From: Erysipelotrichales bacterium
GTDB lineage: Bacteria > Bacillota_I > Bacilli_A > Erysipelotrichales > Erysipelotrichaceae
Reading direction: 5' to 3'
NCBI GenBank assembly: GCA_910576345.1
Contig: CAJTIT010000003.1
Coordinates: 1-64,000 of the forward strand
DNA: 64,000 bases
The position numbers were made by a program, and so were the translations under genes. The notes under the pieces were generated by a model that worked only from the letters and a program-made list of their open reading frames with translations, did no database searches and was not told the DNA's origin. The first letter of the stretch is position 1. Each line of letters starts with the position of its first letter. Shown here piece after piece: positions 1 through 64,000 of the stretch.

Positions 1-2368
1 GTGGTAATGGTGAATAGATCTCGATCCATCGCTCCAATATGCCATCCGGATCCACTGTGAATACATGTGCATCGTCATCATCATAATCTTCTAGTGTGAG
101 TTCATATTTATCAAGGAATTGTGATACGTTCGTATTGACGATCATGGTCACATCCGGAAACAACAGTTTCCATGAACCGGGATTGGTCACGATGCCATTG
201 ACTGCCGGATGTTCTGCCAACGCCACATCCACTCGCTCAAGTCTTGGATACAGTTCAGTCGGAATCACATCTCCACTTACCAAACCATCTCCTTGATTGA
301 TGATCTGTGCTTCCGGTTCCAGTTTTGGCATCTGATCACCAATGGCAGCTGTGATACCTGCAGGATCGGACGGTACCAAGATCAACGGTTTCTTTTCCAG
401 TTGTATCGTGATCGTTTGTTTTTGTGCATTGAAATAGATGTCGTCACCGTTCTTTGTGATTTCCAATGTGAATGTTCCCGTACCCGTAAGCGGCACAATC
501 GTCGCTTGTGCTTTTCCTTGTGTTTTGTCATAGGTTTGATTTTCGATATAGGCTTTGGTATGATCGCTTGCGCTAACGGAGAATGTAAGATCGCTTTCGG
601 ATTGTTTGATATTGCCTTCACTGTCTCTTTCAAAATCATAGAGTTCCGCATTCACCGTGATCTTCTTACCGTAAGTAAGGGTTCCTGTCGAGTTCGCTTC
701 AAATCTTATCGATTGAGGCTCTTTCAGTTTCACTGTGATTTCTGTACCGGTACTGCGATATGCGGTATTCTTGGCTCCGCCATCTTCCAAGTACAATGTG
801 ACTTTGAAGGAATTCGTATCTTGTTTTAACAGATTGGCATAATCGATATTTACATTGGCAGTATTGCCTGTGCCAACACTTCCCAATACGCCGTATACGA
901 TTTGATCGTTACGATCAAGTGCTTCTGCGGATACATAGCGCGCACCTTCCGATAAGTTTTCACTACCAAAGTATAAAGGAAGAGAGATGGTAGTACCGGT
1001 ACGTGGTTTTTCTACTTCCAACACATTACCGGATACACCTTCGACACCACTGTTGAGATTGACGCTTAATTTAGATGTTTGGATAGTCAAAAAACTTCCT
1101 GCATTATCTGATTTGGGAATACTGTTTTCGTCCAGCTTAGCGGTTGGCGCATAGGCTCGTTTGGCATTGTTTCGCATGATGATATCGGATGCCTTTATTT
1201 TAATAGATGGCCTTATCAAAGCTGTTCCTGCATTGTTAGTTAAGGTTGGACAATAATTTGTTGTGACAGTTGGAGTGCCTGAAACAGTCGCATAAACCGT
1301 GAATGTCACACTTCCTTTATACTTATAAGAAACATATTTATTAGAATCTGTTCTGGGATCTACATAAATATCTGAACCACTATAGAAGGAATATAAACAA
1401 GTTCCAGCACTCGATGTCACAGTCTTACTTGGTTGCTTGATTGAGAAATTACCATTGGCGTCTACAAGTATCGTTGGTCGCCATCCAAAAGAAGATATTA
1501 AGGTACCTACTATTACTGCATTAGCTTTAGCTGTCCATTTATCTCTTCCTGAAGATTCTTTAGCATATTGCATATTTACTGCGGATCTTTGTATCGTTGC
1601 TAATCCTTCAGAACCTGAACTACATGACCCTGGAGAGTTATTTAAAAACACTGTCCCTTTTTTACCTGTAAATTGTGAAATATCAAAATGTACCGTTCCA
1701 CTTGACACATATTTACTTTTCACTACGGATGCCGCATTAAAATTATTGATTGGCATCACGCCTTTTTCTCCTGTACTCACATTACTACAAGTACCACCTG
1801 TCACCGTATTATAAATATTTCCGGAAACGGTTGTTTTTTTGATTCCACCATCTGCATTCAAAGCATTTGATGCAGATGCAAAGCTGGCTCTGTTCGTTGT
1901 CGTATTCTTATCCGCCAACCACCAATTTCCGGAAATAGAAGGTATGGATGATACGATTTTCTCATCAGATACTACAGAGAGACCATTTAATTCTGATTTT
2001 GAAATCAAACCTACTTTATTTCCTGTTAAAGAAAGATGTCCTTTACCTACTTTACCAAAATTGGCATCACTTAAAAAAGCAGTTGATTGTGTTTCTGCCG
2101 TTGTAAAATTTACAGCCGTGTTATTGATCGCATTCTTCTTTAACAGATATACATATCCATCCTTTTGTCCCAGCACATTATAAACATCATCGCTGGTAGT
2201 ACCCAAATGTACTTCATCGCCTGTATGGAGAGAATTTACCGCTTCATTATTTGATGAATTCATGATAGTGCCTGCCGCAAACAATTCCAAGTTCAAAAAC
2301 TGACTGACAGCCACCGGTAATATGAAACATAAAGAAATAAACAATATGAATAACTTGCGCTTTCTCAT
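1..2368 (-). CDS. Large secreted Ig-like/MBG-type surface protein, 3' end outside window
   Basis: An open frame of 789 codons runs from an ATG at 2368 off the left edge without a stop. The start follows a GAAAGGG ribosome site. The N-terminus is a classical signal peptide: MRKRKLF, a hydrophobic core ending near LPVAVSQF, then a probable cleavage after ELFAAG. The mature part is rich in Thr, Ser, Val and Asn with beta-sandwich character. Around codons 640-680 there is an MBG/Ig-like stretch (TITIQLEKKPLILVPSDPAG). No cysteine-rich, catalytic or anchor motif is visible, but the C-terminus is missing. It is most likely a wall-attached or released adhesin or stalk protein. The class is inferred from architecture; the exact family is not recognised. 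Confidence 0.8.
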   Translation of the reverse strand, partial: MRKRKLFILFISLCFILPVAVSQFLNLELFAAGTIMNSSNNEAVNSLHTGDEVHLGTTSDDVYNVLGQKDGYVYLLKKNAINNTAVNFTTAETQSTAFLSDANFGKVGKGHLSLTGNKVGLISKSELNGLSVVSDEKIVSSIPSISGNWWLADKNTTTNRASFASASNALNADGGIKKTTVSGNIYNTVTGGTCSNVSTGEKGVMPINNFNAASVVKSKYVSSGTVHFDISQFTGKKGTVFLNNSPGSCSSGSEGLATIQRSAVNMQYAKESSGRDKWTAKANAVIVGTLISSFGWRPTILVDANGNFSIKQPSKTVTSSAGTCLYSFYSGSDIYVDPRTDSNKYVSYKYKGSVTFTVYATVSGTPTVTTNYCPTLTNNAGTALIRPSIKIKASDIIMRNNAKRAYAPTAKLDENSIPKSDNAGSFLTIQTSKLSVNLNSGVEGVSGNVLEVEKPRTGTTISLPLYFGSENLSEGARYVSAEALDRNDQIVYGVLGSVGTGNTANVNIDYANLLKQDTNSFKVTLYLEDGGAKNTAYRSTGTEITVKLKEPQSIRFEANSTGTLTYGKKITVNAELYDFERDSEGNIKQSESDLTFSVSASDHTKAYIENQTYDKTQGKAQATIVPLTGTGTFTLEITKNGDDIYFNAQKQTITIQLEKKPLILVPSDPAGITAAIGDQMPKLEPEAQIINQGDGLVSGDVIPTELYPRLERVDVALAEHPAVNGIVTNPGSWKLLFPDVTMIVNTNVSQFLDKYELTLEDYDDDDAHVFTVDPDGILERWIEIYSPLP

Positions 2369-2611
2369 ACTAACATCCCTTTCTTTGATACTTTATCTAT
2401 ACAGTGGTACCACTGTATTTCTTATCGGTTCAAAATTTCTTCCACTTTTTTCTGTCCATCATTTTATTTAAAAAATTTTACAGTATTTTTATTTTTAAAT
2501 AAAAATTTTAATTATTTATAATTTTAAAGTAAATTATATTGAAAATATAGCACATAAATAAATAAAAATCCACTTGTAAATTATGGAATTAAAAGTATGA
2601 AAAACATTACA

Positions 2612-2640
2612 AATAAAAAAAAGATGGACTTTACTCCATC
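2612..2640 (-). terminator. Intrinsic terminator after the sigma factor gene
   Basis: On the minus strand GATGGA-gtaaag-TCCATC is followed by eight T residues. It lies just past the stop codon of the gene at 2656. The rest of 2369-2611 is very AT-rich and holds only the promoter region of the leftward surface-protein gene. Confidence 0.85.
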
Positions 2641-2655
2641 CAATATATTCTATAA

Positions 2656-3675
2656 CTATTCAAATACTGTTTTCCATCCTTCACGAATAAATCGCTGCCA
2701 ATAAACACCTTGTTCCTCAAATAAAATTTCTTGAATTTTCCGCATTTCTTTGATTTCCTTTTCATCTTTGGTTTTGGCAATTTCTGGTGTTACGCCCCAA
2801 TCCACAAGCGCAAAATATGCATCCTGCGGTGTCGCAATCCATCTTCCTAAAATCATAATGCCATCTCTAACTTCCTGTTGTTTTGATTGAATTCCTTGTT
2901 CATGTACAGCGTTATTTTCCTCATCACCAAAATGATACGCATTGATACCTGCGCCAATAAAACCTATAGATGCTACTACAGTACTGGACACCACCAAAAG
3001 ATTCCAAAACATGGATGTAGATTTTAAGCGCATCCATTGCTGCTGAATATTTGCACAAGAAAACAAACCAGCAGTTGTAGGTGTTCCTAAATCATAGAAC
3101 TTGATCTTTCTTTGATTTTTTCGTTCATAGTCTTCGATATAACCATACAATTCTTTTCTGGCCGTATAAAGCTGGCTTTTGATAGTACCTTCCGGACGCT
3201 GTAAATAACCAGCGGTTTCCTTTAAACTCATTTGTTTGAAATACACGCAAGATATAACTTCTCGATGTTTTGGTTGTAGCCTGTCAACCAATTCATGTAT
3301 CAATTCTTGTTCCTTCTCATCATCGAATTTTTCTTTTGGCAAAAAATCCTTATCTTTTTCAATTTCATAAGAAAGCGTTAAAGCATTATTCTCATTCATT
3401 AAAGAATCCTTACGCTTGCGAAACAATCTTGTACAGCGTGTAAATACAATACGCTGTGTCCAAAGTGGAAATGCTTCCGGATCTTTCAAATGATGCAAAT
3501 TTTTGTGTATAGAAATAAAAACTTCTTGTGTAACATCACTTGCGTCTGCTTGATTATGAACCATAGAATACGCCATGCGAAAAACATCGTCATAAATAGA
3601 ACGATACAGCTCATTAAATGCCTGATCATTTCCGGCCTGTATTTCTTTCACATATCGAATCACAGATCTATCCAT
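2656..3675 (-). CDS. ECF-type sigma-70 family factor with C-terminal membrane segment
   Basis: The 339-residue protein has sigma region 2 at about residues 12-80 (YDDVFRMAYSMVHN, then DASDVTQEVFISIHK) and region 4 at about 125-175 (LQPKHREVISCVYF, then a helix-turn-helix ending in PEGTIKSQLYTARKEL). It therefore should direct RNA polymerase to a small regulon. Ordinary ECF factors end near residue 180. This one continues through a linker into a hydrophobic segment (about 222-245, LLVVSSTVVASIGFIGAG) and a roughly 95-residue tail that would be extracytoplasmic. No separate anti-sigma gene is adjacent, so the tail may regulate in cis. It has its own promoter and terminator and is monocistronic. 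Confidence 0.85.
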   Translation of the reverse strand: MDRSVIRYVKEIQAGNDQAFNELYRSIYDDVFRMAYSMVHNQADASDVTQEVFISIHKNLHHLKDPEAFPLWTQRIVFTRCTRLFRKRKDSLMNENNALTLSYEIEKDKDFLPKEKFDDEKEQELIHELVDRLQPKHREVISCVYFKQMSLKETAGYLQRPEGTIKSQLYTARKELYGYIEDYERKNQRKIKFYDLGTPTTAGLFSCANIQQQWMRLKSTSMFWNLLVVSSTVVASIGFIGAGINAYHFGDEENNAVHEQGIQSKQQEVRDGIMILGRWIATPQDAYFALVDWGVTPEIAKTKDEKEIKEMRKIQEILFEEQGVYWQRFIREGWKTVFE

Positions 3676-3711
3676 ATTTGCCGACCCCTTTTGTTCCTTA
3701 CTACTATTTTT

Positions 3712-3740
3712 AGTATAACAAATTCAAACAAAGTTGTCTA
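3712..3740 (-). promoter_or_regulatory. Promoter of the sigma factor gene
   Basis: Minus strand TAGACA, 17-base spacer, TATACT, followed by the sigma start codon about 35 bases on. The rest of the 3676-3999 gap shows only AT-rich sequence with no gene or clear hairpin. Confidence 0.6.
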
Positions 3741-3999
3741 TTCTTCCACTTTGCTTTTTCTAAAACAGCACAGAAAGAGATAAATCTGTTTCTGAAGCGA
3801 GCAAACAACAGAAGTATTTCAACCAAGAGAAAAAACCAAAAAAAATGTTTATTGATATCATATTTATTCATCCGTTTATAGACAGAAAAACTAGAAACAA
3901 TAAATAACTAGGAGAAAATCTGAATCAATTTGGTAAAATGATATTAAAAAAAGCATATACATGTATCAAACATCTATATGCCAAGAATAAAATGCTTAC

Positions 4000-4863
4000 T
4001 TAGTCCAAAGAAACCAAATCATATTCTCTGTTTCCAGCCCCAAGTTTAGCGGCTGTTTCAATCGTATGAATACCATTTCTAGACTCAATGCGTTCAATCA
4101 AATCTTTCTTGCCCGGCTCGTCGCTGTTATATACGAGATCCACACAAGCTTGATCCAATGCGACCGGATCCAAAGAAGATAAGATTCCAATGTCTTTGAT
4201 TTTGGGATCTTCAGCTACAGCACAACAGTCACAATCCACAGACATGTTGACCATCACATTGATATAAACAATGTTTTCTTTGAAATACTGCTGAATCGAT
4301 TGCGCAGCTTCAGCCATCGACTCTAAAAATGCATCGTGATTAGCAGTCCAGATTTCTTTTGCATCGCCTGCGCCATGAATATGCGCCTTTCCATGAGAAG
4401 ATGCGATTCCGATTGAGATATTTTTCAATGCGCCACCAAAACCACCCATCGGATGTCCTTTGAAATGTGATAATACAAGCATGGACGCATAATTCGCCAA
4501 ATGTGTCCCCACGAAATTCTCTTTTAAATGCGTTCCGTTTTCAACAGGCAATGCCATGTCGCCTTCTTCATCCATAATATCAACTTCCGCAATATCCATC
4601 CAGCCATGCAATTTCATTGTTTCGCGGTGCGCTTCGGTCGTGTCTCGTTTTCCTTCATATGCCGTATTCGCTTCCACAATGACGCCTTGTACATGATCAA
4701 TGATCGGTTTTAAAAATGATGGGCGAATAAAATTCTGATTACCGACTTCCCCGGAATGCAGTTTCACTGCGGTTGTTTTTGGTAATTCTACTTGAAGTGC
4801 TTCATACATTTTGATCATTGCTTCCGATGTCAATTCTTTGGTGAAGTAAACAGTTGATTTCAT
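4000..4863 (-). CDS. DUF362 domain protein
   Basis: The 287-residue protein matches the DUF362 family throughout: KLHSGEVGNQNFIRP near the start, VIVEANTAYEGKRDTTEAH, the central FKGHPMGGFGGALKNISIG and the cysteine-bearing VDCDCCA near residue 215. Many DUF362 proteins are joined to 4Fe-4S ferredoxin domains; this one ends without such a domain. The biochemical role of the family is not established, so no reaction is given. An AAGAAGG ribosome site precedes the ATG. The gene is preceded by a MerR-type promoter, suggesting induction by an electrophile, thiol or metal signal (inference). Confidence 0.8.
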   Translation of the reverse strand: MKSTVYFTKELTSEAMIKMYEALQVELPKTTAVKLHSGEVGNQNFIRPSFLKPIIDHVQGVIVEANTAYEGKRDTTEAHRETMKLHGWMDIAEVDIMDEEGDMALPVENGTHLKENFVGTHLANYASMLVLSHFKGHPMGGFGGALKNISIGIASSHGKAHIHGAGDAKEIWTANHDAFLESMAEAAQSIQQYFKENIVYINVMVNMSVDCDCCAVAEDPKIKDIGILSSLDPVALDQACVDLVYNSDEPGKKDLIERIESRNGIHTIETAAKLGAGNREYDLVSLD

Positions 4864-4883
4864 AATAAACCTTCTTTCTTTTT

Positions 4884-4919
4884 ATCTTATCTTACACCTT
4901 GGAGTTTACTCCATGTCAA
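4884..4919 (-). promoter_or_regulatory. MerR-family-type promoter/operator upstream of the DUF362 gene
   Basis: On the minus strand TTGACA (4914-4919) and TAAGAT (4889-4894) are separated by 19 bases rather than 17. The spacer holds the palindrome TGGAGTAAACTCCA. An over-long spacer filled by a dyad is the hallmark of MerR-activated promoters, and the CTTGGAGT half-site resembles those described for the NmlR/AdhR subgroup. No MerR gene is present in the window, so the regulator would act in trans. Confidence 0.65.
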
Positions 4920-4939
4920 TTCATTTATGCAAATGTTTC

Positions 4940-5977
4940 TCATTGCCAAATCCCTAACAAATGTTGCAAAACCAAACTGGTTACTGTGATACCCATCCAA
5001 CAGACAAATCCCATAAAAATAGGCTTTCCACCACTTTTAATCAGTTTCACAATATCTGTATTGAAACCAATCGCTGCCATAGCCATGATGATAAAAAACT
5101 TGCTTAACTCTTTCATCGGCAAAAACACATCCGCACTTACATGAAAGGTATTTGTCGCAACGGTTGTTATAATAGATGCAAGGATGAAATACAAAATAAA
5201 CATTGGAAATATTTTTTTCCATTCCATCTTTTTGCCTTCCTTATTCTCCTTTTTTTCCTGTTTCATGCGATAAAAAGCCAGGCAAAGCGTTATCGGAATT
5301 ATCGCCAGCGTTCTGGTCAATTTCACAGTGACTGCCTTATCCAGTGTAGCATTCCCTAACTGAAACATACTATCCCAAGTCGATGCAGTCGCCGTAACGG
5401 AAGATGTATCATTGACGGCGGTACCCGCAAAAATACCAAACCCTTCACTGCCTTGAAAACCAAGCAGAACGCCAAGATGCGGAAATATAATCGCCGCTAA
5501 AACATTGAACAAAAAAATTACGGAGATTGCCTGTGCCACTTCTTCGTCATTCGCATCGATTACCGGAGCGGTTGCCGCAATTGCAGACCCACCGCAAATA
5601 GAAGATCCTACACCTACCAGCGTCGCTATGCGTTTTGGAATTTTCAGCAGTTTGCACAAAACAAATGCAAGAAACAAAGAAACAGCGATTGTAGCGACAA
5701 TAATGGGCAACGATTGTTGACCGGTAGATGCAATAACAGACAAATTTAACCCAAACCCTAATAAGATTACTGCATACTGCAATACTTTTTTAGATGTAAA
5801 CGTGATTCCGGAGCGAAATTTTGTTTGATCCTTCATCATCAATGTTAAGATCATGCCGATCACAATTGCAAACACCGGTCCTCCAATAATCGGAAACCAT
5901 TGTCCCAAATAATGACCAATGAGCGCAACCGCAAAACATAACAACACTCCAAATGATTTTTCCCTTATCTTGTCCAT
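4940..5977 (-). CDS. YeiH family putative sulfate/anion exporter (UPF0324)
   Basis: The 345-residue integral membrane protein has about ten hydrophobic helices and typical YeiH-family motifs: [12 protein letters not shown] near residue 35, [13 protein letters not shown], the glycine-rich [20 protein letters not shown] near 120, and [17 protein letters not shown] near 185. Relatives are annotated as sulfate or organosulfur-anion exporters in the cytoplasmic membrane; the substrate here cannot be read from sequence. It lies 76 bases downstream of the DUF368 terminator region and upstream of the DUF362 gene, with no clear shared promoter. Confidence 0.85.
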
Positions 5978-6018
5978 AAGTTTTCCCTCTTTTTTTCTAC
6001 TTCAAATTATCTTAAATT

Positions 6019-6050
6019 GGCAAAAAAGACCTGCGCATATACGCAAATCT
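6019..6050 (-). terminator. Intrinsic terminator after the DUF368 gene
   Basis: Minus strand GATTTGCG-TATATG-CGCAGGTC (with two G-T pairs) followed by six T residues, immediately past the stop codon at 6051. Confidence 0.7.
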
Positions 6051-6890
6051 TTACACAAATTTATTCAACACAAATACAAGCAATCCACCAAATGCGAATG
6101 TCAATACGCATGTTAAAATCATCATAAAGTCATACGCAACATGAATTGGAATCAACACAATGCTGGACGCAATGATCAATCCCAAAATAAAGCTCAATGT
6201 CGCTGATCGGCTCTTCTTTAATGCAATGCTTGTGACTGCGGCAGATGCCACAATTCCCAATACAACGCCAATACCTATAAAAACCAATGAAATCAAAACA
6301 TCAGGCGCAAAAGTTGTAACTGCGGCCACATAAGATTTAAACAAATAATATTGGCCAAAAATCAAAAGCACCATGGAACCGCTCACCCCCGGTAATAACA
6401 TCGCAAAACCACTGATAAACCCAACCAAAGCCATTGTTATGAGATGAAGTAAGGATATCGATGGAAAATCCGGGTTGACATCTACACTTTCCGTACCGGG
6501 ACTTAGAAAATTTATCCCAAATATCAATGCCATTCCAATCACGATCCAGATCCGGTTTAATTTATCTTCTTTTACTTCCGCTTTTAAAAATAACGGAATA
6601 CTAAACACTACAAGACCAATAAACCAGTAAATCGTCTGTGTTGGAAATTCTTCAAACAAAATATTCAAAACTTTTGCAAATCCGATCAAGCCAATAGCCG
6701 CTCCGACAAGCACTTGAACCAAAAATAGAAACTGCTCCTTTCGTTGTGGATTATGCGGCTTGAAAAAACCTGAAATACTGTCCATTGCTTTTTGAAAAAT
6801 CCCCAGTATTACCATCATCGTTCCACCACTGACACCAGGTATTATATTGGCTATCCCCACAGCTATTCCGCCAATGATATTTCGAAACAT
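6051..6890 (-). CDS. DUF368 family polyprenyl-phosphate translocase (PopT type)
   Basis: The chosen ATG at 6890 follows AGGAGG at a spacing of 8; an upstream extension to 6950 has no ribosome site. The 279-residue protein carries the DUF368 signature twice, GIANIIPGVSGGTMMV near residue 10 and SGFAMLLPGVSGSMVLLI near 165, consistent with the inverted-repeat fold of this family, and has eight or more membrane helices. The family was recently shown to help recycle undecaprenyl phosphate across the membrane for cell-wall synthesis; that role is assigned from family knowledge. It sits between MalQ and YeiH genes with its own terminator. Confidence 0.85.
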   Translation of the reverse strand: MFRNIIGGIAVGIANIIPGVSGGTMMVILGIFQKAMDSISGFFKPHNPQRKEQFLFLVQVLVGAAIGLIGFAKVLNILFEEFPTQTIYWFIGLVVFSIPLFLKAEVKEDKLNRIWIVIGMALIFGINFLSPGTESVDVNPDFPSISLLHLITMALVGFISGFAMLLPGVSGSMVLLIFGQYYLFKSYVAAVTTFAPDVLISLVFIGIGVVLGIVASAAVTSIALKKSRSATLSFILGLIIASSIVLIPIHVAYDFMMILTCVLTFAFGGLLVFVLNKFV

Positions 6891-6974
6891 GAGAAAAAAC
6901 CTCCTATCATTTTCTTGAATAAGTATAACGATAAAAGGTATTGAATTCAAGTTCTATTTGAAAATATTTCCATC

Positions 6975-8441
6975 CTAGCGTTGACTGTTTTGAATCCACG
7001 GACGCAGTTTTTTCAATTCTCCTTGCGCTTCCTTGAAATTTTTCAGTTTCCATTCCCAGTTTGGAGTCCCAACCGTGGAAGGTGTATTCATTCTGCCTTG
7101 CTCTCTTAAACCAAGCACATCCTGCATAGGGATGATACAAATATCAGCTTCACTGTCCAAAGCAAAATGCGTCACCAAATCATGGAATTTTCGTTCTTCA
7201 TAATGACGATTATGGAAAAAACGTCTCAACGCAATTTTCAGATTGCCATGCTGTAATTCATACCATTGTTCCAACGTCATATTGTCATGCGTTCCCGTGT
7301 ATACGATCACATGCTTCGGCAACCCTTTGCGAAGCCGTTTCGGCTCCATTTCAAACTGCAATACGCGCATGCCGTATAAATCAAAATCATCGCGCAAATC
7401 CAACACTTCCTGACGCAGATCACCTAAATCTTCCGCAACGATTTGGATATCCGGAAACACACGATAAATACGATGGAACAAATCATGTGCCGGTCCTTCT
7501 ACCCATTCTCCTTCCACTGCAGTATCACAAGTGGATGGTATTTTCCAATAGGTGTCAAAACCACGAAAATGATCGATACGAATGATGTCGAAATGATCCT
7601 TTGCCCATGCCAATCGCCGAATCCAGAAAGGATAACGCTCTTTTTTCATGCGCTTCCAATTATAAATCGGATTGCCCCAACGTTGCCCGTATTGACTGAA
7701 ATAATCAGGCGGTACCCCTGCGACATGAGTTGGATGTCCATCCTTGTCTAACAGAAAATCCTTCTGATTTTCCCACACATCAGCAGAATCCAAGCCAACA
7801 TATATGGGCATATCTCCCATTATGGATACGCCTTTTCCGTTCGCATACGCTTTTAAATCATCCCATTGCATATAGAACATAAATTGCAAAAACTTCTCAA
7901 ATGCAACGGCATCTTTTAGATCTTTTCTGACTTCTCTTGTTTTGATCCAGTTTTTATCCTGTTCATCCCAATCGACCCAACAAGCATTGTTATTTTTCTT
8001 TTTCAATGCCATATACGTCGCATACACTTCCAGCCATGGACTGTTTTCACAAAAAATATCGTATGCTTCCTTATATTCACGAAATACTTTTTTAAAATTG
8101 GTAAACGCTTTTTTGAAATAAGGCGCCTTAAAAGCGCGTACACCTTCATAATCAACAGTTTCTTGAAATTTGCGGTAATTGCGAATGGAACTCATTTTTA
8201 ACAGTCCCAAATCAGATAAGTGATTGATATTGATATAAATCGGATCACCTGCATAAGTGGAATAAGACTGATATGGAGAATTTCCATATCCCAAAGGATG
8301 CAACGGCAAAATTTGCCATAACTTAATTCCGTTTTCCTGTAGTGCATCTATCCAAGTATACGCATATTTGCCGAAATCACCAATTCCCTGATTACCGGGA
8401 AGTGATGAAATCGCCAATAATATTCCTGCGGATCGCTCCAT
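6975..8441 (-). CDS. malQ: 4-alpha-glucanotransferase (amylomaltase, GH77)
   Basis: The 488-residue enzyme is full length for GH77. It transfers alpha-1,4-glucan segments between maltodextrins in the cytoplasm. The N-terminus shows the family opening SSLPGNQGIGDFG and the substrate loop GYGNSPYQSYSTYAGDP. The three catalytic acids are in place: IIRIDHFRGF (Asp about 290), IVAEDLGDL (Glu about 339) and YTGTHDNMT (Asp about 391). No other maltodextrin gene is nearby. The 8442-8674 gap upstream is AT-rich and shows no confident promoter. Confidence 0.95.
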   Translation of the reverse strand: MERSAGILLAISSLPGNQGIGDFGKYAYTWIDALQENGIKLWQILPLHPLGYGNSPYQSYSTYAGDPIYININHLSDLGLLKMSSIRNYRKFQETVDYEGVRAFKAPYFKKAFTNFKKVFREYKEAYDIFCENSPWLEVYATYMALKKKNNNACWVDWDEQDKNWIKTREVRKDLKDAVAFEKFLQFMFYMQWDDLKAYANGKGVSIMGDMPIYVGLDSADVWENQKDFLLDKDGHPTHVAGVPPDYFSQYGQRWGNPIYNWKRMKKERYPFWIRRLAWAKDHFDIIRIDHFRGFDTYWKIPSTCDTAVEGEWVEGPAHDLFHRIYRVFPDIQIVAEDLGDLRQEVLDLRDDFDLYGMRVLQFEMEPKRLRKGLPKHVIVYTGTHDNMTLEQWYELQHGNLKIALRRFFHNRHYEERKFHDLVTHFALDSEADICIIPMQDVLGLREQGRMNTPSTVGTPNWEWKLKNFKEAQGELKKLRPWIQNSQR

Positions 8442-8674
8442 ATGTTTTCTCTCCCATCTTTATCATTCTAACTGCTTTTTTATCGCATTTGCTATTTTAT
8501 CTTATGTTGAAACAATAAGAAATAACGGAAAAAGAATGCGATTACATTCACAGCTACATTTTAACATATTTTTTAAAAGAACCATAGAAAAAATAAATTT
8601 TTTTCTTCTTTTATGAATGTTGAAGATAAGAGTGTACATTTAAGCAATAGAATCTGTTGTAGATAGTTTGTCTT

Positions 8675-9046
8675 TTATACAGCTTGTTTATACTTGATTT
8701 TTTTATAGACACTTCCGCAAGATTTACAAGCAATTCTTAAATCGTAACACATTAATTTTTTATCCAGAACGGTCATGAGCGGTTCCTGATCTTTGGGACA
8801 GCACAATCTATTTTTTATCACTGCGAATGCATCATCACATTCAATACCTAACTGACTGTCTTCAAAATCAATGCATACACTTCCTTGACTTCCGCAGTTA
8901 CATTGATACGTAAAATTCAAATGATCATATGTAGAATAACATAAATAGCCAATATTCTCATCACAAGTATCACAATACATCCATCCTCCATAATTAGCCG
9001 CCAATCTTGTGTGAATCAATTCTTTCTTTTTTATAACTCTTGCCAT
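8675..9046 (-). CDS. Zinc-ribbon-like protein of unknown function
   Basis: The 123-residue protein has three paired-cysteine sets: CDTCDENIGYLC (about residues 25-36), YQCNCGS (about 48-54) and a distal CCPKD then ACKSCGSVYKK. These look like two metal-binding ribbons. A GAGGAG ribosome site precedes the ATG at 9046. It is the last intact gene before the degraded zone. No family could be named. Confidence 0.6.
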   Translation of the reverse strand: MARVIKKKELIHTRLAANYGGWMYCDTCDENIGYLCYSTYDHLNFTYQCNCGSQGSVCIDFEDSQLGIECDDAFAVIKNRLCCPKDQEPLMTVLDKKLMCYDLRIACKSCGSVYKKIKYKQAV

Positions 9047-9105
9047 ATGTTTTGCTCCTCTTTAAACTTCTATCTCTATATACAATGCCATACATGCGAT
9101 TTATA

Positions 9106-9410
9106 TTAATTTCCAAAAGAAGCCATGAAATCCAGCATTTTACTTAAATCCAGAACTAACTGTCATTCCATATTCAACCTTTGGAGGATTCATTTTATCA
9201 TCTTTTCTATCAATGATTCCATCACTTTCAAACTGTCGTAAATTATCTCTCAATACTTTTTGTGATATTTTATCTAACGATCGCAATAACTCGTTAAACC
9301 TGTATGCTTTGCGCATTTATTTTGGGAAGATTAATCACTTCCACTTATTTTTAATCAGCATTTCGATTATCGCTTTCGGACAGTACGGCAAATCTGTTTT
9401 TACTTCTCAT
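9106..9410 (-). pseudogene. HxlR/MarR-like transcriptional regulator, frameshifted
   Basis: Three frames of the minus strand add up to one HxlR-family winged helix protein. The pieces are TDLPYCPKAIIEMLIKNKWK ending in a stop, then MRKAYRFNELLRSLDKISQK with GIIDRKDDKMNPPKVEYGMT, then LDLSKMLDFMASFGN before TAA. The order and spacing match the family (CPVE-type N-terminus, recognition helix ISQKVLRDNLRQFESDG, PPKVEY wing). At least one premature stop and two frameshifts make it non-functional. Confidence 0.75.
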
Positions 9411-9456
9411 ACTTTCATCACCGTTTTATTTTTATCATTATATCATAGGATTAAAA

Positions 9457-9576
9457 ATGAGTACACGGTTACTTTTAAGTGCGTGCCATGATTACCATGA
9501 ACGTGAAGTGAAAAAGAAAATTCCACAACGAAAGAAAAAACTTGAATTTACTTTTACAAAAAATTCCATCATGTAA
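9457..9576 (+). CDS. Possible 39-residue ORF or gene remnant
   Basis: ATG with an AGGA site 7 bases upstream opens MSTRLLLSACHDYHEREVKK and a Lys-rich tail. It diverges from the HxlR pseudogene. It may be the truncated start of a lost gene. The rest of 9411-9654 shows nothing else recognisable. Confidence 0.2.
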   Translation: MSTRLLLSACHDYHEREVKKKIPQRKKKLEFTFTKNSIM

Positions 9577-9654
9577 TCAGTAGTTTTTACTCTTACTGTT
9601 TTGTATGATTATATTGCTCTTAGTGTGGTTCTTATGAGTTAAGCAGGACTTTTT

Positions 9655-9740
9655 ATGCATACCAAGGGATCAAAGCATTTAGATCTACAATACCGGACTC
9701 TTATCGAACAAGGTTTGAATAATCACTGTATAAAATTGGC
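9655..9740 (+). pseudogene. IS30-family transposase N-terminal fragment
   Basis: The frame opens MHTKGSKHLDLQYRTLIEQG and LNN, which matches the start of IS30-type transposases (KHLTxxxRxxIExxLN). The similarity ends after about 25 residues, and the frame then runs into the decayed ICE-end repeat. Confidence 0.55.
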
Positions 9741-9795
9741 TATCGGCACTTACGATTGTCAAAACATTGCCTCTTGTTGTTTTCTGCACTTAATT

Positions 9796-9986
9796 CAATG
9801 TAATCCTCTTTTTGCATTACAAATCCCTCCTTTCAAGCATTTCAATCAACATAAAAAGTGAATATGTCGTTAGCTGTTACAACATCTCCACTTGATCAAA
9901 CCAACCGGTTATAAAAGTTCGTTAATATAGCGAAACGGATGATAACTGTACCCTCATCGTCCATTCAATATCAATAACGGAGCGAG
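9796..9986 (-). repeat. Decayed second copy of the ICE right-end leader (imperfect direct repeat)
   Basis: This stretch aligns with 59817-60002 in the same orientation. Shared features are the start of the XRE gene (ATG CAA AAA GAG GAT TA), its AAAGGAGG site, the hairpin GTGGAGATGT/ACATATTCAC, an unchanged TATATTAACGAACTTTTATA block, and the last bases of tRNA-Gly (ACTCGCTCC). Hairpin arms carry mismatches here but not in the 59.8-kb copy, so this is the degenerating copy. From 9987 to 10187 nothing recognisable is present. Confidence 0.8.
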
Positions 9987-10187
9987 TATCGTAGTATTTA
10001 TGGAATAAATTTTCGTTTATTTTACAATCTTCGCATAAAAATTGCAATTTGTATTACTTAATCATAGATCTATAAATTGCATAAACAATCCATATAATCC
10101 AAGAATAATTCCAAATATCAAATATAAAACTAACAGATAGGTAAACTAATACAAATATTATATTAACTCTCTATTAAATTATAATGT

Positions 10188-10820
10188 TTAAAATTCTTTA
10201 TTTTTATATACTTTCTCTGATATTTTATATGAAATATAGAGAAGTAGAATTGTAGCTATTGGCAATATAAATATCCAATAATTATTTAACATATCTAAAT
10301 GTTGAATAATCGGATTAAAGTCAACAAATTTTGAAATTAAACTTGCCAAAAATCCAAGTCCAAACACTCCAACAAAAATTCCTATACGAGCCTTTTCTAA
10401 CCCAAATTTATAAATTATCGGATACATGATTGATTGCATTATAATTGTAGTTGATAACATTGCCAACGCCATTTCTAAAATCGCTCCAAAATCCAGTGTA
10501 TTATCTTTAATATAAGTAATTATGGCAGTGATTATTGATACTCCTATGGTAATCATAAGAAGTAACATAATTGTTGCTATATATTTTGACTTAATATTAT
10601 TTTTTCTTCCATCCGGAAATGCAATGACATAAGCATCCCACTTATTATAAGCATCATAACCAAAAGTCGAAATCATAATCACAACACTCATAAACGGCAA
10701 TGCAAATGATAAATTCATTTCACCATTAAAAGACATAAAGCCACACACAATAAATAAAATCACTAAAACTTTAATGTTGCTTTTTACAAGTAAAAAGTCT
10801 TTTTTTATTAATCCTTTCAT
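10188..10820 (-). CDS. ABC-2 type transporter permease
   Basis: The 210-residue protein has six hydrophobic segments: after MKGLIKKDFLLVKSN, helices at about 18-30, 40-60, 85-105, 115-135, 150-165 and 180-200. The layout LIKKDFLLxK...FGYDAYNKWDAYVIAFP is typical of small ABC2 permeases paired with a GntR-controlled ATPase, as in the Pmt/Ytr type of peptide or antibiotic exporters. It overlaps the ATPase stop by one base and is translationally coupled. The substrate is unknown. Confidence 0.8.
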   Translation of the reverse strand: MKGLIKKDFLLVKSNIKVLVILFIVCGFMSFNGEMNLSFALPFMSVVIMISTFGYDAYNKWDAYVIAFPDGRKNNIKSKYIATIMLLLMITIGVSIITAIITYIKDNTLDFGAILEMALAMLSTTIIMQSIMYPIIYKFGLEKARIGIFVGVFGLGFLASLISKFVDFNPIIQHLDMLNNYWIFILPIATILLLYISYKISEKVYKNKEF

Positions 10821-11680
10821 TATTTCACCCCTTTAATCATCATTACCATAAGATCTTCAAGTGTTATCTTGTCTATTGTATTAATACTATATTTTTTATT
10901 AAATTCTTTCTTATTCTCAACCAATACTTCATATTCATATTTAGATTTTCTATATCTAATAAGATCGATATCACTTATTTTTTTAAACTCAATTTCAGTG
11001 CATTTGACAATTCCGTATTTTTCTAATAATTCATCTCTTGTTTTAGATAGTAATATTTCACCATCGTTAATAAATACTATATAATCAGCAATATGTTCTA
11101 AATCAGTTGTAATATGACTTGATAACAATATAGAACATTCTTCATTTTGAATGAAGTCTTGAAAAATATCTATAACTTCGTTTCTAGCAACAGGATCTAA
11201 ACCACTAGTTGGTTCATCAAGTATTAAAAGTTTGGGTTGATGCGAAAGAGCAGTTGCTATTTCCAATTTTTTTCTCATACCTTTTGAAAAAGTTTTAATT
11301 TGATTATTTATGGGTAACGAAAATTCTTTTAAATATTTAAAATATAATTTAGAATCCCAATTTACATAAATATCTTTCATAATTACATTTAGATCTGTAG
11401 GATTTAAAATTTCCGGAAAAAACATATCATCTAACACTATTCCTATATCTTCCTTGATAGCTTTCTCACTTTTCCTATTATTCATACCAAATACATTTAT
11501 TTCACCGGTATAATCATTCACTATATTTAAAATAGATTTAATTGTTGTAGTTTTTCCAGCACCATTTTCACCGATAAATCCCAAGATCATTCCTTTAGGT
11601 AACTCGAAACTAACATTCTTTAACGCAAAATCGTTATATTCTTTTGATAGATTTTTAACTTCTAAAATATTATTCATCAT
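10820..11680 (-). CDS. ABC transporter ATP-binding protein
   Basis: 286 residues. Walker A GENGAGKTTTIKSIL is near residue 38, signature TFSKGMRKKLEIATAL near 135, Walker B LLILDEPTSGLDP near 155 and the switch His in LSSHITTDLEH near 187. It powers the adjacent permease. Its ATG overlaps the GntR stop (ATGA), so the three genes form one operon. BcrA/YtrB-like subgroup by layout. Confidence 0.92.
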   Translation of the reverse strand: MMNNILEVKNLSKEYNDFALKNVSFELPKGMILGFIGENGAGKTTTIKSILNIVNDYTGEINVFGMNNRKSEKAIKEDIGIVLDDMFFPEILNPTDLNVIMKDIYVNWDSKLYFKYLKEFSLPINNQIKTFSKGMRKKLEIATALSHQPKLLILDEPTSGLDPVARNEVIDIFQDFIQNEECSILLSSHITTDLEHIADYIVFINDGEILLSKTRDELLEKYGIVKCTEIEFKKISDIDLIRYRKSKYEYEVLVENKKEFNKKYSINTIDKITLEDLMVMMIKGVK

Positions 11681-12054
11681 TTTTCCTCCTCATACAAAAT
11701 ATGTATCATTTCTAATATTGTTTTCTTGTCAATACTATTTAGTTTTGCAATACAAACTACCTCATCTAATAATAATTCTATTTTATTCAGCAATTCTTCG
11801 CGAACAATTTCATTGTTTATTTCAGCCACATAGAAACCCTTTGATGGAACATTTATAACATATCCTTCATGTACTAACTCTTCATAAGCATTTTTAGTTG
11901 TTATGACACTGCATCTTAAATCTTTGGCAAGAGATCTAATAGATGGCAATAATTCATTTACTTTTAATTCATTTGAAATAATTTTTGCTTTAATTTGCTC
12001 TTTTATCTGTTCATAAATTGGAATACCACTTGAATTGCTAATTATAATTTCCAT
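11677..12054 (-). CDS. GntR-family (YtrA-type) transcriptional regulator
   Basis: The 125-residue protein has a GntR winged helix at residues 10-75 (PIYEQIKEQIKAKIISNE, LPSIRSLAKDLRCSVITTKN, YEELVHEGYVINVPSKGFYV). Its short C-terminal tail lacks a ligand domain, as in YtrA-type repressors. It heads the ABC operon and likely represses it through the palindrome that overlaps its promoter. Confidence 0.88.
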   Translation of the reverse strand: MEIIISNSSGIPIYEQIKEQIKAKIISNELKVNELLPSIRSLAKDLRCSVITTKNAYEELVHEGYVINVPSKGFYVAEINNEIVREELLNKIELLLDEVVCIAKLNSIDKKTILEMIHILYEEEK

Positions 12055-12078
12055 AATTCACCTCGTTTGTATATATGT

Positions 12079-12107
12079 ATTATATACAGTATATACACAT
12101 ATGTCAA
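12079..12107 (-). promoter_or_regulatory. Consensus promoter with GntR operator
   Basis: Minus strand TTGACA, 17 bases, TATAAT, both hexamers perfect. The spacer and -10 contain dyads of TGTATAT/ATATACA, the expected operator type for the encoded YtrA-like repressor. Confidence 0.85.
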
Positions 12108-12174
12108 TATAAAAAAAACAGATTTATAAAATCTGTCTAAATTCAGGATTTGCTTGATAAATTGTAATTTGTGC

Positions 12175-12318
12175 CTATTTTTTGATTATTCTTTCTATGA
12201 AACCACCTAATATCGTACAACTTAAACCAATTAAACTTGAAAAAATACTTCTGGTTAGATAAACACATATCCCTGTACCGATTGCTCCTAATATTGCCCC
12301 TAATAAAAAGCCAACCAT
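12175..12318 (-). CDS. Possible 47-residue small membrane protein
   Basis: ATG at 12318 opens MVGFLLGAILGAIGTGICVY, one glycine-rich transmembrane segment, a second hydrophobic stretch and a basic tail RIIKK. There is no well-placed ribosome site: AGGAG lies 26 bases upstream. It may be an orphan or a remnant of the neighbouring broken membrane gene. Confidence 0.3.
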   Translation of the reverse strand: MVGFLLGAILGAIGTGICVYLTRSIFSSLIGLSCTILGGFIERIIKK

Positions 12319-12319
12319 T

Positions 12320-12800
12320 TCAAAATTTTTTATATATCATCACACTCCTAAATTGTAATTTGTATTGCAGAATTTTTGTTAACCAATAAGCCATAAAGGG
12401 ACTTGCATACATTACTAAATAATTATTGTTATACATGGTTGATATTCAATATAAAATCTTCTAAATGTTAATGATAAAGAGTGTTTTATAAGTACCCATC
12501 CAACTAAATCAATTCCTATTGCAGATGTTCCCCACAAAATAGATGTTGATATTACATTTGATAAATTTACTGCATCTAGTCCTTTAAAATATAGATAAGC
12601 AAATATTGGTAAAATGATGAAGTTATATAAAGGATGCCAGGGCTTTGTTTTATTATATGCTTCTCCTAATCCTTTGCCTTTCTCTCCACAGATTTCATGT
12701 GTAATACTTTAATATTAAACACAGTATGAATAAAACCTATCCAAGTTATAACTACATATCCTATAAAAAAATAAAATAATGAAAGTCCTGTTTTTCCTAT
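12320..12800 (-). pseudogene. Frameshifted integral membrane protein gene
   Basis: Pieces in different minus-strand frames read as one membrane protein: GLSLFYFFIGYVVITWIGFI, then after a shift GEAYNKTKPWHPLYNFIILP and ILWGTSAIGIDLVGWVLIKH, then SPFMAYWLTKIL. Stops and shifts separate them. The family was not identified. Upstream, 12801-12910 shows nothing clear. Confidence 0.5.
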
Positions 12801-12910
12801 CCTCCAATCAATTCGATAAATTCTAATTTGTTCCTGTATAAAAAGTATATCACGAAGGCGTGAAGATTTCTATACTGTTGTTCATTTGCATAAGCAGTAG
12901 CGTGTCAATG

Positions 12911-13019
12911 TAACGCTATTGCCTAATGAGAAGCCTTGTTTTGTTACTATCTGCAAGCCCAAAATACAGTAGGGGAAGTATTATCCTCCACCCACTGTAT
13001 TTTAAGGCAATAAGCGTTA
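12911..13019. repeat. Nested inverted repeat, terminator- or MITE-like
   Basis: Outer arms TAACGCTATTGCC (12911-12923) and GGCAATAAGCGTTA (13006-13019) enclose inner perfect arms AAAATACAGT (12961-12970) and ACTGTATTTT (12994-13003). It directly follows the TnpV stop codon. Confidence 0.6.
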
Positions 13020-13025
13020 CGCTCA

Positions 13026-13406
13026 TTAGTTATAAATCAGTTCGCTATATACAATTTCTCTCGCCCTCGCTTGTATTTCATTCATTCTTCCAATCCACAA
13101 TATCATGCTTTCTGCTTTTAGTTGTTCAGTCACGTCCTCCTTGTCAGCCATTTGTTCGACCAATCGAAACATCATCTTCGTTGCTTGTTCGTCAATATCA
13201 GCAAGATAACAGTTCAATTTTCCGCTTGTGAGAAGCGTGGTGTAAACTGCCCGTTTATGTTCCTGCAAATAGTGTTTGTGTCGCTGCCCCCATAAGCCGA
13301 TAGGCTTGTGTCCTTTTTCGGCTGGTAAAGTAAGGCAAGGAATATAATAATCTCCTTGCAGTTCATACCAAAGACCGTTGCTTTCATCATAAATATACTT
13401 ATCCAT
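13026..13406 (-). CDS. tnpV: Transposon-encoded protein TnpV
   Basis: 126 residues from an ATG at 13406 that follows GGAGG at a spacing of 8; a start 11 codons upstream lacks a site. The sequence matches TnpV of Tn4451-type mobilizable transposons: the Trp/Tyr-rich opening, GLWGQRHKHYLQEHKRAVYT near residue 50 and the terminal helix NEIQARAREIVYSELIYN. Its molecular role is not settled. In Tn4451-like elements it accompanies a large serine recombinase, and one lies 1.2 kb away. The 13407-13718 gap holds no gene I recognise. Confidence 0.75.
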   Translation of the reverse strand: MDKYIYDESNGLWYELQGDYYIPCLTLPAEKGHKPIGLWGQRHKHYLQEHKRAVYTTLLTSGKLNCYLADIDEQATKMMFRLVEQMADKEDVTEQLKAESMILWIGRMNEIQARAREIVYSELIYN

Positions 13407-13718
13407 TAAAAAGTCCTCCGTTATAATATATTCGCACATATATCACAGTTCTCCGATTACCACACTCTGTTATAACTTGTTATGAGATTTTCTTGCCCTT
13501 GATTTTGCCCTTATGATTGTGCAGAACAAGGGTAACATGGTGTGAAATCATATAAAGAAATAAGGTGTGATGATTGCGATAAATCCTTTGTTTTCAAGGC
13601 TTTCGGAGGATTTTATTAAAACCCTATGAGGTGTGATAAACACCTGTAAAATTATGAGTTTCTAATTACTATTTGTGCATCACTTTTATAAACTAATTAT
13701 ACTATTTTTTAAGGCATT

Positions 13719-14162
13719 CTAATAGTGTTTAAGGAAAAAAAGAGAATTACTTATTGTAGGTGAGTCAATGATATGATAGACATTAAGTAAGTTGGAAATA
13801 ACTTGTATGAAAGATAAAAAACCAAGAGGACGCATAGGACGACGATTCGATTTTTTAAGATATTTTTTGAGTTGTTTATGAGCATCATCAAGAGAATAAA
13901 AAGTTATCTTGTTATACAGTCTTTTCTGATCTTCTCTATGACTTCTTTCTACCTTCCCGTTATGCCTTGGAGTAGCTGGACGCATTGTATCCGGAAAGGA
14001 AAGAAGCGAATGCAATTCTCAAGAAAGCGTGTAGAAGAATAAATAGACTGTTTGAATTGTCTGGTGGTTTTATAGCGAATGGCAGTTTTCGTAGCACCGA
14101 TACGATAAAAAGATTTCACAACAGATAGACGAAAGTCGCATATTTTGAGTTATACTATTCAT
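13719..14162 (-). pseudogene. IS481-like transposase remnant
   Basis: The 5' end (ATG 14162) reads MNSITQNMR and, after a frameshift, DFRLSVVKSFYRIGATKTAI, the N-terminal helix-turn-helix. An internal deletion joins it to the C-terminal integrase-core end TPRHNGKVERSHREDQKRLY and SLDDAHKQLKKYLKKSNRRP. The middle of the catalytic domain is missing. It is a dead insertion sequence at the left flank of the ICE. Confidence 0.75.
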
Positions 14163-14317
14163 GCAAGAGGTCTCCTTTCTTGGTGTGGGAAATTTTGTAT
14201 AGCATACCTCTTGCTTTTTGTTTACTCTTTTTGTAACACATCTATTGTAAACCAACAGAATATCAACATAGAGACAATGTATTGGGTCAAAAATTGGGTC
14301 AAGGATTCTCAGAACAT

Positions 14318-14341
14318 GAAAAAACTCCCATCAATAGGGAG
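14318..14341 (-). terminator. Intrinsic terminator in the left-flank region
   Basis: Minus strand CTCCC-tattga-TGGGAG followed by TTTTTT. Just right of it, TTGGGTCAA occurs twice 14 bases apart. The remainder of 14163-14533 shows no gene. Confidence 0.6.
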
Positions 14342-14533
14342 CTTATATTCGATATGGAGCGATGCTGATTTTTTACACGAACATTTGTTCATGAATTCGC
14401 AACTAACAACTACCTATAGTTTACATCACAAAAGCTTAATTGTCAAACAAAATATGCAAGAACTTGCATATAATTATTGGATCTAAAAATATCTATGGTT
14501 TAAATTATTCATTTATGCACCACCCATTAAATC

Positions 14534-14562
14534 TAAAAAATTGAGTAAACTAGATTACTCAA
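14534..14562 (-). terminator. Terminator of the serine recombinase gene
   Basis: Minus strand TTGAGTAATCTAGTTTACTCAA style hairpin (14541-14562) followed by six T residues, 11 bases past the recombinase stop. The probable left end of the ICE is close by. Confidence 0.75.
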
Positions 14563-14572
14563 TCATTTAATC

Positions 14573-15922
14573 TTATTCTTTTAATTCAACAGTAGCTATT
14601 TTAGAAGGCGTTTCTTTTTTAAAATCAATCATGACCTTTTTTAAGCACCGCTTGACTATTTTTCTTTGTTCCACTCTTGATAAATTTTTCCAATCATTCA
14701 CTTCACACTGCATTTCTTTAAGTGCCTTTTCTGATTGCTTTCTTTTTCTCAATAGATTGGTACGCTGTTTCTTATAATAAATTTCATCTATCAAATCATC
14801 AAAATACTCTTCTTCAAGATTTTCAATACTATCTTCTATTTTTATGATTTTTTTGATTAATCTTTTTCTGTCTTCAGAAACATCCGGATTCATTAATAAT
14901 CTTTTTTCATAACTAAACAGTACACCTTCCAATAACTTACTTTCATTTATTCTTTTATTGCATTCTTTACAAAAATAATAATAAACTGGTGTTTTGGTCA
15001 TAACATTGTTTTTGCCTTTTCTTTTTTTTACTGTCGGAATGCAAGTAAGTAAACCACCACATTCTTGACAAAATACAATTCCTTTGAAAAGATAAACATA
15101 TTTTTTTACACGTCTACGACCATGTATAATTTTAATCATTTCTTGTCGCGTTTCTGGGCTATAAAACCCCTCATGATGATTAACAGATTTAAAATATGAT
15201 TGTTCAAATTCTCCGGAATATTCTGGTTTGGTTGCAATCATAAGGACATCTTTTGCAGACCATACTCGATTTTGCTCATTTGCACCGCTTAAAATATCAG
15301 CTATTTTTTGTGCTGGATATTGATGATCCAAAATCATTTTTACAATCTTGTCAACTGTCGGACGCCATTCGTCTATAGGTGCGATTGTTTGACTGTCCTT
15401 TACAGTAGAATTAGGATTGGGGATTTTTTTAAATCCCAAACGTACCGTAGGCACACACCAATTCCCTAATTTAGCTGACATCATAAGACCAGCCCTTGTT
15501 CTTATTTTTGCACGCTCTGGTTCTGCTCGATCCACTCTACTTACCAAATCACATGATAATTTTTTATCGGCATTGTCATCTTCCGCTGCCCAATCCTCAT
15601 TAATGCTTACTATCTCTACTTTATATTTGTAAAACACTTTTCGTAAGCTTCGAACCATCGTGTCGTCTCTGGATAGTCTATTAGCAAACTTAATATAGAT
15701 TTTTTTAACATTTCCATCCGCAACCTGTTTTAACATCTTCTTTACATTTTTTCGATTCATGGTGGTGCCGGAGTAACCTTTATCAACATAATGCCTATCA
15801 ATTATATCACCCCGTTTCATCGCATATGTTTCAATATCATTTTGCTGTTCAGAGATGCTGAAGCCCTTTTTACCCTGTTCATCGCTTGACACCCTTTCAT
15901 AAGCCAGTATCAATTGTTTCAT
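14573..15922 (-). CDS. Large serine recombinase (ICE integrase/excisionase)
   Basis: 449 residues from ATG 15922; GGAGG/AAAGGG sites precede it. The N-terminal resolvase domain has the catalytic serine in YERVSSDEQGKKGFSISEQQ (Ser 12), HYVDKGYSGTTMNRK and KFANRLSRDD. The recombinase domain lies at about 150-270. A zinc-ribbon follows, with FCQECGG near 290 and YYFCKECNKR near 325, then a long coiled coil. This matches TnpX/TndX-like integrases, which excise and insert conjugative elements without a tyrosine nucleophile. It is transcribed alone, from a promoter embedded in a 20-bp inverted repeat. It is the only integrase in the window. Confidence 0.93.
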   Translation of the reverse strand: MKQLILAYERVSSDEQGKKGFSISEQQNDIETYAMKRGDIIDRHYVDKGYSGTTMNRKNVKKMLKQVADGNVKKIYIKFANRLSRDDTMVRSLRKVFYKYKVEIVSINEDWAAEDDNADKKLSCDLVSRVDRAEPERAKIRTRAGLMMSAKLGNWCVPTVRLGFKKIPNPNSTVKDSQTIAPIDEWRPTVDKIVKMILDHQYPAQKIADILSGANEQNRVWSAKDVLMIATKPEYSGEFEQSYFKSVNHHEGFYSPETRQEMIKIIHGRRRVKKYVYLFKGIVFCQECGGLLTCIPTVKKRKGKNNVMTKTPVYYYFCKECNKRINESKLLEGVLFSYEKRLLMNPDVSEDRKRLIKKIIKIEDSIENLEEEYFDDLIDEIYYKKQRTNLLRKRKQSEKALKEMQCEVNDWKNLSRVEQRKIVKRCLKKVMIDFKKETPSKIATVELKE

Positions 15923-15957
15923 GATAACCCTTTCCTCCAATCTTTAACGCGACATTT

Positions 15958-15987
15958 TCTATACAATAAAAAGTAAAAAAATGTCAA
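15958..15987 (-). promoter_or_regulatory. Promoter of the serine recombinase
   Basis: Minus strand TTGACA, 18 bases, TATAGA. The spacer is one arm of the perfect 20-bp inverted repeat listed next. Confidence 0.65.
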
Positions 15988-16029
15988 TATTTCTGTTAGG
16001 AATATATTTACATTTTTTTACTTTTTATT
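15965..16029. repeat. Perfect 20-bp inverted repeat at the recombinase promoter
   Basis: AATAAAAAGTAAAAAAATGT (15965-15984) and its exact reverse complement (16010-16029), with a 25-base spacer. It could be an operator or part of the attachment-site region. Confidence 0.85.
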
Positions 16030-16049
16030 ATTTCCAATGTCTTTTTGCG

Positions 16050-16075
16050 AAAAAAAATGACCTGCAAAGCAGGTC
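16050..16075 (-). terminator. Intrinsic terminator upstream of the recombinase unit
   Basis: Minus strand GACCTGC-ttt-GCAGGTC followed by A and eight T residues. Confidence 0.75.
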
Positions 16076-16228
16076 TTGGATAAAGTAGTTAGTTGTGAAT
16101 TTTATTATCCACAAATAATATAGCATAAACAAAATAGAAAAACAACCATTTTTTCTTTTTAAAAATCTGTTGTTTGATTTTTACCATATTGAACAGCCAT
16201 ATAAATTAAACTTTTTATTATTTCAAAG

Positions 16229-16258
16229 AAAAGCCGCAATCAATTGACTGCGGCTTTT
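16229..16258. terminator. Terminator at the end of the ICE transfer operon
   Basis: AAAAGCCGCA and TGCGGCTTTT form a bidirectional hairpin about 100 bases past the last transfer-operon gene. It isolates the recombinase from transfer transcription. Confidence 0.8.
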
Positions 16259-16361
16259 CACACAATGAATTAGAGAAGAATTTGGTATCATGTATTTTAT
16301 GATACACTTATATGATAATATCTTTTATTTGCTTTTACAAGTGCAAATAATTGCCGATAAA

Positions 16362-17624
16362 TTATAAAGATATTCCCACTTCTTTTTCTGCTTGGAGATC
16401 TTGATTCCAATCTTTTGTATTGGGAATATCAAATTGAACATTATCAATATGATGAAAAGGTTTAATAAATTCTTTAAATGATTCGATTGCTTTTGTGCCG
16501 GCATGATCATTATCTGGCGCCAAAATCACTGTGTCGATATTTTTATGTATTTCAGGACGTGTCAGATAGTTGATTCTAAAAGTCTCATTGATCGTTGAAG
16601 CACTGTCAGAGCCAAGTACATTGAAATCTATAGGCTCATGATTATGCAATTTCAATGTTATATAGCTAAGTGCATCTATGAATGACTCAGTGATGACCAA
16701 TTTTTTTGCTCCTGGACAAGATTCATAAAAAAAGCCATGTGTTTTTTTTGAACCTGCTACATCTCCACGGAAATTGCTATATGTAGATCGAATAAATGCA
16801 CCTACAGTATTCTGTAATGAATCTTGCATCGTGAATACACAATTGGCTCTGATATCTTGATATATCCGTCCGTCTTCATGCAGTTTATTTACTAATAACT
16901 CATCCAAACCTCTTTCTCTACAAAGATAGTTTTTTACTCTGGAAAATGAACTTGCTTTATCTGGTAAACTGAATTCTTTTTCTTCAATGCTTGGTATGAT
17001 CAGTGTTTTTTTGTCTTGGGGCAATGCAGAATAATATTTATCCAAATCCTCCATTGCTTTCATAAAGGATTTACTGTCAACTTTCATAATAAAATCAACA
17101 ACAGTACCTTTTACACCTTGTGAATTCCAATATATAGCATTATTTTGTACATCTACCACCAATGAATCGTGTTGTTCACATTTATAATATTTTCTTCCCG
17201 TAGATTGAAACGTGAAACCATAGACATCTTTCAAATATTCTAAAGCACTTACGTTTTCTTTTAATGTCTTTACAGTTTCTTCATCTAATTTTTTATCTTT
17301 CTCCATTTGTGGAATTTTTTTAGAAACCGCTTCTTTTAATTCAGCAGGAGTTGTGGTTACTTTAGGGTATACGACCTCCCCATCTGACAATATTACTCTT
17401 TTGGACAGCTCAACATTATTTTCAGCATAAAAGTACATAATGGATTGATTTGGATTGTCTGGATCCGGTTTAACAAAATCTTGTGATATAAACAGTATAT
17501 GACTTCCAAATTTGGGAACATTTGCAGGGAATACAACTCTATGACTAAATTTATTTCCATTAGCCTGTTTATGCTTACTACGAAACCTTGCGTTTGGAAG
17601 GGATATTTTGATAATTTCTTTCAT
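16362..17624 (-). CDS. TOPRIM/DUF3991 primase-like protein
   Basis: The start at 17624 (GAGG site 8-9 bases away) is preferred over an in-frame ATG seven codons upstream. The 420-residue protein has a zinc/CHC2-like part (KYYKCEQHDSLVVDVQNNAI near residue 185) and a TOPRIM domain (VITESFIDALSYITLKL near 315, then TVILAPDNDHAGTKAIESF near 370) with the Glu and DxD metal ligands. Such proteins are common in Gram-positive conjugative elements and are thought to prime the transferred single strand in the recipient (family inference). It is the last gene of the leftward transfer operon. Confidence 0.8.
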   Translation of the reverse strand: MKEIIKISLPNARFRSKHKQANGNKFSHRVVFPANVPKFGSHILFISQDFVKPDPDNPNQSIMYFYAENNVELSKRVILSDGEVVYPKVTTTPAELKEAVSKKIPQMEKDKKLDEETVKTLKENVSALEYLKDVYGFTFQSTGRKYYKCEQHDSLVVDVQNNAIYWNSQGVKGTVVDFIMKVDSKSFMKAMEDLDKYYSALPQDKKTLIIPSIEEKEFSLPDKASSFSRVKNYLCRERGLDELLVNKLHEDGRIYQDIRANCVFTMQDSLQNTVGAFIRSTYSNFRGDVAGSKKTHGFFYESCPGAKKLVITESFIDALSYITLKLHNHEPIDFNVLGSDSASTINETFRINYLTRPEIHKNIDTVILAPDNDHAGTKAIESFKEFIKPFHHIDNVQFDIPNTKDWNQDLQAEKEVGISL

Positions 17625-17655
17625 TGGATTTTTCCTCACTTTCATATAAATTTAA

Positions 17656-17676
17656 AAGGTGGCAAGTTGCCACCTT
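17656..17676. repeat. Intercistronic palindrome, copy 1
   Basis: AAGGTGGCAAGTTGCCACCTT, a palindrome with only the centre base unpaired. It starts in the stop region of the gene at 17675 and precedes the TOPRIM gene. Confidence 0.95.
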
Positions 17677-18739
17677 ATTCAAATATTAAACGATAACCCG
17701 ATGCAATACCCTCGCTGTTTGTAACTGGTTTGCATTCATATTTATTTGCTTTACCTGCACTAATTGCATTTTGGCCATCGACTGCACATTGATTCATAAC
17801 CGATTCAAACGTATCACCTGGTTGAAAAGGATAAACTTTTTCACTTGCGGTAACCGGGACACTGGATGTAGCAGGCTTTTGATCAGGCACATTATTTTCA
17901 GAATAAATAATAGGTTGTTTAACAACCACAATCATTTTCTTTACAGCTTTGTTACCACTTGAATCTGCTACTGTATAAGTGATCTCTTGTCGCTCTTTAT
18001 TGAAATCAATAGTGTTACAAGTAACTTTATCTGTAATATCGCCATCAACATTGTCAATTACTTTATCTACATAATTTCTGCAAGAAAAGTTTTGGTTCTT
18101 TTCAATGGAAAGAAATTCTTGCTTTAAATAAATCAAAGGTGCTTGTCTATCAATTATTTTTAATTTAAGAGAAGCTTTCATTTCTTTTACTTCATTAGAT
18201 AGTGTGTATTCAAGAACATAACTCCCTATTTTGTCTGTACTAATTTGTGGAAGTTTTAAAGTTCCATTATCTGAACAGAAAATTACATAATCCATGGCAT
18301 TAAATGGTGCCCCTGCCTCCAGTTCAACACTATCTTCAACTTGTAATTGCAGATTTTGTGAATACAAAGAAATTGTGTCTTGATTTACCAAATAAATAAT
18401 CGCTATTGTTGATATTAAAATTATAAGCAATGTCATCCATGTGATATTGATCAACCATTTCCTGCGTACTTTTTCATATTCACATTCATAGATTCCCATC
18501 TCTTTCATAATATGATCCAGTATGTTTTCCATCTGTTCAGCTGGTATCATTGGATCGTTGATGACACTAATATCTACTTGATACGATTTTCCTTTAATCA
18601 GCACCTCGAGTTGATCAGTAGAAAAATTCTCGTTAGCAAATTCACAAACATCTATATCATCATCAATTGCTTTTTTCAGCAATTGCCACTGTTCCGCAGA
18701 AAAAGGAATATCCGCAAATTTTGTATATTTATTTATCAC
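17675..18739 (-). CDS. Membrane-anchored Ig-like (DUF5011-type) ICE protein
   Basis: 354 residues. The cytoplasmic N-terminal about 115 residues are followed by one transmembrane helix (WMTLLIILISTIAIIYLV). The outer part has tandem Ig-like units with the DUF5011 pattern IIDRQAPLIYL...NVDGDITDKVTC...QEITYTVADSSGNKAVKKM, then a Pro/Ser linker and a small C-terminal domain (EKVYPFQPGDTFESVMNQC). It overlaps the next upstream gene by 4 bases (ATGA) and sits between VirD4 and TOPRIM genes, so it is probably an accessory surface part of the transfer machine. Confidence 0.6.
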   Translation of the reverse strand: MINKYTKFADIPFSAEQWQLLKKAIDDDIDVCEFANENFSTDQLEVLIKGKSYQVDISVINDPMIPAEQMENILDHIMKEMGIYECEYEKVRRKWLINITWMTLLIILISTIAIIYLVNQDTISLYSQNLQLQVEDSVELEAGAPFNAMDYVIFCSDNGTLKLPQISTDKIGSYVLEYTLSNEVKEMKASLKLKIIDRQAPLIYLKQEFLSIEKNQNFSCRNYVDKVIDNVDGDITDKVTCNTIDFNKERQEITYTVADSSGNKAVKKMIVVVKQPIIYSENNVPDQKPATSSVPVTASEKVYPFQPGDTFESVMNQCAVDGQNAISAGKANKYECKPVTNSEGIASGYRLIFE

Positions 18740-19776
18740 ATATATTCACTCTCATCTTTTTTATAATTACTCTGTATAATACCGGCTTTAACAAACGTAT
18801 CATAATTCTTATTATCAAGAATAATATCATCCAATTGCGCAGCGTCAAATATCACTTGATTGAAATGTGCATTATACAAAATAGCACCTCTCATATCGCA
18901 ACCTGTAAAATCACACCCAGATAGATCACAGCCCGCAAAGCAACAATTTCTTAAGTCTGAATTGGAAAAGTTAATAAATGATAGATTGTGTTCTTGAAAA
19001 TTGAAGCCTTTAAAATCATAACCTGATAAATCAATACTCTGAATTTCTGCTATCTTCACAGGACTTCCCACTTGTTTTTCATGTTCGATCAGAAGTGCTT
19101 CCAAGGCACTCTCTTCCATATGTTCCAAGTTACGATTGTCCTCAATACTTTCAGATTCTTTCTTAATAAAATAATTTAATTCTGTGGTAATATGATTCAA
19201 AGTCTCTTTCATTTCAAAATTATTTATACCTACTTGAAGCAGTTTTCCAAATGTATGATACACATCAAGCAAATACTTTTTCAAATCATTGTTTTGAATT
19301 TTATTTTCTTCTTCAAATTTTGCAAGCAATGTATAAGATACTAAGCAATTAACAATATGGATACTCTCATAATTGCTTAAGCTGAAATTGGAACGGCTCA
19401 GATCACAATCCGTCATATCCGTTTTTTGAAAATCACATGCAATAAATTCAGACTTAGGAATGCGGCAAGCATTAAATGCATTGTCAATAAAGGTGCAATC
19501 TTGAAATTCAAGTGATACCCCATATATTTGATTAAGAACACAATTATCAAATACACAATTGGAAAAGCTGCATTGACTCATATCACCAACAAACTTGATT
19601 TTCTCAAATATACAATTAGACAAAAATACCTTTTTGATAGGAATGGATAATTCAGCATCCCCAATTTTTATATCGCTTATGATCGTTGTTTCATCACCTT
19701 GCTTAGATGCAAACTGCTCCAATAAATCTTCCAAGTTGGTTTTTTTCGCATTCTTATAAATTTCAGATACTTTCAT
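18736..19776 (-). CDS. Pentapeptide-repeat protein
   Basis: 346 residues with two blocks of A(D/N)LxX-type pentapeptide repeats, about 50-140 (CIFEKIKF, CSFSNCVFDNCVL, CDFQKTDMTDCDLSRSNF) and about 255-330 (YDFKGFNFQ, NFSNSDLRNCCFAGCDLSGC). The two right-handed beta-helices are separated by a helical segment. The role is unknown. Some relatives mimic DNA and protect gyrase, but nothing here shows that. It is directly coupled to VirD4 (4-base gap) and to the next gene (overlap). Confidence 0.85.
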   Translation of the reverse strand: MKVSEIYKNAKKTNLEDLLEQFASKQGDETTIISDIKIGDAELSIPIKKVFLSNCIFEKIKFVGDMSQCSFSNCVFDNCVLNQIYGVSLEFQDCTFIDNAFNACRIPKSEFIACDFQKTDMTDCDLSRSNFSLSNYESIHIVNCLVSYTLLAKFEEENKIQNNDLKKYLLDVYHTFGKLLQVGINNFEMKETLNHITTELNYFIKKESESIEDNRNLEHMEESALEALLIEHEKQVGSPVKIAEIQSIDLSGYDFKGFNFQEHNLSFINFSNSDLRNCCFAGCDLSGCDFTGCDMRGAILYNAHFNQVIFDAAQLDDIILDNKNYDTFVKAGIIQSNYKKDESEYM

Positions 19777-19780
19777 AAAA

Positions 19781-21790
19781 TTACCTCCTGTTTTTCAATG
19801 CTTTTTGGAATATATCTTCCATAGAAATCATATGAACCTTTTCTTTGGGTGGTGCCAATTCAAAGTCTGCTTGATTTTTTTCATAAAAAACTGATTTTGT
19901 GTAAGGAACCAGTCGCGTTATAAGTGCATTTTTTCGCTGACGATGAATAACCACTTCTCCCATGTTCAAGTGTTGAAGACGATCTGGAGTAATGAGTGGT
20001 CTGGATTCATACATTCTTCTTGAAGGCACCCATACTTGATGCTTCCCACATAATTCACTCATTTTTTTCAATGTATCATCATTGGATGACATTAAGAAAA
20101 TTGTATTGGTACAATTGGATTCAATTGTTTCTGCAGTTTCTTTACCATATAGTTCAACAAATTGTGCATAAGCTTGTAAAGCAAAAAAGAACCGTATACC
20201 ACGTGATCGTGCTGCCGATAACATACTATCAATATCTTTAATTGGTGGACAACTTCCTGCTTCTTCCAAGATTACATTTAAAGGTAAATTTAGTCTTTGC
20301 ATTGGTCTTTGTCTGGAAATAGCAATCATTTCTTCGTAAAGTTGCTTAACAAATAGAGTTACCAAAGAATGGTAGGTTTTCTTCTCGTCATGAATAATTA
20401 AAAAGATAGCCGTTTTTTTGTTTTCTAAATCATCGAATTTAAAATCCGTATATGATGTCATTCTACGTATCTGTTCATTACTCGTTAGAATTCTCATACT
20501 GGATGTTAATACAGAACGAATACTTTTCGCTGTCGCAGATGACGCATTGGCATAAGACGATAATTTCAAACTAAGCTGATGGGTGGAAGGAACAAACAAT
20601 TCCAAAAAAGCGGATAAAAGATTACTGCCCTTGATGTTGTATTCTTTTTTGATTTTCATATCGATTGGGGTATCTGATTCATTGGCCAGTATCATGATAT
20701 TGGTCGCATTAACATATTCTTTACCTGCATACAATAAAAGCATCAACGCAAATCCAACAAGTATTTCAGCCGCCGACTCATTCCAGAACTTATCTTTCGC
20801 ATCTTTGTCATATGTTAAAATGTTGGCAATGTCATCCATATGCTCAATTGCTGCCGAGATATCAAGTTCTGGTTCATACATCAAATGCTGTTTCAATTCA
20901 TCTCCGGTAAGTGAAGCTTTCTTTAATTCCCACTCTTTATGCTGTTGTTCATAAATGAGGTGTGCCTCATCATATGCATGAATGGCACTGTCAAACGGAT
21001 TCCAGTTATTTCCAAATTCCGGTTGAATAAAATTTAAACAATGAATGTCATATCCTTCCTTTTCCATTCTATACGCTGTCTTTTTATAAAGTTCACCTTT
21101 TGGATCTGTAATTATCATTGATTCTCCTGCAAGCGTCATGATAGAAATCATTGATAAAAGAACACTTTCCGTTTTACCAGATCCAGTACTACCAATAATG
21201 ATACTATGTGTATCTTGAGGATCAACATAAGTAAAACGTTTCAACAAGCGAGGTGTATAAATAGGAAGTCCCCCTCTTTGACATACTGTTTCTCCATTAA
21301 AATTCCATTTTTTAATTGTGTTAAATTTATGGATGTCTCCCACTTTGAAAACGTACATCATTTGATTCAACATTTTTTTAGTTGGATTCAAAATTTTATC
21401 TAATGTTATGAGCGGAGACGAAGTACATAGTTCTTGTCCATTGCATTCCAATCGCAACAACCCTTTTTTTGCTTGGTGTATACTTGATAATTTTGAAAAA
21501 TTGATTTTATCATCCTTATTCTTTGCTTTTCTTTCTTTGTGATCAAACATATTGGTAAATAGAATGCTCAAAGATATCAATGAAGCTAGCAGTGTCAAAC
21601 AATAAAACCATATATTTTTACCATCAAAAAACAATAAAGAAAAATCAAAAGTAAATTCAAACTTTTTCATGTATAAAATTTGAACTACTTGCATACCTAT
21701 TAAATATGAAAATAAGAAAGTAAACACACTTCCTAATATAAATCTGATCCATTTCATTTTATTATATGAAGGTATTTCTAAATGACTCAT
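19781..21790 (-). CDS. virD4: VirD4-like type IV coupling protein
   Basis: 669 residues. Two N-terminal transmembrane helices (about 12-32 and 55-80) are followed by the TraG/VirD4 ATPase: Walker A IIGSTGSGKTESVLLSMI near residue 205, MIITDPKGELYKKTAYRME near 240, a Walker B region NVILEEAGSCPPIKDIDSML near 525 and the sensor SRGIRFFFALQAYAQFVELY. It delivers the relaxase-DNA complex to the secretion channel at the membrane. The gene lies directly downstream of the relaxase, the usual arrangement. Confidence 0.93.
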   Translation of the reverse strand: MSHLEIPSYNKMKWIRFILGSVFTFLFSYLIGMQVVQILYMKKFEFTFDFSLLFFDGKNIWFYCLTLLASLISLSILFTNMFDHKERKAKNKDDKINFSKLSSIHQAKKGLLRLECNGQELCTSSPLITLDKILNPTKKMLNQMMYVFKVGDIHKFNTIKKWNFNGETVCQRGGLPIYTPRLLKRFTYVDPQDTHSIIIGSTGSGKTESVLLSMISIMTLAGESMIITDPKGELYKKTAYRMEKEGYDIHCLNFIQPEFGNNWNPFDSAIHAYDEAHLIYEQQHKEWELKKASLTGDELKQHLMYEPELDISAAIEHMDDIANILTYDKDAKDKFWNESAAEILVGFALMLLLYAGKEYVNATNIMILANESDTPIDMKIKKEYNIKGSNLLSAFLELFVPSTHQLSLKLSSYANASSATAKSIRSVLTSSMRILTSNEQIRRMTSYTDFKFDDLENKKTAIFLIIHDEKKTYHSLVTLFVKQLYEEMIAISRQRPMQRLNLPLNVILEEAGSCPPIKDIDSMLSAARSRGIRFFFALQAYAQFVELYGKETAETIESNCTNTIFLMSSNDDTLKKMSELCGKHQVWVPSRRMYESRPLITPDRLQHLNMGEVVIHRQRKNALITRLVPYTKSVFYEKNQADFELAPPKEKVHMISMEDIFQKALKNRR

Positions 21791-21923
21791 TTAATAGTCA
21801 TATATACCCTTTCCTTTCTATCAATCAATTAAGCCGAGATTGATACCGGCTAAGTTTAATACTCAAATGCATATACGAATGTGAATGTGTGTCTTGTCAT
21901 TCTATGACTAAAAAAGCGATTGT

Positions 21924-23357
21924 TTAGATAAGTCTTTCCTTTCTTTTTTTATCTCCATGCAGGAAGACCTCTAAGTCATGCTCTTTCTCTCTGATCTGTT
22001 CATGAATAGCTCTGTTAATTTCTTTATTCCATCCAGCGTTAAATAATGATTGATGAACTTGTCGGGATTGATTTCCGCAAAATCTCATGCGCATATTGGT
22101 AGAGGTTGAATTTTCTTTTTGCATATGTTCTTTTAAGACCTCAATCAATTCTTCTTGTTCCACTTCAACGATTTCATTATTTGTATCGATGAGCTCATAA
22201 TGGTCGTTATTTAAATCTATTTCGGCAAAATCATCATCCACAATATTTAGCATGTTCTGACTAATCTTTAATTCAGTGTTGGTTAATTTCATTAAAGCTA
22301 CTTTGTCATCCATAAAGCGAATTTTTGAATTTGGTACTTTAACCTTGGTAGTATTTTTTTCTTTTCGATACTCCTTAAAATTCCTTAAAATAATATTACC
22401 GATTTGTGTATATAGCTTGCTTTGTTCCGACTCCATAATATTTGATATTTTATCCATCGTATAATCATTCTGGAGATCTTCCAATTGTTGTACCTTGTCT
22501 TGCCAAATTTTATACTGATCACAAACACCGGGAGATAAAAGCAATCTTTTTATGATTTGATTCAGTTCATCACGATACTTATTCATATGATATGAATTAT
22601 AGGAAAGTCTTCCGGTTTTCGGAAGCTTGGCATATAATTTTCTCACATCAGATAAATGATCAAGTTTTCGATTTTTAATGTTTGAAAGTAGCCTCTGTTT
22701 ATCTTTGTCGCAGAATTTAAAAAAATCCTTACTATCAATTCCATGTTTCTTTTGAAATTCTTGACGCAATGCCGTTTCTCTCACAAAAGATGACTTTAAT
22801 TTGTTTAATGATTTTTGAGGCAACAAACCTTTTGTTCTTGTTTTATTTTTTTCGAAAAACACTAGATGGATGTGTGGATGAGCTTTGTCAGTATGTAAAT
22901 TTGCCCAATATTCCATATTGTCCGGATCAAATCCACAAGATTTAAAAAACTCCGGTAATATCTTTGATAAACACACCATATAGTCATCCGCATTTTTTAA
23001 GTTTCTTAATTCAGCAGTATCATAATCCTCAATGGAAAGTACGGTATCCCAAATCAAATCACCTTTTTTGCAAAAAGAATTTTTGATTGTTTTTTTGAAC
23101 TCTTTTTCGTTTTTTTCATTCAGCCAACCTCTTTTTGTATAAGTCCTTAATCCGCCTTCTCTTGATGTATATCCAAGAAATCCTTTATCGGATGATTCTT
23201 TTTTCATTGACTCCTCCGCTTTTTCTTTATCAGACGTATAATCAAAAAAACCAATAATGCTTTCTGTAGTTAGTATTCCTTTGAATCTTGATCCTTTTGG
23301 TGCCTTTTTACCATATTCTAAAAAGCGTGCTTTGAATATATCTTTAGGCATATTCAT
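21924..23357 (-). CDS. Relaxase of the MobP3/MobL type
   Basis: About 477 residues. The nicking domain has the histidine triad in LHTDKAHPHIHLVFFEKN (near residue 165) and a family-typical N-terminus (IFKARFLEYGKKAPKGSRFK). The enzyme would cut oriT and stay covalently attached to the transferred strand; the candidate tyrosine in the N-terminal third cannot be singled out. The ATG at 23357 is used; a TTG one codon earlier is possible. There is no ribosome site between the palindrome ending at 23359 and the start. A GAGG lies just 5' of the hairpin, so folding may bring it into position. Confidence 0.88.
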   Translation of the reverse strand: MNMPKDIFKARFLEYGKKAPKGSRFKGILTTESIIGFFDYTSDKEKAEESMKKESSDKGFLGYTSREGGLRTYTKRGWLNEKNEKEFKKTIKNSFCKKGDLIWDTVLSIEDYDTAELRNLKNADDYMVCLSKILPEFFKSCGFDPDNMEYWANLHTDKAHPHIHLVFFEKNKTRTKGLLPQKSLNKLKSSFVRETALRQEFQKKHGIDSKDFFKFCDKDKQRLLSNIKNRKLDHLSDVRKLYAKLPKTGRLSYNSYHMNKYRDELNQIIKRLLLSPGVCDQYKIWQDKVQQLEDLQNDYTMDKISNIMESEQSKLYTQIGNIILRNFKEYRKEKNTTKVKVPNSKIRFMDDKVALMKLTNTELKISQNMLNIVDDDFAEIDLNNDHYELIDTNNEIVEVEQEELIEVLKEHMQKENSTSTNMRMRFCGNQSRQVHQSLFNAGWNKEINRAIHEQIREKEHDLEVFLHGDKKRKERLI

Positions 23358-23358
23358 C

Positions 23359-23379
23359 AAGGTGGCAAGTTGCCACCTT
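23359..23379. repeat. Intercistronic palindrome, copy 2
   Basis: AAGGTGGCAAGTTGCCACCTT, abutting the relaxase start codon. Confidence 0.95.
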
Positions 23380-23419
23380 CCTCAAAATGCACAAATTCAT
23401 AAAATTAAAAAGCCTAATT

Positions 23420-23845
23420 TTATTGCGTTTTGTCATTTACTTTATCCTCAATTATTGGCTGATATATACTGATCTTGTTATTCACGATATCTTTGATTAG
23501 ATCAGAATCTTTAGAATATGACCCCAGTTTCATTTGTGTATACAAAATCTCTTTGATGATTGCTAACTCATGTAACAGATTGTTAAAGGCAAGATCGTAA
23601 CAAGCGAAACCTTGATTGACTGCATCAGATATCACCATTGACATTTTTGTTAGGTAACTTTCTCCTGCACATTCATCCGTCATTACTGTGTACAATGTAT
23701 CTATACTTCGCTCAACGATTTCCGTAGCATTCCGTGGTGTTATATTCAGTGTTTCTGCCTGTTGCATTTCCATTTTTGTCATAATTTCAAGTTCATCAAT
23801 TGCCTTCTGTGATAACCGAAAAGATCTTGGCTTTTTTGTCTGCAA
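23420..23845 (-). CDS. Probable relaxosome accessory DNA-binding protein
   Basis: 141 residues. A TTG at 23845 with AAAGGAG 8 bases upstream is the best start. The TTG three codons earlier touches the ribosome site. The N-terminus (KKPRSFRLSQKAIDELEIMT) has the look of a ribbon-helix-helix protein: a short basic strand and then a helix. A helical tail follows. Its location directly before the relaxase and directly after the repeat-rich oriT candidate fits a MobC/TraY-like role. That is inference. Confidence 0.55.
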   Translation of the reverse strand: MQTKKPRSFRLSQKAIDELEIMTKMEMQQAETLNITPRNATEIVERSIDTLYTVMTDECAGESYLTKMSMVISDAVNQGFACYDLAFNNLLHELAIIKEILYTQMKLGSYSKDSDLIKDIVNNKISIYQPIIEDKVNDKTQ

Positions 23846-23874
23846 TGCACTCAACTCCTTTTCTAATGCGGTTT

Positions 23875-24085
23875 TTATGTATATACACTATTTGCAATAC
23901 ATAGTGTATATACAATGTTATACGCTTTAAGCCTTTTATTCTTGGAAGAAAGTGGGCGTTGCCCACTTGTCCCAACGGAAACGTATTACGTTTCCCTTAT
24001 CCTGATATGTATTACAAGGTATGGTAATACATTGTAATACAAACCCTGTTGTCTTTTAAATGCCGACGCCCATAGGGCGGCGGTC
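23875..24085. other. Candidate origin of transfer (oriT): cluster of inverted repeats
   Basis: Five dyads in about 210 bases: GTATATACACTAT/ATAGTGTATATAC (23879-23891/23901-23913), AGTGGGC/GCCCACT (23951-23967), GGAAACG/CGTTTCC (23977-23995), TGTATTACA/TGTAATACA (24008-24016/24033-24041) and GACGCCC/GGGCGGC near 24065. It lies immediately upstream of the accessory and relaxase genes. The first dyad also overlaps the promoter region of that operon. Confidence 0.45.
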
Positions 24086-24091
24086 AGCTTT

Positions 24092-24403
24092 TTATGGTGA
24101 CACAATATTGAACGACTCGCCGACTATCATATAATTGTAATAAGTAACACCATTGCGTTCATTGACCATCGATTGTATTCGTCCTTTTATTTCGATATAT
24201 GCGTCATCTGTGAGTTCTTCACATAATTCTTCAGCCATTCTTTTCCAAAATCTAACAATCACAATATCTGTTTCGAATTCGCCTTGGAAATTTTTAAAAG
24301 TTCGTTTCGCCGCAATGGTTACGTTTGCATAAGTATTTCCATTTTCATTTGTTTTTATAACTGGCATTTCCATCACTTTACCAGACAATTGAATATTGTT
24401 CAT
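24092..24403 (-). CDS. SSB-like single-stranded DNA-binding protein
   Basis: 103 residues from ATG 24403 (AAAGGA site). One OB-fold: MNNIQLSGKVMEMPVIKT, ANVTIAAKRTFKNFQGEFET, DIVIVRFWKRMAEELCEEL, AYIEIKGRIQSM. The acidic glycine-rich tail of housekeeping SSB is missing, so this is a short element-type SSB that would coat transferred DNA. A second SSB gene lies at 50910. Confidence 0.8.
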   Translation of the reverse strand: MNNIQLSGKVMEMPVIKTNENGNTYANVTIAAKRTFKNFQGEFETDIVIVRFWKRMAEELCEELTDDAYIEIKGRIQSMVNERNGVTYYNYMIVGESFNIVSP

Positions 24404-24468
24404 AATCTTTTTTCCTTTCATTTATTGTTATTAGAAGTGATACATAATGTATCACTTCTATTTTTTCA

Positions 24469-24894
24469 TTAATCCAAAGCATTAGGATAAATGTTATCTT
24501 CAACAGTTTCAACATCACCCATCACGTGTTTGTATAAATCGTAAAGCATTTTGAATTTTGGATTTATCACAGCGTTCTTTTTGCACTTTTCCAAAAAAGC
24601 AACTTCCTTACTCATTTCTTCCATTTGACGCATAATTTGTGCCGCTTGGATTTTCTTTTCCATACGCTTTTCATATTCAACAAGTTCAATAGGAGAGCTA
24701 ATAATTTCAATAATTTCATCATCATTGGTAAGAGCCACAAGTTCATCCATTCTTTTATGAATTTGCGCGATGACAAATCCTTGTGGATATAAATGGACAA
24801 TTATCCAATCTTTTGGTTTTAATTCCTTATGGAAAGAACAGATGAAAGAATCCTGTGCATTTGTTTGTCCAGCAGAATAATAATAAGTTTTCAT
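24469..24894 (-). CDS. Conserved-looking ICE protein of unknown function
   Basis: 141 residues. The N-terminus (MKTYYYSAGQTNAQDSFICS) starts a small beta-rich part; the middle (about 75-115) is a charged helix likely to coil. It is cotranscribed with the SSB gene. No motif was recognised. Confidence 0.6.
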   Translation of the reverse strand: MKTYYYSAGQTNAQDSFICSFHKELKPKDWIIVHLYPQGFVIAQIHKRMDELVALTNDDEIIEIISSPIELVEYEKRMEKKIQAAQIMRQMEEMSKEVAFLEKCKKNAVINPKFKMLYDLYKHVMGDVETVEDNIYPNALD

Positions 24895-24927
24895 TTAAAA
24901 ATCCTCCTCTAATTATGCAGTGTGACT

Positions 24928-25067
24928 AGCCCTGTCTGCGAGAAAAAAAGAACACGAGCTGTAAAGCGGAGGCAAGGACGCCAACGGCGCTTGATAGAAA
25001 AAATGTTAATTTTTTCGTATCCTTGCCAAGCGAAGCGAAGTGTTAAAACAAGTGAGCAGACAGGGCT
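24928..25067. repeat. Nested long inverted repeat (second oriT or structured RNA candidate)
   Basis: Outer arms AGCCCTGTCTGC (24928-24939) and GCAGACAGGGCT (25056-25067) match perfectly. Inner arms GGCAAGGA (24971-24978) and TCCTTGCC (25020-25027) also match, with a small AAAAAATGTTAATTTTTT hairpin at the apex. The GC content is higher than the surroundings. No gene occupies 24895-25254. Confidence 0.75.
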
Positions 25068-25170
25068 TCCACCAGAGGATCTACTGTTCCAGTAAAAAAT
25101 TGCGGCTGCGTTTTGAATAAATTCAAAACGCATAAAAACGCATTAGCAAATTTTTTCTGTTCGCAAAATA

Positions 25171-25191
25171 AGGTGGCAACTTGCCACCCTT
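25171..25191. repeat. Intercistronic palindrome, copy 3
   Basis: AGGTGGCAACTTGCCACCCT, about 65 bases past the M23 gene stop. A separate perfect dyad TCGCAATTTGA/TCAAATTGCGA lies at 25211-25235. Confidence 0.95.
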
Positions 25192-25254
25192 CATTTAAAT
25201 ATAATTCTTTCGCAATTTGATAATCAAATTGCGATGGAAATTCTTCAGCAAATT

Positions 25255-26238
25255 TTAATATGCTTTGCCATTTTGCAAATCGATAAACACTTCCGGATTG
25301 ATCAGTTTATCCATAAATCTCATTTCCAAATGTAAATGACAACCGGTACTGTTTCCGGTTGTTCCCACATATCCAACAAAATCACCTTTGTTTATCGTTT
25401 CGCCGGCACTGTACGGAGATGGAGTAGCCATATGCGCATATAATATACGAACATCTCCAGTTTTTACAATCAATAAATTAGCTCCATAAGCATCCTTGCC
25501 TTTAAATGTCACCACTCCGCTACTTACGGAGTAAATAGATATGCCGCAGCAACGATCGGGACTCTTATTTAAGTCTACACCAAAATGTTTCGTTTCTCCA
25601 TATATGGCACTGTATCCAAAAGGTGCATATAATCTAAATTTTTCTTTAAAAGGATACGCCATTTTATATTGTTTTCGTAAATCCAAATAGTTATCAGGGA
25701 AACCATTGTCTGTAGATACATTATCCCATCCACCCCACACATCATTTCCATCTGATGTGTCTACTCCTAAATCCGTACCTAATAGTTGAACCAATTGTTC
25801 ATGGGAAAGTTTTCGTAACACAGATGTCTTTTCATTTTTCAATAAACAATCTGCATATTCATTCAAACTGATTAACACAGACTTGCAAGTTTTCTTTCCA
25901 TCTTTTTCACTACAACTCTCTTTGGTCATCTCTTTTATCAGTGCATCCATAAATTCCGAAGATGTGTCATTCGCAAAATACGTGGGATAAAATATCCATT
26001 CAAACTTTATTGATAATCCTTTTTCTTTCTGATGACTTAACCATGGAAGATAGACACTTTCTAACTGCTCTTCCCCATCTGCAGTACTTAAATAGTTCTT
26101 TATATATTTTACCATATCATCCGGATTACTCATATAAGCCTCAAGTGTTGCAGGCGGGTTAAAGCCAGATGCCGTAGAAAACATAGGAAGCATTGCAAAA
26201 ACCAAAAAAGCACAGAAAAGATATGCCATTTTTTTCAT
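25255..26238 (-). CDS. Secreted M23 metallopeptidase (VirB1-like wall hydrolase)
   Basis: 327 residues. A signal peptide (MKKMAYLFCAFLVFAMLPMF) ends near STASG. The M23 endopeptidase domain at about 205-320 has the zinc ligands in KHFGVDLNKSP and GCHLHLEMRF, and YAHMATPSPYSAGETINKGD between them. It would open peptidoglycan locally for the secretion channel. It starts within the VirB4 stop codon (TAATG). Confidence 0.9.
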   Translation of the reverse strand: MKKMAYLFCAFLVFAMLPMFSTASGFNPPATLEAYMSNPDDMVKYIKNYLSTADGEEQLESVYLPWLSHQKEKGLSIKFEWIFYPTYFANDTSSEFMDALIKEMTKESCSEKDGKKTCKSVLISLNEYADCLLKNEKTSVLRKLSHEQLVQLLGTDLGVDTSDGNDVWGGWDNVSTDNGFPDNYLDLRKQYKMAYPFKEKFRLYAPFGYSAIYGETKHFGVDLNKSPDRCCGISIYSVSSGVVTFKGKDAYGANLLIVKTGDVRILYAHMATPSPYSAGETINKGDFVGYVGTTGNSTGCHLHLEMRFMDKLINPEVFIDLQNGKAY

Positions 26239-28073
26239 TAAACATTGCTTCCCATTTCTGCAAGTTCACGACTTGTTGCCAACACATGAATCGGAATTCT
26301 TCTGTTTCCGGCAATAAACAATGCATCGCCTTGCAAGAATTGCTCAATCAGATAAGCTTCATTGTCATTGATCCTACACAATTTTCTTAAATCCTTTACG
26401 GCATCATGTTCTAGCGACATGATAATTTTATACGTGGAACTGTTGAAGATTGCTTTTCCGTGAATCAATACGTCATCAACAGCAAAATCTTTAGGTTCCT
26501 GCGTTCCGAAAATTGAAATATTACGATATTTACGTGATCGTCGAACAAACTGTGCACATAATTCCGCTGATATCTTATCGTGGATCTGGGTATGTGACTC
26601 ATCAAAGATAAATGCAGAATCCTCATCATCATTGAGACACAGACTCCAAGCATATTGATACATGATGTGGTTCAAAGCATTTTTTAAGTTTGGAGACTTA
26701 TTATACAAAATTTTCGTACCGAAAGATATGATCTCTCCTGGTTCTTCAGATAATCGGATTGTCGTATGTCCATTAAAATACATTGACCATTCATTTAAAA
26801 GAGGCGTTATTTTTAGTTTCAAATCTTCCAACAATGAAATTCTTCTTGATGTTTCTTTCTTTCTATATTCATATTTCAACAGTCTTTCAATCACATCGCT
26901 AAAATCTGTAAAAGTAGGATACTCATCAAGTGATAATCCTTTAAAAGATTCTTTACGATTGATACCGACAGCTTTATAAGTTTCCAATGTGACATCTCCA
27001 ATAATACTTAACGTATCATCCTGAATGGAAGGAAACAAGTATTTTAAAACGATTTTAATATCATCCACGACATTAAATATCGCAGTTTCACTATCCCACA
27101 TAATACTGGCATCCTCATTTTCTTCTACTGAAATTGGCTTTAGATCAAAAATATTGATGATGTTATTCTTTCGCCCCCAATTCACATAGGTTCCTCCGTA
27201 TTTTTTGGTTGCATAATAATTCTTATTTTCGGGATCGATCCATATGATTTTCTTCTTTTTTCTACGTAAGAATAATACGATTTGTTGCATTGTCGTAGTC
27301 TTACCGGCTCCGGATGCACCGACCACGACTATATTACCATTCATTCGTTTTTCTTGTACGGCCTGTGCTTTATTGTTTCTATAGAAATAAGGATCAAAAC
27401 ATATGACTCCGTGATTGACTCTCTCATGTCCCATTATGAAACCTTCCGGATCTTTCATTGTTTCAAATACAAACGGCCATAGTCCTGCCAAACCCAATGA
27501 TGGAAGTGGTATCCCTATATTTTGATCCACGACAGCCGGAAGATTGCTTTTCATAAAAAGTGGAGTCGCAATTCTCATTAAATTTTCCTGCATTAAATTT
27601 GCATTGATCACTTTAAATCCGTCTGTTTGTAACCTGTTTTTCAACTCAGCTACTCTTGAATTCAAATCTTTTAAATTGTACGCCTGCACAGTGAATACAA
27701 TAACCAAATTATGGGTAGAGTCATTATTCTGAATGATCTCTTGAATATAGGTGTTTAAAGAGCTCAATTCATTCTTAAGTAGTTCATACTTTTCCGGATC
27801 AGAACCGGATCTGTTCCATTCATTCTTTTTTTCGTTATATTCTTTCTTTAAAAGTTTGGCACAATTCAAATGCATTTTTTCTGTTGTCATATAGACCTTT
27901 ATCGATGGATTGGATGTGTAATCACTCAACATGCCAACATTAAAAATACGCGGTAATGCCGTTACAAGTAAAGATTTTTTAAAGACATCTCCTAATACAA
28001 GATGGTCAGAACATATTTGTAAATTTGTTGGCATTAACCTTGATTTTAGCACTGTCATATAATTATCTTTCAT
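26238..28073 (-). CDS. virB4: VirB4-like conjugation ATPase
   Basis: 611 residues. The N-terminal domain (about 1-220) is followed by the ATPase: Walker A IVVVGASGAGKTTTMQQIV near residue 250, KKIIWIDPENKNYYATKKYG, a Walker B-like SAFIFDESHTQIHDKISAEL near 490 and RKYRNISIFGTQEPKDFAVD. It powers pilus/channel assembly on the cytoplasmic face. It is coupled to the gene upstream by a 4-base overlap. Confidence 0.93.
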   Translation of the reverse strand: MKDNYMTVLKSRLMPTNLQICSDHLVLGDVFKKSLLVTALPRIFNVGMLSDYTSNPSIKVYMTTEKMHLNCAKLLKKEYNEKKNEWNRSGSDPEKYELLKNELSSLNTYIQEIIQNNDSTHNLVIVFTVQAYNLKDLNSRVAELKNRLQTDGFKVINANLMQENLMRIATPLFMKSNLPAVVDQNIGIPLPSLGLAGLWPFVFETMKDPEGFIMGHERVNHGVICFDPYFYRNNKAQAVQEKRMNGNIVVVGASGAGKTTTMQQIVLFLRRKKKKIIWIDPENKNYYATKKYGGTYVNWGRKNNIINIFDLKPISVEENEDASIMWDSETAIFNVVDDIKIVLKYLFPSIQDDTLSIIGDVTLETYKAVGINRKESFKGLSLDEYPTFTDFSDVIERLLKYEYRKKETSRRISLLEDLKLKITPLLNEWSMYFNGHTTIRLSEEPGEIISFGTKILYNKSPNLKNALNHIMYQYAWSLCLNDDEDSAFIFDESHTQIHDKISAELCAQFVRRSRKYRNISIFGTQEPKDFAVDDVLIHGKAIFNSSTYKIIMSLEHDAVKDLRKLCRINDNEAYLIEQFLQGDALFIAGNRRIPIHVLATSRELAEMGSNV

Positions 28074-28780
28074 TCCTCATATTCCTCCTCTAATAAATTC
28101 AACTCCCAATCCGGCTCATATTCAATTGCATTGCGATTCATTGATACATCTTCCTCTTGTAAACAACTAAATATACCTCGTGAAAAATAAAAGTCATTGA
28201 TCATTTCATTTTCAAACATGTATGCCAAATAATCTTCATAATCCGCATTGCTCATTTCTTTTAGACGAAATCCGTTTGCATTAAACTCTTGGATCAATTT
28301 ATCATATTGCTTATACAAATCTTTTTCATCTGAACCTTGAACAAAAATTTCAAAAGAAATTTCTTTATGTGTATCGCAAAACCAACATCCTTTTTCATAT
28401 TGACTCTGCATCAAACTCCTTATGGAAGGATCCTCTTCATTTCTGATTTCTTCTTGAAGTTTTGCAAAATACATTCCCATATCAACAGGTGTAAACACAA
28501 ATCCCCAATAAAGTTTCATCGATAACTGGTTCAAAACAATACGCAAGTCATTGATGATCATCCCTTGTTTTTGAGGCGTGGAAATAAATATATTATGTGG
28601 TGTCAGTTTGACACCTTTAACATAAACTCTCTTTTTCCCACGTTTTAAAATAATGCATTTCTGTCTGATTTCTTCAATATCGCACCACTCTAATGTAGTC
28701 GCTACTTGCTTTTTTTTCTTCAAAGCTACTCTTTTTTTATTGCGAATCTTTCTTTCGCGCTTATTCTTTTTTGATTTCAT
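28070..28780 (-). CDS. Transfer-operon protein, possibly a split VirB4 N-terminal-type domain
   Basis: 236 residues. A very basic N-terminus (KSKKNKRERKIRNKKR) is followed by an alpha/beta domain (LKRGKKRVYVKGVKLTPHNI, VLNQLSMKLYWGFVFTPVDM). Its place between the VirB3-like and VirB4 genes, overlapping both, ties it to the ATPase complex. The reading as a separate N-terminal VirB4-like module is a guess. No catalytic motif is seen. Confidence 0.6.
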   Translation of the reverse strand: MKSKKNKRERKIRNKKRVALKKKKQVATTLEWCDIEEIRQKCIILKRGKKRVYVKGVKLTPHNIFISTPQKQGMIINDLRIVLNQLSMKLYWGFVFTPVDMGMYFAKLQEEIRNEEDPSIRSLMQSQYEKGCWFCDTHKEISFEIFVQGSDEKDLYKQYDKLIQEFNANGFRLKEMSNADYEDYLAYMFENEMINDFYFSRGIFSCLQEEDVSMNRNAIEYEPDWELNLLEEEYEE

Positions 28781-29090
28781 ATTTATGAATCCCTTCCCAA
28801 ATATATCTTTTCGGCGTTCTTCTATAATTAAAATAACATTGTGCGAATATCATAAAATTATGATAAACGCTCAATGTTTGAACGCATATAAATCCTATAC
28901 ATGCCGGCAAAAGTTCCAATACAATCAAAGCAATATTTAGAACTCTAAATTGTGTCAATGTAATAATTACCGATAATAGAGAAAAGACAAGCGTTAGCGA
29001 GAACAATAAAATATCTTGAACACGGTACCTGTTAAATATCAATCTTCCATTTTTAAAATTTTTTGGACTATAAAAGTTCATTGTCTTCAA
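28761..29090 (-). CDS. VirB3/PrgI-like membrane protein
   Basis: 109 residues with two close transmembrane helices (about 27-47 and 50-72) flanked by basic segments. The end RRTPKRYIWEGIHKYE is typical of small PrgI/VirB3-like proteins that sit next to VirB4. It overlaps both neighbouring genes. Confidence 0.7.
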   Translation of the reverse strand: MKTMNFYSPKNFKNGRLIFNRYRVQDILLFSLTLVFSLLSVIITLTQFRVLNIALIVLELLPACIGFICVQTLSVYHNFMIFAQCYFNYRRTPKRYIWEGIHKYEIKKE

Positions 29091-30888
29091 CTCCTTCTTG
29101 TAATACTTTTGGATCCATAGGATCTTTTTCTTTTTTTACAGAATCTCTTAATGCATGTGTAAAATTTGCCATACTTTGCGGCCGTGTATTTCTCTGTATA
29201 TATTGTCCGCGTCTCATAACGGTTCGTTGCCCAAACAACCTGGTAGCTGAAGCTTGATACAAACTGGAAGCGCCAATTGCCGCAACATTACGTAAACCAG
29301 GACGATTATTTTCTTCAGAGGTTTCATTTGCACGATTTGCAAAACGCCTGGCAAAAGATCCTTCCCTTGTCATACGTGGCTCTTCTTGTTTTGATTCATC
29401 TGCTCCAACATTTTCAGAAGAATAATTATCCATACCTTTATCGCTGATGGTTCCATTTGCTCCTCCATCAAAATTACCAAAATTGTCCTTGCCTGACCAA
29501 TAGGACTTATTCATGCCAGCTTTTTCTAGAGCAAGCGATGCTTCACCTTTACTCATTCCATCTATATCAATACCTCTAGATTTAGCCGCATCATATTGCT
29601 TTTTGGTTGGAGACTCTTGAAATGCTTTCGGTGGTATGTCGGAACTCATCCCTGGCACACCCCCATCGCCGTTTCGAACTCTTTGTGGCATTCCTCTTCC
29701 ATAACTAAAATTGTCATTTCCTCCGGACAATGACTCTCCACCTAGAGCACGACCTAGACCATAGGTTCCTGCAGCTCCGACAAAAGCAATTCCTCCTGTA
29801 GCGTAAGAAGCAATGGTTTTTCCTGTATGTGCCATGGTTCGCATGGATTGCATAGCTTGTAATGTATTGTTAATTCCCATACCGTCCCCACCAATAATCT
29901 GTGCAATTGCACCAGGTCCAACTAGAACACATAACATTCCGCCCAAAAACAAAACCGGCTGTGTTGTAATTCCCATATTGATAACACTTGGCGAAGACAC
30001 AATCATCAGCACGAATTTCATTAACATGAACTGAAAGAAATTCGTCAACAAATCTCCTGTGATTAGTTTAGCCCACATACCAAATGATTGATCATCCGGA
30101 TTGATTAAACCGGATATGGGTATAGGAGATATTAAAACTTTCATTCCAATGGAAAATATTCGTTGTGCGATTTGTATTCCCATCATGAAAAACAAATAAG
30201 CAGCTACCAACGCCTCTATCAATAGAAATACGATCATGGTAGTGTCCGGTAAAAAAACATAATCACCATCAGCTCCCAATAGAGATGAAGTTATATTAAA
30301 AACACCACCAAGAATTGGAACACCGTCGAACCAATGATCCAATCCTCCGGCTTCCGTTTCATTAATATTGATCATCGTATAGATTGGATATTTTCCTTGC
30401 GATATTCCATCCATAAACATTTTTGAAGGCATTCCTTCATAAGATGCATACAATTCTGCAATTTCTTTATCTACCTCTGCATTCCCTGTTGTAGGCACTT
30501 TTGCATCAATGGTTTCTCCCGATATAAATATCTGATCAAATTTTTCAACTGCAATACTTCCAATTGAAGTAAAATAACTAACGATGGTTGGCGTAAACAA
30601 AATAACGATGCATATACATCCGATTTTAAAAATAACTGAAACCGGATTATTTTTGACAGCATGGTTCTCATCCATATAAGACTTCAAAAATAAAGCAATG
30701 ATGCGTATAAATATGAAAAAGACCAAGAATACACATATGCCTTCCCACCATTGCCATAAACCACTTTCGTTACCAATGTCAAACGCTATGACTGTCTTGA
30801 TCATACTATAAATACTATCCATAAGGAAAAAGGCTGCTTTGCAAAGCAGCCAAAGTAACCAACGGATAGAATCAACAATCATATCCAT
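29068..30888 (-). CDS. VirB6/TrbL-like polytopic channel protein
   Basis: 606 residues. The N-terminal half has six to seven transmembrane segments (WLLWLLCKAAFFLM, GICVFLVFFIFIRIIALFL, CICIVILFTPTIVSYF, and others near 215, 240, 285 and 315). The C-terminal half (about 370-606) is soluble, glycine- and arginine-rich and of low complexity. This is the layout of VirB6-like (Mbov_0396-type) ICE proteins forming the inner-membrane channel. It overlaps the VirB3-like gene by 23 bases. Confidence 0.8.
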   Translation of the reverse strand: MDMIVDSIRWLLWLLCKAAFFLMDSIYSMIKTVIAFDIGNESGLWQWWEGICVFLVFFIFIRIIALFLKSYMDENHAVKNNPVSVIFKIGCICIVILFTPTIVSYFTSIGSIAVEKFDQIFISGETIDAKVPTTGNAEVDKEIAELYASYEGMPSKMFMDGISQGKYPIYTMININETEAGGLDHWFDGVPILGGVFNITSSLLGADGDYVFLPDTTMIVFLLIEALVAAYLFFMMGIQIAQRIFSIGMKVLISPIPISGLINPDDQSFGMWAKLITGDLLTNFFQFMLMKFVLMIVSSPSVINMGITTQPVLFLGGMLCVLVGPGAIAQIIGGDGMGINNTLQAMQSMRTMAHTGKTIASYATGGIAFVGAAGTYGLGRALGGESLSGGNDNFSYGRGMPQRVRNGDGGVPGMSSDIPPKAFQESPTKKQYDAAKSRGIDIDGMSKGEASLALEKAGMNKSYWSGKDNFGNFDGGANGTISDKGMDNYSSENVGADESKQEEPRMTREGSFARRFANRANETSEENNRPGLRNVAAIGASSLYQASATRLFGQRTVMRRGQYIQRNTRPQSMANFTHALRDSVKKEKDPMDPKVLQEGVEDNELL

Positions 30889-30894
30889 TGATTA

Positions 30895-31230
30895 TCACCC
30901 CAATGAATTTGCCAAACCGAAGATGGTAAAGATCAACGGTATCATTTCTATAATTACCGTCCATTTTATATAATTGATCAGTGTTCGATGAAAAGGATTC
31001 TGCTCACGTTCTTGTTCATCCTTTTGTAGCCAAGATATGCCCGCAATACCAATTCTTGCGATGGCTGCGACAGGTATAACCCATAAAGCAATATTCATAA
31101 TAGGAGTCAGCCATTCCATCAACGTGCTTTTGGCTTGTGCTTCATTAAATTTAGGTGTCGCTGCTTCTACATGTATTGTACTTGCTAGATACATCGTTCC
31201 TATAAGTATTGTTGATTTAATTTTATTCAT
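30895..31230 (-). CDS. VirB2-like (Mbov_0395-type) pilin-like protein
   Basis: 111 residues. A signal sequence (MNKIKSTILIGTMYLAST, cleavage near VEAA) is followed by two hydrophobic helices (LTPIMNIALWVIPVAAIARI and VIIEMIPLIFTIFGLANSL) joined by a charged loop, as in VirB2-type conjugative pilins. An AAGGAGG site precedes the ATG. Confidence 0.78.
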   Translation of the reverse strand: MNKIKSTILIGTMYLASTIHVEAATPKFNEAQAKSTLMEWLTPIMNIALWVIPVAAIARIGIAGISWLQKDEQEREQNPFHRTLINYIKWTVIIEMIPLIFTIFGLANSLG

Positions 31231-31255
31231 CTTATTTTCCTCCTTGATAGTTTTG

Positions 31256-31276
31256 AAGGTGGCAAGTTGCCACCTT
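31256..31276. repeat. Intercistronic palindrome, copy 4
   Basis: AAGGTGGCAAGTTGCCACCTT, starting two bases after the stop of the gene at 31278. Confidence 0.95.
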
Positions 31277-31277
31277 G

Positions 31278-31952
31278 TTAAAGAGCTGGCTCTATTTCCT
31301 GCTCCATCGTATATTCCGGATATAGCATTTGTACTTCTTCCAAAGTGTATAAATTCGTATCAATTTCTTTGTTTTCAATTTGATCAAGCTGCATTGCCAC
31401 ATTCATGATTTCAATGGCATTTGGATTGTTCATATGCTCTTTTACATAACATGTCATTTTCATCTGTTCTATAAATGGCAATTCATTGATTACTTGACAC
31501 ATAAGATTAACGTCTTCCAATTTCTCATTACCAGTTAATCTTAGTGATTTTGTCTGTAATGAAGAAATCATAAAATCATTGTTTCCTCCGTCAACACCAA
31601 GTTCATTCTCTTTAAACTTTACTAAGTCTTTGGATGAAACCGGAAGCGTTATGCCGTGAATTTCAGAATCATTAAATCCGATTGCTTCTACATCGACAGT
31701 AAACATATAATCCTTCATGGAGATGTTCATATATTTTTCTGCTCCTATAACAATTCGATCAGATTCCATTAAAACCTCTTTAGCAGGTCTATAGAATGTT
31801 TCTTTTTCATTTTCATTCAGCTGAAATATGAGATCGTTTTTATTGTCTAACGTACCAGTAGACTGTTCAGCATCAAAATGATATCCTTGTTCTGCTAAAC
31901 AGATTTTTAAATTACTAAATTGTTGCTCATTTTGTACTATTATATATTTCAT
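31278..31952 (-). CDS. Acidic ICE protein, weakly ArdA/antirestriction-like
   Basis: 224 residues, low pI. The C-terminal part (EKLEDVNLMCQVINELPFIE, later IEIMNVAMQLDQIENKEIDT) recalls the helical pattern of antirestriction ArdA-like proteins of conjugative elements, but the match is by eye and weak. It stands between two palindromes with an AGAAAGTGAGGA ribosome site. Confidence 0.45.
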   Translation of the reverse strand: MKYIIVQNEQQFSNLKICLAEQGYHFDAEQSTGTLDNKNDLIFQLNENEKETFYRPAKEVLMESDRIVIGAEKYMNISMKDYMFTVDVEAIGFNDSEIHGITLPVSSKDLVKFKENELGVDGGNNDFMISSLQTKSLRLTGNEKLEDVNLMCQVINELPFIEQMKMTCYVKEHMNNPNAIEIMNVAMQLDQIENKEIDTNLYTLEEVQMLYPEYTMEQEIEPAL

Positions 31953-31980
31953 AATTCCTCACTTTCTATTGAATTAAAGT

Positions 31981-32001
31981 AAGGTGGCAAGTTGCCACCT
32001 A
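31981..32001. repeat. Intercistronic palindrome, copy 5
   Basis: AAGGTGGCAAGTTGCCACCTA, between the large surface-protein stop and the next start. Confidence 0.95.
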
Positions 32002-32006
32002 TTTAC

Positions 32007-34958
32007 TTATTTGAATTCAAAATAATATTTCTGATTATCCAAAATATAGTCTTCATCAGTCGCAAGTTCTTTTAGATAATATTGACCTTTATGATGCACA
32101 GTCGCATAGATCTGCCCAAATACATTTGGTTTCGTGATCGCGACAAGGCTGTCTTTTTCTAAGATCACATTACCTTTATACGTGATATCCTCAGCTGAAT
32201 AAACGCCAAACGTTACCTTGTTGTATATGGTTGGATCATTTTCGAAGATGGATGTTTCCATCAGTTTTGTCACGTTGATCATACCTTTTGATTGATTGTT
32301 CCATATTCCTAATGCGTCTGGATCGAATGTAATAGGTGGATTGGGTATACCACTGGATTCAGTAATGTGTATGATTACTGTTTTATCTGTGGATTTTCCA
32401 AACTTATCTGAAACAGTATAAGTTACATCATAGTCGCCAACTTTTCCAACTTCGATATTTGATTGTTTGATCTTTACTTTATCAGATATATCTCCATCGT
32501 GATCATCGATTGATAGTACATTTTTCAAAAGATCTTCATCCATGATTTTGTCACTTGTTGTAAACCATTTATCGGATGCGAATATTTCTGGTGGATTGTT
32601 TGGAATCACAGTAACTAATGCATCTTTTTCTGCCGTCTTTCCATATTGATCTGTGACCGTATAGGTAACTTTGTATTTACCAGGTTTATCAATAATGGTA
32701 CTATCTGATTTTATTTGAATTTCATCAGTAAGATCATTGTCTTCTGCGTCATGTGCAAATACATCTTTCATTCGTTCCAGATACCATTCAGCTACTGTAT
32801 ATTCGCCCTCGATGAAACGCTTGCTTTCAGCGAATATTTGAATGTGTGGTTGACGATTTTCCAAAACAGTAACATCTACTGTCTTTTCTGTGGTCTTACC
32901 ACGACTATCTGTGGCTGTCAGGACTACTTCATATGCACCAGGTACGATTGGATTAACATTCGTAGATTTGATTGTGACATTATTGGTCAGATCTCCATCT
33001 TCTGCATCGTCTGATGTTACTTGTTTCATAAATTCTTCTTTCCATTCATCATCAGAATATTCATTTTCATAAAATTTGAAACTTGACGCATTGATTGTAG
33101 GTGCATGGTTATACATGACTTCTACATTGATGGTTTTCAACGTAGTTTTATTATGACTATCGGTAACTTTATAGGTTACTTTATAAAAGCCTGGAATAGT
33201 TGGATCTACGAAGTCTTCTACGATTTGAATTTTAGAAGTCAAATTTCCATCTTCGACATCTACAGATGTTACATCTTGCATACAGATTGTGTTTTTCCAT
33301 TCATCTTTGGTGTATTCATCAGAATAGAACGATTTATCCGTAGCGGTAATAACAGGTGGATAATTGTGTTTAATTGTTACATTTATAGGTTTATTTGTGA
33401 TATTACCAACACTGTCCGTTACCTGGTAATTTACTTGATATATTCCTGGATTGTCCATATCGATATTATCAGATGTGACTACAATTTTAGAAGTCAAATT
33501 TCCATCTTCATCATCATTTGCGGTTACATCCTGCAGGCGCAATTGATCAATCCATTCTTTTTGTGTGTATTCAGAATCGTAATACGTTCGATCAGTTGCG
33601 TTTATTGTTGGCGCTTTGTCCCAGATTGCATATAGATTGATCGTCGCATTATTTTCTGTCGTCAAATTTATGACAGATTGTTCATTGGCATATGAGATAC
33701 CTGTACCATCTGATTTCGTATTCCATCCAATGAATGTATGATCTGTACGCACATATTCATTTTCGTTCAATGCTTTTGATTGATCATACGTATGCGTACT
33801 GTTTGAAACAGAACCAGAAGTCGCACCGTTGCCGTTATACTTGATCGTATAAGTGTTCGGTGTCCATTGTGCATATAGATTGACGACTGCGCCGTTTGTA
33901 TCGGATAAATTCGTCACAGATTGTTTATTTGCATATGGTGTACCTGTTCCATTTGCCTTTGTGTTCCAATTCGCAAATTGATAGCCTGTTTTTGTGAATT
34001 GGTTAGCATTCAATGATTTTGGTTCGTCATATTTGTGCGTACTATTACTCATGGTTCCAGATGTAGAACCATTGCCGTTATATTTAATCTCATATTGTTT
34101 TTGAGTGACAGTAACGTAACGTGTACCACATGCTTGATTTCCTGCTTGATCTGTCGTACATGCTTTAATCCAGTAAGTACCAACCTCATCCATTTTCAAC
34201 CATTCAGTGGTAGGAGTTAAAGAAGTCCAAGTGCCGTTAGAGTTCTGTTTTTTGATTTCAAAAATAGATGCGTTTTTACTGATAAACGCATCCACATACG
34301 CTGGAACTTGTTCAATCTGCTCATCTTCATCAGAGAAGAAGAAACCAGTAGCTGTTGGATTTTTGTTGCCTGCAGAAGTTCCTGTCGCTCCGTCTGTCCA
34401 TAACGACTGCCAAGTACGTTTTCCACTTGACACTTCTCCAGCAGTCCATGTGCCATCAATGCCATATACGATCGGATCATGTCCGAAACGTGATATGTCA
34501 ATTACAAAATCCGCATCTCCAGTGCCGGCTACACCGCTAGAGTCGCCACGTATCGTGATGGTGTTGCGCCCTGGTACAAGAGTTAGATTTAGCCATTTAT
34601 CCCTGGTGTAGGTTCCAGCTGGTCTAGTCCCGTTATGTTTATCATAGAAACCAAGATAAACATTGTTATATATACTATTTGTAATATAAACATGATCACT
34701 CATGATTGGAATGGGAGATCCGCTGATAGAGAAATATTGACCGAGCTTATATTCTGCTTTTTCGGTTATTGGATCATAACTGGTTCTTATCAACTGGTAA
34801 CTGAACGTTACAAACGTACTTCCTATATGATGTCCACCATCGCTCTTGTCAATTCGTGCTGGAGGTTCTTCAGCTTTTGTATTCATGATACCTGTACAAA
34901 AAAAGCAACCACATACTATTGCGATTAAACTCATAATGCTAAGACATTTCTTTATCAC
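32007..34958 (-). CDS. Secreted InlB-repeat / Ig-like / SpaA-type surface protein
   Basis: 983 residues from a GTG at 34958 preceded by GGAGG at spacing 8. A signal peptide (KKCLSIMSLIAIVCGCFF) is followed by an N-terminal domain, two Listeria-Bacteroides InlB repeats (YEIKYNGNGSTSGTMSNSTH and YTIKYNGNGATSGSVSNSTH, each with FxxWNTK), five to six Ig-like units of about 75-80 residues (pattern PxINATDRTYY...DDEDGNLTSK...YQVTDSVGN) and a final SpaA-like domain (VTFGVYSAEDITYKGN, YYLKELATDEDY) that is truncated at the stop. No LPxTG is present. The last domain resembles repeats in the 1.5-kilo-residue adhesin encoded upstream, which suggests shared ancestry or joint assembly. Confidence 0.85.
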   Translation of the reverse strand: MIKKCLSIMSLIAIVCGCFFCTGIMNTKAEEPPARIDKSDGGHHIGSTFVTFSYQLIRTSYDPITEKAEYKLGQYFSISGSPIPIMSDHVYITNSIYNNVYLGFYDKHNGTRPAGTYTRDKWLNLTLVPGRNTITIRGDSSGVAGTGDADFVIDISRFGHDPIVYGIDGTWTAGEVSSGKRTWQSLWTDGATGTSAGNKNPTATGFFFSDEDEQIEQVPAYVDAFISKNASIFEIKKQNSNGTWTSLTPTTEWLKMDEVGTYWIKACTTDQAGNQACGTRYVTVTQKQYEIKYNGNGSTSGTMSNSTHKYDEPKSLNANQFTKTGYQFANWNTKANGTGTPYANKQSVTNLSDTNGAVVNLYAQWTPNTYTIKYNGNGATSGSVSNSTHTYDQSKALNENEYVRTDHTFIGWNTKSDGTGISYANEQSVINLTTENNATINLYAIWDKAPTINATDRTYYDSEYTQKEWIDQLRLQDVTANDDEDGNLTSKIVVTSDNIDMDNPGIYQVNYQVTDSVGNITNKPINVTIKHNYPPVITATDKSFYSDEYTKDEWKNTICMQDVTSVDVEDGNLTSKIQIVEDFVDPTIPGFYKVTYKVTDSHNKTTLKTINVEVMYNHAPTINASSFKFYENEYSDDEWKEEFMKQVTSDDAEDGDLTNNVTIKSTNVNPIVPGAYEVVLTATDSRGKTTEKTVDVTVLENRQPHIQIFAESKRFIEGEYTVAEWYLERMKDVFAHDAEDNDLTDEIQIKSDSTIIDKPGKYKVTYTVTDQYGKTAEKDALVTVIPNNPPEIFASDKWFTTSDKIMDEDLLKNVLSIDDHDGDISDKVKIKQSNIEVGKVGDYDVTYTVSDKFGKSTDKTVIIHITESSGIPNPPITFDPDALGIWNNQSKGMINVTKLMETSIFENDPTIYNKVTFGVYSAEDITYKGNVILEKDSLVAITKPNVFGQIYATVHHKGQYYLKELATDEDYILDNQKYYFEFK

Positions 34959-35100
34959 AATGATTTCCTCCTTTCTTTTTTTGTTCTCTTTCCATAAATA
35001 ATTCTTTTTGAAACTTCTTAAATTTTTCACATCTTGAGCTTAGTGAACAAGGTGCATCCGGTAAGCACGTTAAACATGGTGCTTTTACATATTTTTTCAT
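34939..35100 (-). CDS. Small cysteine-motif protein (53 residues)
   Basis: MKKYVKAPCLTCLPDAPCS then SLSSRCEKFKKFQKEL and a basic tail. The C-x2-C-x5-C-x5-C pattern suggests a metal site and resembles the protein at 55857. The ATG is 2-4 bases past the upstream stop, so translation is probably coupled. It overlaps the next gene by 20 bases. Confidence 0.55.
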   Translation of the reverse strand: MKKYVKAPCLTCLPDAPCSLSSRCEKFKKFQKELFMEREQKKKGGNHCDKEMS

Positions 35101-35101
35101 A

Positions 35102-35512
35102 TCATTTACAATCAAAGCCGTATGATTCCAGTTTTTCAGCAAATTCCTGCAAGGATACTTCGTCTTTTATATCAGTCACTGACATCTTATAAATCACAGC
35201 GTCTTTTCCACTGTAATCTACAGTGATTCCTGAACTTTTTGATACTTCATCATCCACTTCAATAATATATTTGACACTATCTAGCCATTCTGCTTTCATA
35301 TCATCTGTAAAGTCCTCTTTTTCAACTCCAATTACTTCATATGGCACTTTCAATTGCAGGTTTGCTTTTTCAACTTTGTCTTTAGATGCAGTCGCAGTAA
35401 ATGTAAATTCATATCCGTCATTGTTGATAATACAAGTCTTTGTTTCTTTTTTAGAAGTACATCCTACTAAGCAAAATACACAAGCAATAAATCCTATAAT
35501 CATTTTTTTCAT
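35102..35512 (-). CDS. Small lipoprotein (DUF1307-like)
   Basis: 136 residues. The lipobox CVFCLVGCTSKK places the lipidated Cys at residue 18. The mature domain (ETKTCIINNDGYEFTFTATA, KVEKANLQLKVPYEVIG) has the alternating pattern of DUF1307-type lipoproteins. The protein is anchored outside the membrane. The role is unknown. Confidence 0.7.
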   Translation of the reverse strand: MKKMIIGFIACVFCLVGCTSKKETKTCIINNDGYEFTFTATASKDKVEKANLQLKVPYEVIGVEKEDFTDDMKAEWLDSVKYIIEVDDEVSKSSGITVDYSGKDAVIYKMSVTDIKDEVSLQEFAEKLESYGFDCK

Positions 35513-35543
35513 TTTCTTTGTCCTCGCTTTCTTTAAAATGCAA

Positions 35544-35564
35544 AAGGTGGCAAATTGCCACCTT
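35544..35564. repeat. Intercistronic palindrome, copy 6
   Basis: AAGGTGGCAAATTGCCACCTT; the central base differs from copies 1-5. Confidence 0.95.
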
Positions 35565-35567
35565 ACA

Positions 35568-35789
35568 CTAAATTTCCATATTTTCGTCTAAATCCGGATC
35601 CGTCATACCATATTCACATTCCAATAATTGCTCAATATCGTTATATCCGGTTCTTGAATAAACAATATTGTTTAGCGCCTCCATGTTGTATCCGTTTATA
35701 TCGGTTACTACTTTCAATGTCTCTTGACTGGCTATTTCATTATCTTCTAAAAAATCATATACTTCATCTACAGTTTTTGGGTATTCCAT
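35568..35789 (-). CDS. Small acidic ICE protein
   Basis: 73 residues, strongly acidic (ending TDPDLDENMEI), predicted helical, no motif. It lies between two palindromes, with AGAAAGTGAGGA before the ATG. Confidence 0.55.
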   Translation of the reverse strand: MEYPKTVDEVYDFLEDNEIASQETLKVVTDINGYNMEALNNIVYSRTGYNDIEQLLECEYGMTDPDLDENMEI

Positions 35790-35823
35790 AGTTAATCCTC
35801 ACTTTCTGTTTATTGGTTTATAA

Positions 35824-35844
35824 AAGGTGGCAATTTGCCACCTT
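35824..35844. repeat. Intercistronic palindrome, copy 7
   Basis: AAGGTGGCAATTTGCCACCTT; the centre base is again changed while both arms are kept. Confidence 0.95.
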
Positions 35845-35856
35845 ACTTAACATCAC

Positions 35857-38800
35857 TTAATTTATATTTTGTTTTTTACGCTTATATAACAGTAACAATG
35901 CAAATGCACTTATCATACATACAAGCGTATATGACATGATATTGGTATTGTCTCCGGTGCCGATGGTTGGTAAAGGTTGATCCGGGTACACAATAATTCT
36001 TGTCTCTTTGTCACCGGAAACCCAATCTTCATCAATGGTCACTTTTACCACTTCATCAGATAATTCATAACCAACTGGTGCTGATGTCTCTTTGATATAT
36101 ACAGTAGAACCGAATTTAATATCATCAAAATGGGCTATACCATCTTTTCCGGTTTTTACTTCTTTGATTGGCTGTGTGCATTCTGGGTCAGAATACATTG
36201 TAAATCCGGCATACGGAAGTACTGTGTTATTGTCGTAGTAGTCTACCTTTTTGATGTCGATATAAGATTTGATTAAATTATTATCTACATCGATTGTTTC
36301 CACTTGTTCATTTGTTTTTATCATAATTTCAAATACTTCATCATTGAGTTCATAAAAATCTAACGCTTGCTTTTCTCTGATAAAATACGTACCTCTTTCA
36401 AGTTCATCAAAGGCAAGATAACCACTTGCATTAGTTTTACCTGTTCTAATGATATTTTTGAATTCTTTATCAGTCGAAACTTCAAATACGACACCGCCTA
36501 AGAAGTTTTTATCTTCTTCAGACAAAGTTTTAATTGTCTCGTTATTCTTTTGTAAAGCCATTTCCCTACGACTCAAGAATACTTCATCTTTTGTATATTT
36601 TAGGATTTCTATTTTTCCACGGATCAGTTCATTTTCAATCGGTTTGCCTTCATTGATATTTACAGTAAACTCTTTTACTTCTTCACCTTGATATTCGATT
36701 ACAAAATCATATTCGTTTGGATCCAAAACATATTGTTCGTTTGTTTTCAATTCTTTAAAATAATAAGATCCAATTGGAAGATCGTATGTGTTAATCAAAT
36801 GACCGTTTTCATCGATTTTTGAAGTTCCGATCAAAGCATCATGCTTGATTGCGATGTTTCCCATATAGTCATGAATATCAGATCTGGCGTACAGTCCAAA
36901 CACTACATCATCATATGCTTGTTCATTGATGAAGGTTTCTTGTGTTTCCAAGTGTTTGGTTAAATTGATATTCGCCTTTGCGCGTGTATTGTTTATCGTT
37001 ACCAAATTCAATTGAATTTCTTCTTTACCGTTTGGGGTAATTTCAAATTCATACATTGTTTCATCTTTAATGTAGCCAACAGGCACACCGCTTTCATATG
37101 CTTTGTATTTTCCTACCGGTAAAAGCAATGAATCTACTGTATTCCATTCGGATGATAGCTCCGTTACAATATCACCTTTTTTAAAATGCTCGGTTCCATC
37201 CCATGTGGTAATGTCTTCTGCGGCTTCAACAGTTAATATGGATCCCAATAATGAACCTTGCGACCACACCGGATGATGTTCCGTTCCAAATTCCCCTTCC
37301 ACCAGCTCAACATTTTTAAATGATTCTCCTGTTTTGGTAAATTGAACAATACCTTTCACTTGCTTATTGGTAAGATCCAACTTTACAATTTCTACATCAT
37401 TTATCGTTACCTCATAAACGGAAGGATCATATACATAACCATTGATGACCATATCATGATTACCATCGTATTTTTCACGCACATAGTACATGTGATTGGC
37501 TTCTAATTCTTCAAATAAAAGTCGTCCATTTTCATCTGTACTTGATGTTTTGATAATCTCATTAAACTCTGGATCGATTGCCAATTCAAAAGGAACATTG
37601 ACCAAAGGTTTTTCGCTTTCTTCATCCAGCTTATAGATTTCTAAGGATCCACGTTTCAATAGATTATATATAGGTTTTCCTTGATTAACAGATAAGGTTG
37701 TCAGCTGGTCACCTTTGTAAGTAAATTCAAAAGGATATTTGTTTTCATCCAAAACATAATCATCATTTGTGCTTAGTTCTTTGGCATAGTAAGAACCTGC
37801 TTGTGTCAATTGTAAATTGAAATTTCCTGCAGAATTTACAGTACTTAAACCTACCAAGCTGTCTTTCTCTAATCCTGGTACATTTTCCGAATAGAAACCA
37901 AACAATACATCTTTAATGGAACCAGTATTTTCAAAGATAGATTCTTCCATATTTTTCGTGTCCAAAATCAACGCTTTTTGTTTGTCATTTTCTATTTTGA
38001 GTATTTCATCAAATTCAATTTCGTTACCATTTTCATCTAAATAGGTTGGACTAACTACCGCAGTGTCTTGATCTACATAATCAAACCGAAAAGTATAAAC
38101 GGTATCATCAACGACATAACCTTCTTCAGTTTCAATTTCTTGAAGTGTATAAAGATTATTCCCTTCTGTACCAATTGGAAGCAAAGGAGATGCGGTAATG
38201 TTTATGCCGTCTGTGGTCATTGTCGTAACTTGTCTTCCTGCTTTATACCATACCTTACCATCTGCGCCAATAATGTCAGTTTTTGCCTTTATTTCAAAGG
38301 TTACATTAGGAAGTAACCCAGTTTCATATTTTGGCGTATACAAGTCGCCATATTCAGTAGGAGTGCTTTCATAACCTTTGAAAAGCTCCGCTTGTTTGTC
38401 GATTTTTACTTGGCCTTTAACCGGAGCATCATGCATTTCTACCGTAGTTATCAAAGTTTCATCATCTGGACCGAGTTGCTGATGCCAACCACGTGTAATC
38501 GTAAATGGTATTGGTTCTTTATTTAATAAATATCCTTCTGGACTTTCTATTTCTTCGAGTTGATATGTGCCGGCACGTAATGAGAGTTCCAAAAATACAT
38601 AGCCGTCTTCCGTTGTCTCCCATGTGTCTACACGTTCTGGTAACGGATGCCATTGCCAATAGCTAACATATTCTCCTGGTTTGAAATCTGCGGTTCCGGA
38701 TACACATTTCACTTTGAATTTCATTCCAGATAAAGGGACGATATTTTCAGTTTCTGCATCTCGTTTATAAACTGCCAATTTGGTTTTCAAAATATTGTCA

Positions 38801-40554
38801 ATAAAGTATCGATAGGTTTGTGGTTCTCTATCATCTTCAGTTACTTTGACTTCAAAGTCTTCTACCGGATCATGATTGATTGTCGGTGTTTTGGTTTCTC
38901 TGACTATATAAGTACCATAAGGTAATTCAATAGAAGTAGCACTTCCCAATTCATCAGTTACCAATTTGTCATATGTTGGAGAATTATCCCAACCTAAACG
39001 ATTAACATCTGATTTTAATTTCACAGTGAATTCCGCATCTTTTAAAACAATGGATTCGTCATGAATGTTTGGATCTTCCAGTTTTTGAATTCTGAACGCT
39101 TGTTTTTTTAACGGTTCATAAGAAATCATATCTTTGATGATTACAGGAACGTTTTGATTATCGTATAATAGGTCGACATCCAAATTGCCAGCAACCTTAC
39201 ACCCCTCACTAGGTTTAATCTCTTTCCAGTAGTATTTGCCTAGATAATCGACTTCTGCGGTTGTGGTTCCGTTTACGATTGTATGTTGCGATATTTCTTC
39301 ATCTTTTTCGTATACAACGGATCCGTCAGCTGGATCTAGAATGTTCTCTCTTGCATAAAAACCATAAACTGCGCCATCGATTTTGGCATTGCCGACTTTA
39401 TCACCATCGATTACTTTTGTTAAAGTAGATCTACCTGTGACACGTTCATCTACGATTTCTTTATCTACAAATTCTTGGACATTTGTGGATGTATCAACAG
39501 TGAATGGATGTTGTGCTGAATTGATTTGATAATCTTCAGGAGCTAATGTTTCGGTGTAATAGTAATCACCGAATAACAATAGTCCAGATTGCGCAATACC
39601 TTGCTCATTGGATTCGATTGTAGATACCTTTGTGCCATCTGTTTTATAGATGTCATATTTAATTCCAGCTTTTTCAACCACTTTTTGTGATTGCGCATCC
39701 TTTTTCACGATTTGAATTTTTCCGTACTTTTGGACGTTAAATTTTAAGGTTGAAAAGCTAGGATCACTTACCTTACGCAACGGCGAAGTTGATTGTTTTC
39801 CTGGATTAACGTAAACGATATTAGTTCCTTGATCCATATCTGATACATTGTCAAACATAAAATTTACACTATCATTTGCATCTGCATTAGCACGCATATG
39901 AAGTGTATTGTCCCACCAATAAAAACTAAAGCCCTTTTCAGTATAACTCGTACCCATCTTATATCCGTGGGCCTTCATGTATATAGCTAAAACTCCATTC
40001 GTATCTTCTAAATCTACAGTTTCACCTACATTAATTGTAAAAGTTTGTCCAGAAAAGCTCAGTTTTTTGGCATGATTAGCGATTTTATCTTGAATAACCG
40101 CTTTTTTTGCGTTGAAATAGCTAGGGACTTGGCTAAATGACCAACCCCTACGCTCCCAAATCATAATTTGCGTAGTTTGATAGTCCTCGACTGTCTGCGC
40201 GGTTGTCCAATAGCCATAGTAAGCAATCAAGGATAAATCTTTTGCCAATGCACGATCATTCAATTCATTAATTAAGTCCTCTTCTGTTACGGATAAACCA
40301 TTGGTTAGATTTGCCCACGGTTCAATACAGAACACTTTGGTACTGCCTACTGTTAGTATTTCAGCGTTTGAATCAAATCGTTCCCGCATATTACCATTAG
40401 AATTAAGAGCGGTTCCAGTTCCTCTATATGGATGTCCTGGCACAACTTGAATGTTCACATTGACCATTGCCGCAGATACTGGCAGTTGAAAAACGCTGAT
40501 AGCCATAAGTGAACACATAAAAGTAATGAATATTTTTTTAAATATATCTTTCAT
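35857..40554 (-). CDS. Giant LPxTG-type adhesin with thioester and SpaA/Cna-B domains
   Basis: 1565 residues from ATG 40554 (AAGGAACAG site); the longer in-frame start lacks a site. Signal peptide KKIFITFMCSLMAISVF...SAA. The N-terminal TQXA/thioester-type domain has KVFCIEPWANL with YQTTQIMIWERRGW (candidate Cys-Gln thioester). About ten SpaA/Cna-B beta-sandwiches follow (for example QKVVEKAGIKYDIYKTDGT, ITFEIKAKTDI-type cores, YYAKELSTNDDYVLDENKYP and YYFKELKTNEQYVLDPNEY). Many should form Lys-Asn isopeptide bonds. The end is LPTIGTGDN, a helix and KRKKQ, a sortase signal. No sortase gene is in the window, so a host sortase is needed. It likely promotes cell-cell or surface attachment of ICE carriers. 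Confidence 0.9.
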   Translation of the reverse strand: MKDIFKKIFITFMCSLMAISVFQLPVSAAMVNVNIQVVPGHPYRGTGTALNSNGNMRERFDSNAEILTVGSTKVFCIEPWANLTNGLSVTEEDLINELNDRALAKDLSLIAYYGYWTTAQTVEDYQTTQIMIWERRGWSFSQVPSYFNAKKAVIQDKIANHAKKLSFSGQTFTINVGETVDLEDTNGVLAIYMKAHGYKMGTSYTEKGFSFYWWDNTLHMRANADANDSVNFMFDNVSDMDQGTNIVYVNPGKQSTSPLRKVSDPSFSTLKFNVQKYGKIQIVKKDAQSQKVVEKAGIKYDIYKTDGTKVSTIESNEQGIAQSGLLLFGDYYYTETLAPEDYQINSAQHPFTVDTSTNVQEFVDKEIVDERVTGRSTLTKVIDGDKVGNAKIDGAVYGFYARENILDPADGSVVYEKDEEISQHTIVNGTTTAEVDYLGKYYWKEIKPSEGCKVAGNLDVDLLYDNQNVPVIIKDMISYEPLKKQAFRIQKLEDPNIHDESIVLKDAEFTVKLKSDVNRLGWDNSPTYDKLVTDELGSATSIELPYGTYIVRETKTPTINHDPVEDFEVKVTEDDREPQTYRYFIDNILKTKLAVYKRDAETENIVPLSGMKFKVKCVSGTADFKPGEYVSYWQWHPLPERVDTWETTEDGYVFLELSLRAGTYQLEEIESPEGYLLNKEPIPFTITRGWHQQLGPDDETLITTVEMHDAPVKGQVKIDKQAELFKGYESTPTEYGDLYTPKYETGLLPNVTFEIKAKTDIIGADGKVWYKAGRQVTTMTTDGINITASPLLPIGTEGNNLYTLQEIETEEGYVVDDTVYTFRFDYVDQDTAVVSPTYLDENGNEIEFDEILKIENDKQKALILDTKNMEESIFENTGSIKDVLFGFYSENVPGLEKDSLVGLSTVNSAGNFNLQLTQAGSYYAKELSTNDDYVLDENKYPFEFTYKGDQLTTLSVNQGKPIYNLLKRGSLEIYKLDEESEKPLVNVPFELAIDPEFNEIIKTSSTDENGRLLFEELEANHMYYVREKYDGNHDMVINGYVYDPSVYEVTINDVEIVKLDLTNKQVKGIVQFTKTGESFKNVELVEGEFGTEHHPVWSQGSLLGSILTVEAAEDITTWDGTEHFKKGDIVTELSSEWNTVDSLLLPVGKYKAYESGVPVGYIKDETMYEFEITPNGKEEIQLNLVTINNTRAKANINLTKHLETQETFINEQAYDDVVFGLYARSDIHDYMGNIAIKHDALIGTSKIDENGHLINTYDLPIGSYYFKELKTNEQYVLDPNEYDFVIEYQGEEVKEFTVNINEGKPIENELIRGKIEILKYTKDEVFLSRREMALQKNNETIKTLSEEDKNFLGGVVFEVSTDKEFKNIIRTGKTNASGYLAFDELERGTYFIREKQALDFYELNDEVFEIMIKTNEQVETIDVDNNLIKSYIDIKKVDYYDNNTVLPYAGFTMYSDPECTQPIKEVKTGKDGIAHFDDIKFGSTVYIKETSAPVGYELSDEVVKVTIDEDWVSGDKETRIIVYPDQPLPTIGTGDNTNIMSYTLVCMISAFALLLLYKRKKQNIN

Positions 40555-40655
40555 AATCTGTTCCTTTCTTTTTATGATCATAAAAAAAATCGATATTTGC
40601 ATACCGATCAATAAGTAGGAATTATACATTAAAAATGTAACCTTTCAATTAAAAA

Positions 40656-40668
40656 GGCGGCAACCGCC
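40656..40668. repeat. Variant intercistronic hairpin GGCGG-caa-CCGCC
   Basis: It occupies the same kind of position as the GGTGGC palindrome, between the stop at 40701 and the next start. Confidence 0.8.
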
Positions 40669-40700
40669 CCAATATCATTACCTTATAATAATTCATATTT

Positions 40701-40967
40701 TTATTCTCCTTTATTTCTATACCTTTTATACTTTTTGTATATTGGTGTTTCTGTTATCATATAATAAGTGTTCAATAGCATTACCACATAACCAGTGATA
40801 AGAAATAATATCATTATAACGCTTAATATATACAAACATTCATCTCCAAAATCACTATTTATCTTTGTTTCAATATATTTAAATAAACAATAAGATAAAA
40901 TTATGACAATCATGCATTTCATTTCTTTTTTTAGCCATTCATTTAATTTGTCTTCAAATTTTTCCAT
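40701..40967 (-). CDS. Small two-helix membrane protein
   Basis: 88 residues from ATG 40967. The amphipathic N-terminus EKFEDKLNEWLKKEM is followed by two transmembrane helices (MIVIILSYCLFKYI and LYILSVIMILFLITGYVVML). It overlaps the upstream gene. Unknown role. Confidence 0.5.
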   Translation of the reverse strand: MEKFEDKLNEWLKKEMKCMIVIILSYCLFKYIETKINSDFGDECLYILSVIMILFLITGYVVMLLNTYYMITETPIYKKYKRYRNKGE

Positions 40968-41217
40968 TTTTTTCATCCCTGCTTTCTATAAGCACCTTTA
41001 TTTCAAACAAAATACAGTAGCTTGTCATAATAAACAGTGTAATTAGATAAATAGATATTAAAGTCGTATAATATGGTGTGTTAATCATTAAAAAAGTACT
41101 ATTTTGTATATCTTCTATGTGGTTATTAAAAAAACAACACAGTATAATAAAACAAATAATATAACCCAATAACCGTATTACATCTTTAAATAGTTCTTTT
41201 TTCATTGTTTTCATCAT
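40954..41217 (-). CDS. Small two-helix membrane protein
   Basis: 87 residues with helices LLGYIICFIILCCFF and LISIYLITLFIMTSYCILF. It resembles its downstream neighbour in size and layout. The two may form a pair at the membrane. Several ATGs compete for the start. Confidence 0.5.
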   Translation of the reverse strand: MMKTMKKELFKDVIRLLGYIICFIILCCFFNNHIEDIQNSTFLMINTPYYTTLISIYLITLFIMTSYCILFEIKVLIESRDEKNGKI

Positions 41218-41242
41218 CCCAACTTTCTTTTAAGGTATTTAA

Positions 41243-41262
41243 AAAGTGGCGTATGCCACTTT
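41243..41262. repeat. Variant intercistronic hairpin AAAGTGGC-gtat-GCCACTTT
   Basis: It follows the stop of the lipoprotein gene at 41271. The arms differ by one base pair type from the GGTGGC family. Confidence 0.85.
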
Positions 41263-41270
41263 ATTAGATT

Positions 41271-42182
41271 TTAATAAAAATATACAATGCCCCAACCACA
41301 ATATCCATCATTTGTGCATATGTCAGATGCACCATAACCCATTCCCCAATATGGACTATTTTCATCATGCGCTTGATCCCACCCCCATTGATTTGCTTCT
41401 TCAAAACTGTTAAATAAGATTTGTGGATTAGCACCTTCCCAATCAAGAACCGCATCACATGGTTTTGTTGGATCCTCCGGAGCTTTACCTGTTCTTGGAC
41501 ACACTGTCTTTGATGGTGTGGATGCGGATGCTTGTGAATTGTTGGTAGATGGAGTAGAATTAGAAGAATTTGACGTTGATTGGTTTGTGACAGGTGCTTT
41601 ATAGTTATTTCCTTGTGTTTGGTTACTTGCCTGTGTTTCTTCTTTTGGTTTTTCTTTAACGATTACCGAATACTCCTTTTCTGCTTTGTTTCCGTTCTTA
41701 TCAAATGCGGTTACTTTTAATTTGTATGTTCCCGCTTTACCGGTATCAACCTTGCCGGAGATTGAATAACCGTCTTTTGACAGATCCTTTTGATCGCTGA
41801 ATTTGATGTCTCCATCCACAGGATCTTTTATTGATTTCACATTCGTTTTTGCGTCGAATTTATCTCCTGTGGTTATTTCAACTTTTTCTTTCTTTAATTG
41901 GATAACGGGAAATTGCGTATCTTTTACGGAAATCGTGATTTCTTTTGTGGTTTCTTTGCCATCCTTGTTCGTAAAAACAACCGTGACTTTCTGATCTCCG
42001 ATTTTCTTACTGTCCAAATCCTTGATTTCCTTTACCGAAATATCTTTTTGATCGGTTAGAGCCTCAATTTTCAATTCGGATCCGTATTCTAAAACAATCT
42101 GTTCTTTCACTTCTACTTTCAAGCTTGATGAACAAGCTGCCAGTAACACAATCATTGACAGTAATGTCATTAGTCTTTTCAT
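41271..42182 (-). CDS. Ig-like lipoprotein, tandem copy 1
   Basis: 303 residues from ATG 42182. Lipobox SMIVLLAACSSS. Two Ig-like domains of the DUF5011 kind (EYGSELKIEALTDQKDISVK; KVEITTGDKFDAKTNVKSIK and DPVDGDIKFSD). A low-complexity Ser/Thr/Asn/Gln linker follows, then an 80-residue C-terminal domain with four cysteines (TVCPRTGK, PCDAVLDW, CTNDGYCGWG) and many Trp. It is exported and lipid-anchored. The C-terminal domain is probably the functional head. The central 570 bp is nearly identical to copy 2. Confidence 0.75.
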   Translation of the reverse strand: MKRLMTLLSMIVLLAACSSSLKVEVKEQIVLEYGSELKIEALTDQKDISVKEIKDLDSKKIGDQKVTVVFTNKDGKETTKEITISVKDTQFPVIQLKKEKVEITTGDKFDAKTNVKSIKDPVDGDIKFSDQKDLSKDGYSISGKVDTGKAGTYKLKVTAFDKNGNKAEKEYSVIVKEKPKEETQASNQTQGNNYKAPVTNQSTSNSSNSTPSTNNSQASASTPSKTVCPRTGKAPEDPTKPCDAVLDWEGANPQILFNSFEEANQWGWDQAHDENSPYWGMGYGASDICTNDGYCGWGIVYFY

Positions 42183-42195
42183 ATGCATTTTATTA

Positions 42196-43101
42196 TTAGT
42201 AAAATTGTACTGCATAAGTATCACTTTGATCGTTTCTTGTGACTGGTGCTACACTATACCCAGAATACTTTTTATAATACTCAGGTTTGTCCATTTGTTC
42301 CCATGCCCATTTATCAGCTTCATCACATGAAGAAAATGCTATTTGTGGATTTGCATGGTACCAATTAATAACAGCATCACAAGGTAATGATGGATTTATT
42401 GGTTCATTACCATTAGGACACACTGTCTTTGATGGTGTGGATGCGGATGCTTGTGAATTGTTGGTAGATGGAGTAGAATTAGAAGAACTTGACGTTGATT
42501 GATTTGTGACAGGTGCTTTATAGTTATTTCCTTGTGTTTGGTTACTTGCCTGTGTTTCTTCTTTTGGTTTTTCTTTAACGATTACCGAATACTCCTTTTC
42601 TGCTTTGTTTCCGTTCTTATCAAATGCGGTTACTTTTAATTTGTATGTTCCCGCTTTACCGGTATCAACCTTGCCGGAGATTGAATAACCGTCTTTTGAC
42701 AGATCCTTTTGATCGCTGAATTTGATGTCTCCATCCACAGGATCTTTTATTGATTTCACATTCGTTTTTGCGTCGAATTTATCTCCTGTGGTTATTTCAA
42801 CTTTTTCTTTCTTTAATTGGATAACGGGAAATTGCGTATCTTTTACGGAAATCGTGATTTCTTTTGTGGTTTCTTTGCCATCCTTGTTCGTAAAAACAAC
42901 CGTGACTTTCTGATCTCCGATTTTCTTACTGTCCAAATCCTTGATTTCCTTTACCGAAATATCTTTCTGATCCGTCAAGTTTTCAATTTTTAGCTCAGAT
43001 CCATATTCCACAGTAATTCCAGATTTAACATCTACTTTCAAACTTGATGAACAAGCTGATACAAGCAGCACAATCATTGCTAATAATGTCATTTTTTTCA
43101 T
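42196..43101 (-). CDS. Ig-like lipoprotein, tandem copy 2
   Basis: 301 residues from ATG 43101. Lipobox MIVLLVSACSSS. The same stalk as copy 1, but a different C-terminal head: VCPNGNEPINPSLPCDAVIN, CDEADKWAWEQMDKPEYYKK and no last cysteine pair. The swap of heads on a shared stalk suggests diversification. The spacing to copy 1 is 13 bases. Confidence 0.75.
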   Translation of the reverse strand: MKKMTLLAMIVLLVSACSSSLKVDVKSGITVEYGSELKIENLTDQKDISVKEIKDLDSKKIGDQKVTVVFTNKDGKETTKEITISVKDTQFPVIQLKKEKVEITTGDKFDAKTNVKSIKDPVDGDIKFSDQKDLSKDGYSISGKVDTGKAGTYKLKVTAFDKNGNKAEKEYSVIVKEKPKEETQASNQTQGNNYKAPVTNQSTSSSSNSTPSTNNSQASASTPSKTVCPNGNEPINPSLPCDAVINWYHANPQIAFSSCDEADKWAWEQMDKPEYYKKYSGYSVAPVTRNDQSDTYAVQFY

Positions 43102-43105
43102 AATC

Positions 43106-44011
43106 TTACTCAAACGAAACAAAGCCCCACTCACAATACCCATCATTTGTGCATAACTGCCCTGTAACATATCCCTTACCCCAATATGGACTATTTTCAT
43201 CATGTGCTTGATCCCATCCCCATTGATTTGCTACATCAAAATTATCAAATAATTTATGAGGATTTGCATATTGCCAATCTAATACCGCATCACATGATTG
43301 AGATGGATCCTTCGGTTCTTTACCAGTTCTGGGACAGACTGTTTTTGATGGGGCAGGTGTTGAGGCTTGTTGATTGTTATTTGATGGCGTAGATGCCTGC
43401 GTTTTATTCGATTGATTCGTAGAAGGTGTTTTATAATTGTTGCTTTGTGTTTGAGTTTTACTTGAAGTTTCTTCTTTTGGTTTCTCTTTTACTTTTACAG
43501 AAAATTCTTTTTCTGCTTTATTGCCGTTCTTATCATAGGCAATGACTTTCAACTTGTAGTCTCCTGCTTTTTTTGAATCAACTGTTCCTGTTATTTGATA
43601 ACCATCTTTAGAAAGATCCTTTGAATCATTATATTTAATATCTCCATCCACAGGATCCTTTACAGATTTCACATTTGCTTTTGCATCAAATTTATCCCCA
43701 GCAGTAATTTCAACTTTGTCTTTATTCAGTTCGATTACTGGTGCTTTTGTATCTTTAACAGATACCGTGATTTCTTCATTTGCTTCTTTGCCATCATTAT
43801 TGGCAAAAACAACTGTGATTTTCTGATCACCAATTTTTTTGGTATCAAAATTCTTGATTTCCTTTACAGAAATATCTTTCTGATCAGTCAAGTTTTCAAC
43901 TTTTAGATCTGATCCATATTCAACAGTAATTCCAGATTTAACCTCTACTTTCAAACTTGATGAACAAGATACAAGCAGCACGATCATTGTCAATAATGCA
44001 ATTTTTTTCAT
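43106..44011 (-). CDS. Ig-like lipoprotein, tandem copy 3
   Basis: 301 residues. Lipobox MIVLLVSCSSS. The same domain order as copies 1 and 2, but the stalk has diverged at many codons (NFDTKKIGDQKITVVFANND). The head is close to that of copy 1 (SPYWGKGYVTGQLCTNDGYC). It heads the three-gene array. An intergenic stretch with a GAGGAGAA site precedes it. Confidence 0.75.
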   Translation of the reverse strand: MKKIALLTMIVLLVSCSSSLKVEVKSGITVEYGSDLKVENLTDQKDISVKEIKNFDTKKIGDQKITVVFANNDGKEANEEITVSVKDTKAPVIELNKDKVEITAGDKFDAKANVKSVKDPVDGDIKYNDSKDLSKDGYQITGTVDSKKAGDYKLKVIAYDKNGNKAEKEFSVKVKEKPKEETSSKTQTQSNNYKTPSTNQSNKTQASTPSNNNQQASTPAPSKTVCPRTGKEPKDPSQSCDAVLDWQYANPHKLFDNFDVANQWGWDQAHDENSPYWGKGYVTGQLCTNDGYCEWGFVSFE

Positions 44012-44100
44012 AATAAAATTCTCCTCTCATTTCTTTTGTTTTTATTTGAATTCCATTAAAAACCATATCAAACTATTTTATGTGTATTTGTCACACGATG

Positions 44101-44346
44101 TTATTTTTTTCCTTTTCTGCGTCTGATCCATAATATAATAAGTAGGGTAATTATAATAAATAAAACTAAATACCCAATGCTTAGTGAAAAGGAGTTATTT
44201 AAGTACATCTTATACAAATACATAGACATCATTAATAACAAAAGCAAAACTATACAGGGACACAGAATAAATCTGAATATGAAATTCAAATGTTTTGTAA
44301 TTTCATATTTTGCCTGATCGCCTGCACTTTTAACATTTTTTAACAT
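44101..44346 (-). CDS. Small two-helix membrane protein
   Basis: 81 residues. Two long hydrophobic helices (FRFILCPCIVLLLLLMMSMY and YLVLFIIITLLIILWI) and a basic end RRRKGKK. Unknown role. Confidence 0.5.
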   Translation of the reverse strand: MLKNVKSAGDQAKYEITKHLNFIFRFILCPCIVLLLLLMMSMYLYKMYLNNSFSLSIGYLVLFIIITLLIILWIRRRKGKK

Positions 44347-44491
44347 TCCTTTATTACCTCCTATACATATGATTATACAATAATTTCCAGGCCAATTCTA
44401 GCCGCATCAAAACTTCTGTGTTAATTACACAGCTGATAAAAATGTATGATAAAGACATCTTGAATCCACAAGAATCTTCACATATACATCT

Positions 44492-45082
44492 TTATGTCGC
44501 ATACTTTCTCAAAGCCTCCTTTTCTTGCTCTTTTTCATATTGATCGCCGATGGAATCTTGGCATGATTCCATTACCAAGGAACAAGGCAATGAAAAGGAT
44601 CCTTGTCTTGGACAATATGCTTGCAGATAGTTCATAGTTGCATATACCGCTTCTTGCCAATCAAACCAGTCGGTATTGCTTAAATTGTTTGCGCCGGCAA
44701 ATGAATTGATCGCATCATCCAAGTGTCGCCTTAAATCTGTGACCATATCATCAAAATCAGCATAATAAAACAATTCTTCATGATTGTTATCAATTTCATG
44801 AATATTCACTTGCTCTTTTTCCGGTTGATAATTTAATATAGACAAATTTTGTATTTCTTCAGAAGTTATTCCATTCCTTGATGCAATTTCAACCATCTTT
44901 TCATTCTGACACTCTTTTACATCCACTGCATCATCAAGTTCTTTCAGTACTTTTTTCACATCTTTGATATCAAAAGTATCTATCAAGACATCATCCACTT
45001 CATAATACAGTAATGAGCGATCTTTGTTCAGATAAAGTGCTTTCTTAAGATGCTTTTTTGTATACCCGACAAACAAAATCAT
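44492..45082 (-). CDS. Acidic ICE protein of unknown function
   Basis: 196 residues, acidic, soluble. The opening MILFVGYTKKHLKKALYLNK is followed by a helical part (DDMVTDLRRHLDDAINSFAG). No motif was recognised. It lies downstream of the gene at 45125 in the same run. Confidence 0.55.
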   Translation of the reverse strand: MILFVGYTKKHLKKALYLNKDRSLLYYEVDDVLIDTFDIKDVKKVLKELDDAVDVKECQNEKMVEIASRNGITSEEIQNLSILNYQPEKEQVNIHEIDNNHEELFYYADFDDMVTDLRRHLDDAINSFAGANNLSNTDWFDWQEAVYATMNYLQAYCPRQGSFSLPCSLVMESCQDSIGDQYEKEQEKEALRKYAT

Positions 45083-45124
45083 GATATCACCTCCCTAAAA
45101 AGTCGGATTATTCAACTATGTTTA

Positions 45125-45625
45125 CTACAATTTTTTGAGAAAGCGAAAGCCATTGGCAGAAATCTTCTTTTTGCCATGTTCTGTAAGTACATAACTTTTG
45201 CTAGTGTCATAATCAACTGTTTCCGTGTACTCTGTAGCTCTTGGATGATTTCTTGTGCCACTCCAAACCAGATAAGAGACTTCCCACTTTTCAATACAAG
45301 AAGATGTTTTCTCTTCTTTAAGACTTATCAATTCTTTCACAATCTCTTCTGTTAGTCTTTCACAAGCATCAACAGAGATTTCATAAAAATCCGTTTTATT
45401 GTATCTCGATGACGTATGATGCCAACTTGAACAAACCAACAATTGTCTTTTTAAGATATCAACTCTTATTTTTGACAAATCATAAATTTCAAAACCAGAC
45501 TCTTTACATACTTGAGAATATCCAATCAATAAGTCCTGTTTTGTCCACTTGCTGTATGGCTTCTCTCCATTTTCATATGCATCTACCGCATTGTTGCTCA
45601 TGGAATATCCACTATATCCTGCCAT
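45125..45625 (-). CDS. ICE protein of unknown function (MAGYSGYSMSNNA type)
   Basis: 166 residues from ATG 45625, chosen because AAAGTGAGGA lies just upstream. The N-terminus MAGYSGYSMSNNAVDAYENG and KPYSKWTKQDLL look like a short family seen in other mobile elements (memory-based, unverified). The C-terminus has a beta-rich part (SYLVWSGTRNHPRATEYTET). It is the first gene behind structured leader copy 1. Confidence 0.5.
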   Translation of the reverse strand: MAGYSGYSMSNNAVDAYENGEKPYSKWTKQDLLIGYSQVCKESGFEIYDLSKIRVDILKRQLLVCSSWHHTSSRYNKTDFYEISVDACERLTEEIVKELISLKEEKTSSCIEKWEVSYLVWSGTRNHPRATEYTETVDYDTSKSYVLTEHGKKKISANGFRFLKKL

Positions 45626-45649
45626 TTTCTTGTCCTCACTTTCTTTCAT

Positions 45650-45850
45650 GATTTACCCCCATCTCACTTTCTGTCGTTGCATGAATGATTGAGTTGTCAA
45701 ATCAGCTTTGGGCTGTGCATTTCAATTTGACAAGGAAAATCATTCATGCGATTTCCAATTTCATTTAGGTGGCGATTAGCCACCTAATCTATTGTGTTTT
45801 CCATTGCGCCCACGAAACTTGATGAGTGGGCGCAGCGATCATTCATTCAG
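45650..45850 (-). promoter_or_regulatory. Structured leader element, copy 1
   Basis: It lies directly 5' of the gene starting at 45625. In RNA order: hairpin TGCGCCCAC/GTGGGCGCA, palindrome TTAGGTGGC/GCCACCTAA (45766-45786), then a long stem GCATGAATGATT/AATCATTCATGC with an inner TTGTCAAAT/ATTTGACAA stem capped by CAGC/GCTG. Copy 2 at 55455-55640 keeps every stem, with compensating changes. Confidence 0.8.
45766..45786. repeat. Palindrome, copy 8 (within structured leader 1)
   Basis: TAGGTGGC-gatta-GCCACCTA. The arms are kept; the centre differs. Confidence 0.9.
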
Positions 45851-45878
45851 ACAATAGACGGAAGATCTTTTGGGGTAC

Positions 45879-45912
45879 AAAAAAAGCACCTAACCACATT
45901 TGGATCAGATGC
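45879..45912 (-). terminator. Intrinsic terminator after the gene at 45946
   Basis: Minus strand GCATCTGATCC and GGTTAGGTGC pair (two G-T pairs) and are followed by seven T residues. It separates that gene from structured leader 1. Confidence 0.8.
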
Positions 45913-45945
45913 ATATTGCCTATTCCTATTTAATTGTCGATTATG

Positions 45946-46305
45946 TTATTCTTGAACTCTTGCGAAACCAAGTACCTTATCATATTTGTTTTGTTGTTTG
46001 ATTACAATCCGCTTGAGGATGTCATATTCTTGTCTGTTTTTCCATGTTAAATTTTCAGATAGTTGTTTCAAACGAAATTTAATCAATTGAAAATCTATAA
46101 TATCTTGATCATATCCGAAACAATGACAAAAAGCATTCTTCATAATAGGCATATACATATCTTTTTTATCCAATACCCAATCTGCACTGTTATTATTTGA
46201 ATTACGACTGCAATAAAAAAATTCTTCATCTTCACTAATTACAAAATAATTAATATGATCAACTTTATCAATAAAGTTATCCTTTTCATAAATAATGACT
46301 TTCAT
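45946..46305 (-). CDS. ICE protein of unknown function
   Basis: 119 residues. The beta-rich N-terminus (MKVIIYEKDNFIDKVDHINY, EEFFYCSRNSNN) is followed by helices and a basic end. No motif was recognised. It is monocistronic: it has its own promoter, leader terminator and end terminator. Confidence 0.55.
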   Translation of the reverse strand: MKVIIYEKDNFIDKVDHINYFVISEDEEFFYCSRNSNNNSADWVLDKKDMYMPIMKNAFCHCFGYDQDIIDFQLIKFRLKQLSENLTWKNRQEYDILKRIVIKQQNKYDKVLGFARVQE

Positions 46306-46362
46306 AATTTTCCTCCTTTCTTTTCAATAATAAATCCAGAAAGCAATGACTTAAAAATCAAG

Positions 46363-46448
46363 AAAAAAAGACTTCCAACCGGACGTCTTTACTATATCCC
46401 CACTTGTGGATACTAGCATATTATAGCATATTAATTATCCCCTGAAAA
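46363..46448 (-). promoter_or_regulatory. Promoter and leader attenuator of the gene at 45946
   Basis: Minus strand TTTTCA (46443-46448), 17 bases, TATAAT (46420-46425). The leader then has a small ATCC/GGAT hairpin and an intrinsic terminator AAGAC-TTCCAACCGGAC-GTCTT (46368-46389) with a T-run, all before the AAAGGAGG site. Transcription would stop early unless the terminator is bypassed. Confidence 0.65.
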
Positions 46449-46615
46449 TACCCCCTTTGTGTGAAATTTGACCTTAATTATGTTAAATATATGTGAAATT
46501 ATGTGTTTTATAAAAAATATGCAAGTTATTGCACATTTTATTCGTTTTTTTTACAACAGATCAAGACCATATTCTAATGATTGCTTGATGACACGAAAGG
46601 CCGCTATACCACAAA

Positions 46616-46640
46616 AAAATTATTAAATTTCATGGCAAGT
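46616..46640. repeat. Solitary insertion-sequence end
   Basis: A 25-base stretch ending ATTTCATGGCAAGT, identical to 49026-49050, where it borders a transposase remnant. It is probably a leftover terminal repeat. Confidence 0.6.
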
Positions 46641-46775
46641 TGTTTTTTATATACGAAACAATAGTTGCTATTTTAGTTGCATCAATATATAATATCAGTG
46701 ACCGTAGTACTCGCACCTCTTCACAATGTGGCCCAGAGTACTCTTTTTTTGTCTAAAATAATAAACTAAATGTGT

Positions 46776-46942
46776 TATAATATAAACAATTAGAAAGATG
46801 GTGGTGATATTGAGCTTATTATTTTGTATCAAATTTGGTGCATGAAAAATGGTCATAAACCCAGCTTGTCTGTAGCGCTGTGTGAATTTATGACCATAAT
46901 TCAAAGACCTTAAAGGTCGTAAGGGCGGTTATCCGCCGCCCT
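46776..46942 (+). ncRNA. Possible small structured RNA with a tiny ORF
   Basis: An extended -10 (TGTTATAAT, 46773-46781) is followed by a 15-codon ORF (46798-46845, MVVILSLLFCIKFGA), an 11-bp stem ATGGTCATAAA/TTTATGACCAT (46849-46897), a GACCTT/AAGGTC dyad and the terminator GGGCGG/CCGCCC with T-rich 3' side (46921-46942). No good -35 is visible. It could be a toxin-like or regulatory RNA. Convergent with the XRE gene. Confidence 0.35.
46920..46942. terminator. Bidirectional terminator after the double-XRE gene
   Basis: AAGGGCGG-ttat-CCGCCGCCCTT, at the stop of the gene at 46942; T-rich on the plus-strand side. Confidence 0.65.
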
Positions 46943-47709
46943 TATTTTATTATATTTTCAATCGCATTATATAGATCTTCTGTATTTATTTCAAGAACAC
47001 TTGCCATTTTTATGGCTTTTTCTACGCTAGTGTTTTTAAAATCATAATCATTATGAATTAAACTGCTTATTGTGGTGCGTGGTATATTACACATTTTTGC
47101 AAATTTGGTATTGCTTAAACCTTTGTTTTCCAGAATACCTTTAAGGCTGTTTGATTTTATATCACAAGGATTAATATCCATCTTGGTTATTTCATCGCCA
47201 ATACGTTTGAAATAAATTTCATTATACAACTCTTCAACATTCATTTCTAATGCGTTAGCCATTTTTATGGCTTTTTCAACACTTGTATCCTGGAACTCAT
47301 ATTCTTTATGATACATATTGTTGATTGTTGATTGAGGTATACCTGTTTTTTTTGATAATTGTGTAACAGTTATCCCTTTTTCTTCTAGGACGCCATTCAA
47401 ACCCTTTAATTTCTTTATTCCCATAATTTCAAAAAGTTTGACGTAATTGTTGTAGCAATCAACACTACTTTTGTCTCTGAAGGCATTTACTGTTTTCTTT
47501 AATATGAAATTATATGCATCTTCATTTGTTGTAGAACCATCCCTATAATGAAGATAATAAATTTCTTTTTCAGAATCATAAACATTTTCAATCCACATTG
47601 TAATGTCCCATGTGTTGCCTGCATCATCTCCGCCACCATTTATCCACCGTAAATATAGACCATATTCTTTTTTTACATCCCTAGAGTCTTTCTTAACATA
47701 TTTTTCCAT
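46942..47709 (-). CDS. Regulator with two tandem XRE-type helix-turn-helix domains
   Basis: 255 residues. The N-terminal 95 residues form an unknown domain (YLRWINGGGDDAGNTWDITM). Two related XRE domains follow: one at about 100-165 (LEEKGITVTQLSKKTGIPQS, TSVEKAIKMANALEMNVEEL) and one at about 185-250 (LENKGLSNTKFAKMCNIPRT, TSVEKAIKMASVLEINTEDL). Internal duplication is clear. It probably binds a direct or long operator near the promoter at 48003-48031 and controls the divergent ImmA-like gene. Confidence 0.8.
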   Translation of the reverse strand: MEKYVKKDSRDVKKEYGLYLRWINGGGDDAGNTWDITMWIENVYDSEKEIYYLHYRDGSTTNEDAYNFILKKTVNAFRDKSSVDCYNNYVKLFEIMGIKKLKGLNGVLEEKGITVTQLSKKTGIPQSTINNMYHKEYEFQDTSVEKAIKMANALEMNVEELYNEIYFKRIGDEITKMDINPCDIKSNSLKGILENKGLSNTKFAKMCNIPRTTISSLIHNDYDFKNTSVEKAIKMASVLEINTEDLYNAIENIIK

Positions 47710-47728
47710 TTTCTTTCTCTTCCTTTCC

Positions 47729-47956
47729 TTATGCTAGAACTTCATCCAAATTCAGAATGACTGATTTTGGCATCCACATTTTCCATTCACCACGTGGCAG
47801 AACGGCATCTTTTTTTGTAATTGAAATCTGAATTGCTTTTTCCGTTTCTTTTGTTACTTCGTAAACATATGCTGCATTTACGGATGCGGCAATAAAGGCA
47901 TCGCTTTGCTTATTCAGGAACCATCCAGCCAATTCAATATCGAACAACTTTTTCAT
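47729..47956 (-). CDS. Small ICE protein of unknown function
   Basis: 75 residues from ATG 47956 (AAGGAG site). MKKLFDIELAGWFLNKQSD is followed by a compact beta-rich body (IQISITKKDAVLPRGEWKMW). It is the first gene of the leftward regulator operon. Confidence 0.55.
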   Translation of the reverse strand: MKKLFDIELAGWFLNKQSDAFIAASVNAAYVYEVTKETEKAIQISITKKDAVLPRGEWKMWMPKSVILNLDEVLA

Positions 47957-48002
47957 AATCATCAATCTCCTTTTTAACGGTACACCGTCATCTTTCGATA
48001 TT

Positions 48003-48031
48003 ATTATAACCGTATATCGTCACTATGTCAA
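48003..48031 (-). promoter_or_regulatory. Perfect consensus promoter with operator dyads
   Basis: Minus strand TTGACA, 17 bases, TATAAT. Downstream lies ACGGTGTACCGT (47977-47990 area), and the spacer has the related GACGATATACGGT. These are probable operators for the double-XRE regulator. Confidence 0.85.
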
Positions 48032-48098
48032 CATATATTTTATTTTTTTTTCAAAAGATCTATAATTTATGCTATGCTATTTTAGAAGGATGATGAAA

Positions 48099-48524
48099 AT
48101 GAATATATATAAATTTGCAAGGATCGTTTGTAAAGATTTAAGAATAAAAGTGCCTGTGATAAAAAAGATAGATATGCTTAATACACCAACGCAACTAGGG
48201 CGGTTCCGTCCCGACCAAAATACTATTGAAGTGAAAAAAGTATATGAAAATGAGCTAGATTTGTATTTCGCCGTTGCCCATGAACTAAGGCACAAATATC
48301 AAATTGATTATAATATATATGATTTTGAAAATTATAAGCAAAGTGATGCGACATCCATTACTGATTATAATTTACAAGAGCTAGAAATAGATGCAAACGC
48401 ATATGCATATTTAGTGATGATCTGTATGTTTGAAGCTAGGGTTTTATTCAACGGATTTGAACAAAGGGTAATTGAAAAAATAATGGCAAGAGCCGAAGAA
48501 ATCCTTAATAATAGGAATCCCTAA
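48099..48524 (+). CDS. ImmA/IrrE-type metallopeptidase
   Basis: 141 residues from ATG 48099 (AAGGATG site at proper spacing; earlier ATGs are less well placed). The zinc motif is AVAHELRHKYQIDY (HExxH, with a later Glu in ELEIDANAYAYLV). ImmA-like proteases cleave XRE repressors to induce mobile elements. It is divergent from the regulator operon, the usual pairing. It is the only intact rightward protein gene in the ICE. Confidence 0.82.
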   Translation: MNIYKFARIVCKDLRIKVPVIKKIDMLNTPTQLGRFRPDQNTIEVKKVYENELDLYFAVAHELRHKYQIDYNIYDFENYKQSDATSITDYNLQELEIDANAYAYLVMICMFEARVLFNGFEQRVIEKIMARAEEILNNRNP

Positions 48525-48549
48525 AAAAATCCCTAAAATTCTCAAAAAA

Positions 48550-48932
48550 ACCCAAAAATGAAGTGTTCTGATATGTAGTAAAAAGTAGTGGAGCCAATGA
48601 TTGATGGTGGAGTCACTAACTTGAATGCCTTCATGCTTGGCAAGAAGCTGGGAAAAATGCAAGAGATTGGCATCGAAGTACTTCGTGTTGTATAAATCGA
48701 TGACCTTGGCTTTGATATCGTCAGAGAAAGCAGAGGCAGGCTTTCTGCCTCTGTTCTTGTGAACAAAGCCTTGTTTGCCTTCTTCTTTGTATTTGACGAT
48801 CAAACGATTCACAGTACGCAAGGAGCAATTAAGTTTAATCGCAGCATTCTTCTTATTGCCATTAGAATCCACAAGCTTTTTGATAACATCATACTTTAAT
48901 TGTTCATTCATTCTTAGATCAACCTTTCTCAT
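48550..48932 (-). pseudogene. Truncated ISNCY-like transposase
   Basis: The N-terminal helix-turn-helix (KYDVIKKLVDSNGNKKNAAI, LNCSLRTVNRLIVKYKEEGK) and the linker QGFVHKNRGRKPASAFSDDI are intact up to VSDSTINHWL. After that the frame runs into unrelated sequence that overlaps the ImmA gene end. The catalytic DDE domain is lost. Confidence 0.7.
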
Positions 48933-49025
48933 AATGACCTCTCTTTCTCATGAGGTCTTATTTTATAACATACTTTAGGACAAAATCAATTTCGTTACAT
49001 TAAGACATTATCATTTTCGAATCAT

Positions 49026-49050
49026 AAAATTATTAAATTTCATGGCAAGT
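49026..49050. repeat. Insertion-sequence end beside the transposase remnant
   Basis: The same 25 bases as 46616-46640, same orientation. Confidence 0.6.
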
Positions 49051-49052
49051 CC

Positions 49053-49155
49053 TTGATATTTGTTTTAGTTTGGAGTATAATAATAGCGCTATAGTATGAG
49101 CATAACAAAATGCTTACACAGAAAAGGAAGATGCTCCAACATCTTCCTTTTTTTT
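49053..49155 (+). ncRNA. Antisense antitoxin RNA of a par/Fst-like type I locus
   Basis: Promoter TTGATA (49053-49058), 17 bases, TATAAT (49076-49081). The RNA would start near 49088 and end at the terminator AAAAGGAAGATG-CTCCAA-CATCTTCCTTTT (49122-49151), giving about 65 nt. Its 5' part AGTATGAGCATAACAA can pair over 16 bases (one G-U) with the toxin mRNA just before the toxin start codon. Confidence 0.65.
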
Positions 49156-49180
49156 CGTATTCTTTCAGTACCTTGTTATG

Positions 49181-49243
49181 TTACTTTTTTAGTTCTCTGG
49201 TAATCAAAAGAATGATTATTAAAATCAAAACTTCTGAATACAT
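49181..49243 (-). CDS. Putative small hydrophobic type I toxin (20 residues)
   Basis: MYSEVLILIIILLITRELKK: a single transmembrane helix with a charged tail, typical of type I toxin peptides. It is transcribed from its own strong promoter (49362-49390) and ends at the terminator shared with the antisense RNA. There is no clear ribosome site. A 38-residue alternative frame (49176-49292, MAERIRVGLLLCSYCSYVF...) overlaps it and has a weak AGG site. Which one is translated cannot be decided here. Confidence 0.5.
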   Translation of the reverse strand: MYSEVLILIIILLITRELKK

Positions 49244-49361
49244 AACTACAGTATGAACATAACAATAAACCTACTCGAATACGTTCTGCCATGTTAAACC
49301 TATCGATGGTATGTATTGGAGATGACATACGTCATACCTCCCGCCACTTTGTGGCCTAAAC

Positions 49362-49390
49362 ATTATACTACATTATGAAGTAATTGTAAA
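49362..49390 (-). promoter_or_regulatory. Promoter of the toxin mRNA
   Basis: Minus strand TTTACA, 17 bases, TATAAT. The predicted 5' leader folds into GCCAC/GTGGC and GGAG-ATGAC/GTCAT-CTCC hairpins. Confidence 0.75.
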
Positions 49391-49503
49391 AATAAGAAAT
49401 AGGTCTTTGTTTAATCTCTAATTAAAGCAATTATGTTAATAAATGACCATCTATATCTATTCCGGTTATTTCCTTAAAAATATCTTTTTAATTGCCAATG
49501 CGC

Positions 49504-49983
49504 TCAATCATTGATATAACAGATTTTTGATAAAAACCTTTTATATTTCCATTCCGCCTCTTCATCAGTAATGTTTTTTTGAATATACTCTGATTCACAC
49601 TCTGCAATACTAGCATAAGCATTAAATTCAATGCGATCGGTTTGACTTTCATAGGTCATGTCAATATCCATACCTTTTTCAGCCTTATTTATCAATTTGA
49701 TAATAAGTTTCTGATTTCTTGTCATTTTCTTCTTGTTAAAAAGTAAAGACGGATTTTTAAACAATAAATTTCGTTTCATTTTTTTGATAATGGATATACA
49801 CTTTCTATATTCATGTTCTGCTTGTTCATCTGTAAAATCTTCTTTTATAAGATATACACAAGGTTTTTCAGATTCAAACTCACACAAAACACTATCATCA
49901 TAACAATTGTATACTACTTTACATAACATGCCGCTATCAAGCATGTGCACCAACTTAATCGCATATAATTGATTTCTTGTCAT
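49504..49983 (-). CDS. Two copies of an uncharacterised RNQLYAIKLVHML-type repeat domain
   Basis: 159 residues from ATG 49983 (AAGGAGG site). Copy 1 runs from MTRNQLYAIKLVHMLDSGML to TDEQAEHEYRKCISIIKKM. Copy 2 runs from MTRNQKLIIKLINKAEKGMD to TDEEAEWKYKRFLSKI. The same unit occurs twice in the protein at 54362. The body between the ends is beta-rich. Unknown function. Confidence 0.6.
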   Translation of the reverse strand: MTRNQLYAIKLVHMLDSGMLCKVVYNCYDDSVLCEFESEKPCVYLIKEDFTDEQAEHEYRKCISIIKKMKRNLLFKNPSLLFNKKKMTRNQKLIIKLINKAEKGMDIDMTYESQTDRIEFNAYASIAECESEYIQKNITDEEAEWKYKRFLSKICYIND

Positions 49984-49996
49984 TTTTAATTCCTCC

Positions 49997-50623
49997 TTAC
50001 TCGTCGTTTTGCATCCCGAACAATACTTTAACCTTCTGTATTTCTTCCAAATATTGCTTTCTGTAAACTTCATTATTTTCGTGCGTTTTCAGTACCGCTT
50101 TTTCAAATTTCTCTAAATTTCCTCTAAAGCAGCCGCACACAATCTGAAGGGATGTGCCATTCGCGATTTTGCCAAAGTAGAATAAAGTTTGAGCTTTTCT
50201 TGATCCAATTTCAGCGGTTCTATACAACATGGGGTTATCTGTATATTTTTGGCAATTTTGGCAATTTTGGCAATTTTGGCAATTTTGGCAAACTTGGCAA
50301 TCTCGGCAATCTCGGCAATCTTCGCAATCTTCGCAAACCCAGCAATTACGGCAATTACGGCAATTATGGCAATTACGGCAATTATCGCAATAATGGCAAT
50401 TATCGCAATTACGGCAATTATCGCAATAATGGCAATTACGGCAATTACGGCAATTATCGCAATAATGGCAATTACGGCAATTACGGCAATTATTGCAATT
50501 ACAGCAATTATCGCAATTATAACAATTAATCATACTGCTGCTTAATTCCTTCGCACGCTCTTTGCTGCAATCATTCCAACGATTGCCATTTTCATCCACC
50601 CAATATCCATCTATCTTTTTCAT
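49997..50623 (-). CDS. Cysteine-ladder repeat protein (about 31 C-x-x triplets)
   Basis: 208 residues from ATG 50623; an upstream ATG overlapping the previous stop is possible. The order is: N-terminus KKIDGYWVDENGNRWNDCSK; about 31 consecutive Cys-x-x triplets (residues about 32-128, mostly NC RN CR NC HY CD with period 6); then a C-terminal domain (SLQIVCGCFRGNLEKFEKAV, YRKQYLEEIQKVKV). That C-terminal domain is, from memory, the kind that follows left-handed beta-helix repeats in phage proteins. A beta-helix with a stacked Cys ladder or a metal-binding rod is plausible. Its role is unknown. Confidence 0.75.
   Translation of the reverse strand: MKKIDGYWVDENGNRWNDCSKERAKELSSSMINCYNCDNCCNCNNCRNCRNCHYCDNCRNCRNCHYCDNCRNCDNCHYCDNCRNCHNCRNCRNCWVCEDCEDCRDCRDCQVCQNCQNCQNCQNCQKYTDNPMLYRTAEIGSRKAQTLFYFGKIANGTSLQIVCGCFRGNLEKFEKAVLKTHENNEVYRKQYLEEIQKVKVLFGMQNDE
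50247..50530. repeat. 9-bp minisatellite inside the cysteine-ladder gene
   Basis: About 31 tandem units of GGCAATTAC and close variants (GGCAATTTT, CGCAATTAT, CGCAATAAT) on the plus strand. Each unit encodes one C-x-x triplet, so unit gain or loss keeps the frame. Confidence 0.95.
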
Positions 50624-50655
50624 TTCCTTGGTTCTCCTCCTTCTGTCGTTGGTCA

Positions 50656-50895
50656 TCACCATTCACTCCAATCTAATCGTTGATCACATCCATCACAATG
50701 TTCCTCTGTGCCATCAAGCACATCACCACAATTCGGACACAAAGGCTCATCGTCATATATCCAATTAGGCTTCTTTGGTGTTGCCTTTTCCATAATGCCC
50801 TTGATCTCATCCACTGCTTCCTGATCAATTTCAACATCAATCATATTCCGATTGATGCGATCTTGTATTTTATCAATCCATTCTTTGGCTTTCAT
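50656..50895 (-). CDS. Small zinc-ribbon ICE protein
   Basis: 79 residues from ATG 50895 (AGGAGG site at spacing 7). The helical N-terminus MKAKEWIDKIQDRINRN is followed by a C-terminal ribbon PLCPNCGDVLDGTEEHCDGC. Unknown role; cotranscribed with SSB. Confidence 0.6.
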   Translation of the reverse strand: MKAKEWIDKIQDRINRNMIDVEIDQEAVDEIKGIMEKATPKKPNWIYDDEPLCPNCGDVLDGTEEHCDGCDQRLDWSEW

Positions 50896-50909
50896 CTGTT
50901 TCCCTCCTA

Positions 50910-51299
50910 TCAAAACGGCAGACTGCCACCATCTACATAATCATCGTATTCGTCGTTTTGCATGGCGGCTTCGCTCTGAGCGTCCTTTTTACTTTCCAAG
51001 AGTTGCACACTATTCGCCACGACTTCAGTCACATAGACACGCTTGCCATCCTTGTCATCGTAGTTTCGCGTTTGTATGCGCCCTTCGATTCCCAATAACG
51101 CACCTTTTCTTACATACTGCGCCATGAAATCAGCCGTTTTGTTCCAAGCGACGCAGTTGATAAAATCAGCATCCTGTCCTTGACTTGGAACTCTGCGATT
51201 GCAGGCAAGTGTGAATGACACAACAGATGTACCATTCTGTGTTTTTCTTAATGCAGGATCTTTTGTGATCCTTCCGACAAGTATCACTTTATTTATCAT
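50910..51299 (-). CDS. ssb: Single-stranded DNA-binding protein
   Basis: 129 residues from ATG 51299 (AGAGGAG site). OB-fold MINKVILVGRITKDPALRKT, VVSFTLACNRRV, ADFINCVAWNKTADFMAQYV, KGALLGIEGRIQTRNYDD, then a tail ending in an acidic tip YDDYVDGGSLPF. This is a canonical SSB, unlike the shorter one at 24092. It likely supports ICE DNA replication or transfer. Confidence 0.92.
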   Translation of the reverse strand: MINKVILVGRITKDPALRKTQNGTSVVSFTLACNRRVPSQGQDADFINCVAWNKTADFMAQYVRKGALLGIEGRIQTRNYDDKDGKRVYVTEVVANSVQLLESKKDAQSEAAMQNDEYDDYVDGGSLPF

Positions 51300-51326
51300 T
51301 AATCTTCTCCTCTCACACATCCAACT

Positions 51327-52241
51327 TTAATTAGATTTTATTGACCTTTTTTTGTATTCATCCCATGTGCAACTTTTAAATGTTGCCTTCATGTTGACCC
51401 ATCGGCAAAAATCTTTAATTTCTTGCGGTTTTTGATAATTGGGATTATTGAAATCTACGTAACCCATTGCAAATGGATTGACTCCTACTTTATCAAGAGT
51501 CATTACTCTTTCTAAATCTTCATCGGTAATATATGGCTTTTGAAATCCAACCAATACATAACAATTTATTTTCCAAGGTTTAATAAACTTTGTAAGAATG
51601 CTTATCCCTTTCAGCACCATGTCTTTATCTTCGTAATTATCATATGCTATATAAATACCTCTGCCTTTAATTTTAATTGTGGACAATGCTTTCGCCATTT
51701 CATCAGTCATAATTCTAAGGTCTAACCCTTGTTGAAATGTTACTGGCTGGTTCCACGAGCGAATTATTTCTATATTCTCTCTCCATGCTGGACAGGCGAA
51801 GAAATTGTTGTCTAAGATCATTATCCATTTTCCTTTATGATTCAATTCAAACGGTTTAGATCGCCTTATCGCTCCCTCTTTTATCGGCACTACACAAAAC
51901 GGACACTTACGAATGCATCCACGGCTCATAAATTGAATGGAGTAATCACAATCTGGATATAAGCTATAATCAAGATCTGTGACTTGTTCGATCGCATCAG
52001 GCAACTTTGATTTCACCTCAATTCCTGTACCACCTCTAATGATTGTTGCTCCAACTGGATAATATCGATAATCAGGACTAAACGTAAATATTTTACTTTC
52101 ATAGAAGATATCCGTATCATACATATCAAACATCGGATCATACCAATCTACATCATCGCCTCGCATTTTATGATACGTAGATATTTTCATAATTGCGAGA
52201 TTTGGTATTTTGGAATCATGCGCTAATAAACGTATTTTCAT
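51327..52241 (-). CDS. Radical SAM protein
   Basis: 304 residues. The 4Fe-4S/SAM motif MSRGCIRKCPFCVVPIKEG (C-x3-C-x2-C) is near residue 110. The N-terminal domain LLAHDSKIPNLAIMKISTYH resembles a degenerate cobalamin-binding fold. The barrel continues with LDNNFFACPAW and FQQGLDLRIMTDEMAKAL. The substrate is unknown. It overlaps the stop of the PAPS-reductase-like gene by 4 bases, so the two are translationally coupled. Confidence 0.85.
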   Translation of the reverse strand: MKIRLLAHDSKIPNLAIMKISTYHKMRGDDVDWYDPMFDMYDTDIFYESKIFTFSPDYRYYPVGATIIRGGTGIEVKSKLPDAIEQVTDLDYSLYPDCDYSIQFMSRGCIRKCPFCVVPIKEGAIRRSKPFELNHKGKWIMILDNNFFACPAWRENIEIIRSWNQPVTFQQGLDLRIMTDEMAKALSTIKIKGRGIYIAYDNYEDKDMVLKGISILTKFIKPWKINCYVLVGFQKPYITDEDLERVMTLDKVGVNPFAMGYVDFNNPNYQKPQEIKDFCRWVNMKATFKSCTWDEYKKRSIKSN

Positions 52242-53125
52242 AACAACCTCATTTGTATAGTTGATTTCAATCTATAATTCAAACGGCGGTACTCTTGATA
52301 TACTGGTTCCCATATAATTTCACATTGCTGATATTCTTCTGGCATTAACGTGAACATAACTTCAAGCTGTTCTTGTAGCCCAAGCGCATACGGACAGCCT
52401 TTGCATCCTGTGCGGTCAAAGTTATATGGCGGATAATATAACTTGCAAAGTTTGATACCTCTTTCTTGGATGTACCATTCTTCCCATTCCTCGCTGACTT
52501 TCAGAAGCGGATGAAATTTCTTTAAGCGCCCGCTTTTATCGGTGATGATACAGGCTTGTATCCTTGCCCTTTGTCCGCCCTCTGATGCCATCATTCCTGT
52601 TATGGCGATTGTCTTACTGTTTGCCTTCATCCAAGTGTTGAAAGGTTCTTTTTTCATCCTACGGCAACACTTGTCGCTTATCTTCAACGTGTTTTTGTCT
52701 GAAAATTGATACCTCAATACTTGAGGACATGGATTTCTGTAATCACCGCTTAAATATCTATTTACAGTCAACCCCATTCCGCTGTTTTGAAACACTCTCA
52801 CGATGTTGGAGTGTTCCTTTGACTTAAACGGATATCCATCCTTTTCAAGCATTTGCTTTATGTTCACCGATGGCTTGATTATTTCAATACGATCATCAGT
52901 GGCCTGTAATTCTTTCACATATGCTTTCACATCGTTATATTCGATGCCTGTGTCGGCATACACTCTTGGAATGTTGTTTCCTGGTAGTGCTTCGTCAATG
53001 AGGTAATGAAGTACTGTGCTATCTTTGCCACCGCTGAAAGAGATATAGAATTTATCTTCGCCATATTTTTTAATCACATCGCGAATTACGTTAATGCGAT
53101 CGAACAAGGTTAGTTCGTTATCCAT
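52238..53125 (-). CDS. PAPS-reductase family ATP-pyrophosphatase with Fe-S cysteines
   Basis: 295 residues from ATG 53125. The PP-loop DKFYISFSGGKDSTVLHYLI is near residue 30. A cysteine pair ISDKCCRRMKKEPF is near 150, and DRTGCKGCPYALGL near 240. The CC...CxxC set matches the iron-sulfur ligands of APS-reductase and DndC-like proteins. It could activate a substrate with ATP for sulfur or electron chemistry. Family knowledge does not give the substrate. Confidence 0.82.
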   Translation of the reverse strand: MDNELTLFDRINVIRDVIKKYGEDKFYISFSGGKDSTVLHYLIDEALPGNNIPRVYADTGIEYNDVKAYVKELQATDDRIEIIKPSVNIKQMLEKDGYPFKSKEHSNIVRVFQNSGMGLTVNRYLSGDYRNPCPQVLRYQFSDKNTLKISDKCCRRMKKEPFNTWMKANSKTIAITGMMASEGGQRARIQACIITDKSGRLKKFHPLLKVSEEWEEWYIQERGIKLCKLYYPPYNFDRTGCKGCPYALGLQEQLEVMFTLMPEEYQQCEIIWEPVYQEYRRLNYRLKSTIQMRLL

Positions 53126-53591
53126 CTGATTCACTTTCCTTCATAAACACTAACCAAAATGTCTTATTTCCTCTGCCTCTGTTTCCTAATATTGGCATTG
53201 CTCCCAATGCTTCAAGTAATTCAGTTTGTTTTATATCGGTTTCATTCCACTTGAAGATCAAAGTACCATACGGTTTTAACACTCTCATGCATTCATCAAA
53301 GCCTTGCCTTAAATACGATTTCCAATCAGCTGGTAATTTCCCATATTTCTTGGCCAACCATGAGGATGCGCCAACTTTCAAAAGATGCGGAGGATCAAAC
53401 ACAACCATGTGATATGAATTATCTAGAATTGGAAAACTTCGGAAATCCCAGCGAGTATCCGGATAGTTTCCAAGTTTTCGATCATCGTACAATGTATCAC
53501 TATAGTCTCTTATATCATTGAAATACACTAAGTTATTTTTATTGAAATAGAACATTCTACTTCCACAACACGCATCTAATATTGGTATCAT
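53118..53591 (-). CDS. SAM-dependent methyltransferase, DNA-MTase-like
   Basis: 157 residues from ATG 53591 (GGAG at spacing 8); an extension to 53723 only overlaps the upstream gene. Motif I is IPILDACCGSRMFYFNKNN and motif IV is MVVFDPPHLLKVGASSW; then ECMRVLKPYGTLIFKWNET. DPPH in place of the usual DPPY recalls amino-methyltransferases. It is coupled to the PAPS-reductase-like gene by overlap. Confidence 0.75.
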   Translation of the reverse strand: MIPILDACCGSRMFYFNKNNLVYFNDIRDYSDTLYDDRKLGNYPDTRWDFRSFPILDNSYHMVVFDPPHLLKVGASSWLAKKYGKLPADWKSYLRQGFDECMRVLKPYGTLIFKWNETDIKQTELLEALGAMPILGNRGRGNKTFWLVFMKESESDG

Positions 53592-53613
53592 CACATCAAC
53601 TCCGTGTGTCCAT

Positions 53614-54051
53614 TTAACACTTCCTGTTTCTTGCACGTAAACATTGAAGGGATAGGTTCTGATAACCAATGATATAATAATCATTTCCATTATGACCGAT
53701 ATAAGATAATGCCCAGCAATCATTATCAGGATCCTTAAACTCGATTATATCCCCACAATGATAAACTTTTCCACTTTTTCCTTTTAACTCATAATAATTC
53801 TGCGAATTCAAAAATATTTGACCTTCTGATAATATAGAACTGTTTAGGTATTTCAATGTGCTACGTACATCATTCAATTTTTCCATAATCCCTATTAACT
53901 CTGTTTTAAGTAGCAATTCATTTGGATCATTGTAATCAATATCCATCCCACTTAAATCATCATATTCAAGATATTGTGATGCTGAATTTAATTCATCAAT
54001 TTTTGCGCTTAATCCATTCATTTTACTTAAAAGATATTCTAAATTTGCCAT
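53614..54051 (-). CDS. DUF5348-like protein
   Basis: 145 residues. The N-terminal coiled helix (LEYLLSKMNGLSAKIDELNS) is followed by a small beta domain with GKVYHCGDIIEFKDPDND, SYIGHNGNDYYIIGYQN, as remembered for DUF5348 proteins of mobile elements. It precedes the methyltransferase by 22 bases. Confidence 0.6.
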   Translation of the reverse strand: MANLEYLLSKMNGLSAKIDELNSASQYLEYDDLSGMDIDYNDPNELLLKTELIGIMEKLNDVRSTLKYLNSSILSEGQIFLNSQNYYELKGKSGKVYHCGDIIEFKDPDNDCWALSYIGHNGNDYYIIGYQNLSLQCLRARNRKC

Positions 54052-54211
54052 TTTAATTTCTCCTTCATTTTTATTAAAAATTCATCTTATGTCTTTTTAC
54101 TATAACCCTGGATCACAATTCTTTTACAATCTTGATCTTGCCTATATAGTACTCAAATGTTTTATTAGTTTCGTATTCTTCTTAGTTGTGTTTTTCATTT
54201 CACCAGTTCTT

Positions 54212-54358
54212 TTAAAAAGAATTAAACCACTCCAAATATGCAAAAGATAAATACATTTTGAAACATATTCTGTCTTTACAATCTTCATAATTATGATGTT
54301 TTCCGCAATAATCATCACAATATGCTTCTGCTATCTGTTTTTTTGTTTTGATTTTCAT
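54212..54358 (-). CDS. Small Cys/His protein (48 residues)
   Basis: ATG 54358 with AAGGAGAG at spacing 8. AEAYCDDYCGKHHNYEDCKD then RICFKMYLSFAYLEWFN. The four Cys and two His suggest a metal site. It is cotranscribed with the gene at 54362 (3-base gap). Confidence 0.6.
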   Translation of the reverse strand: MKIKTKKQIAEAYCDDYCGKHHNYEDCKDRICFKMYLSFAYLEWFNSF

Positions 54359-54361
54359 TCT

Positions 54362-55432
54362 TTATCTCTCCTTCCTTAAGTATACGACAGCGAAGTTAAT
54401 TGCTTCATTAAGTTCAGCATATCTATTATGATGCAATATCTGTAGATAGAAATCAGAAATGGAGCCTGTAAAGTTTTCAAAATTAACCATAATGCCTGGT
54501 TCAAATGTTTTATAAAATGTCAATGCACTGTCATTGTCACCAATATGTTCAAACTTAATATAATCTCTAAAAGATGTTATATATGCACGTTTACCAATAT
54601 TTGCTCCTTCAACGATATCTCCTATGATTGCATCATCGGTTATGACAGACTCATATGCTACAACACCATCTCGCCTTATAACTGAATGACCTTGAACAAT
54701 CCCATCTAGTACATATCCGTTGTCTTTTACTGTAGCATGTTCTTTGATCAGACTGTTGTTTGCAACAACTCCGTCATCACATACGAACGCTCCATCCATA
54801 ACCATCCCGTGATCATAAATCCATGAATGATTATCATGAGAAAGATTGCGTTCAGATTCTATATAGCCGCCTAGATCTCCGACTTCAACTGCTGCATAAG
54901 CGTTGATAAAAGATTTTAATGCCCTTATACGATGAAGTGTTTTATTATCCACAACAATGGTTTCATCCGTTAATTCATATTTCTTATCTTTCATTTCCTT
55001 ATTGATGATCGATAAACAATTTTTATATGCATTTTCTGCTTCTTCATTGGAGAAATTATGAAATATAGCAATACTATCATATTGACCATCAACACAATAA
55101 CGATGATCAAACGTTGTAAGATCCTCGGCACTGTTATAAATCACTTCATTGCACATACCGTTTTCAAGCATGTGCACTAACTTAATCGCATATAGTTGAT
55201 TTCTAGACAATTTCCCATTTCTTTTTCTGCTTTCGATGACTGCCTTACACCTTTTGTATTTTTCTTCCGCTTCTTCATCGGACAAGTCTTCAATAATAAG
55301 ATTGTCCTGATAACCTTCATAGTCATACCATAAGCAAAATGAGTCATCTCCAGAACGATAACAAACAGATATATCAGTTCCATTTCCAATCATACCTAAC
55401 AAATCAATTGCATATTCTTGAACCTTTGTCAT
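54362..55432 (-). CDS. Repeat-domain plus left-handed beta-helix protein
   Basis: 356 residues. Residues 1-75 and 76-150 are two copies of the RNQLYAIKLVHML-type unit also found at 49504. Residues 165-330 are a hexapeptide beta-helix (HRIRALKSFINAYAAVEVGD, GGYIESERNLSHDNHSWIYD, GMVMDGAFVCDDGVVANNSL). That second part is a phage-type beta-helix known to me from phage genomes. The function is unknown. It is the first gene behind structured leader copy 2. Confidence 0.7.
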   Translation of the reverse strand: MTKVQEYAIDLLGMIGNGTDISVCYRSGDDSFCLWYDYEGYQDNLIIEDLSDEEAEEKYKRCKAVIESRKRNGKLSRNQLYAIKLVHMLENGMCNEVIYNSAEDLTTFDHRYCVDGQYDSIAIFHNFSNEEAENAYKNCLSIINKEMKDKKYELTDETIVVDNKTLHRIRALKSFINAYAAVEVGDLGGYIESERNLSHDNHSWIYDHGMVMDGAFVCDDGVVANNSLIKEHATVKDNGYVLDGIVQGHSVIRRDGVVAYESVITDDAIIGDIVEGANIGKRAYITSFRDYIKFEHIGDNDSALTFYKTFEPGIMVNFENFTGSISDFYLQILHHNRYAELNEAINFAVVYLRKER

Positions 55433-55454
55433 ATTACTACCTCCATTGATGGTT

Positions 55455-55640
55455 TTATTACCACCACACTTTCTATCGATGCATGAATGATTGAGTTGTC
55501 AAATCGGTTTTAACCGTGCATTTTAATTTGACAAGGAAAATCATTCATGCGATTTCCAATTTCATTTAGGTGGCAAGTTGCCACCTAATTTATTGTGGTT
55601 TCCATTGCACCCACGAAGTCTAATGAGGGGGTGCCTTGCT
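55455..55640 (-). promoter_or_regulatory. Structured leader element, copy 2
   Basis: The same order of stems as copy 1 at 45650-45850: a GCACCC/GGGGTGC hairpin, the GGTGGC palindrome, then the long GCATGAATGATT stem. The apex is CGGTT/AACCG here versus CAGC/GCTG in copy 1, a compensatory change. It sits directly upstream of the gene starting at 55432. Confidence 0.8.
55567..55587. repeat. Palindrome, copy 9 (within structured leader 2)
   Basis: TAGGTGGCAAGTTGCCACCTA. Confidence 0.95.
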
Positions 55641-55690
55641 TTTAGACTTAATCACACTTTTTTACATACGATTAGGAAATGACATCCATG

Positions 55691-55903
55691 CTAATTCAGC
55701 CAACACACCTTCACTTTCAACATAATATAGCCATCACAATCACACATAAACGTATCTATCCAAATACCTCGGCCATTAGAAACCAGTATTTCTTGATCTA
55801 AATCCAGTAAAGGGCAATCAAGGTTCAAATCATCATCGTACTCAAACGGAATCCATTCATTTTCTTCTATGATAATTCCAAGAATGCTTTCCGGATGAAA
55901 TGC
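55691..55903 (-). pseudogene. Open gene remnant without start codon
   Basis: A 70-codon open frame (ILGIIIEENEWIPFEYDDD, LLDLDQEILVSNGRGIWIDT, FMCDCDGYIMLKVKVCWLN) reads like protein but has no ATG, GTG or TTG near its start. It is probably the 3' part of a lost gene. Confidence 0.35.
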
Positions 55904-56027
55904 TTATTCTATCTAATTCTTGTTCTCGTTTTATAGAACGATGAAGCTCTTTATCCAATGCATATTTAGGACACATTTCATGACAATTACTTCTTCGTTC
56001 TGTACATCCTTGACATTGATATTTCAT
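55857..56027 (-). CDS. Small cysteine-motif mobile-element protein (56 residues)
   Basis: ATG 56027 with AGGAAG upstream. MKYQCQGCTERRSNCHEMCP then KYALDKELHRSIKREQELDR. The C-x2-C-x6-C-x3-C motif followed by a charged helix is a type I know from phages and ICEs. Unknown role, probably zinc-binding. Confidence 0.65.
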   Translation of the reverse strand: MKYQCQGCTERRSNCHEMCPKYALDKELHRSIKREQELDRISISSGKHSWNYHRRK

Positions 56028-56095
56028 TTTAATTATCTTCCTTTCATATGGAATAAAGAAAATCAAAAGAGCGTCTACACAGATTACATAGATGC

Positions 56096-57499
56096 CTAAT
56101 TTTTTGCAACGCCTAGTTCTTGGATCAAATATTGTAGTGCTGTATAGCCGCGTTTCATCCATTCTAGGAGCTGCATTTGCGTATCATATAATGTCTTACG
56201 CATGAAGTCTTCCGTGTGTCTGGCGCACTCCATTTCGTTCAGAAATGTCTCCAAACTTTTGGAGAATTGTTGCGGATGGGATTGGATATACTGTAGATCT
56301 CTTGTCACTGTTGACTTGTCAATTCCCAAAAGATACGCAATTTGGCTGTTTTTCATATGCTTGTCATATTTCAACTCACACACACTTGTTCTACGCTCCA
56401 ACAATTCTGATTGCTTTTCTGTCATGTTTAATAATTTGTGCTTTCTTTTTCGTCTTGCATAACTCTGTTTTTTCATCCAGCGTGGACAAAGAATTTTTAA
56501 ATGTTTGCATTCATCATGACTTATTTCCAATTTGGATATGATTGTTTCGATGCTACTTTTCATTCTACCTGGTGATGGTTTGCATCTATTCCTTACTTCG
56601 TGTTCGCTAAGGGGTTCATGAAACAATTGGTTCACTTTTAATGCTGTATCAATTGCTTCATCGGATGTATATCCACTCCAAAACGCCCATTCTTGCATAA
56701 TATAGATAAGATACTCCCTGTATCCTTCATAATATTTTGCATGATTTCTCATCTGAATCAGTTTTTTTAGATCCTCTAAAAAAACCTGGAATCGATCGTT
56801 TTTCTTTTGTTTGGAATTGCTTATCTTTGATTTGCCTTTTATTCTGTCTTTTCTATATTTTTTCACTTCATCCGCTGTATGTGGAAGTAGGCTTGTAAAG
56901 TCTTGAATGCTATAATTGGTATCATTGAATTCAAGTATTTCAACTTCTTTGAATGCGCGTGTATTTAAAGTGCCAGGAATGCGTATGACTTGAGTGATAT
57001 TCATTGCTTTTGGATCCAAGCCATAACGTTGATATTTTTTAAAAAATGCCTTTGTAATCGATTTATACAACTTGCTCAAATGATATGAACAATGCTTGAA
57101 TGCATACAGCACATAAATCCCTCGCCCGCTGTCTACTACAGCAGTTGGTTCAAATGATAATTTCTTTTTTAACACATTATTATAGAAATCGATTGGTTTA
57201 AGCTCTTTGTATTTTGTAATGTTGTAAAAATCAAAATCAAGGACAAAACAGTTTAAATGTCGTACATCCATCGATTGTTTTTTTGTATTCCAAAAGCTAT
57301 TAATCGTAAAATAGGAATCTTCACTATAATTATCTATTTCAATTTCACATTGCTTGTAGAATTCATTTACTGGAAACAATTTATCATACAATCTTGATTC
57401 CTCTTCGTCACTACAAAACGTTTGATCCCATGCTTTTAGGATGCCGGCATAACATGTATCATCTGAATCGGCATGGATTTTTTTAATCAATTCCATCAT
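56096..57499 (-). CDS. Primase-like replication protein with C-terminal HTH
   Basis: 467 residues from ATG 57499 (GGAGG at spacing 9). An archaeo-eukaryotic primase/RepB-like domain lies at about 80-200: NCFVLDFDFYNITKYKELKP (DxD), FEPTAVVDSGRGIYVLYAFK and ITQVIRIPGTLNTRAF. A helical middle follows, then an HTH near 395 (NSQIAYLLGIDKSTVTRDLQ). It would initiate or prime ICE replication as a circle. It overlaps parB by 17 bases. Confidence 0.75.
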   Translation of the reverse strand: MMELIKKIHADSDDTCYAGILKAWDQTFCSDEEESRLYDKLFPVNEFYKQCEIEIDNYSEDSYFTINSFWNTKKQSMDVRHLNCFVLDFDFYNITKYKELKPIDFYNNVLKKKLSFEPTAVVDSGRGIYVLYAFKHCSYHLSKLYKSITKAFFKKYQRYGLDPKAMNITQVIRIPGTLNTRAFKEVEILEFNDTNYSIQDFTSLLPHTADEVKKYRKDRIKGKSKISNSKQKKNDRFQVFLEDLKKLIQMRNHAKYYEGYREYLIYIMQEWAFWSGYTSDEAIDTALKVNQLFHEPLSEHEVRNRCKPSPGRMKSSIETIISKLEISHDECKHLKILCPRWMKKQSYARRKRKHKLLNMTEKQSELLERRTSVCELKYDKHMKNSQIAYLLGIDKSTVTRDLQYIQSHPQQFSKSLETFLNEMECARHTEDFMRKTLYDTQMQLLEWMKRGYTALQYLIQELGVAKN

Positions 57500-58199
57500 T
57501 TGCACTTTCCTCCAATAATCCAAGAATTTCAAGAATTCTGTTTAGATCATCAATGTCAGAATAATTAAATTGAACATACTTTTCTGTTACTTTTGTTTTT
57601 GCTCCAATTTTTTTAGAAATTCTTGTTTTTAAATTATTCAGAAACAATGAGCTTTTCTCTTTTGTTTCTATGTCTTCTTTTGTTTCAGATAATTTATTAA
57701 GATAGCTTTGTATCGATCGTTCACTGTATCCTGTTATTGCGGCAATCCATTCGCGTTTTTTGGTTCCGACCGGTATTTCATTTGCTTCTTTTGCAGAATA
57801 ATAATGTGCCAGAACAGTCTCTGTAATTTTCAATTTATCCTTAACCGGTATGGATTCTCTTACTCCATTAGCTGCAATGAGAATTTTTTCTTCATCATTT
57901 TCATAATCACGAACAATGCATGCCAGTTCATCTGTATTCGATAACCCGTGTACCAGATTATATTTCGTGGCTCGCCATCTTCGCTCGCCAGAAATCAATT
58001 TATACTGGTCACCATCGCAAACTACAATACATGGAGTGATCTGTCCGCATATTCTTAAAGACAATGCCAATGTTTCAATGTCGCACATCGGATAATCTTT
58101 GTTTTTATGGTTTGGTACAATGTCATCCACATGAATCAATTTGATCCTGTCCCTTTTTTTGCTGGCATCATTCAGCATTTCATTTACCACATCATTCAT
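57483..58199 (-). CDS. parB: ParB/Spo0J-type partition protein
   Basis: 238 residues. The ParB N-terminal nuclease/CTPase-type domain shows IKLIHVDDIVPNHKNKDYPM, SLRICGQITPCIVVCDGDQY and KLISGERRWRATKYN. The HTH is near residue 150 (REWIAAITGYSERSIQSYLN). It pairs with ParA to keep the excised element in daughter cells. A parS site was not identified. It overlaps parA by 4 bases. Confidence 0.9.
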   Translation of the reverse strand: MNDVVNEMLNDASKKRDRIKLIHVDDIVPNHKNKDYPMCDIETLALSLRICGQITPCIVVCDGDQYKLISGERRWRATKYNLVHGLSNTDELACIVRDYENDEEKILIAANGVRESIPVKDKLKITETVLAHYYSAKEANEIPVGTKKREWIAAITGYSERSIQSYLNKLSETKEDIETKEKSSLFLNNLKTRISKKIGAKTKVTEKYVQFNYSDIDDLNRILEILGLLEESANDGID

Positions 58200-59044
58200 A
58201 AAAGCTCCTCCAATTCTTTTAGCAAATTACGATAATCATTCGCAATATGTGATTCACGAAATCGCTTTTCTTTGAATTCAAGTATTGTTTTTCTTTGCTG
58301 GGTCGCTGTTGTGATTGGATTTGATTGATAACAAAGTAGAGTTTTTAGTAATTTATCTCCAAAAACAAAGCGCAGGAACTTCACGTTTTCATCCTGTAAT
58401 CTTGTTTTTTGTTTCATGTTGATCAATACACGCCAGTCGATTTCCAAGTCATACAATTCCTCTAGCGCCTTGATTTCTTTTAATGTCATTGCTAATCCTT
58501 GCTTGGAATCATCATCAATAGTGACCGGTATCAATACATAATCACTTGCATAGATCGCATTGACTGTAAGAAGTGATTTTACCGGTGAGCAATCAATGAT
58601 CACATAATCATATCGGTTTCTGATTTCTCTTAATGCTTTGGAAATATAATTCTCTTGCCTTCCATCACTTAATCTGATTTTTGTGTCAATCAATGAAAGA
58701 TACAAATTTGATGGAATAATATCCAAAGTTTCAATGCTTGTTTTTCTAATGATGGTTGTAATTTTGGACGGAAGATCAAATATGTCACAGATTGTATCTT
58801 CCTTTTCTTGATTCAGATATTCATATATGAAGGTATTGATCTTTTCATCTTGATGTTTATATTCATAATTGCACAGATCCAATTGATCTTCTTCATACAT
58901 AAATGTTTTTCCAGTGTTACCTTGCGGATCTAAATCGATCAAGCATATTTTTTTACCTTCTAACGCCATGCCAGTCGCAATGGTTTTCGCGGCAGTTGTT
59001 TTGCCGGTTCCCCCTTTTATGTTATAAATAGATATTGTTTTCAT
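58196..59044 (-). CDS. parA: ParA-type partition ATPase
   Basis: 282 residues. Deviant Walker A IYNIKGGTGKTTAAKTIATG at residue 7, CLIDLDPQGNTGKTFMY near 38, YVIIDCSPVKSLLTVNAIYA near 140. ATP-driven partition of the excised element. Full length for the family. Confidence 0.93.
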   Translation of the reverse strand: MKTISIYNIKGGTGKTTAAKTIATGMALEGKKICLIDLDPQGNTGKTFMYEEDQLDLCNYEYKHQDEKINTFIYEYLNQEKEDTICDIFDLPSKITTIIRKTSIETLDIIPSNLYLSLIDTKIRLSDGRQENYISKALREIRNRYDYVIIDCSPVKSLLTVNAIYASDYVLIPVTIDDDSKQGLAMTLKEIKALEELYDLEIDWRVLINMKQKTRLQDENVKFLRFVFGDKLLKTLLCYQSNPITTATQQRKTILEFKEKRFRESHIANDYRNLLKELEELL

Positions 59045-59075
59045 AATTTTTCTCCTCTTCTTTGCTTTTGATTTG

Positions 59076-59603
59076 CTAATTCTTCTTTTTTTCAGTAACG
59101 AAATTGGCCGTTCCTGATTTAAATTTGATGATAAGCTTATTCATATCCACTTCTTTTGTATAGGGTATTAAGCAATTATTAAGTAGCAGCATCAATTTTT
59201 GCAGTGCTTCACTGTTTTTTTGATTTGGTTTATTGATTTTAACAATCTTCCCATTCTCGATGATACCGCTTTTTAAACTTGTCAAGCTGTATCCTTTGAG
59301 ATAGTGATATATGATTATTTTCTGATACTGTATTTTTAATGATTTAATTGCTTTGATAACTTTTGATATCCATTCGATTTGATCCTCTTGTAGTTGCAGA
59401 TTTTCCAATAATAAATTTTGTGAGCCTTTCGAATCAGACATTATGTTAATGAATGCTCCAGAACCAGATGAGAATCGTTCGCTAAAATGCTCATGCACAT
59501 TTAATCTATCGTCGATATCAAAATATCCTTTTAAAATATAATCACGACATGTATATAAAGTTCGTTCTACTGCCTTTTTTGACTTTTCGTAATCTATCCA
59601 CAT
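59076..59603 (-). CDS. Sigma-like/ArpU-like regulator candidate
   Basis: 175 residues. The C-terminal half (KSLKIQYQKIIIYHYLKGYS, LTSLKSGIIENGKIVKINKP) has a region-4-like helix-turn-helix layout as in phage ArpU/RinA activators; the N-terminus (MWIDYEKSKKAVERTLYTCR) also fits that group. It overlaps the XRE gene. Likely a positive regulator of the ICE operon. Moderate confidence. Confidence 0.5.
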   Translation of the reverse strand: MWIDYEKSKKAVERTLYTCRDYILKGYFDIDDRLNVHEHFSERFSSGSGAFINIMSDSKGSQNLLLENLQLQEDQIEWISKVIKAIKSLKIQYQKIIIYHYLKGYSLTSLKSGIIENGKIVKINKPNQKNSEALQKLMLLLNNCLIPYTKEVDMNKLIIKFKSGTANFVTEKKKN

Positions 59604-59839
59604 AATGAATTACCATCAAAAAAATCGCAGATACTCACATTCAATCCATGTGCTAATTTGAGGATTGTAACTAAAGAGCAACAATAATCTGTTTTGTTTT
59701 CAGCATTATGGATTGTCCGTATCGAACATTCCGATAATCTTTCTAATTCACAAACGCTTAACTTTTTTTCTTTTCTGATCTTTCTTATGTTTGCTCTCAT
59801 AATCATCAACTGTTTTTCAATATAATCCTCTTTTTGCAT
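59594..59839 (-). CDS. XRE-family repressor at the ICE right end
   Basis: 81 residues from ATG 59839 (AAAGGAGG site). HTH at about residues 14-70: MRANIRKIRKEKKLSVCELE, RLSECSIRTIHNAENKTDYC, LVTILKLAHGLNVSICDFFD. It is the first gene of the leftward ICE operon. Just ahead of it is an intrinsic terminator, so its expression depends on read-through. Confidence 0.85.
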   Translation of the reverse strand: MQKEDYIEKQLMIMRANIRKIRKEKKLSVCELERLSECSIRTIHNAENKTDYCCSLVTILKLAHGLNVSICDFFDGNSLCG

Positions 59840-59863
59840 TACAAATTCCTCCTTTCAAGTAAC

Positions 59864-59904
59864 AAAAAAAGTGGATATGTCGTTAGTTGCTACAACATAT
59901 CCAC
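59864..59904 (-). terminator. Intrinsic terminator in the leader of the ICE operon
   Basis: Minus strand GTGGATATGT/ACATATCCAC, a perfect 10-bp stem, followed by seven T residues and then, about 25 bases on, the XRE gene's ribosome site. Two further dyads lie upstream: AACGAAC/GTTCGTT (near 59916-59938) and AATGGACGAT/ATCGTCCATT (59946-59979). Confidence 0.85.
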
Positions 59905-59990
59905 TCGATCAAACGAACTGGTTATAAAAGTTCGTTAATATAGCAAAATGGACGATAACTTTACCGTCATCGTCCATTCAATATCAATGA

Positions 59991-60064
59991 TGGAGCGAGT
60001 GATGAGAATCGAACTCACGTAGTCAGCTTGGAAGGCTGAAGTTCTACCATTGAACTACACTCGC
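59991..60064 (-). tRNA. tRNA-Gly(TCC)
   Basis: A complete cloverleaf: acceptor GCGAGTG/CACTCGC, anticodon loop CTTCCAA, TTCGATT T-arm and encoded CCA. Its 3' end is the ICE right boundary. Confidence 0.97.
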
Positions 60065-60067
60065 AAA

Positions 60068-60143
60068 TGGTGACCCGTTGGCGATTCGAACGCCAGACCC
60101 TTTGATTAAAAGTCAAATGCTCTACCAACTGAGCTAACGGGTC
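60068..60143 (-). tRNA. tRNA-Lys(TTT)
   Basis: Acceptor GACCCGT/ACGGGTC, anticodon TTT in loop CTTTTAA, CCA encoded. Confidence 0.97.
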
Positions 60144-60156
60144 AGTAATAAAAATA

Positions 60157-60232
60157 TGGCTGGGGTAACTGGATTCGAACCAGTGAGATGCCAGAGTCAA
60201 AGTCTGGTGCCTTACCGCTTGGCTATACCCCA
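60157..60232 (-). tRNA. tRNA-Gln(TTG)
   Basis: Acceptor TGGGGTA/TACCCCA, anticodon loop CTTTGAC, discriminator G, CCA encoded. Confidence 0.97.
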
Positions 60233-60252
60233 ATGAACAACAAGTGATAAGA

Positions 60253-60336
60253 TGGTGGAGAGGGGCAGATTCGAACTGCCGAACCCTAAGGAGATGAGTT
60301 ACAGTCACCCGCGTTTAGCCACTTCGCTACCTCTCC
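60253..60336 (-). tRNA. tRNA-Tyr(GTA)
   Basis: 84 nt with a long variable arm (class II). Acceptor GGAGAGG/CCTCTCC, anticodon GTA, CCA encoded. Confidence 0.97.
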
Positions 60337-60355
60337 ACATATTCTAATCAAAAAA

Positions 60356-60431
<76 letters not shown>

Positions 60432-60439
60432 ATAAAAAA

Positions 60440-60515
60440 TGGTGGAGGTTGAGGGACTCGAACCCCCGACCCTCTGCTTGTAAGGCAGACGCTCTCCCAA
60501 CTGAGCTAAACCTCC
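60440..60515 (-). tRNA. tRNA-Val(TAC)
   Basis: Acceptor GGAGGTT/AACCTCC, anticodon TAC, CCA encoded. First gene of the array. Confidence 0.97.
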
Positions 60516-60559
60516 ATTTTAGGTCGTCACTGAGAAACTGTTTTCCTTAGTGCCCTAAT

Positions 60560-60588
60560 ATAATACCATTTCACTTTTTATCTGTCAA
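60560..60588 (-). promoter_or_regulatory. Promoter of the six-tRNA operon
   Basis: Minus strand TTGACA, 17 bases, TATTAT. The rest of 60517-60945 shows no gene; only the weak promoter region of the rightward gene at 60946. Confidence 0.85.
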
Positions 60589-60945
60589 CGTTTTTTTATA
60601 ATTTTTCGTTACTTTTTTGCTTTCATGAACAGCTCAATTATTATTGAAAGCTTCGATTGCGTAAAAAGAAAAGAATTAAAGTTCCGTTTAGATATAATCA
60701 GATTGTAAAAGCCGGTTCTCAAATGAGAACGGATGTGTATTTTTATGTGCAAGGTTAGTCAATTAAGATGAAAGAAATATTCCTAAACACAAAAAAGGAG
60801 CACAGTGAAATGCCTTTGAAATGAAAAAATCGGATGCGATTATTTACGAAGGTGTGAAACAAAGATTTTCAACCATTCTTTCACGAAAACAATTCCATTC
60901 ATATGTAAAATCTGTTATACTATCCAAGAAAGATAGGTGCTTTTC

Positions 60946-61377
60946 ATGAAAATATACAATTTAAACACAAGAAACAGCAATCAACGATTTTACAAATCGA
61001 TTCTATATGGACTTCTAACAGGAATTGTATGTGCAGTACTCTTTTCCGAATTTGTCAAGCTGACAAATATTACTTTTACATTTTTCTATCTGATTACAGG
61101 GTATGCCATTGCACAATCCATTCAGAAAGCCGGCGGCGGTCTTGGAGTCAAATACTCCTATCTTGGCGCTGCTCTTACTGCTTTCAGCTTTCTGTTGACG
61201 CAACTGTTTATTTACTTTGGTTATGAACTGTTGACCATGCCACAAACATGGCTGGATTGCCTCATCTTTGTACTAAAAGATCTTGTTTCCATGAATGGGC
61301 ACGCAATCATAACCCTTGTACTTATGGCTTTTGGCATTTACATCGGCTTTACATACTCAAACATTACAAAAGATTAA
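60946..61377 (+). CDS. Small integral membrane protein
   Basis: 143 residues from ATG 60946 (AGG site); four hydrophobic helices: ILYGLLTGIVCAVLFSEFV, FTFFYLITGYAIAQSI, AALTAFSFLLTQLFIYFG and ITLVLMAFGIYIGFTY. A glycine-rich GGGLGVKYSYLG loop lies between helices 2 and 3. Family not named. Confidence 0.7.
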   Translation: MKIYNLNTRNSNQRFYKSILYGLLTGIVCAVLFSEFVKLTNITFTFFYLITGYAIAQSIQKAGGGLGVKYSYLGAALTAFSFLLTQLFIYFGYELLTMPQTWLDCLIFVLKDLVSMNGHAIITLVLMAFGIYIGFTYSNITKD

Positions 61378-61393
61378 AGAAAGAAGCAATCCG

Positions 61394-61945
61394 TCAGCTT
61401 CTTTTTTCTTGTTGGTCATGCGTTTTTTCTTTACGAATTTTTTCTTTCTCTCTGCGAGATAACTGCCTCCATGCGTTTTTTTCCGCAAGTTGCTCTAAAA
61501 ATTCCAATACTTCCTGCACATTGCTTTCTGCTTTAATACGCTTATACGTTTTGATCACAATCCCTGATTCATCAATGACCAACGTACTTCTGCTTGTAAT
61601 GGAACGGCGGATGCCATATGTAACCTTTTCACGCCAAACTCCATACGCTTCCCTTGCCAGATGATTACGATCTTCCAACAATAGAAACGGCAATTTAAAA
61701 TAAAACGCTATTTCTTGAATGTCCTCCATAGGACTGCCGCAAATACCAATGACTTCTACATTCAATTTTAAAAAGCGGCGATATTCACTTACATAACTCA
61801 TTAACTGCACTTGATCTGACAAACAATTACTTTTCGGCAGGAAAAACAAAAACACTTTTTTTCCTCTTAATTGTTCCAAATTGATCCAAGTATGATTTTG
61901 TGACTCCAAACAAAAAGAAGGCGCCATTTTGTTTTTTTCAATCAT
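61394..61945 (-). CDS. Peroxiredoxin/AhpC-TSA-like protein with altered active site
   Basis: 183 residues from ATG 61945 (AGAGGAG site); upstream in-frame extension lacks a site. Thioredoxin-fold BCP type: MIEKNKMAPSFCLESQNHTW, KVFLFFLPKSNCLSDQVQLM, VEVIGICGSPMEDIQEIAFY, YGIRRSITSRSTLVIDESGI. In BCP proteins the peroxidatic Cys follows PKDxTPGC. Here the aligned residue is Asp, and a Cys lies three positions earlier (PKSNC). Activity is therefore uncertain. Confidence 0.75.
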   Translation of the reverse strand: MIEKNKMAPSFCLESQNHTWINLEQLRGKKVFLFFLPKSNCLSDQVQLMSYVSEYRRFLKLNVEVIGICGSPMEDIQEIAFYFKLPFLLLEDRNHLAREAYGVWREKVTYGIRRSITSRSTLVIDESGIVIKTYKRIKAESNVQEVLEFLEQLAEKNAWRQLSRREKEKIRKEKTHDQQEKRS

Positions 61946-62205
61946 TTCCGTGAATCTCCTCTCATACATACGAGAAACAAAAACACGCAGTTGCCTTTTG
62001 AGCATCCTACCGTTTTTGTTCCATTTCAAGGTCTCATCGCGTAATGCCCAAATATTTGCACATCACGTCTACTCTCTCGATCCACGAAATGATGATGCCA
62101 TATTTATGATCAATCATAAAAAAAACAGGCATCTATATGATACCATATTTCTTTATAGAATGCAGTTTTATATTGGTATTTTTTCCTCGCAACATTGTCA
62201 AACAG

Positions 62206-63117
62206 TTAAAAAGAAAAAAATGCCTTCGCAATTTGTTTGATAATCTCTTGTTCCTCAGGCCGCAATTGATGACTGCCTTCATTTAGAAAATCCTGTTCGC
62301 TCATCCACAGAAACGTATCTTGTGCTATCATACCTTGATCCGGCAAAGGATCGTCCCAAGTAACGTCGATATATCGCCACGAAGAACCATCATACACATA
62401 ATTCCATCCATGATTCATTTGCTCACTTGACACATACAATGCCGGAATATCTGCTTCCTGCGCCATCATCATAAATGCACGACTATATCCGCTGCACACA
62501 CCTCTGCCATCCAGCAACACGCCGGATGCTTGAAAATAAGGTGCATTTTCATCGATTGATTCCTGAATATTTTCCTGATAAGCGCTATGTTTGATAATAT
62601 CATCATGAATCCACTGAATTTTTTCATTGATAGATAATGTATCATCCATATGAGAAAGACGCTCTTTTACGATTCGCTGTGCTGTTTCATATCGTTCATC
62701 CATGCACTGCAATTCAATATGATGCGAAGTGTATAACGTATGCTCGTTCAAATCTTTATAAGCAACATCATACTGTTTCAAGACGATATTGAATGGATTC
62801 ACCACACATAGTATCTGTGCTACAGACTCCATATCCAATGGTTCTTCACTTTGATATGCAACCTTTGTGATTCCGCTGTCAAAAGAATGTTGAATGATTT
62901 TTGCCAGTTCCATCTCATTTTCGGCATAATAAACGACTTCAGCTTCTTCGAAAAAATTCTTTTCTAGCAGCGTCAGCGTCTGTGCGCCCATGTGATAGCG
63001 TTGTTCTTCAATTTTTAACGATGATTTTTCTGCCTGTTCCACTTGATAAGGAAGCGGCCGCATACAACCGCTCATCATCAACATATATGCATACAAAACA
63101 ATCCGTTTTTGTTTCAT
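62206..63117 (-). CDS. Transglutaminase-like lipoprotein
   Basis: 303 residues. Lipobox MLMMSGCMRP (Cys 18). The C-terminal transglutaminase fold has the catalytic triad motifs: Cys in LDGRGVCSGYSRAFMMMAQE near residue 210, His in MNHGWNYVYDGSSWRYIDV and Asp in the same strand (DVTWDDP). Extracellular, lipid-anchored; a cysteine protease or wall-linked role by family. The N-terminal 120 residues are not recognised. Confidence 0.85.
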   Translation of the reverse strand: MKQKRIVLYAYMLMMSGCMRPLPYQVEQAEKSSLKIEEQRYHMGAQTLTLLEKNFFEEAEVVYYAENEMELAKIIQHSFDSGITKVAYQSEEPLDMESVAQILCVVNPFNIVLKQYDVAYKDLNEHTLYTSHHIELQCMDERYETAQRIVKERLSHMDDTLSINEKIQWIHDDIIKHSAYQENIQESIDENAPYFQASGVLLDGRGVCSGYSRAFMMMAQEADIPALYVSSEQMNHGWNYVYDGSSWRYIDVTWDDPLPDQGMIAQDTFLWMSEQDFLNEGSHQLRPEEQEIIKQIAKAFFSF

Positions 63118-63190
63118 ACTGTCACATCCTTTATATGCTCTATTGTAGTATAGTCAAGGAATCGAAAAAACATGAAAAAAAGAATGAAAA

Positions 63191-63916
63191 TTATGGCTTT
63201 GCCAATGCATATGCGCTTTCCAATGCCACATGCATCATTTGATGAAATGATGTTTCGCGTTCCTTTGCGCTGGTGGCAACTTTTCGCACCAAAGAATCAG
63301 AAATTGTCAATAAGCAAGCCGCCTGCTTTCCCAGCAATCTTGCATGATGAAAGAGAGCAAAACTTTCCATTTCTACACATATACAATTTTTATTTTCAAA
63401 AAAACCTTTGTGATCCATCACATTGTCTTCATGATAGAATACATCAGAGGAGTGTACCCTTCCCACATGCAACGTACAATCCAGTAAGGATGCCTGTTTC
63501 ATAATCAATTCATTTAATACAGGACTTGGAAATTGTATCGTTTCTTGACAGCCACTTTGTGCCAATGCAAACGATGATTCGCTCCATGCGCTATCTGCCA
63601 GTACCAAATCATATAAATCCATATCATTTACATAAGCGCCTGCACTTCCAATGCGAATAATCGCATCCACATGAAAAAAACGAAACAGTTCATAAGAATA
63701 AATACCAATACTTGCCATTCCCATACCGGATCCCATCACTGATATTCGCTTTCCTTTATACAATCCACTGTATCCCAACATATTGCGAATGGAATTAAAT
63801 AACACCGGCTGTTCCAGATATGTTTCCGCAATAAATTTCGCACGCAGCGGATCTCCCGGCATTAACACAATATTCGCAATTTCATTTGGCTCTGCTTCGA
63901 TATGAGGTGTAGACAT
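63191..63916 (-). CDS. deoD: Purine-nucleoside phosphorylase
   Basis: 241 residues from ATG 63916 (GGAG at spacing 8). Family motifs: STPHIEAEPNEIANIVLMPG DP-type start with phosphate Arg, SVMGSGMGMASIGIYSYELF near residue 70, IRIGSAGAY near 95, and CVEMESFALFHHARLLGKQA near 180. Cleaves purine nucleosides with phosphate to base and ribose-1-phosphate in the cytoplasm. Monocistronic. Confidence 0.95.
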   Translation of the reverse strand: MSTPHIEAEPNEIANIVLMPGDPLRAKFIAETYLEQPVLFNSIRNMLGYSGLYKGKRISVMGSGMGMASIGIYSYELFRFFHVDAIIRIGSAGAYVNDMDLYDLVLADSAWSESSFALAQSGCQETIQFPSPVLNELIMKQASLLDCTLHVGRVHSSDVFYHEDNVMDHKGFFENKNCICVEMESFALFHHARLLGKQAACLLTISDSLVRKVATSAKERETSFHQMMHVALESAYALAKP

Positions 63917-63944
63917 GATCATCGCTCCTTTTCATATTGGTTCT

Positions 63945-63973
63945 ATTATAACGAAGATTACGCTGTTCGTAAA
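63945..63973 (-). promoter_or_regulatory. Promoter of deoD
   Basis: Minus strand TTTACG, 17 bases, TATAAT, about 25 bases before the ribosome site. Confidence 0.65.
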
Positions 63974-64000
63974 TGATTTTTGGTATGCGCACATCTTTTT

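Follow-up and report, generated by a model that had tools for sequence, protein, structure and literature searches.

A cysteine-ladder protein of phages and conjugative elements, most likely a thin beta-solenoid of variable length

The beetle antifreeze protein TmAFP (PDB 1EZG) folds as a right-handed coil with 12 residues per turn, in which successive residues run out-in-out-out and C2, S5, C8 and A11 face inward (PMC8038014). Every third residue of its sequence reads CSCACSCA. Pentapeptide repeat proteins (PF00805) form a beta-solenoid from a five-residue repeat with a core of leucine or phenylalanine plus alanine, and the left-handed beta-helix of the YdcK/hexapeptide type (PF18836, phrog_7964 and phrog_5070) has a six-residue repeat and a hydrophobic core. 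The metallothioneins are small, very cysteine-rich proteins with CxxC spacing. The PHROGs entry phrog_15341 is a sequence cluster alone, and records neither fold, function nor the exchange of C-terminal domains.

The protein described here is encoded within the window, the whole stretch of DNA that was analysed (64,000 nucleotides of contig CAJTIT010000003.1 from an Erysipelotrichales bacterium, positions 1 to 64,000; the host is a gut bacterium). It is based upon a long ladder of Cys-x-x triplets. Like the metallothioneins it is small and very rich in cysteine with CxxC spacing, but it differs from them in its strict period of three, its long unbroken array, its two folded caps and the absence of a Pfam match. 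With pentapeptide repeat proteins it shares a position ahead of the same C-terminal domains. The same is true of the YdcK/hexapeptide proteins, a relative of which lies in the same element (54362-55432). In the reading proposed below it would also share with TmAFP a narrow, cysteine-rich core, a 12-residue coil and an inward orientation of every third residue. In TmAFP only two of the four inward positions are cysteine (C-S-C-A), compared with all four in the proposed ladder; TmAFP is moreover secreted and disulfide bonded, and there is no sign of common descent. The evidence suggests that the cysteine ladder belongs with the beta-solenoid proteins. A literature search that covered few subscription papers found no published description of the family, which is apparently common in phages and conjugative elements and undescribed.

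Anatomy of the ladder gene and its family

The components of the gene are itemized below.

49997-50662, minus strand: full cysteine-ladder open reading frame, 221 aa
50525..50623, minus strand: N-terminal cap (MKKIDGYWVDENGNRWNDCSKERAKELSSSMIN) including the start codon, from homologues and an AF2 pLDDT of about 85-91 for residues 1-30
50247..50524, minus strand: Cys-x-x ladder of 31 triplets from 9-bp units, with 13 distinct 9-mers, from repeat analysis and a low-confidence AF2 solenoid of 12-residue spacing
50000..50246, minus strand: C-terminal 'IGSR...CGCFxG' domain, beta-beta-beta-alpha-alpha, from phrog_20532 (E = 4.5e-10), domain alignment and AF2 pLDDT of 83-95
49997..49999, minus strand: stop codon; the segment in common with the prophage copy (see below) stops about here

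The ATG at 50623 is likely to be the start of the gene, because it is preceded by AAGGAGG and because homologues with unrelated upstream DNA start at the same MKKIDGYW. This preferred start gives a gene at 49997-50623 (minus strand) encoding 208 aa. The cap contains the motif W/Y-x-D-x-N-N-x-W, which is common to most ladder proteins. From here the chain continues as 31 consecutive C-x-x triplets without a break, with 32 cysteines in 93 residues, making exact the count of about 31 triplets and 32 cysteines in under 100 residues given in a preliminary description of this DNA. The cysteine is mostly preceded by D, N, G, S or Y. Residues at the position after it are more varied, S and R being the commonest. 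After the ladder the strand enters the C-terminal domain of ∼82 residues, which reads IGSR...QIVCGCFRGNLEKFEKAV...H..N..Y...Y.

Tandem Repeats Finder gives a 9-bp unit in 31.0 copies with 83% matches and 0 indels, as anticipated from the minisatellite origin proposed in the preliminary description. It also finds a second period of 36 bp (12 residues) in 7.5 copies over the same array. The basic period is one of three residues, and the repeat of higher order here spans 12 residues, not six as had been thought. The pattern TGY-N6 repeated 11 times has 21 overlapping matches in the window, all of them inside the ladder array, and 0 in 100 dinucleotide shuffles; this test, together with the constraint on the cysteine codons discussed below, rules out an artefact or a chance origin of the ladder. 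Open reading frames on the plus strand over the array were rejected as genes, and are antisense by-products of the repeat.

The ladder protein has no Pfam match up to E = 1, and hence none to PF00805, hexapeptide or metallothionein families. It matches nothing in NCBIfam and no defence family in PADLOC, and, as regards the hexapeptide/YdcK type, has only two weak PHROGs matches. Two profiles of PHROGs v4 cover the protein, with phrog_15341 matching the N-cap plus ladder (E = 8.3e-30, residues 14-183) and phrog_20532 matching the C-terminal domain (E = 4.5e-10, residues 147-220). Both are annotated as unknown function. The former also matches the proteins of loci L079 and L054 and a Campylobacter phage protein. 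The cysteine ladder is a real protein family, present in databases as unknown function only.

Ladder proteins occur in integrative conjugative elements, prophages and lytic phages, spread over unrelated phages and hosts; a search for homologues in phages and conjugative elements had been suggested in the preliminary description. Scanning of viral contigs for the ladder codon pattern gave many chance simple repeats among the matches, together with dozens of genuine ladder proteins carrying the W/Y-x-D-x-N-N-x-W cap. Many of the pattern matches in bacterial genomes are likewise simple repeats outside genuine ladder genes. The ladder phages that have a name are Campylobacter Firehammerviruses, in whose genomes the gene sits between those for portal and DNA ligase; Helicobacter and other genomes also carry a ladder gene. 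Two to four successive ladder genes are present in contigs L014, L037, L038, L076 and L122. The viral ladder proteins terminate in the IGSR/CGCF domain, a WHTCETTHCRAGW domain, a short RPEIDINDRRLEIEL-type tail, a MSEKMIFCLGEG domain, or little.

Exchange with known solenoids and the predicted fold

The IGSR/CGCF domain sits after a cysteine ladder in most of the loci that have it. It is also found after a pentapeptide region in Listeria phage LWP01 (PF00805, E = 3.9e-6), after YdcK-type repeats in Bacteroides phage BF766P1 (PF18836, E = 2.9e-15), and after YdcK-type hexapeptide regions in MA9V-1, ctn9Y15, L201 and L202. The likeness of this domain to one that follows beta-helix repeats in phage proteins, noted in the preliminary description, is thus borne out. 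The WHTCETTHCRAGW domain is unrelated to the IGSR/CGCF domain. Of 80 viral loci, 72 have it behind a cysteine ladder, and in L407, L408, L410 and the Bordetella plasmid pA it lies behind pentapeptide repeats. In this plasmid, from Bordetella bronchiseptica (L332), the pentapeptide solenoid ahead of the phage domain is a long one.

The most likely structure of the ladder is a minimal beta-solenoid with four triplets (12 residues) per turn and all cysteines inside. This reading is based upon the exchange of domains, the register of 1EZG and two signals of a 12-residue turn, and the stacked-cysteine beta-helix proposed earlier is the best structural reading of the protein. The C-x-x register agrees with the CSCACSCA column of 1EZG, by which the cysteines of the ladder would point inward. 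For each of two different ladders 1EZG is the top match in the PDB. The phmmer E is 0.01 and the bias exceeds the score, so the match is driven by composition and is not evidence of descent.

AlphaFold was run with 7 and with 28 sequences. The caps are better modelled than the ladder, and with 28 sequences they are confident. The ladder has a low pLDDT (about 36-65), and in two models the autocorrelation of its strand assignment is best at 12 residues (0.88 and 0.75, at this low pLDDT), a spacing that could be biased by the 12-residue DNA period of the window ladder. The check by structure prediction that had been suggested thus returns confident caps and a low-confidence ladder solenoid. In each of two separate sets, aromatic residues before the cysteine recur at a distance of four triplets (z = 4.0 and 4.7). 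After removal of local duplications the peak is still at four, and the signal is modest (z = 2.9 and 1.1). A turn of nine residues (three triplets) is disfavoured, as an aromatic lag of three is not enriched, and is depleted once duplicates are removed. There is no higher-order repeat general to all ladders; none is present in the Campylobacter or L038-type sets. We infer the 12-residue turn and the inward cysteines. Points against the solenoid are that it has no solved homologue, that the match to 1EZG arises from composition, and that conservation of cysteine only is stricter than a packed core usually needs.

The C-terminal domain is confidently modelled (AF2, residues 126-208). It has no match in the PDB by sequence. 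Foldseek against the PDB gives nothing at E ≤ 0.001. The best VIA-align scores are Z = 5.5 (PURA) and 4.9 and 4.5 (SsgB/SsgA-like), all below the level separating common arrangements, so that the model may weakly resemble the PUR and SsgB-like folds. Comparison with viral models using Foldseek gives YdcK, pentapeptide and Campylobacter IBB35 proteins at E around 1e-3 to 1e-2, in agreement with the sequence evidence on the solenoid partners.

Variation in length and surface

The genome contains one further ladder gene, located in a prophage. Its neighbours, read from translations, are YqaJ/RecT-like, terminase-like and portal-like open reading frames. The conjugative element and the prophage have in common a segment of ∼1.3 kb (window 51328..49988, minus strand; prophage G000:C4, L145:9021-10374), with unrelated DNA starting at either end. 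Upstream of the ladder it contains two genes.

50910..51320, minus strand: ssb (single-strand DNA-binding protein; PF00436, E = 2.1e-36), the first gene of the shared segment
50656..50913, minus strand: small zinc-ribbon-like protein, directly upstream of the ladder gene

The DNA identity between the two copies is 96.4% for ssb, 100% for the zinc ribbon, 97.8% for the N-cap and 99.2% for the C-terminal domain, compared with 84.5% plus 27 gap columns for the ladder. The prophage ladder is longer by three units. Nine 9-mers are common to the two ladders and the others are private to one copy, and therefore reordering and point change have both acted. The total charge is 0 for the window ladder and −12 for that of the prophage.

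At a single locus in Campylobacter phages the number of units ranges from about 6 to 66. The approximate counts are 43 in CP21, 27 in CP220, 63 in WX1, 66 in CC_R7, 43 in F379 and 45 in IBB_35, part of which could be assembly error in repeats. In four of the 11 Campylobacter phage records (CPt10, CP20, CJLB-12 and CJLB-14; L148, L149, L151 and L152) early stops or a frameshift break the reading frame, and here again assembly error could contribute; the ladder gene may thus be dispensable in culture. Among viral loci with near-identical caps the unit numbers are 32/22/32, 18/31/34, 27/28 and 24/14, and where such pairs are equal in length their units are altered or reordered. In L194 both caps are kept and the ladder is reduced to a single cysteine, so the rod may be dispensable. 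The expectation that units could change in number without frameshift and give length variants therefore holds, both between the two copies in this genome and between phage isolates and loci. Decayed homologues, which according to the preliminary description would, together with absence from proteomes, speak against its reading, are not the rule, though they include the four disrupted Campylobacter phage copies.

In two pairs of Campylobacter phages the cysteine codons differ by 26 synonymous and 4 nonsynonymous changes, compared with 21 synonymous and 48 nonsynonymous changes at the other codons. In the set with the WHTCETTHCRAGW domain the in-phase cysteine is replaced at 5 of 1776 positions. 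The ladder of F379 has 38 distinct 9-mers in its 43 units. From the synonymous excess and the rarity of replacement, cysteine is held by selection, and the other two positions of the triplet and the number of units are free.

Proposed role, competing readings and genetic context

We consider that the ladder protein is a cytoplasmic protein of mobile elements (probability about 0.55), in which an N-cap is followed by a cysteine-core solenoid of 12-residue turns and a C-terminal binding or effector domain, with rod length and surface shifting by unit shuffling and with an accessory scaffold role. The four inward positions of each turn would all be cysteine, and the surface would be formed by the other two residues of each triplet, which would face outward. 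The N, D, G or S that mostly precedes each cysteine would turn the chain, while almost anything could follow it. Slippage and unequal recombination would add, remove and reorder equivalent 9-bp units without frameshift. As the units are equivalent and 9 bp in length, with cysteine alone held fixed, rod length and surface would change fast between near-identical caps. A fixed core with a rapidly changing outside points to a scaffold of variable surface, an accessory rod that may offer this surface to a target in the host or to some other protein, for example in counter-defence or in takeover of the host. Parts of the proposal that we infer are the process of mutation, the location in the cytoplasm and the role as an accessory binding or host-takeover scaffold. 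The gene itself is accessory, since it is exchanged as a cassette, duplicated, and lost in some phages. If correct, the proposal gives a natural solenoid core that is unusually narrow and regular, with four cysteines per turn, and a simple scaffold extendable at 9 bp per unit. It would be a natural case of a protein whose core residues stay fixed as unit shuffling alters its length and surface, and would offer a way into the role of two phage domains repeatedly placed behind a solenoid.

The inward thiol layers might instead bind zinc, copper(I) or iron, with the metal either holding the fold in the reducing cytoplasm or providing the function (storage, buffering or electron transfer). A narrow core with four uniformly spaced thiols per turn would be suited to metal, and the cysteine is almost never replaced though its neighbours vary freely. 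However, the C-terminal domains that follow ladders are also found behind pentapeptide and hexapeptide solenoids, and since these hydrophobic-core structures replace the ladder ahead of the domains, metal is probably not needed for the work of the domains. The replacements of cysteine in clearly genuine ladders, tiny in number, are mostly Ser, Leu, Phe and Tyr rather than His, Asp or Glu, and Pfam gives no match to metallothionein or any other metal family. We regard such a metal-thiolate rod as unlikely. A metal or redox function of the ladder is possible, with the strict conservation of cysteine in its favour and the interchange with hydrophobic solenoids against its being essential. It is highly doubtful that continuous four-thiol layers hold metal or redox centres along the axis of a length-variable phage rod, as an extendable thiolate wire or metal store with its surface diversified by repeat shuffling.

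The register shared with 1EZG, where inward cysteines form disulfides (PMC8038014), also raises the possibility of a disulfide-stabilised rod like that of the beetle protein, in which cysteines would pair across the core once oxidised, for example after lysis or on the virion. The position of the Campylobacter phage gene between those for portal and DNA ligase is in keeping with this. Yet the caps have no signal peptide apparent by eye, the window and prophage genes adjoin ssb among replication and modification genes, and no evidence places the protein on the virion; such a rod seems quite improbable. Most improbable is a selfish or neutral minisatellite that grows by slippage in a dispensable gene, without specific fold or role. 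The shuffling of units, the four disrupted Campylobacter phage copies and the single ladder cysteine of L194 would be expected from it, but the synonymous excess at cysteine codons already disfavours it, purifying selection keeping the cysteine amid the divergent 9-mers of F379. The caps are moreover conserved, the family is spread over unrelated phages and hosts, and two domains have been fused in parallel both to ladders and to solenoids of other kinds.

The window carries an integrative conjugative element with a serine recombinase, a MobL relaxase, a TrbL-like protein, a VirB4-like ATPase, ParA and ParB, and a type IV secretion coupling protein (PF02534, E = 1.1e-48). The ladder closes a run of genes in the order methyltransferase, PAPS-reductase-like, radical SAM, ssb, zinc ribbon, ladder. 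Within the genus of the window the ladder gene is accompanied by ssb and by genes of replication or modification. The hexapeptide counterpart in Streptococcus thermophilus phage SFi18, gp229, is directly before helicase and primase genes. A general linkage of ladder genes to ssb is not supported (2 of 49 viral loci). Nor is DNA mimicry by charge supported as a general rule, as the net charge per triplet ranges from −0.89 to +0.22 and the totals of the window and prophage ladders differ as given above. Two further genes of the element are related to each other.

49504..49983, minus strand: gene downstream of the ladder with two copies of a small domain (BLASTP E = 3e-23 to the 54362-55432 protein)
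54362..55432, minus strand: second solenoid protein, comprising an N-terminal double domain, a YdcK/hexapeptide-type region and a degenerate relative of the C-terminal domain (phrog_5070, E = 7e-32)

The C-terminus of the second solenoid protein has a weak likeness to the alignment of the ladder protein's C-terminal domain (hhalign E = 4e-4, probability 34%). Both the 49504-49983 gene and, ∼4 kb upstream, the N-terminal part of the 54362-55432 protein contain two copies of the small domain, which forms a link between the element's two solenoid proteins. A pentapeptide-repeat protein (18736-19776, minus strand; PF00805, E = 3.8e-19) adjoins the gene for the conjugative coupling protein. The PAPS-reductase-like protein (52238-53134, minus strand) matches BrxP and SspD, and weakly DndC models. 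Its gene adjoins those for a phage radical SAM protein (phrog_9298, E = 1e-87) and an orphan DNA methyltransferase, and the neighbourhood is possibly one of DNA modification. At 35857-40629 (minus strand) the window encodes a 1590-aa surface protein with ten SpaA-type domains, which is likely to be a cargo adhesin or pilin of the element.
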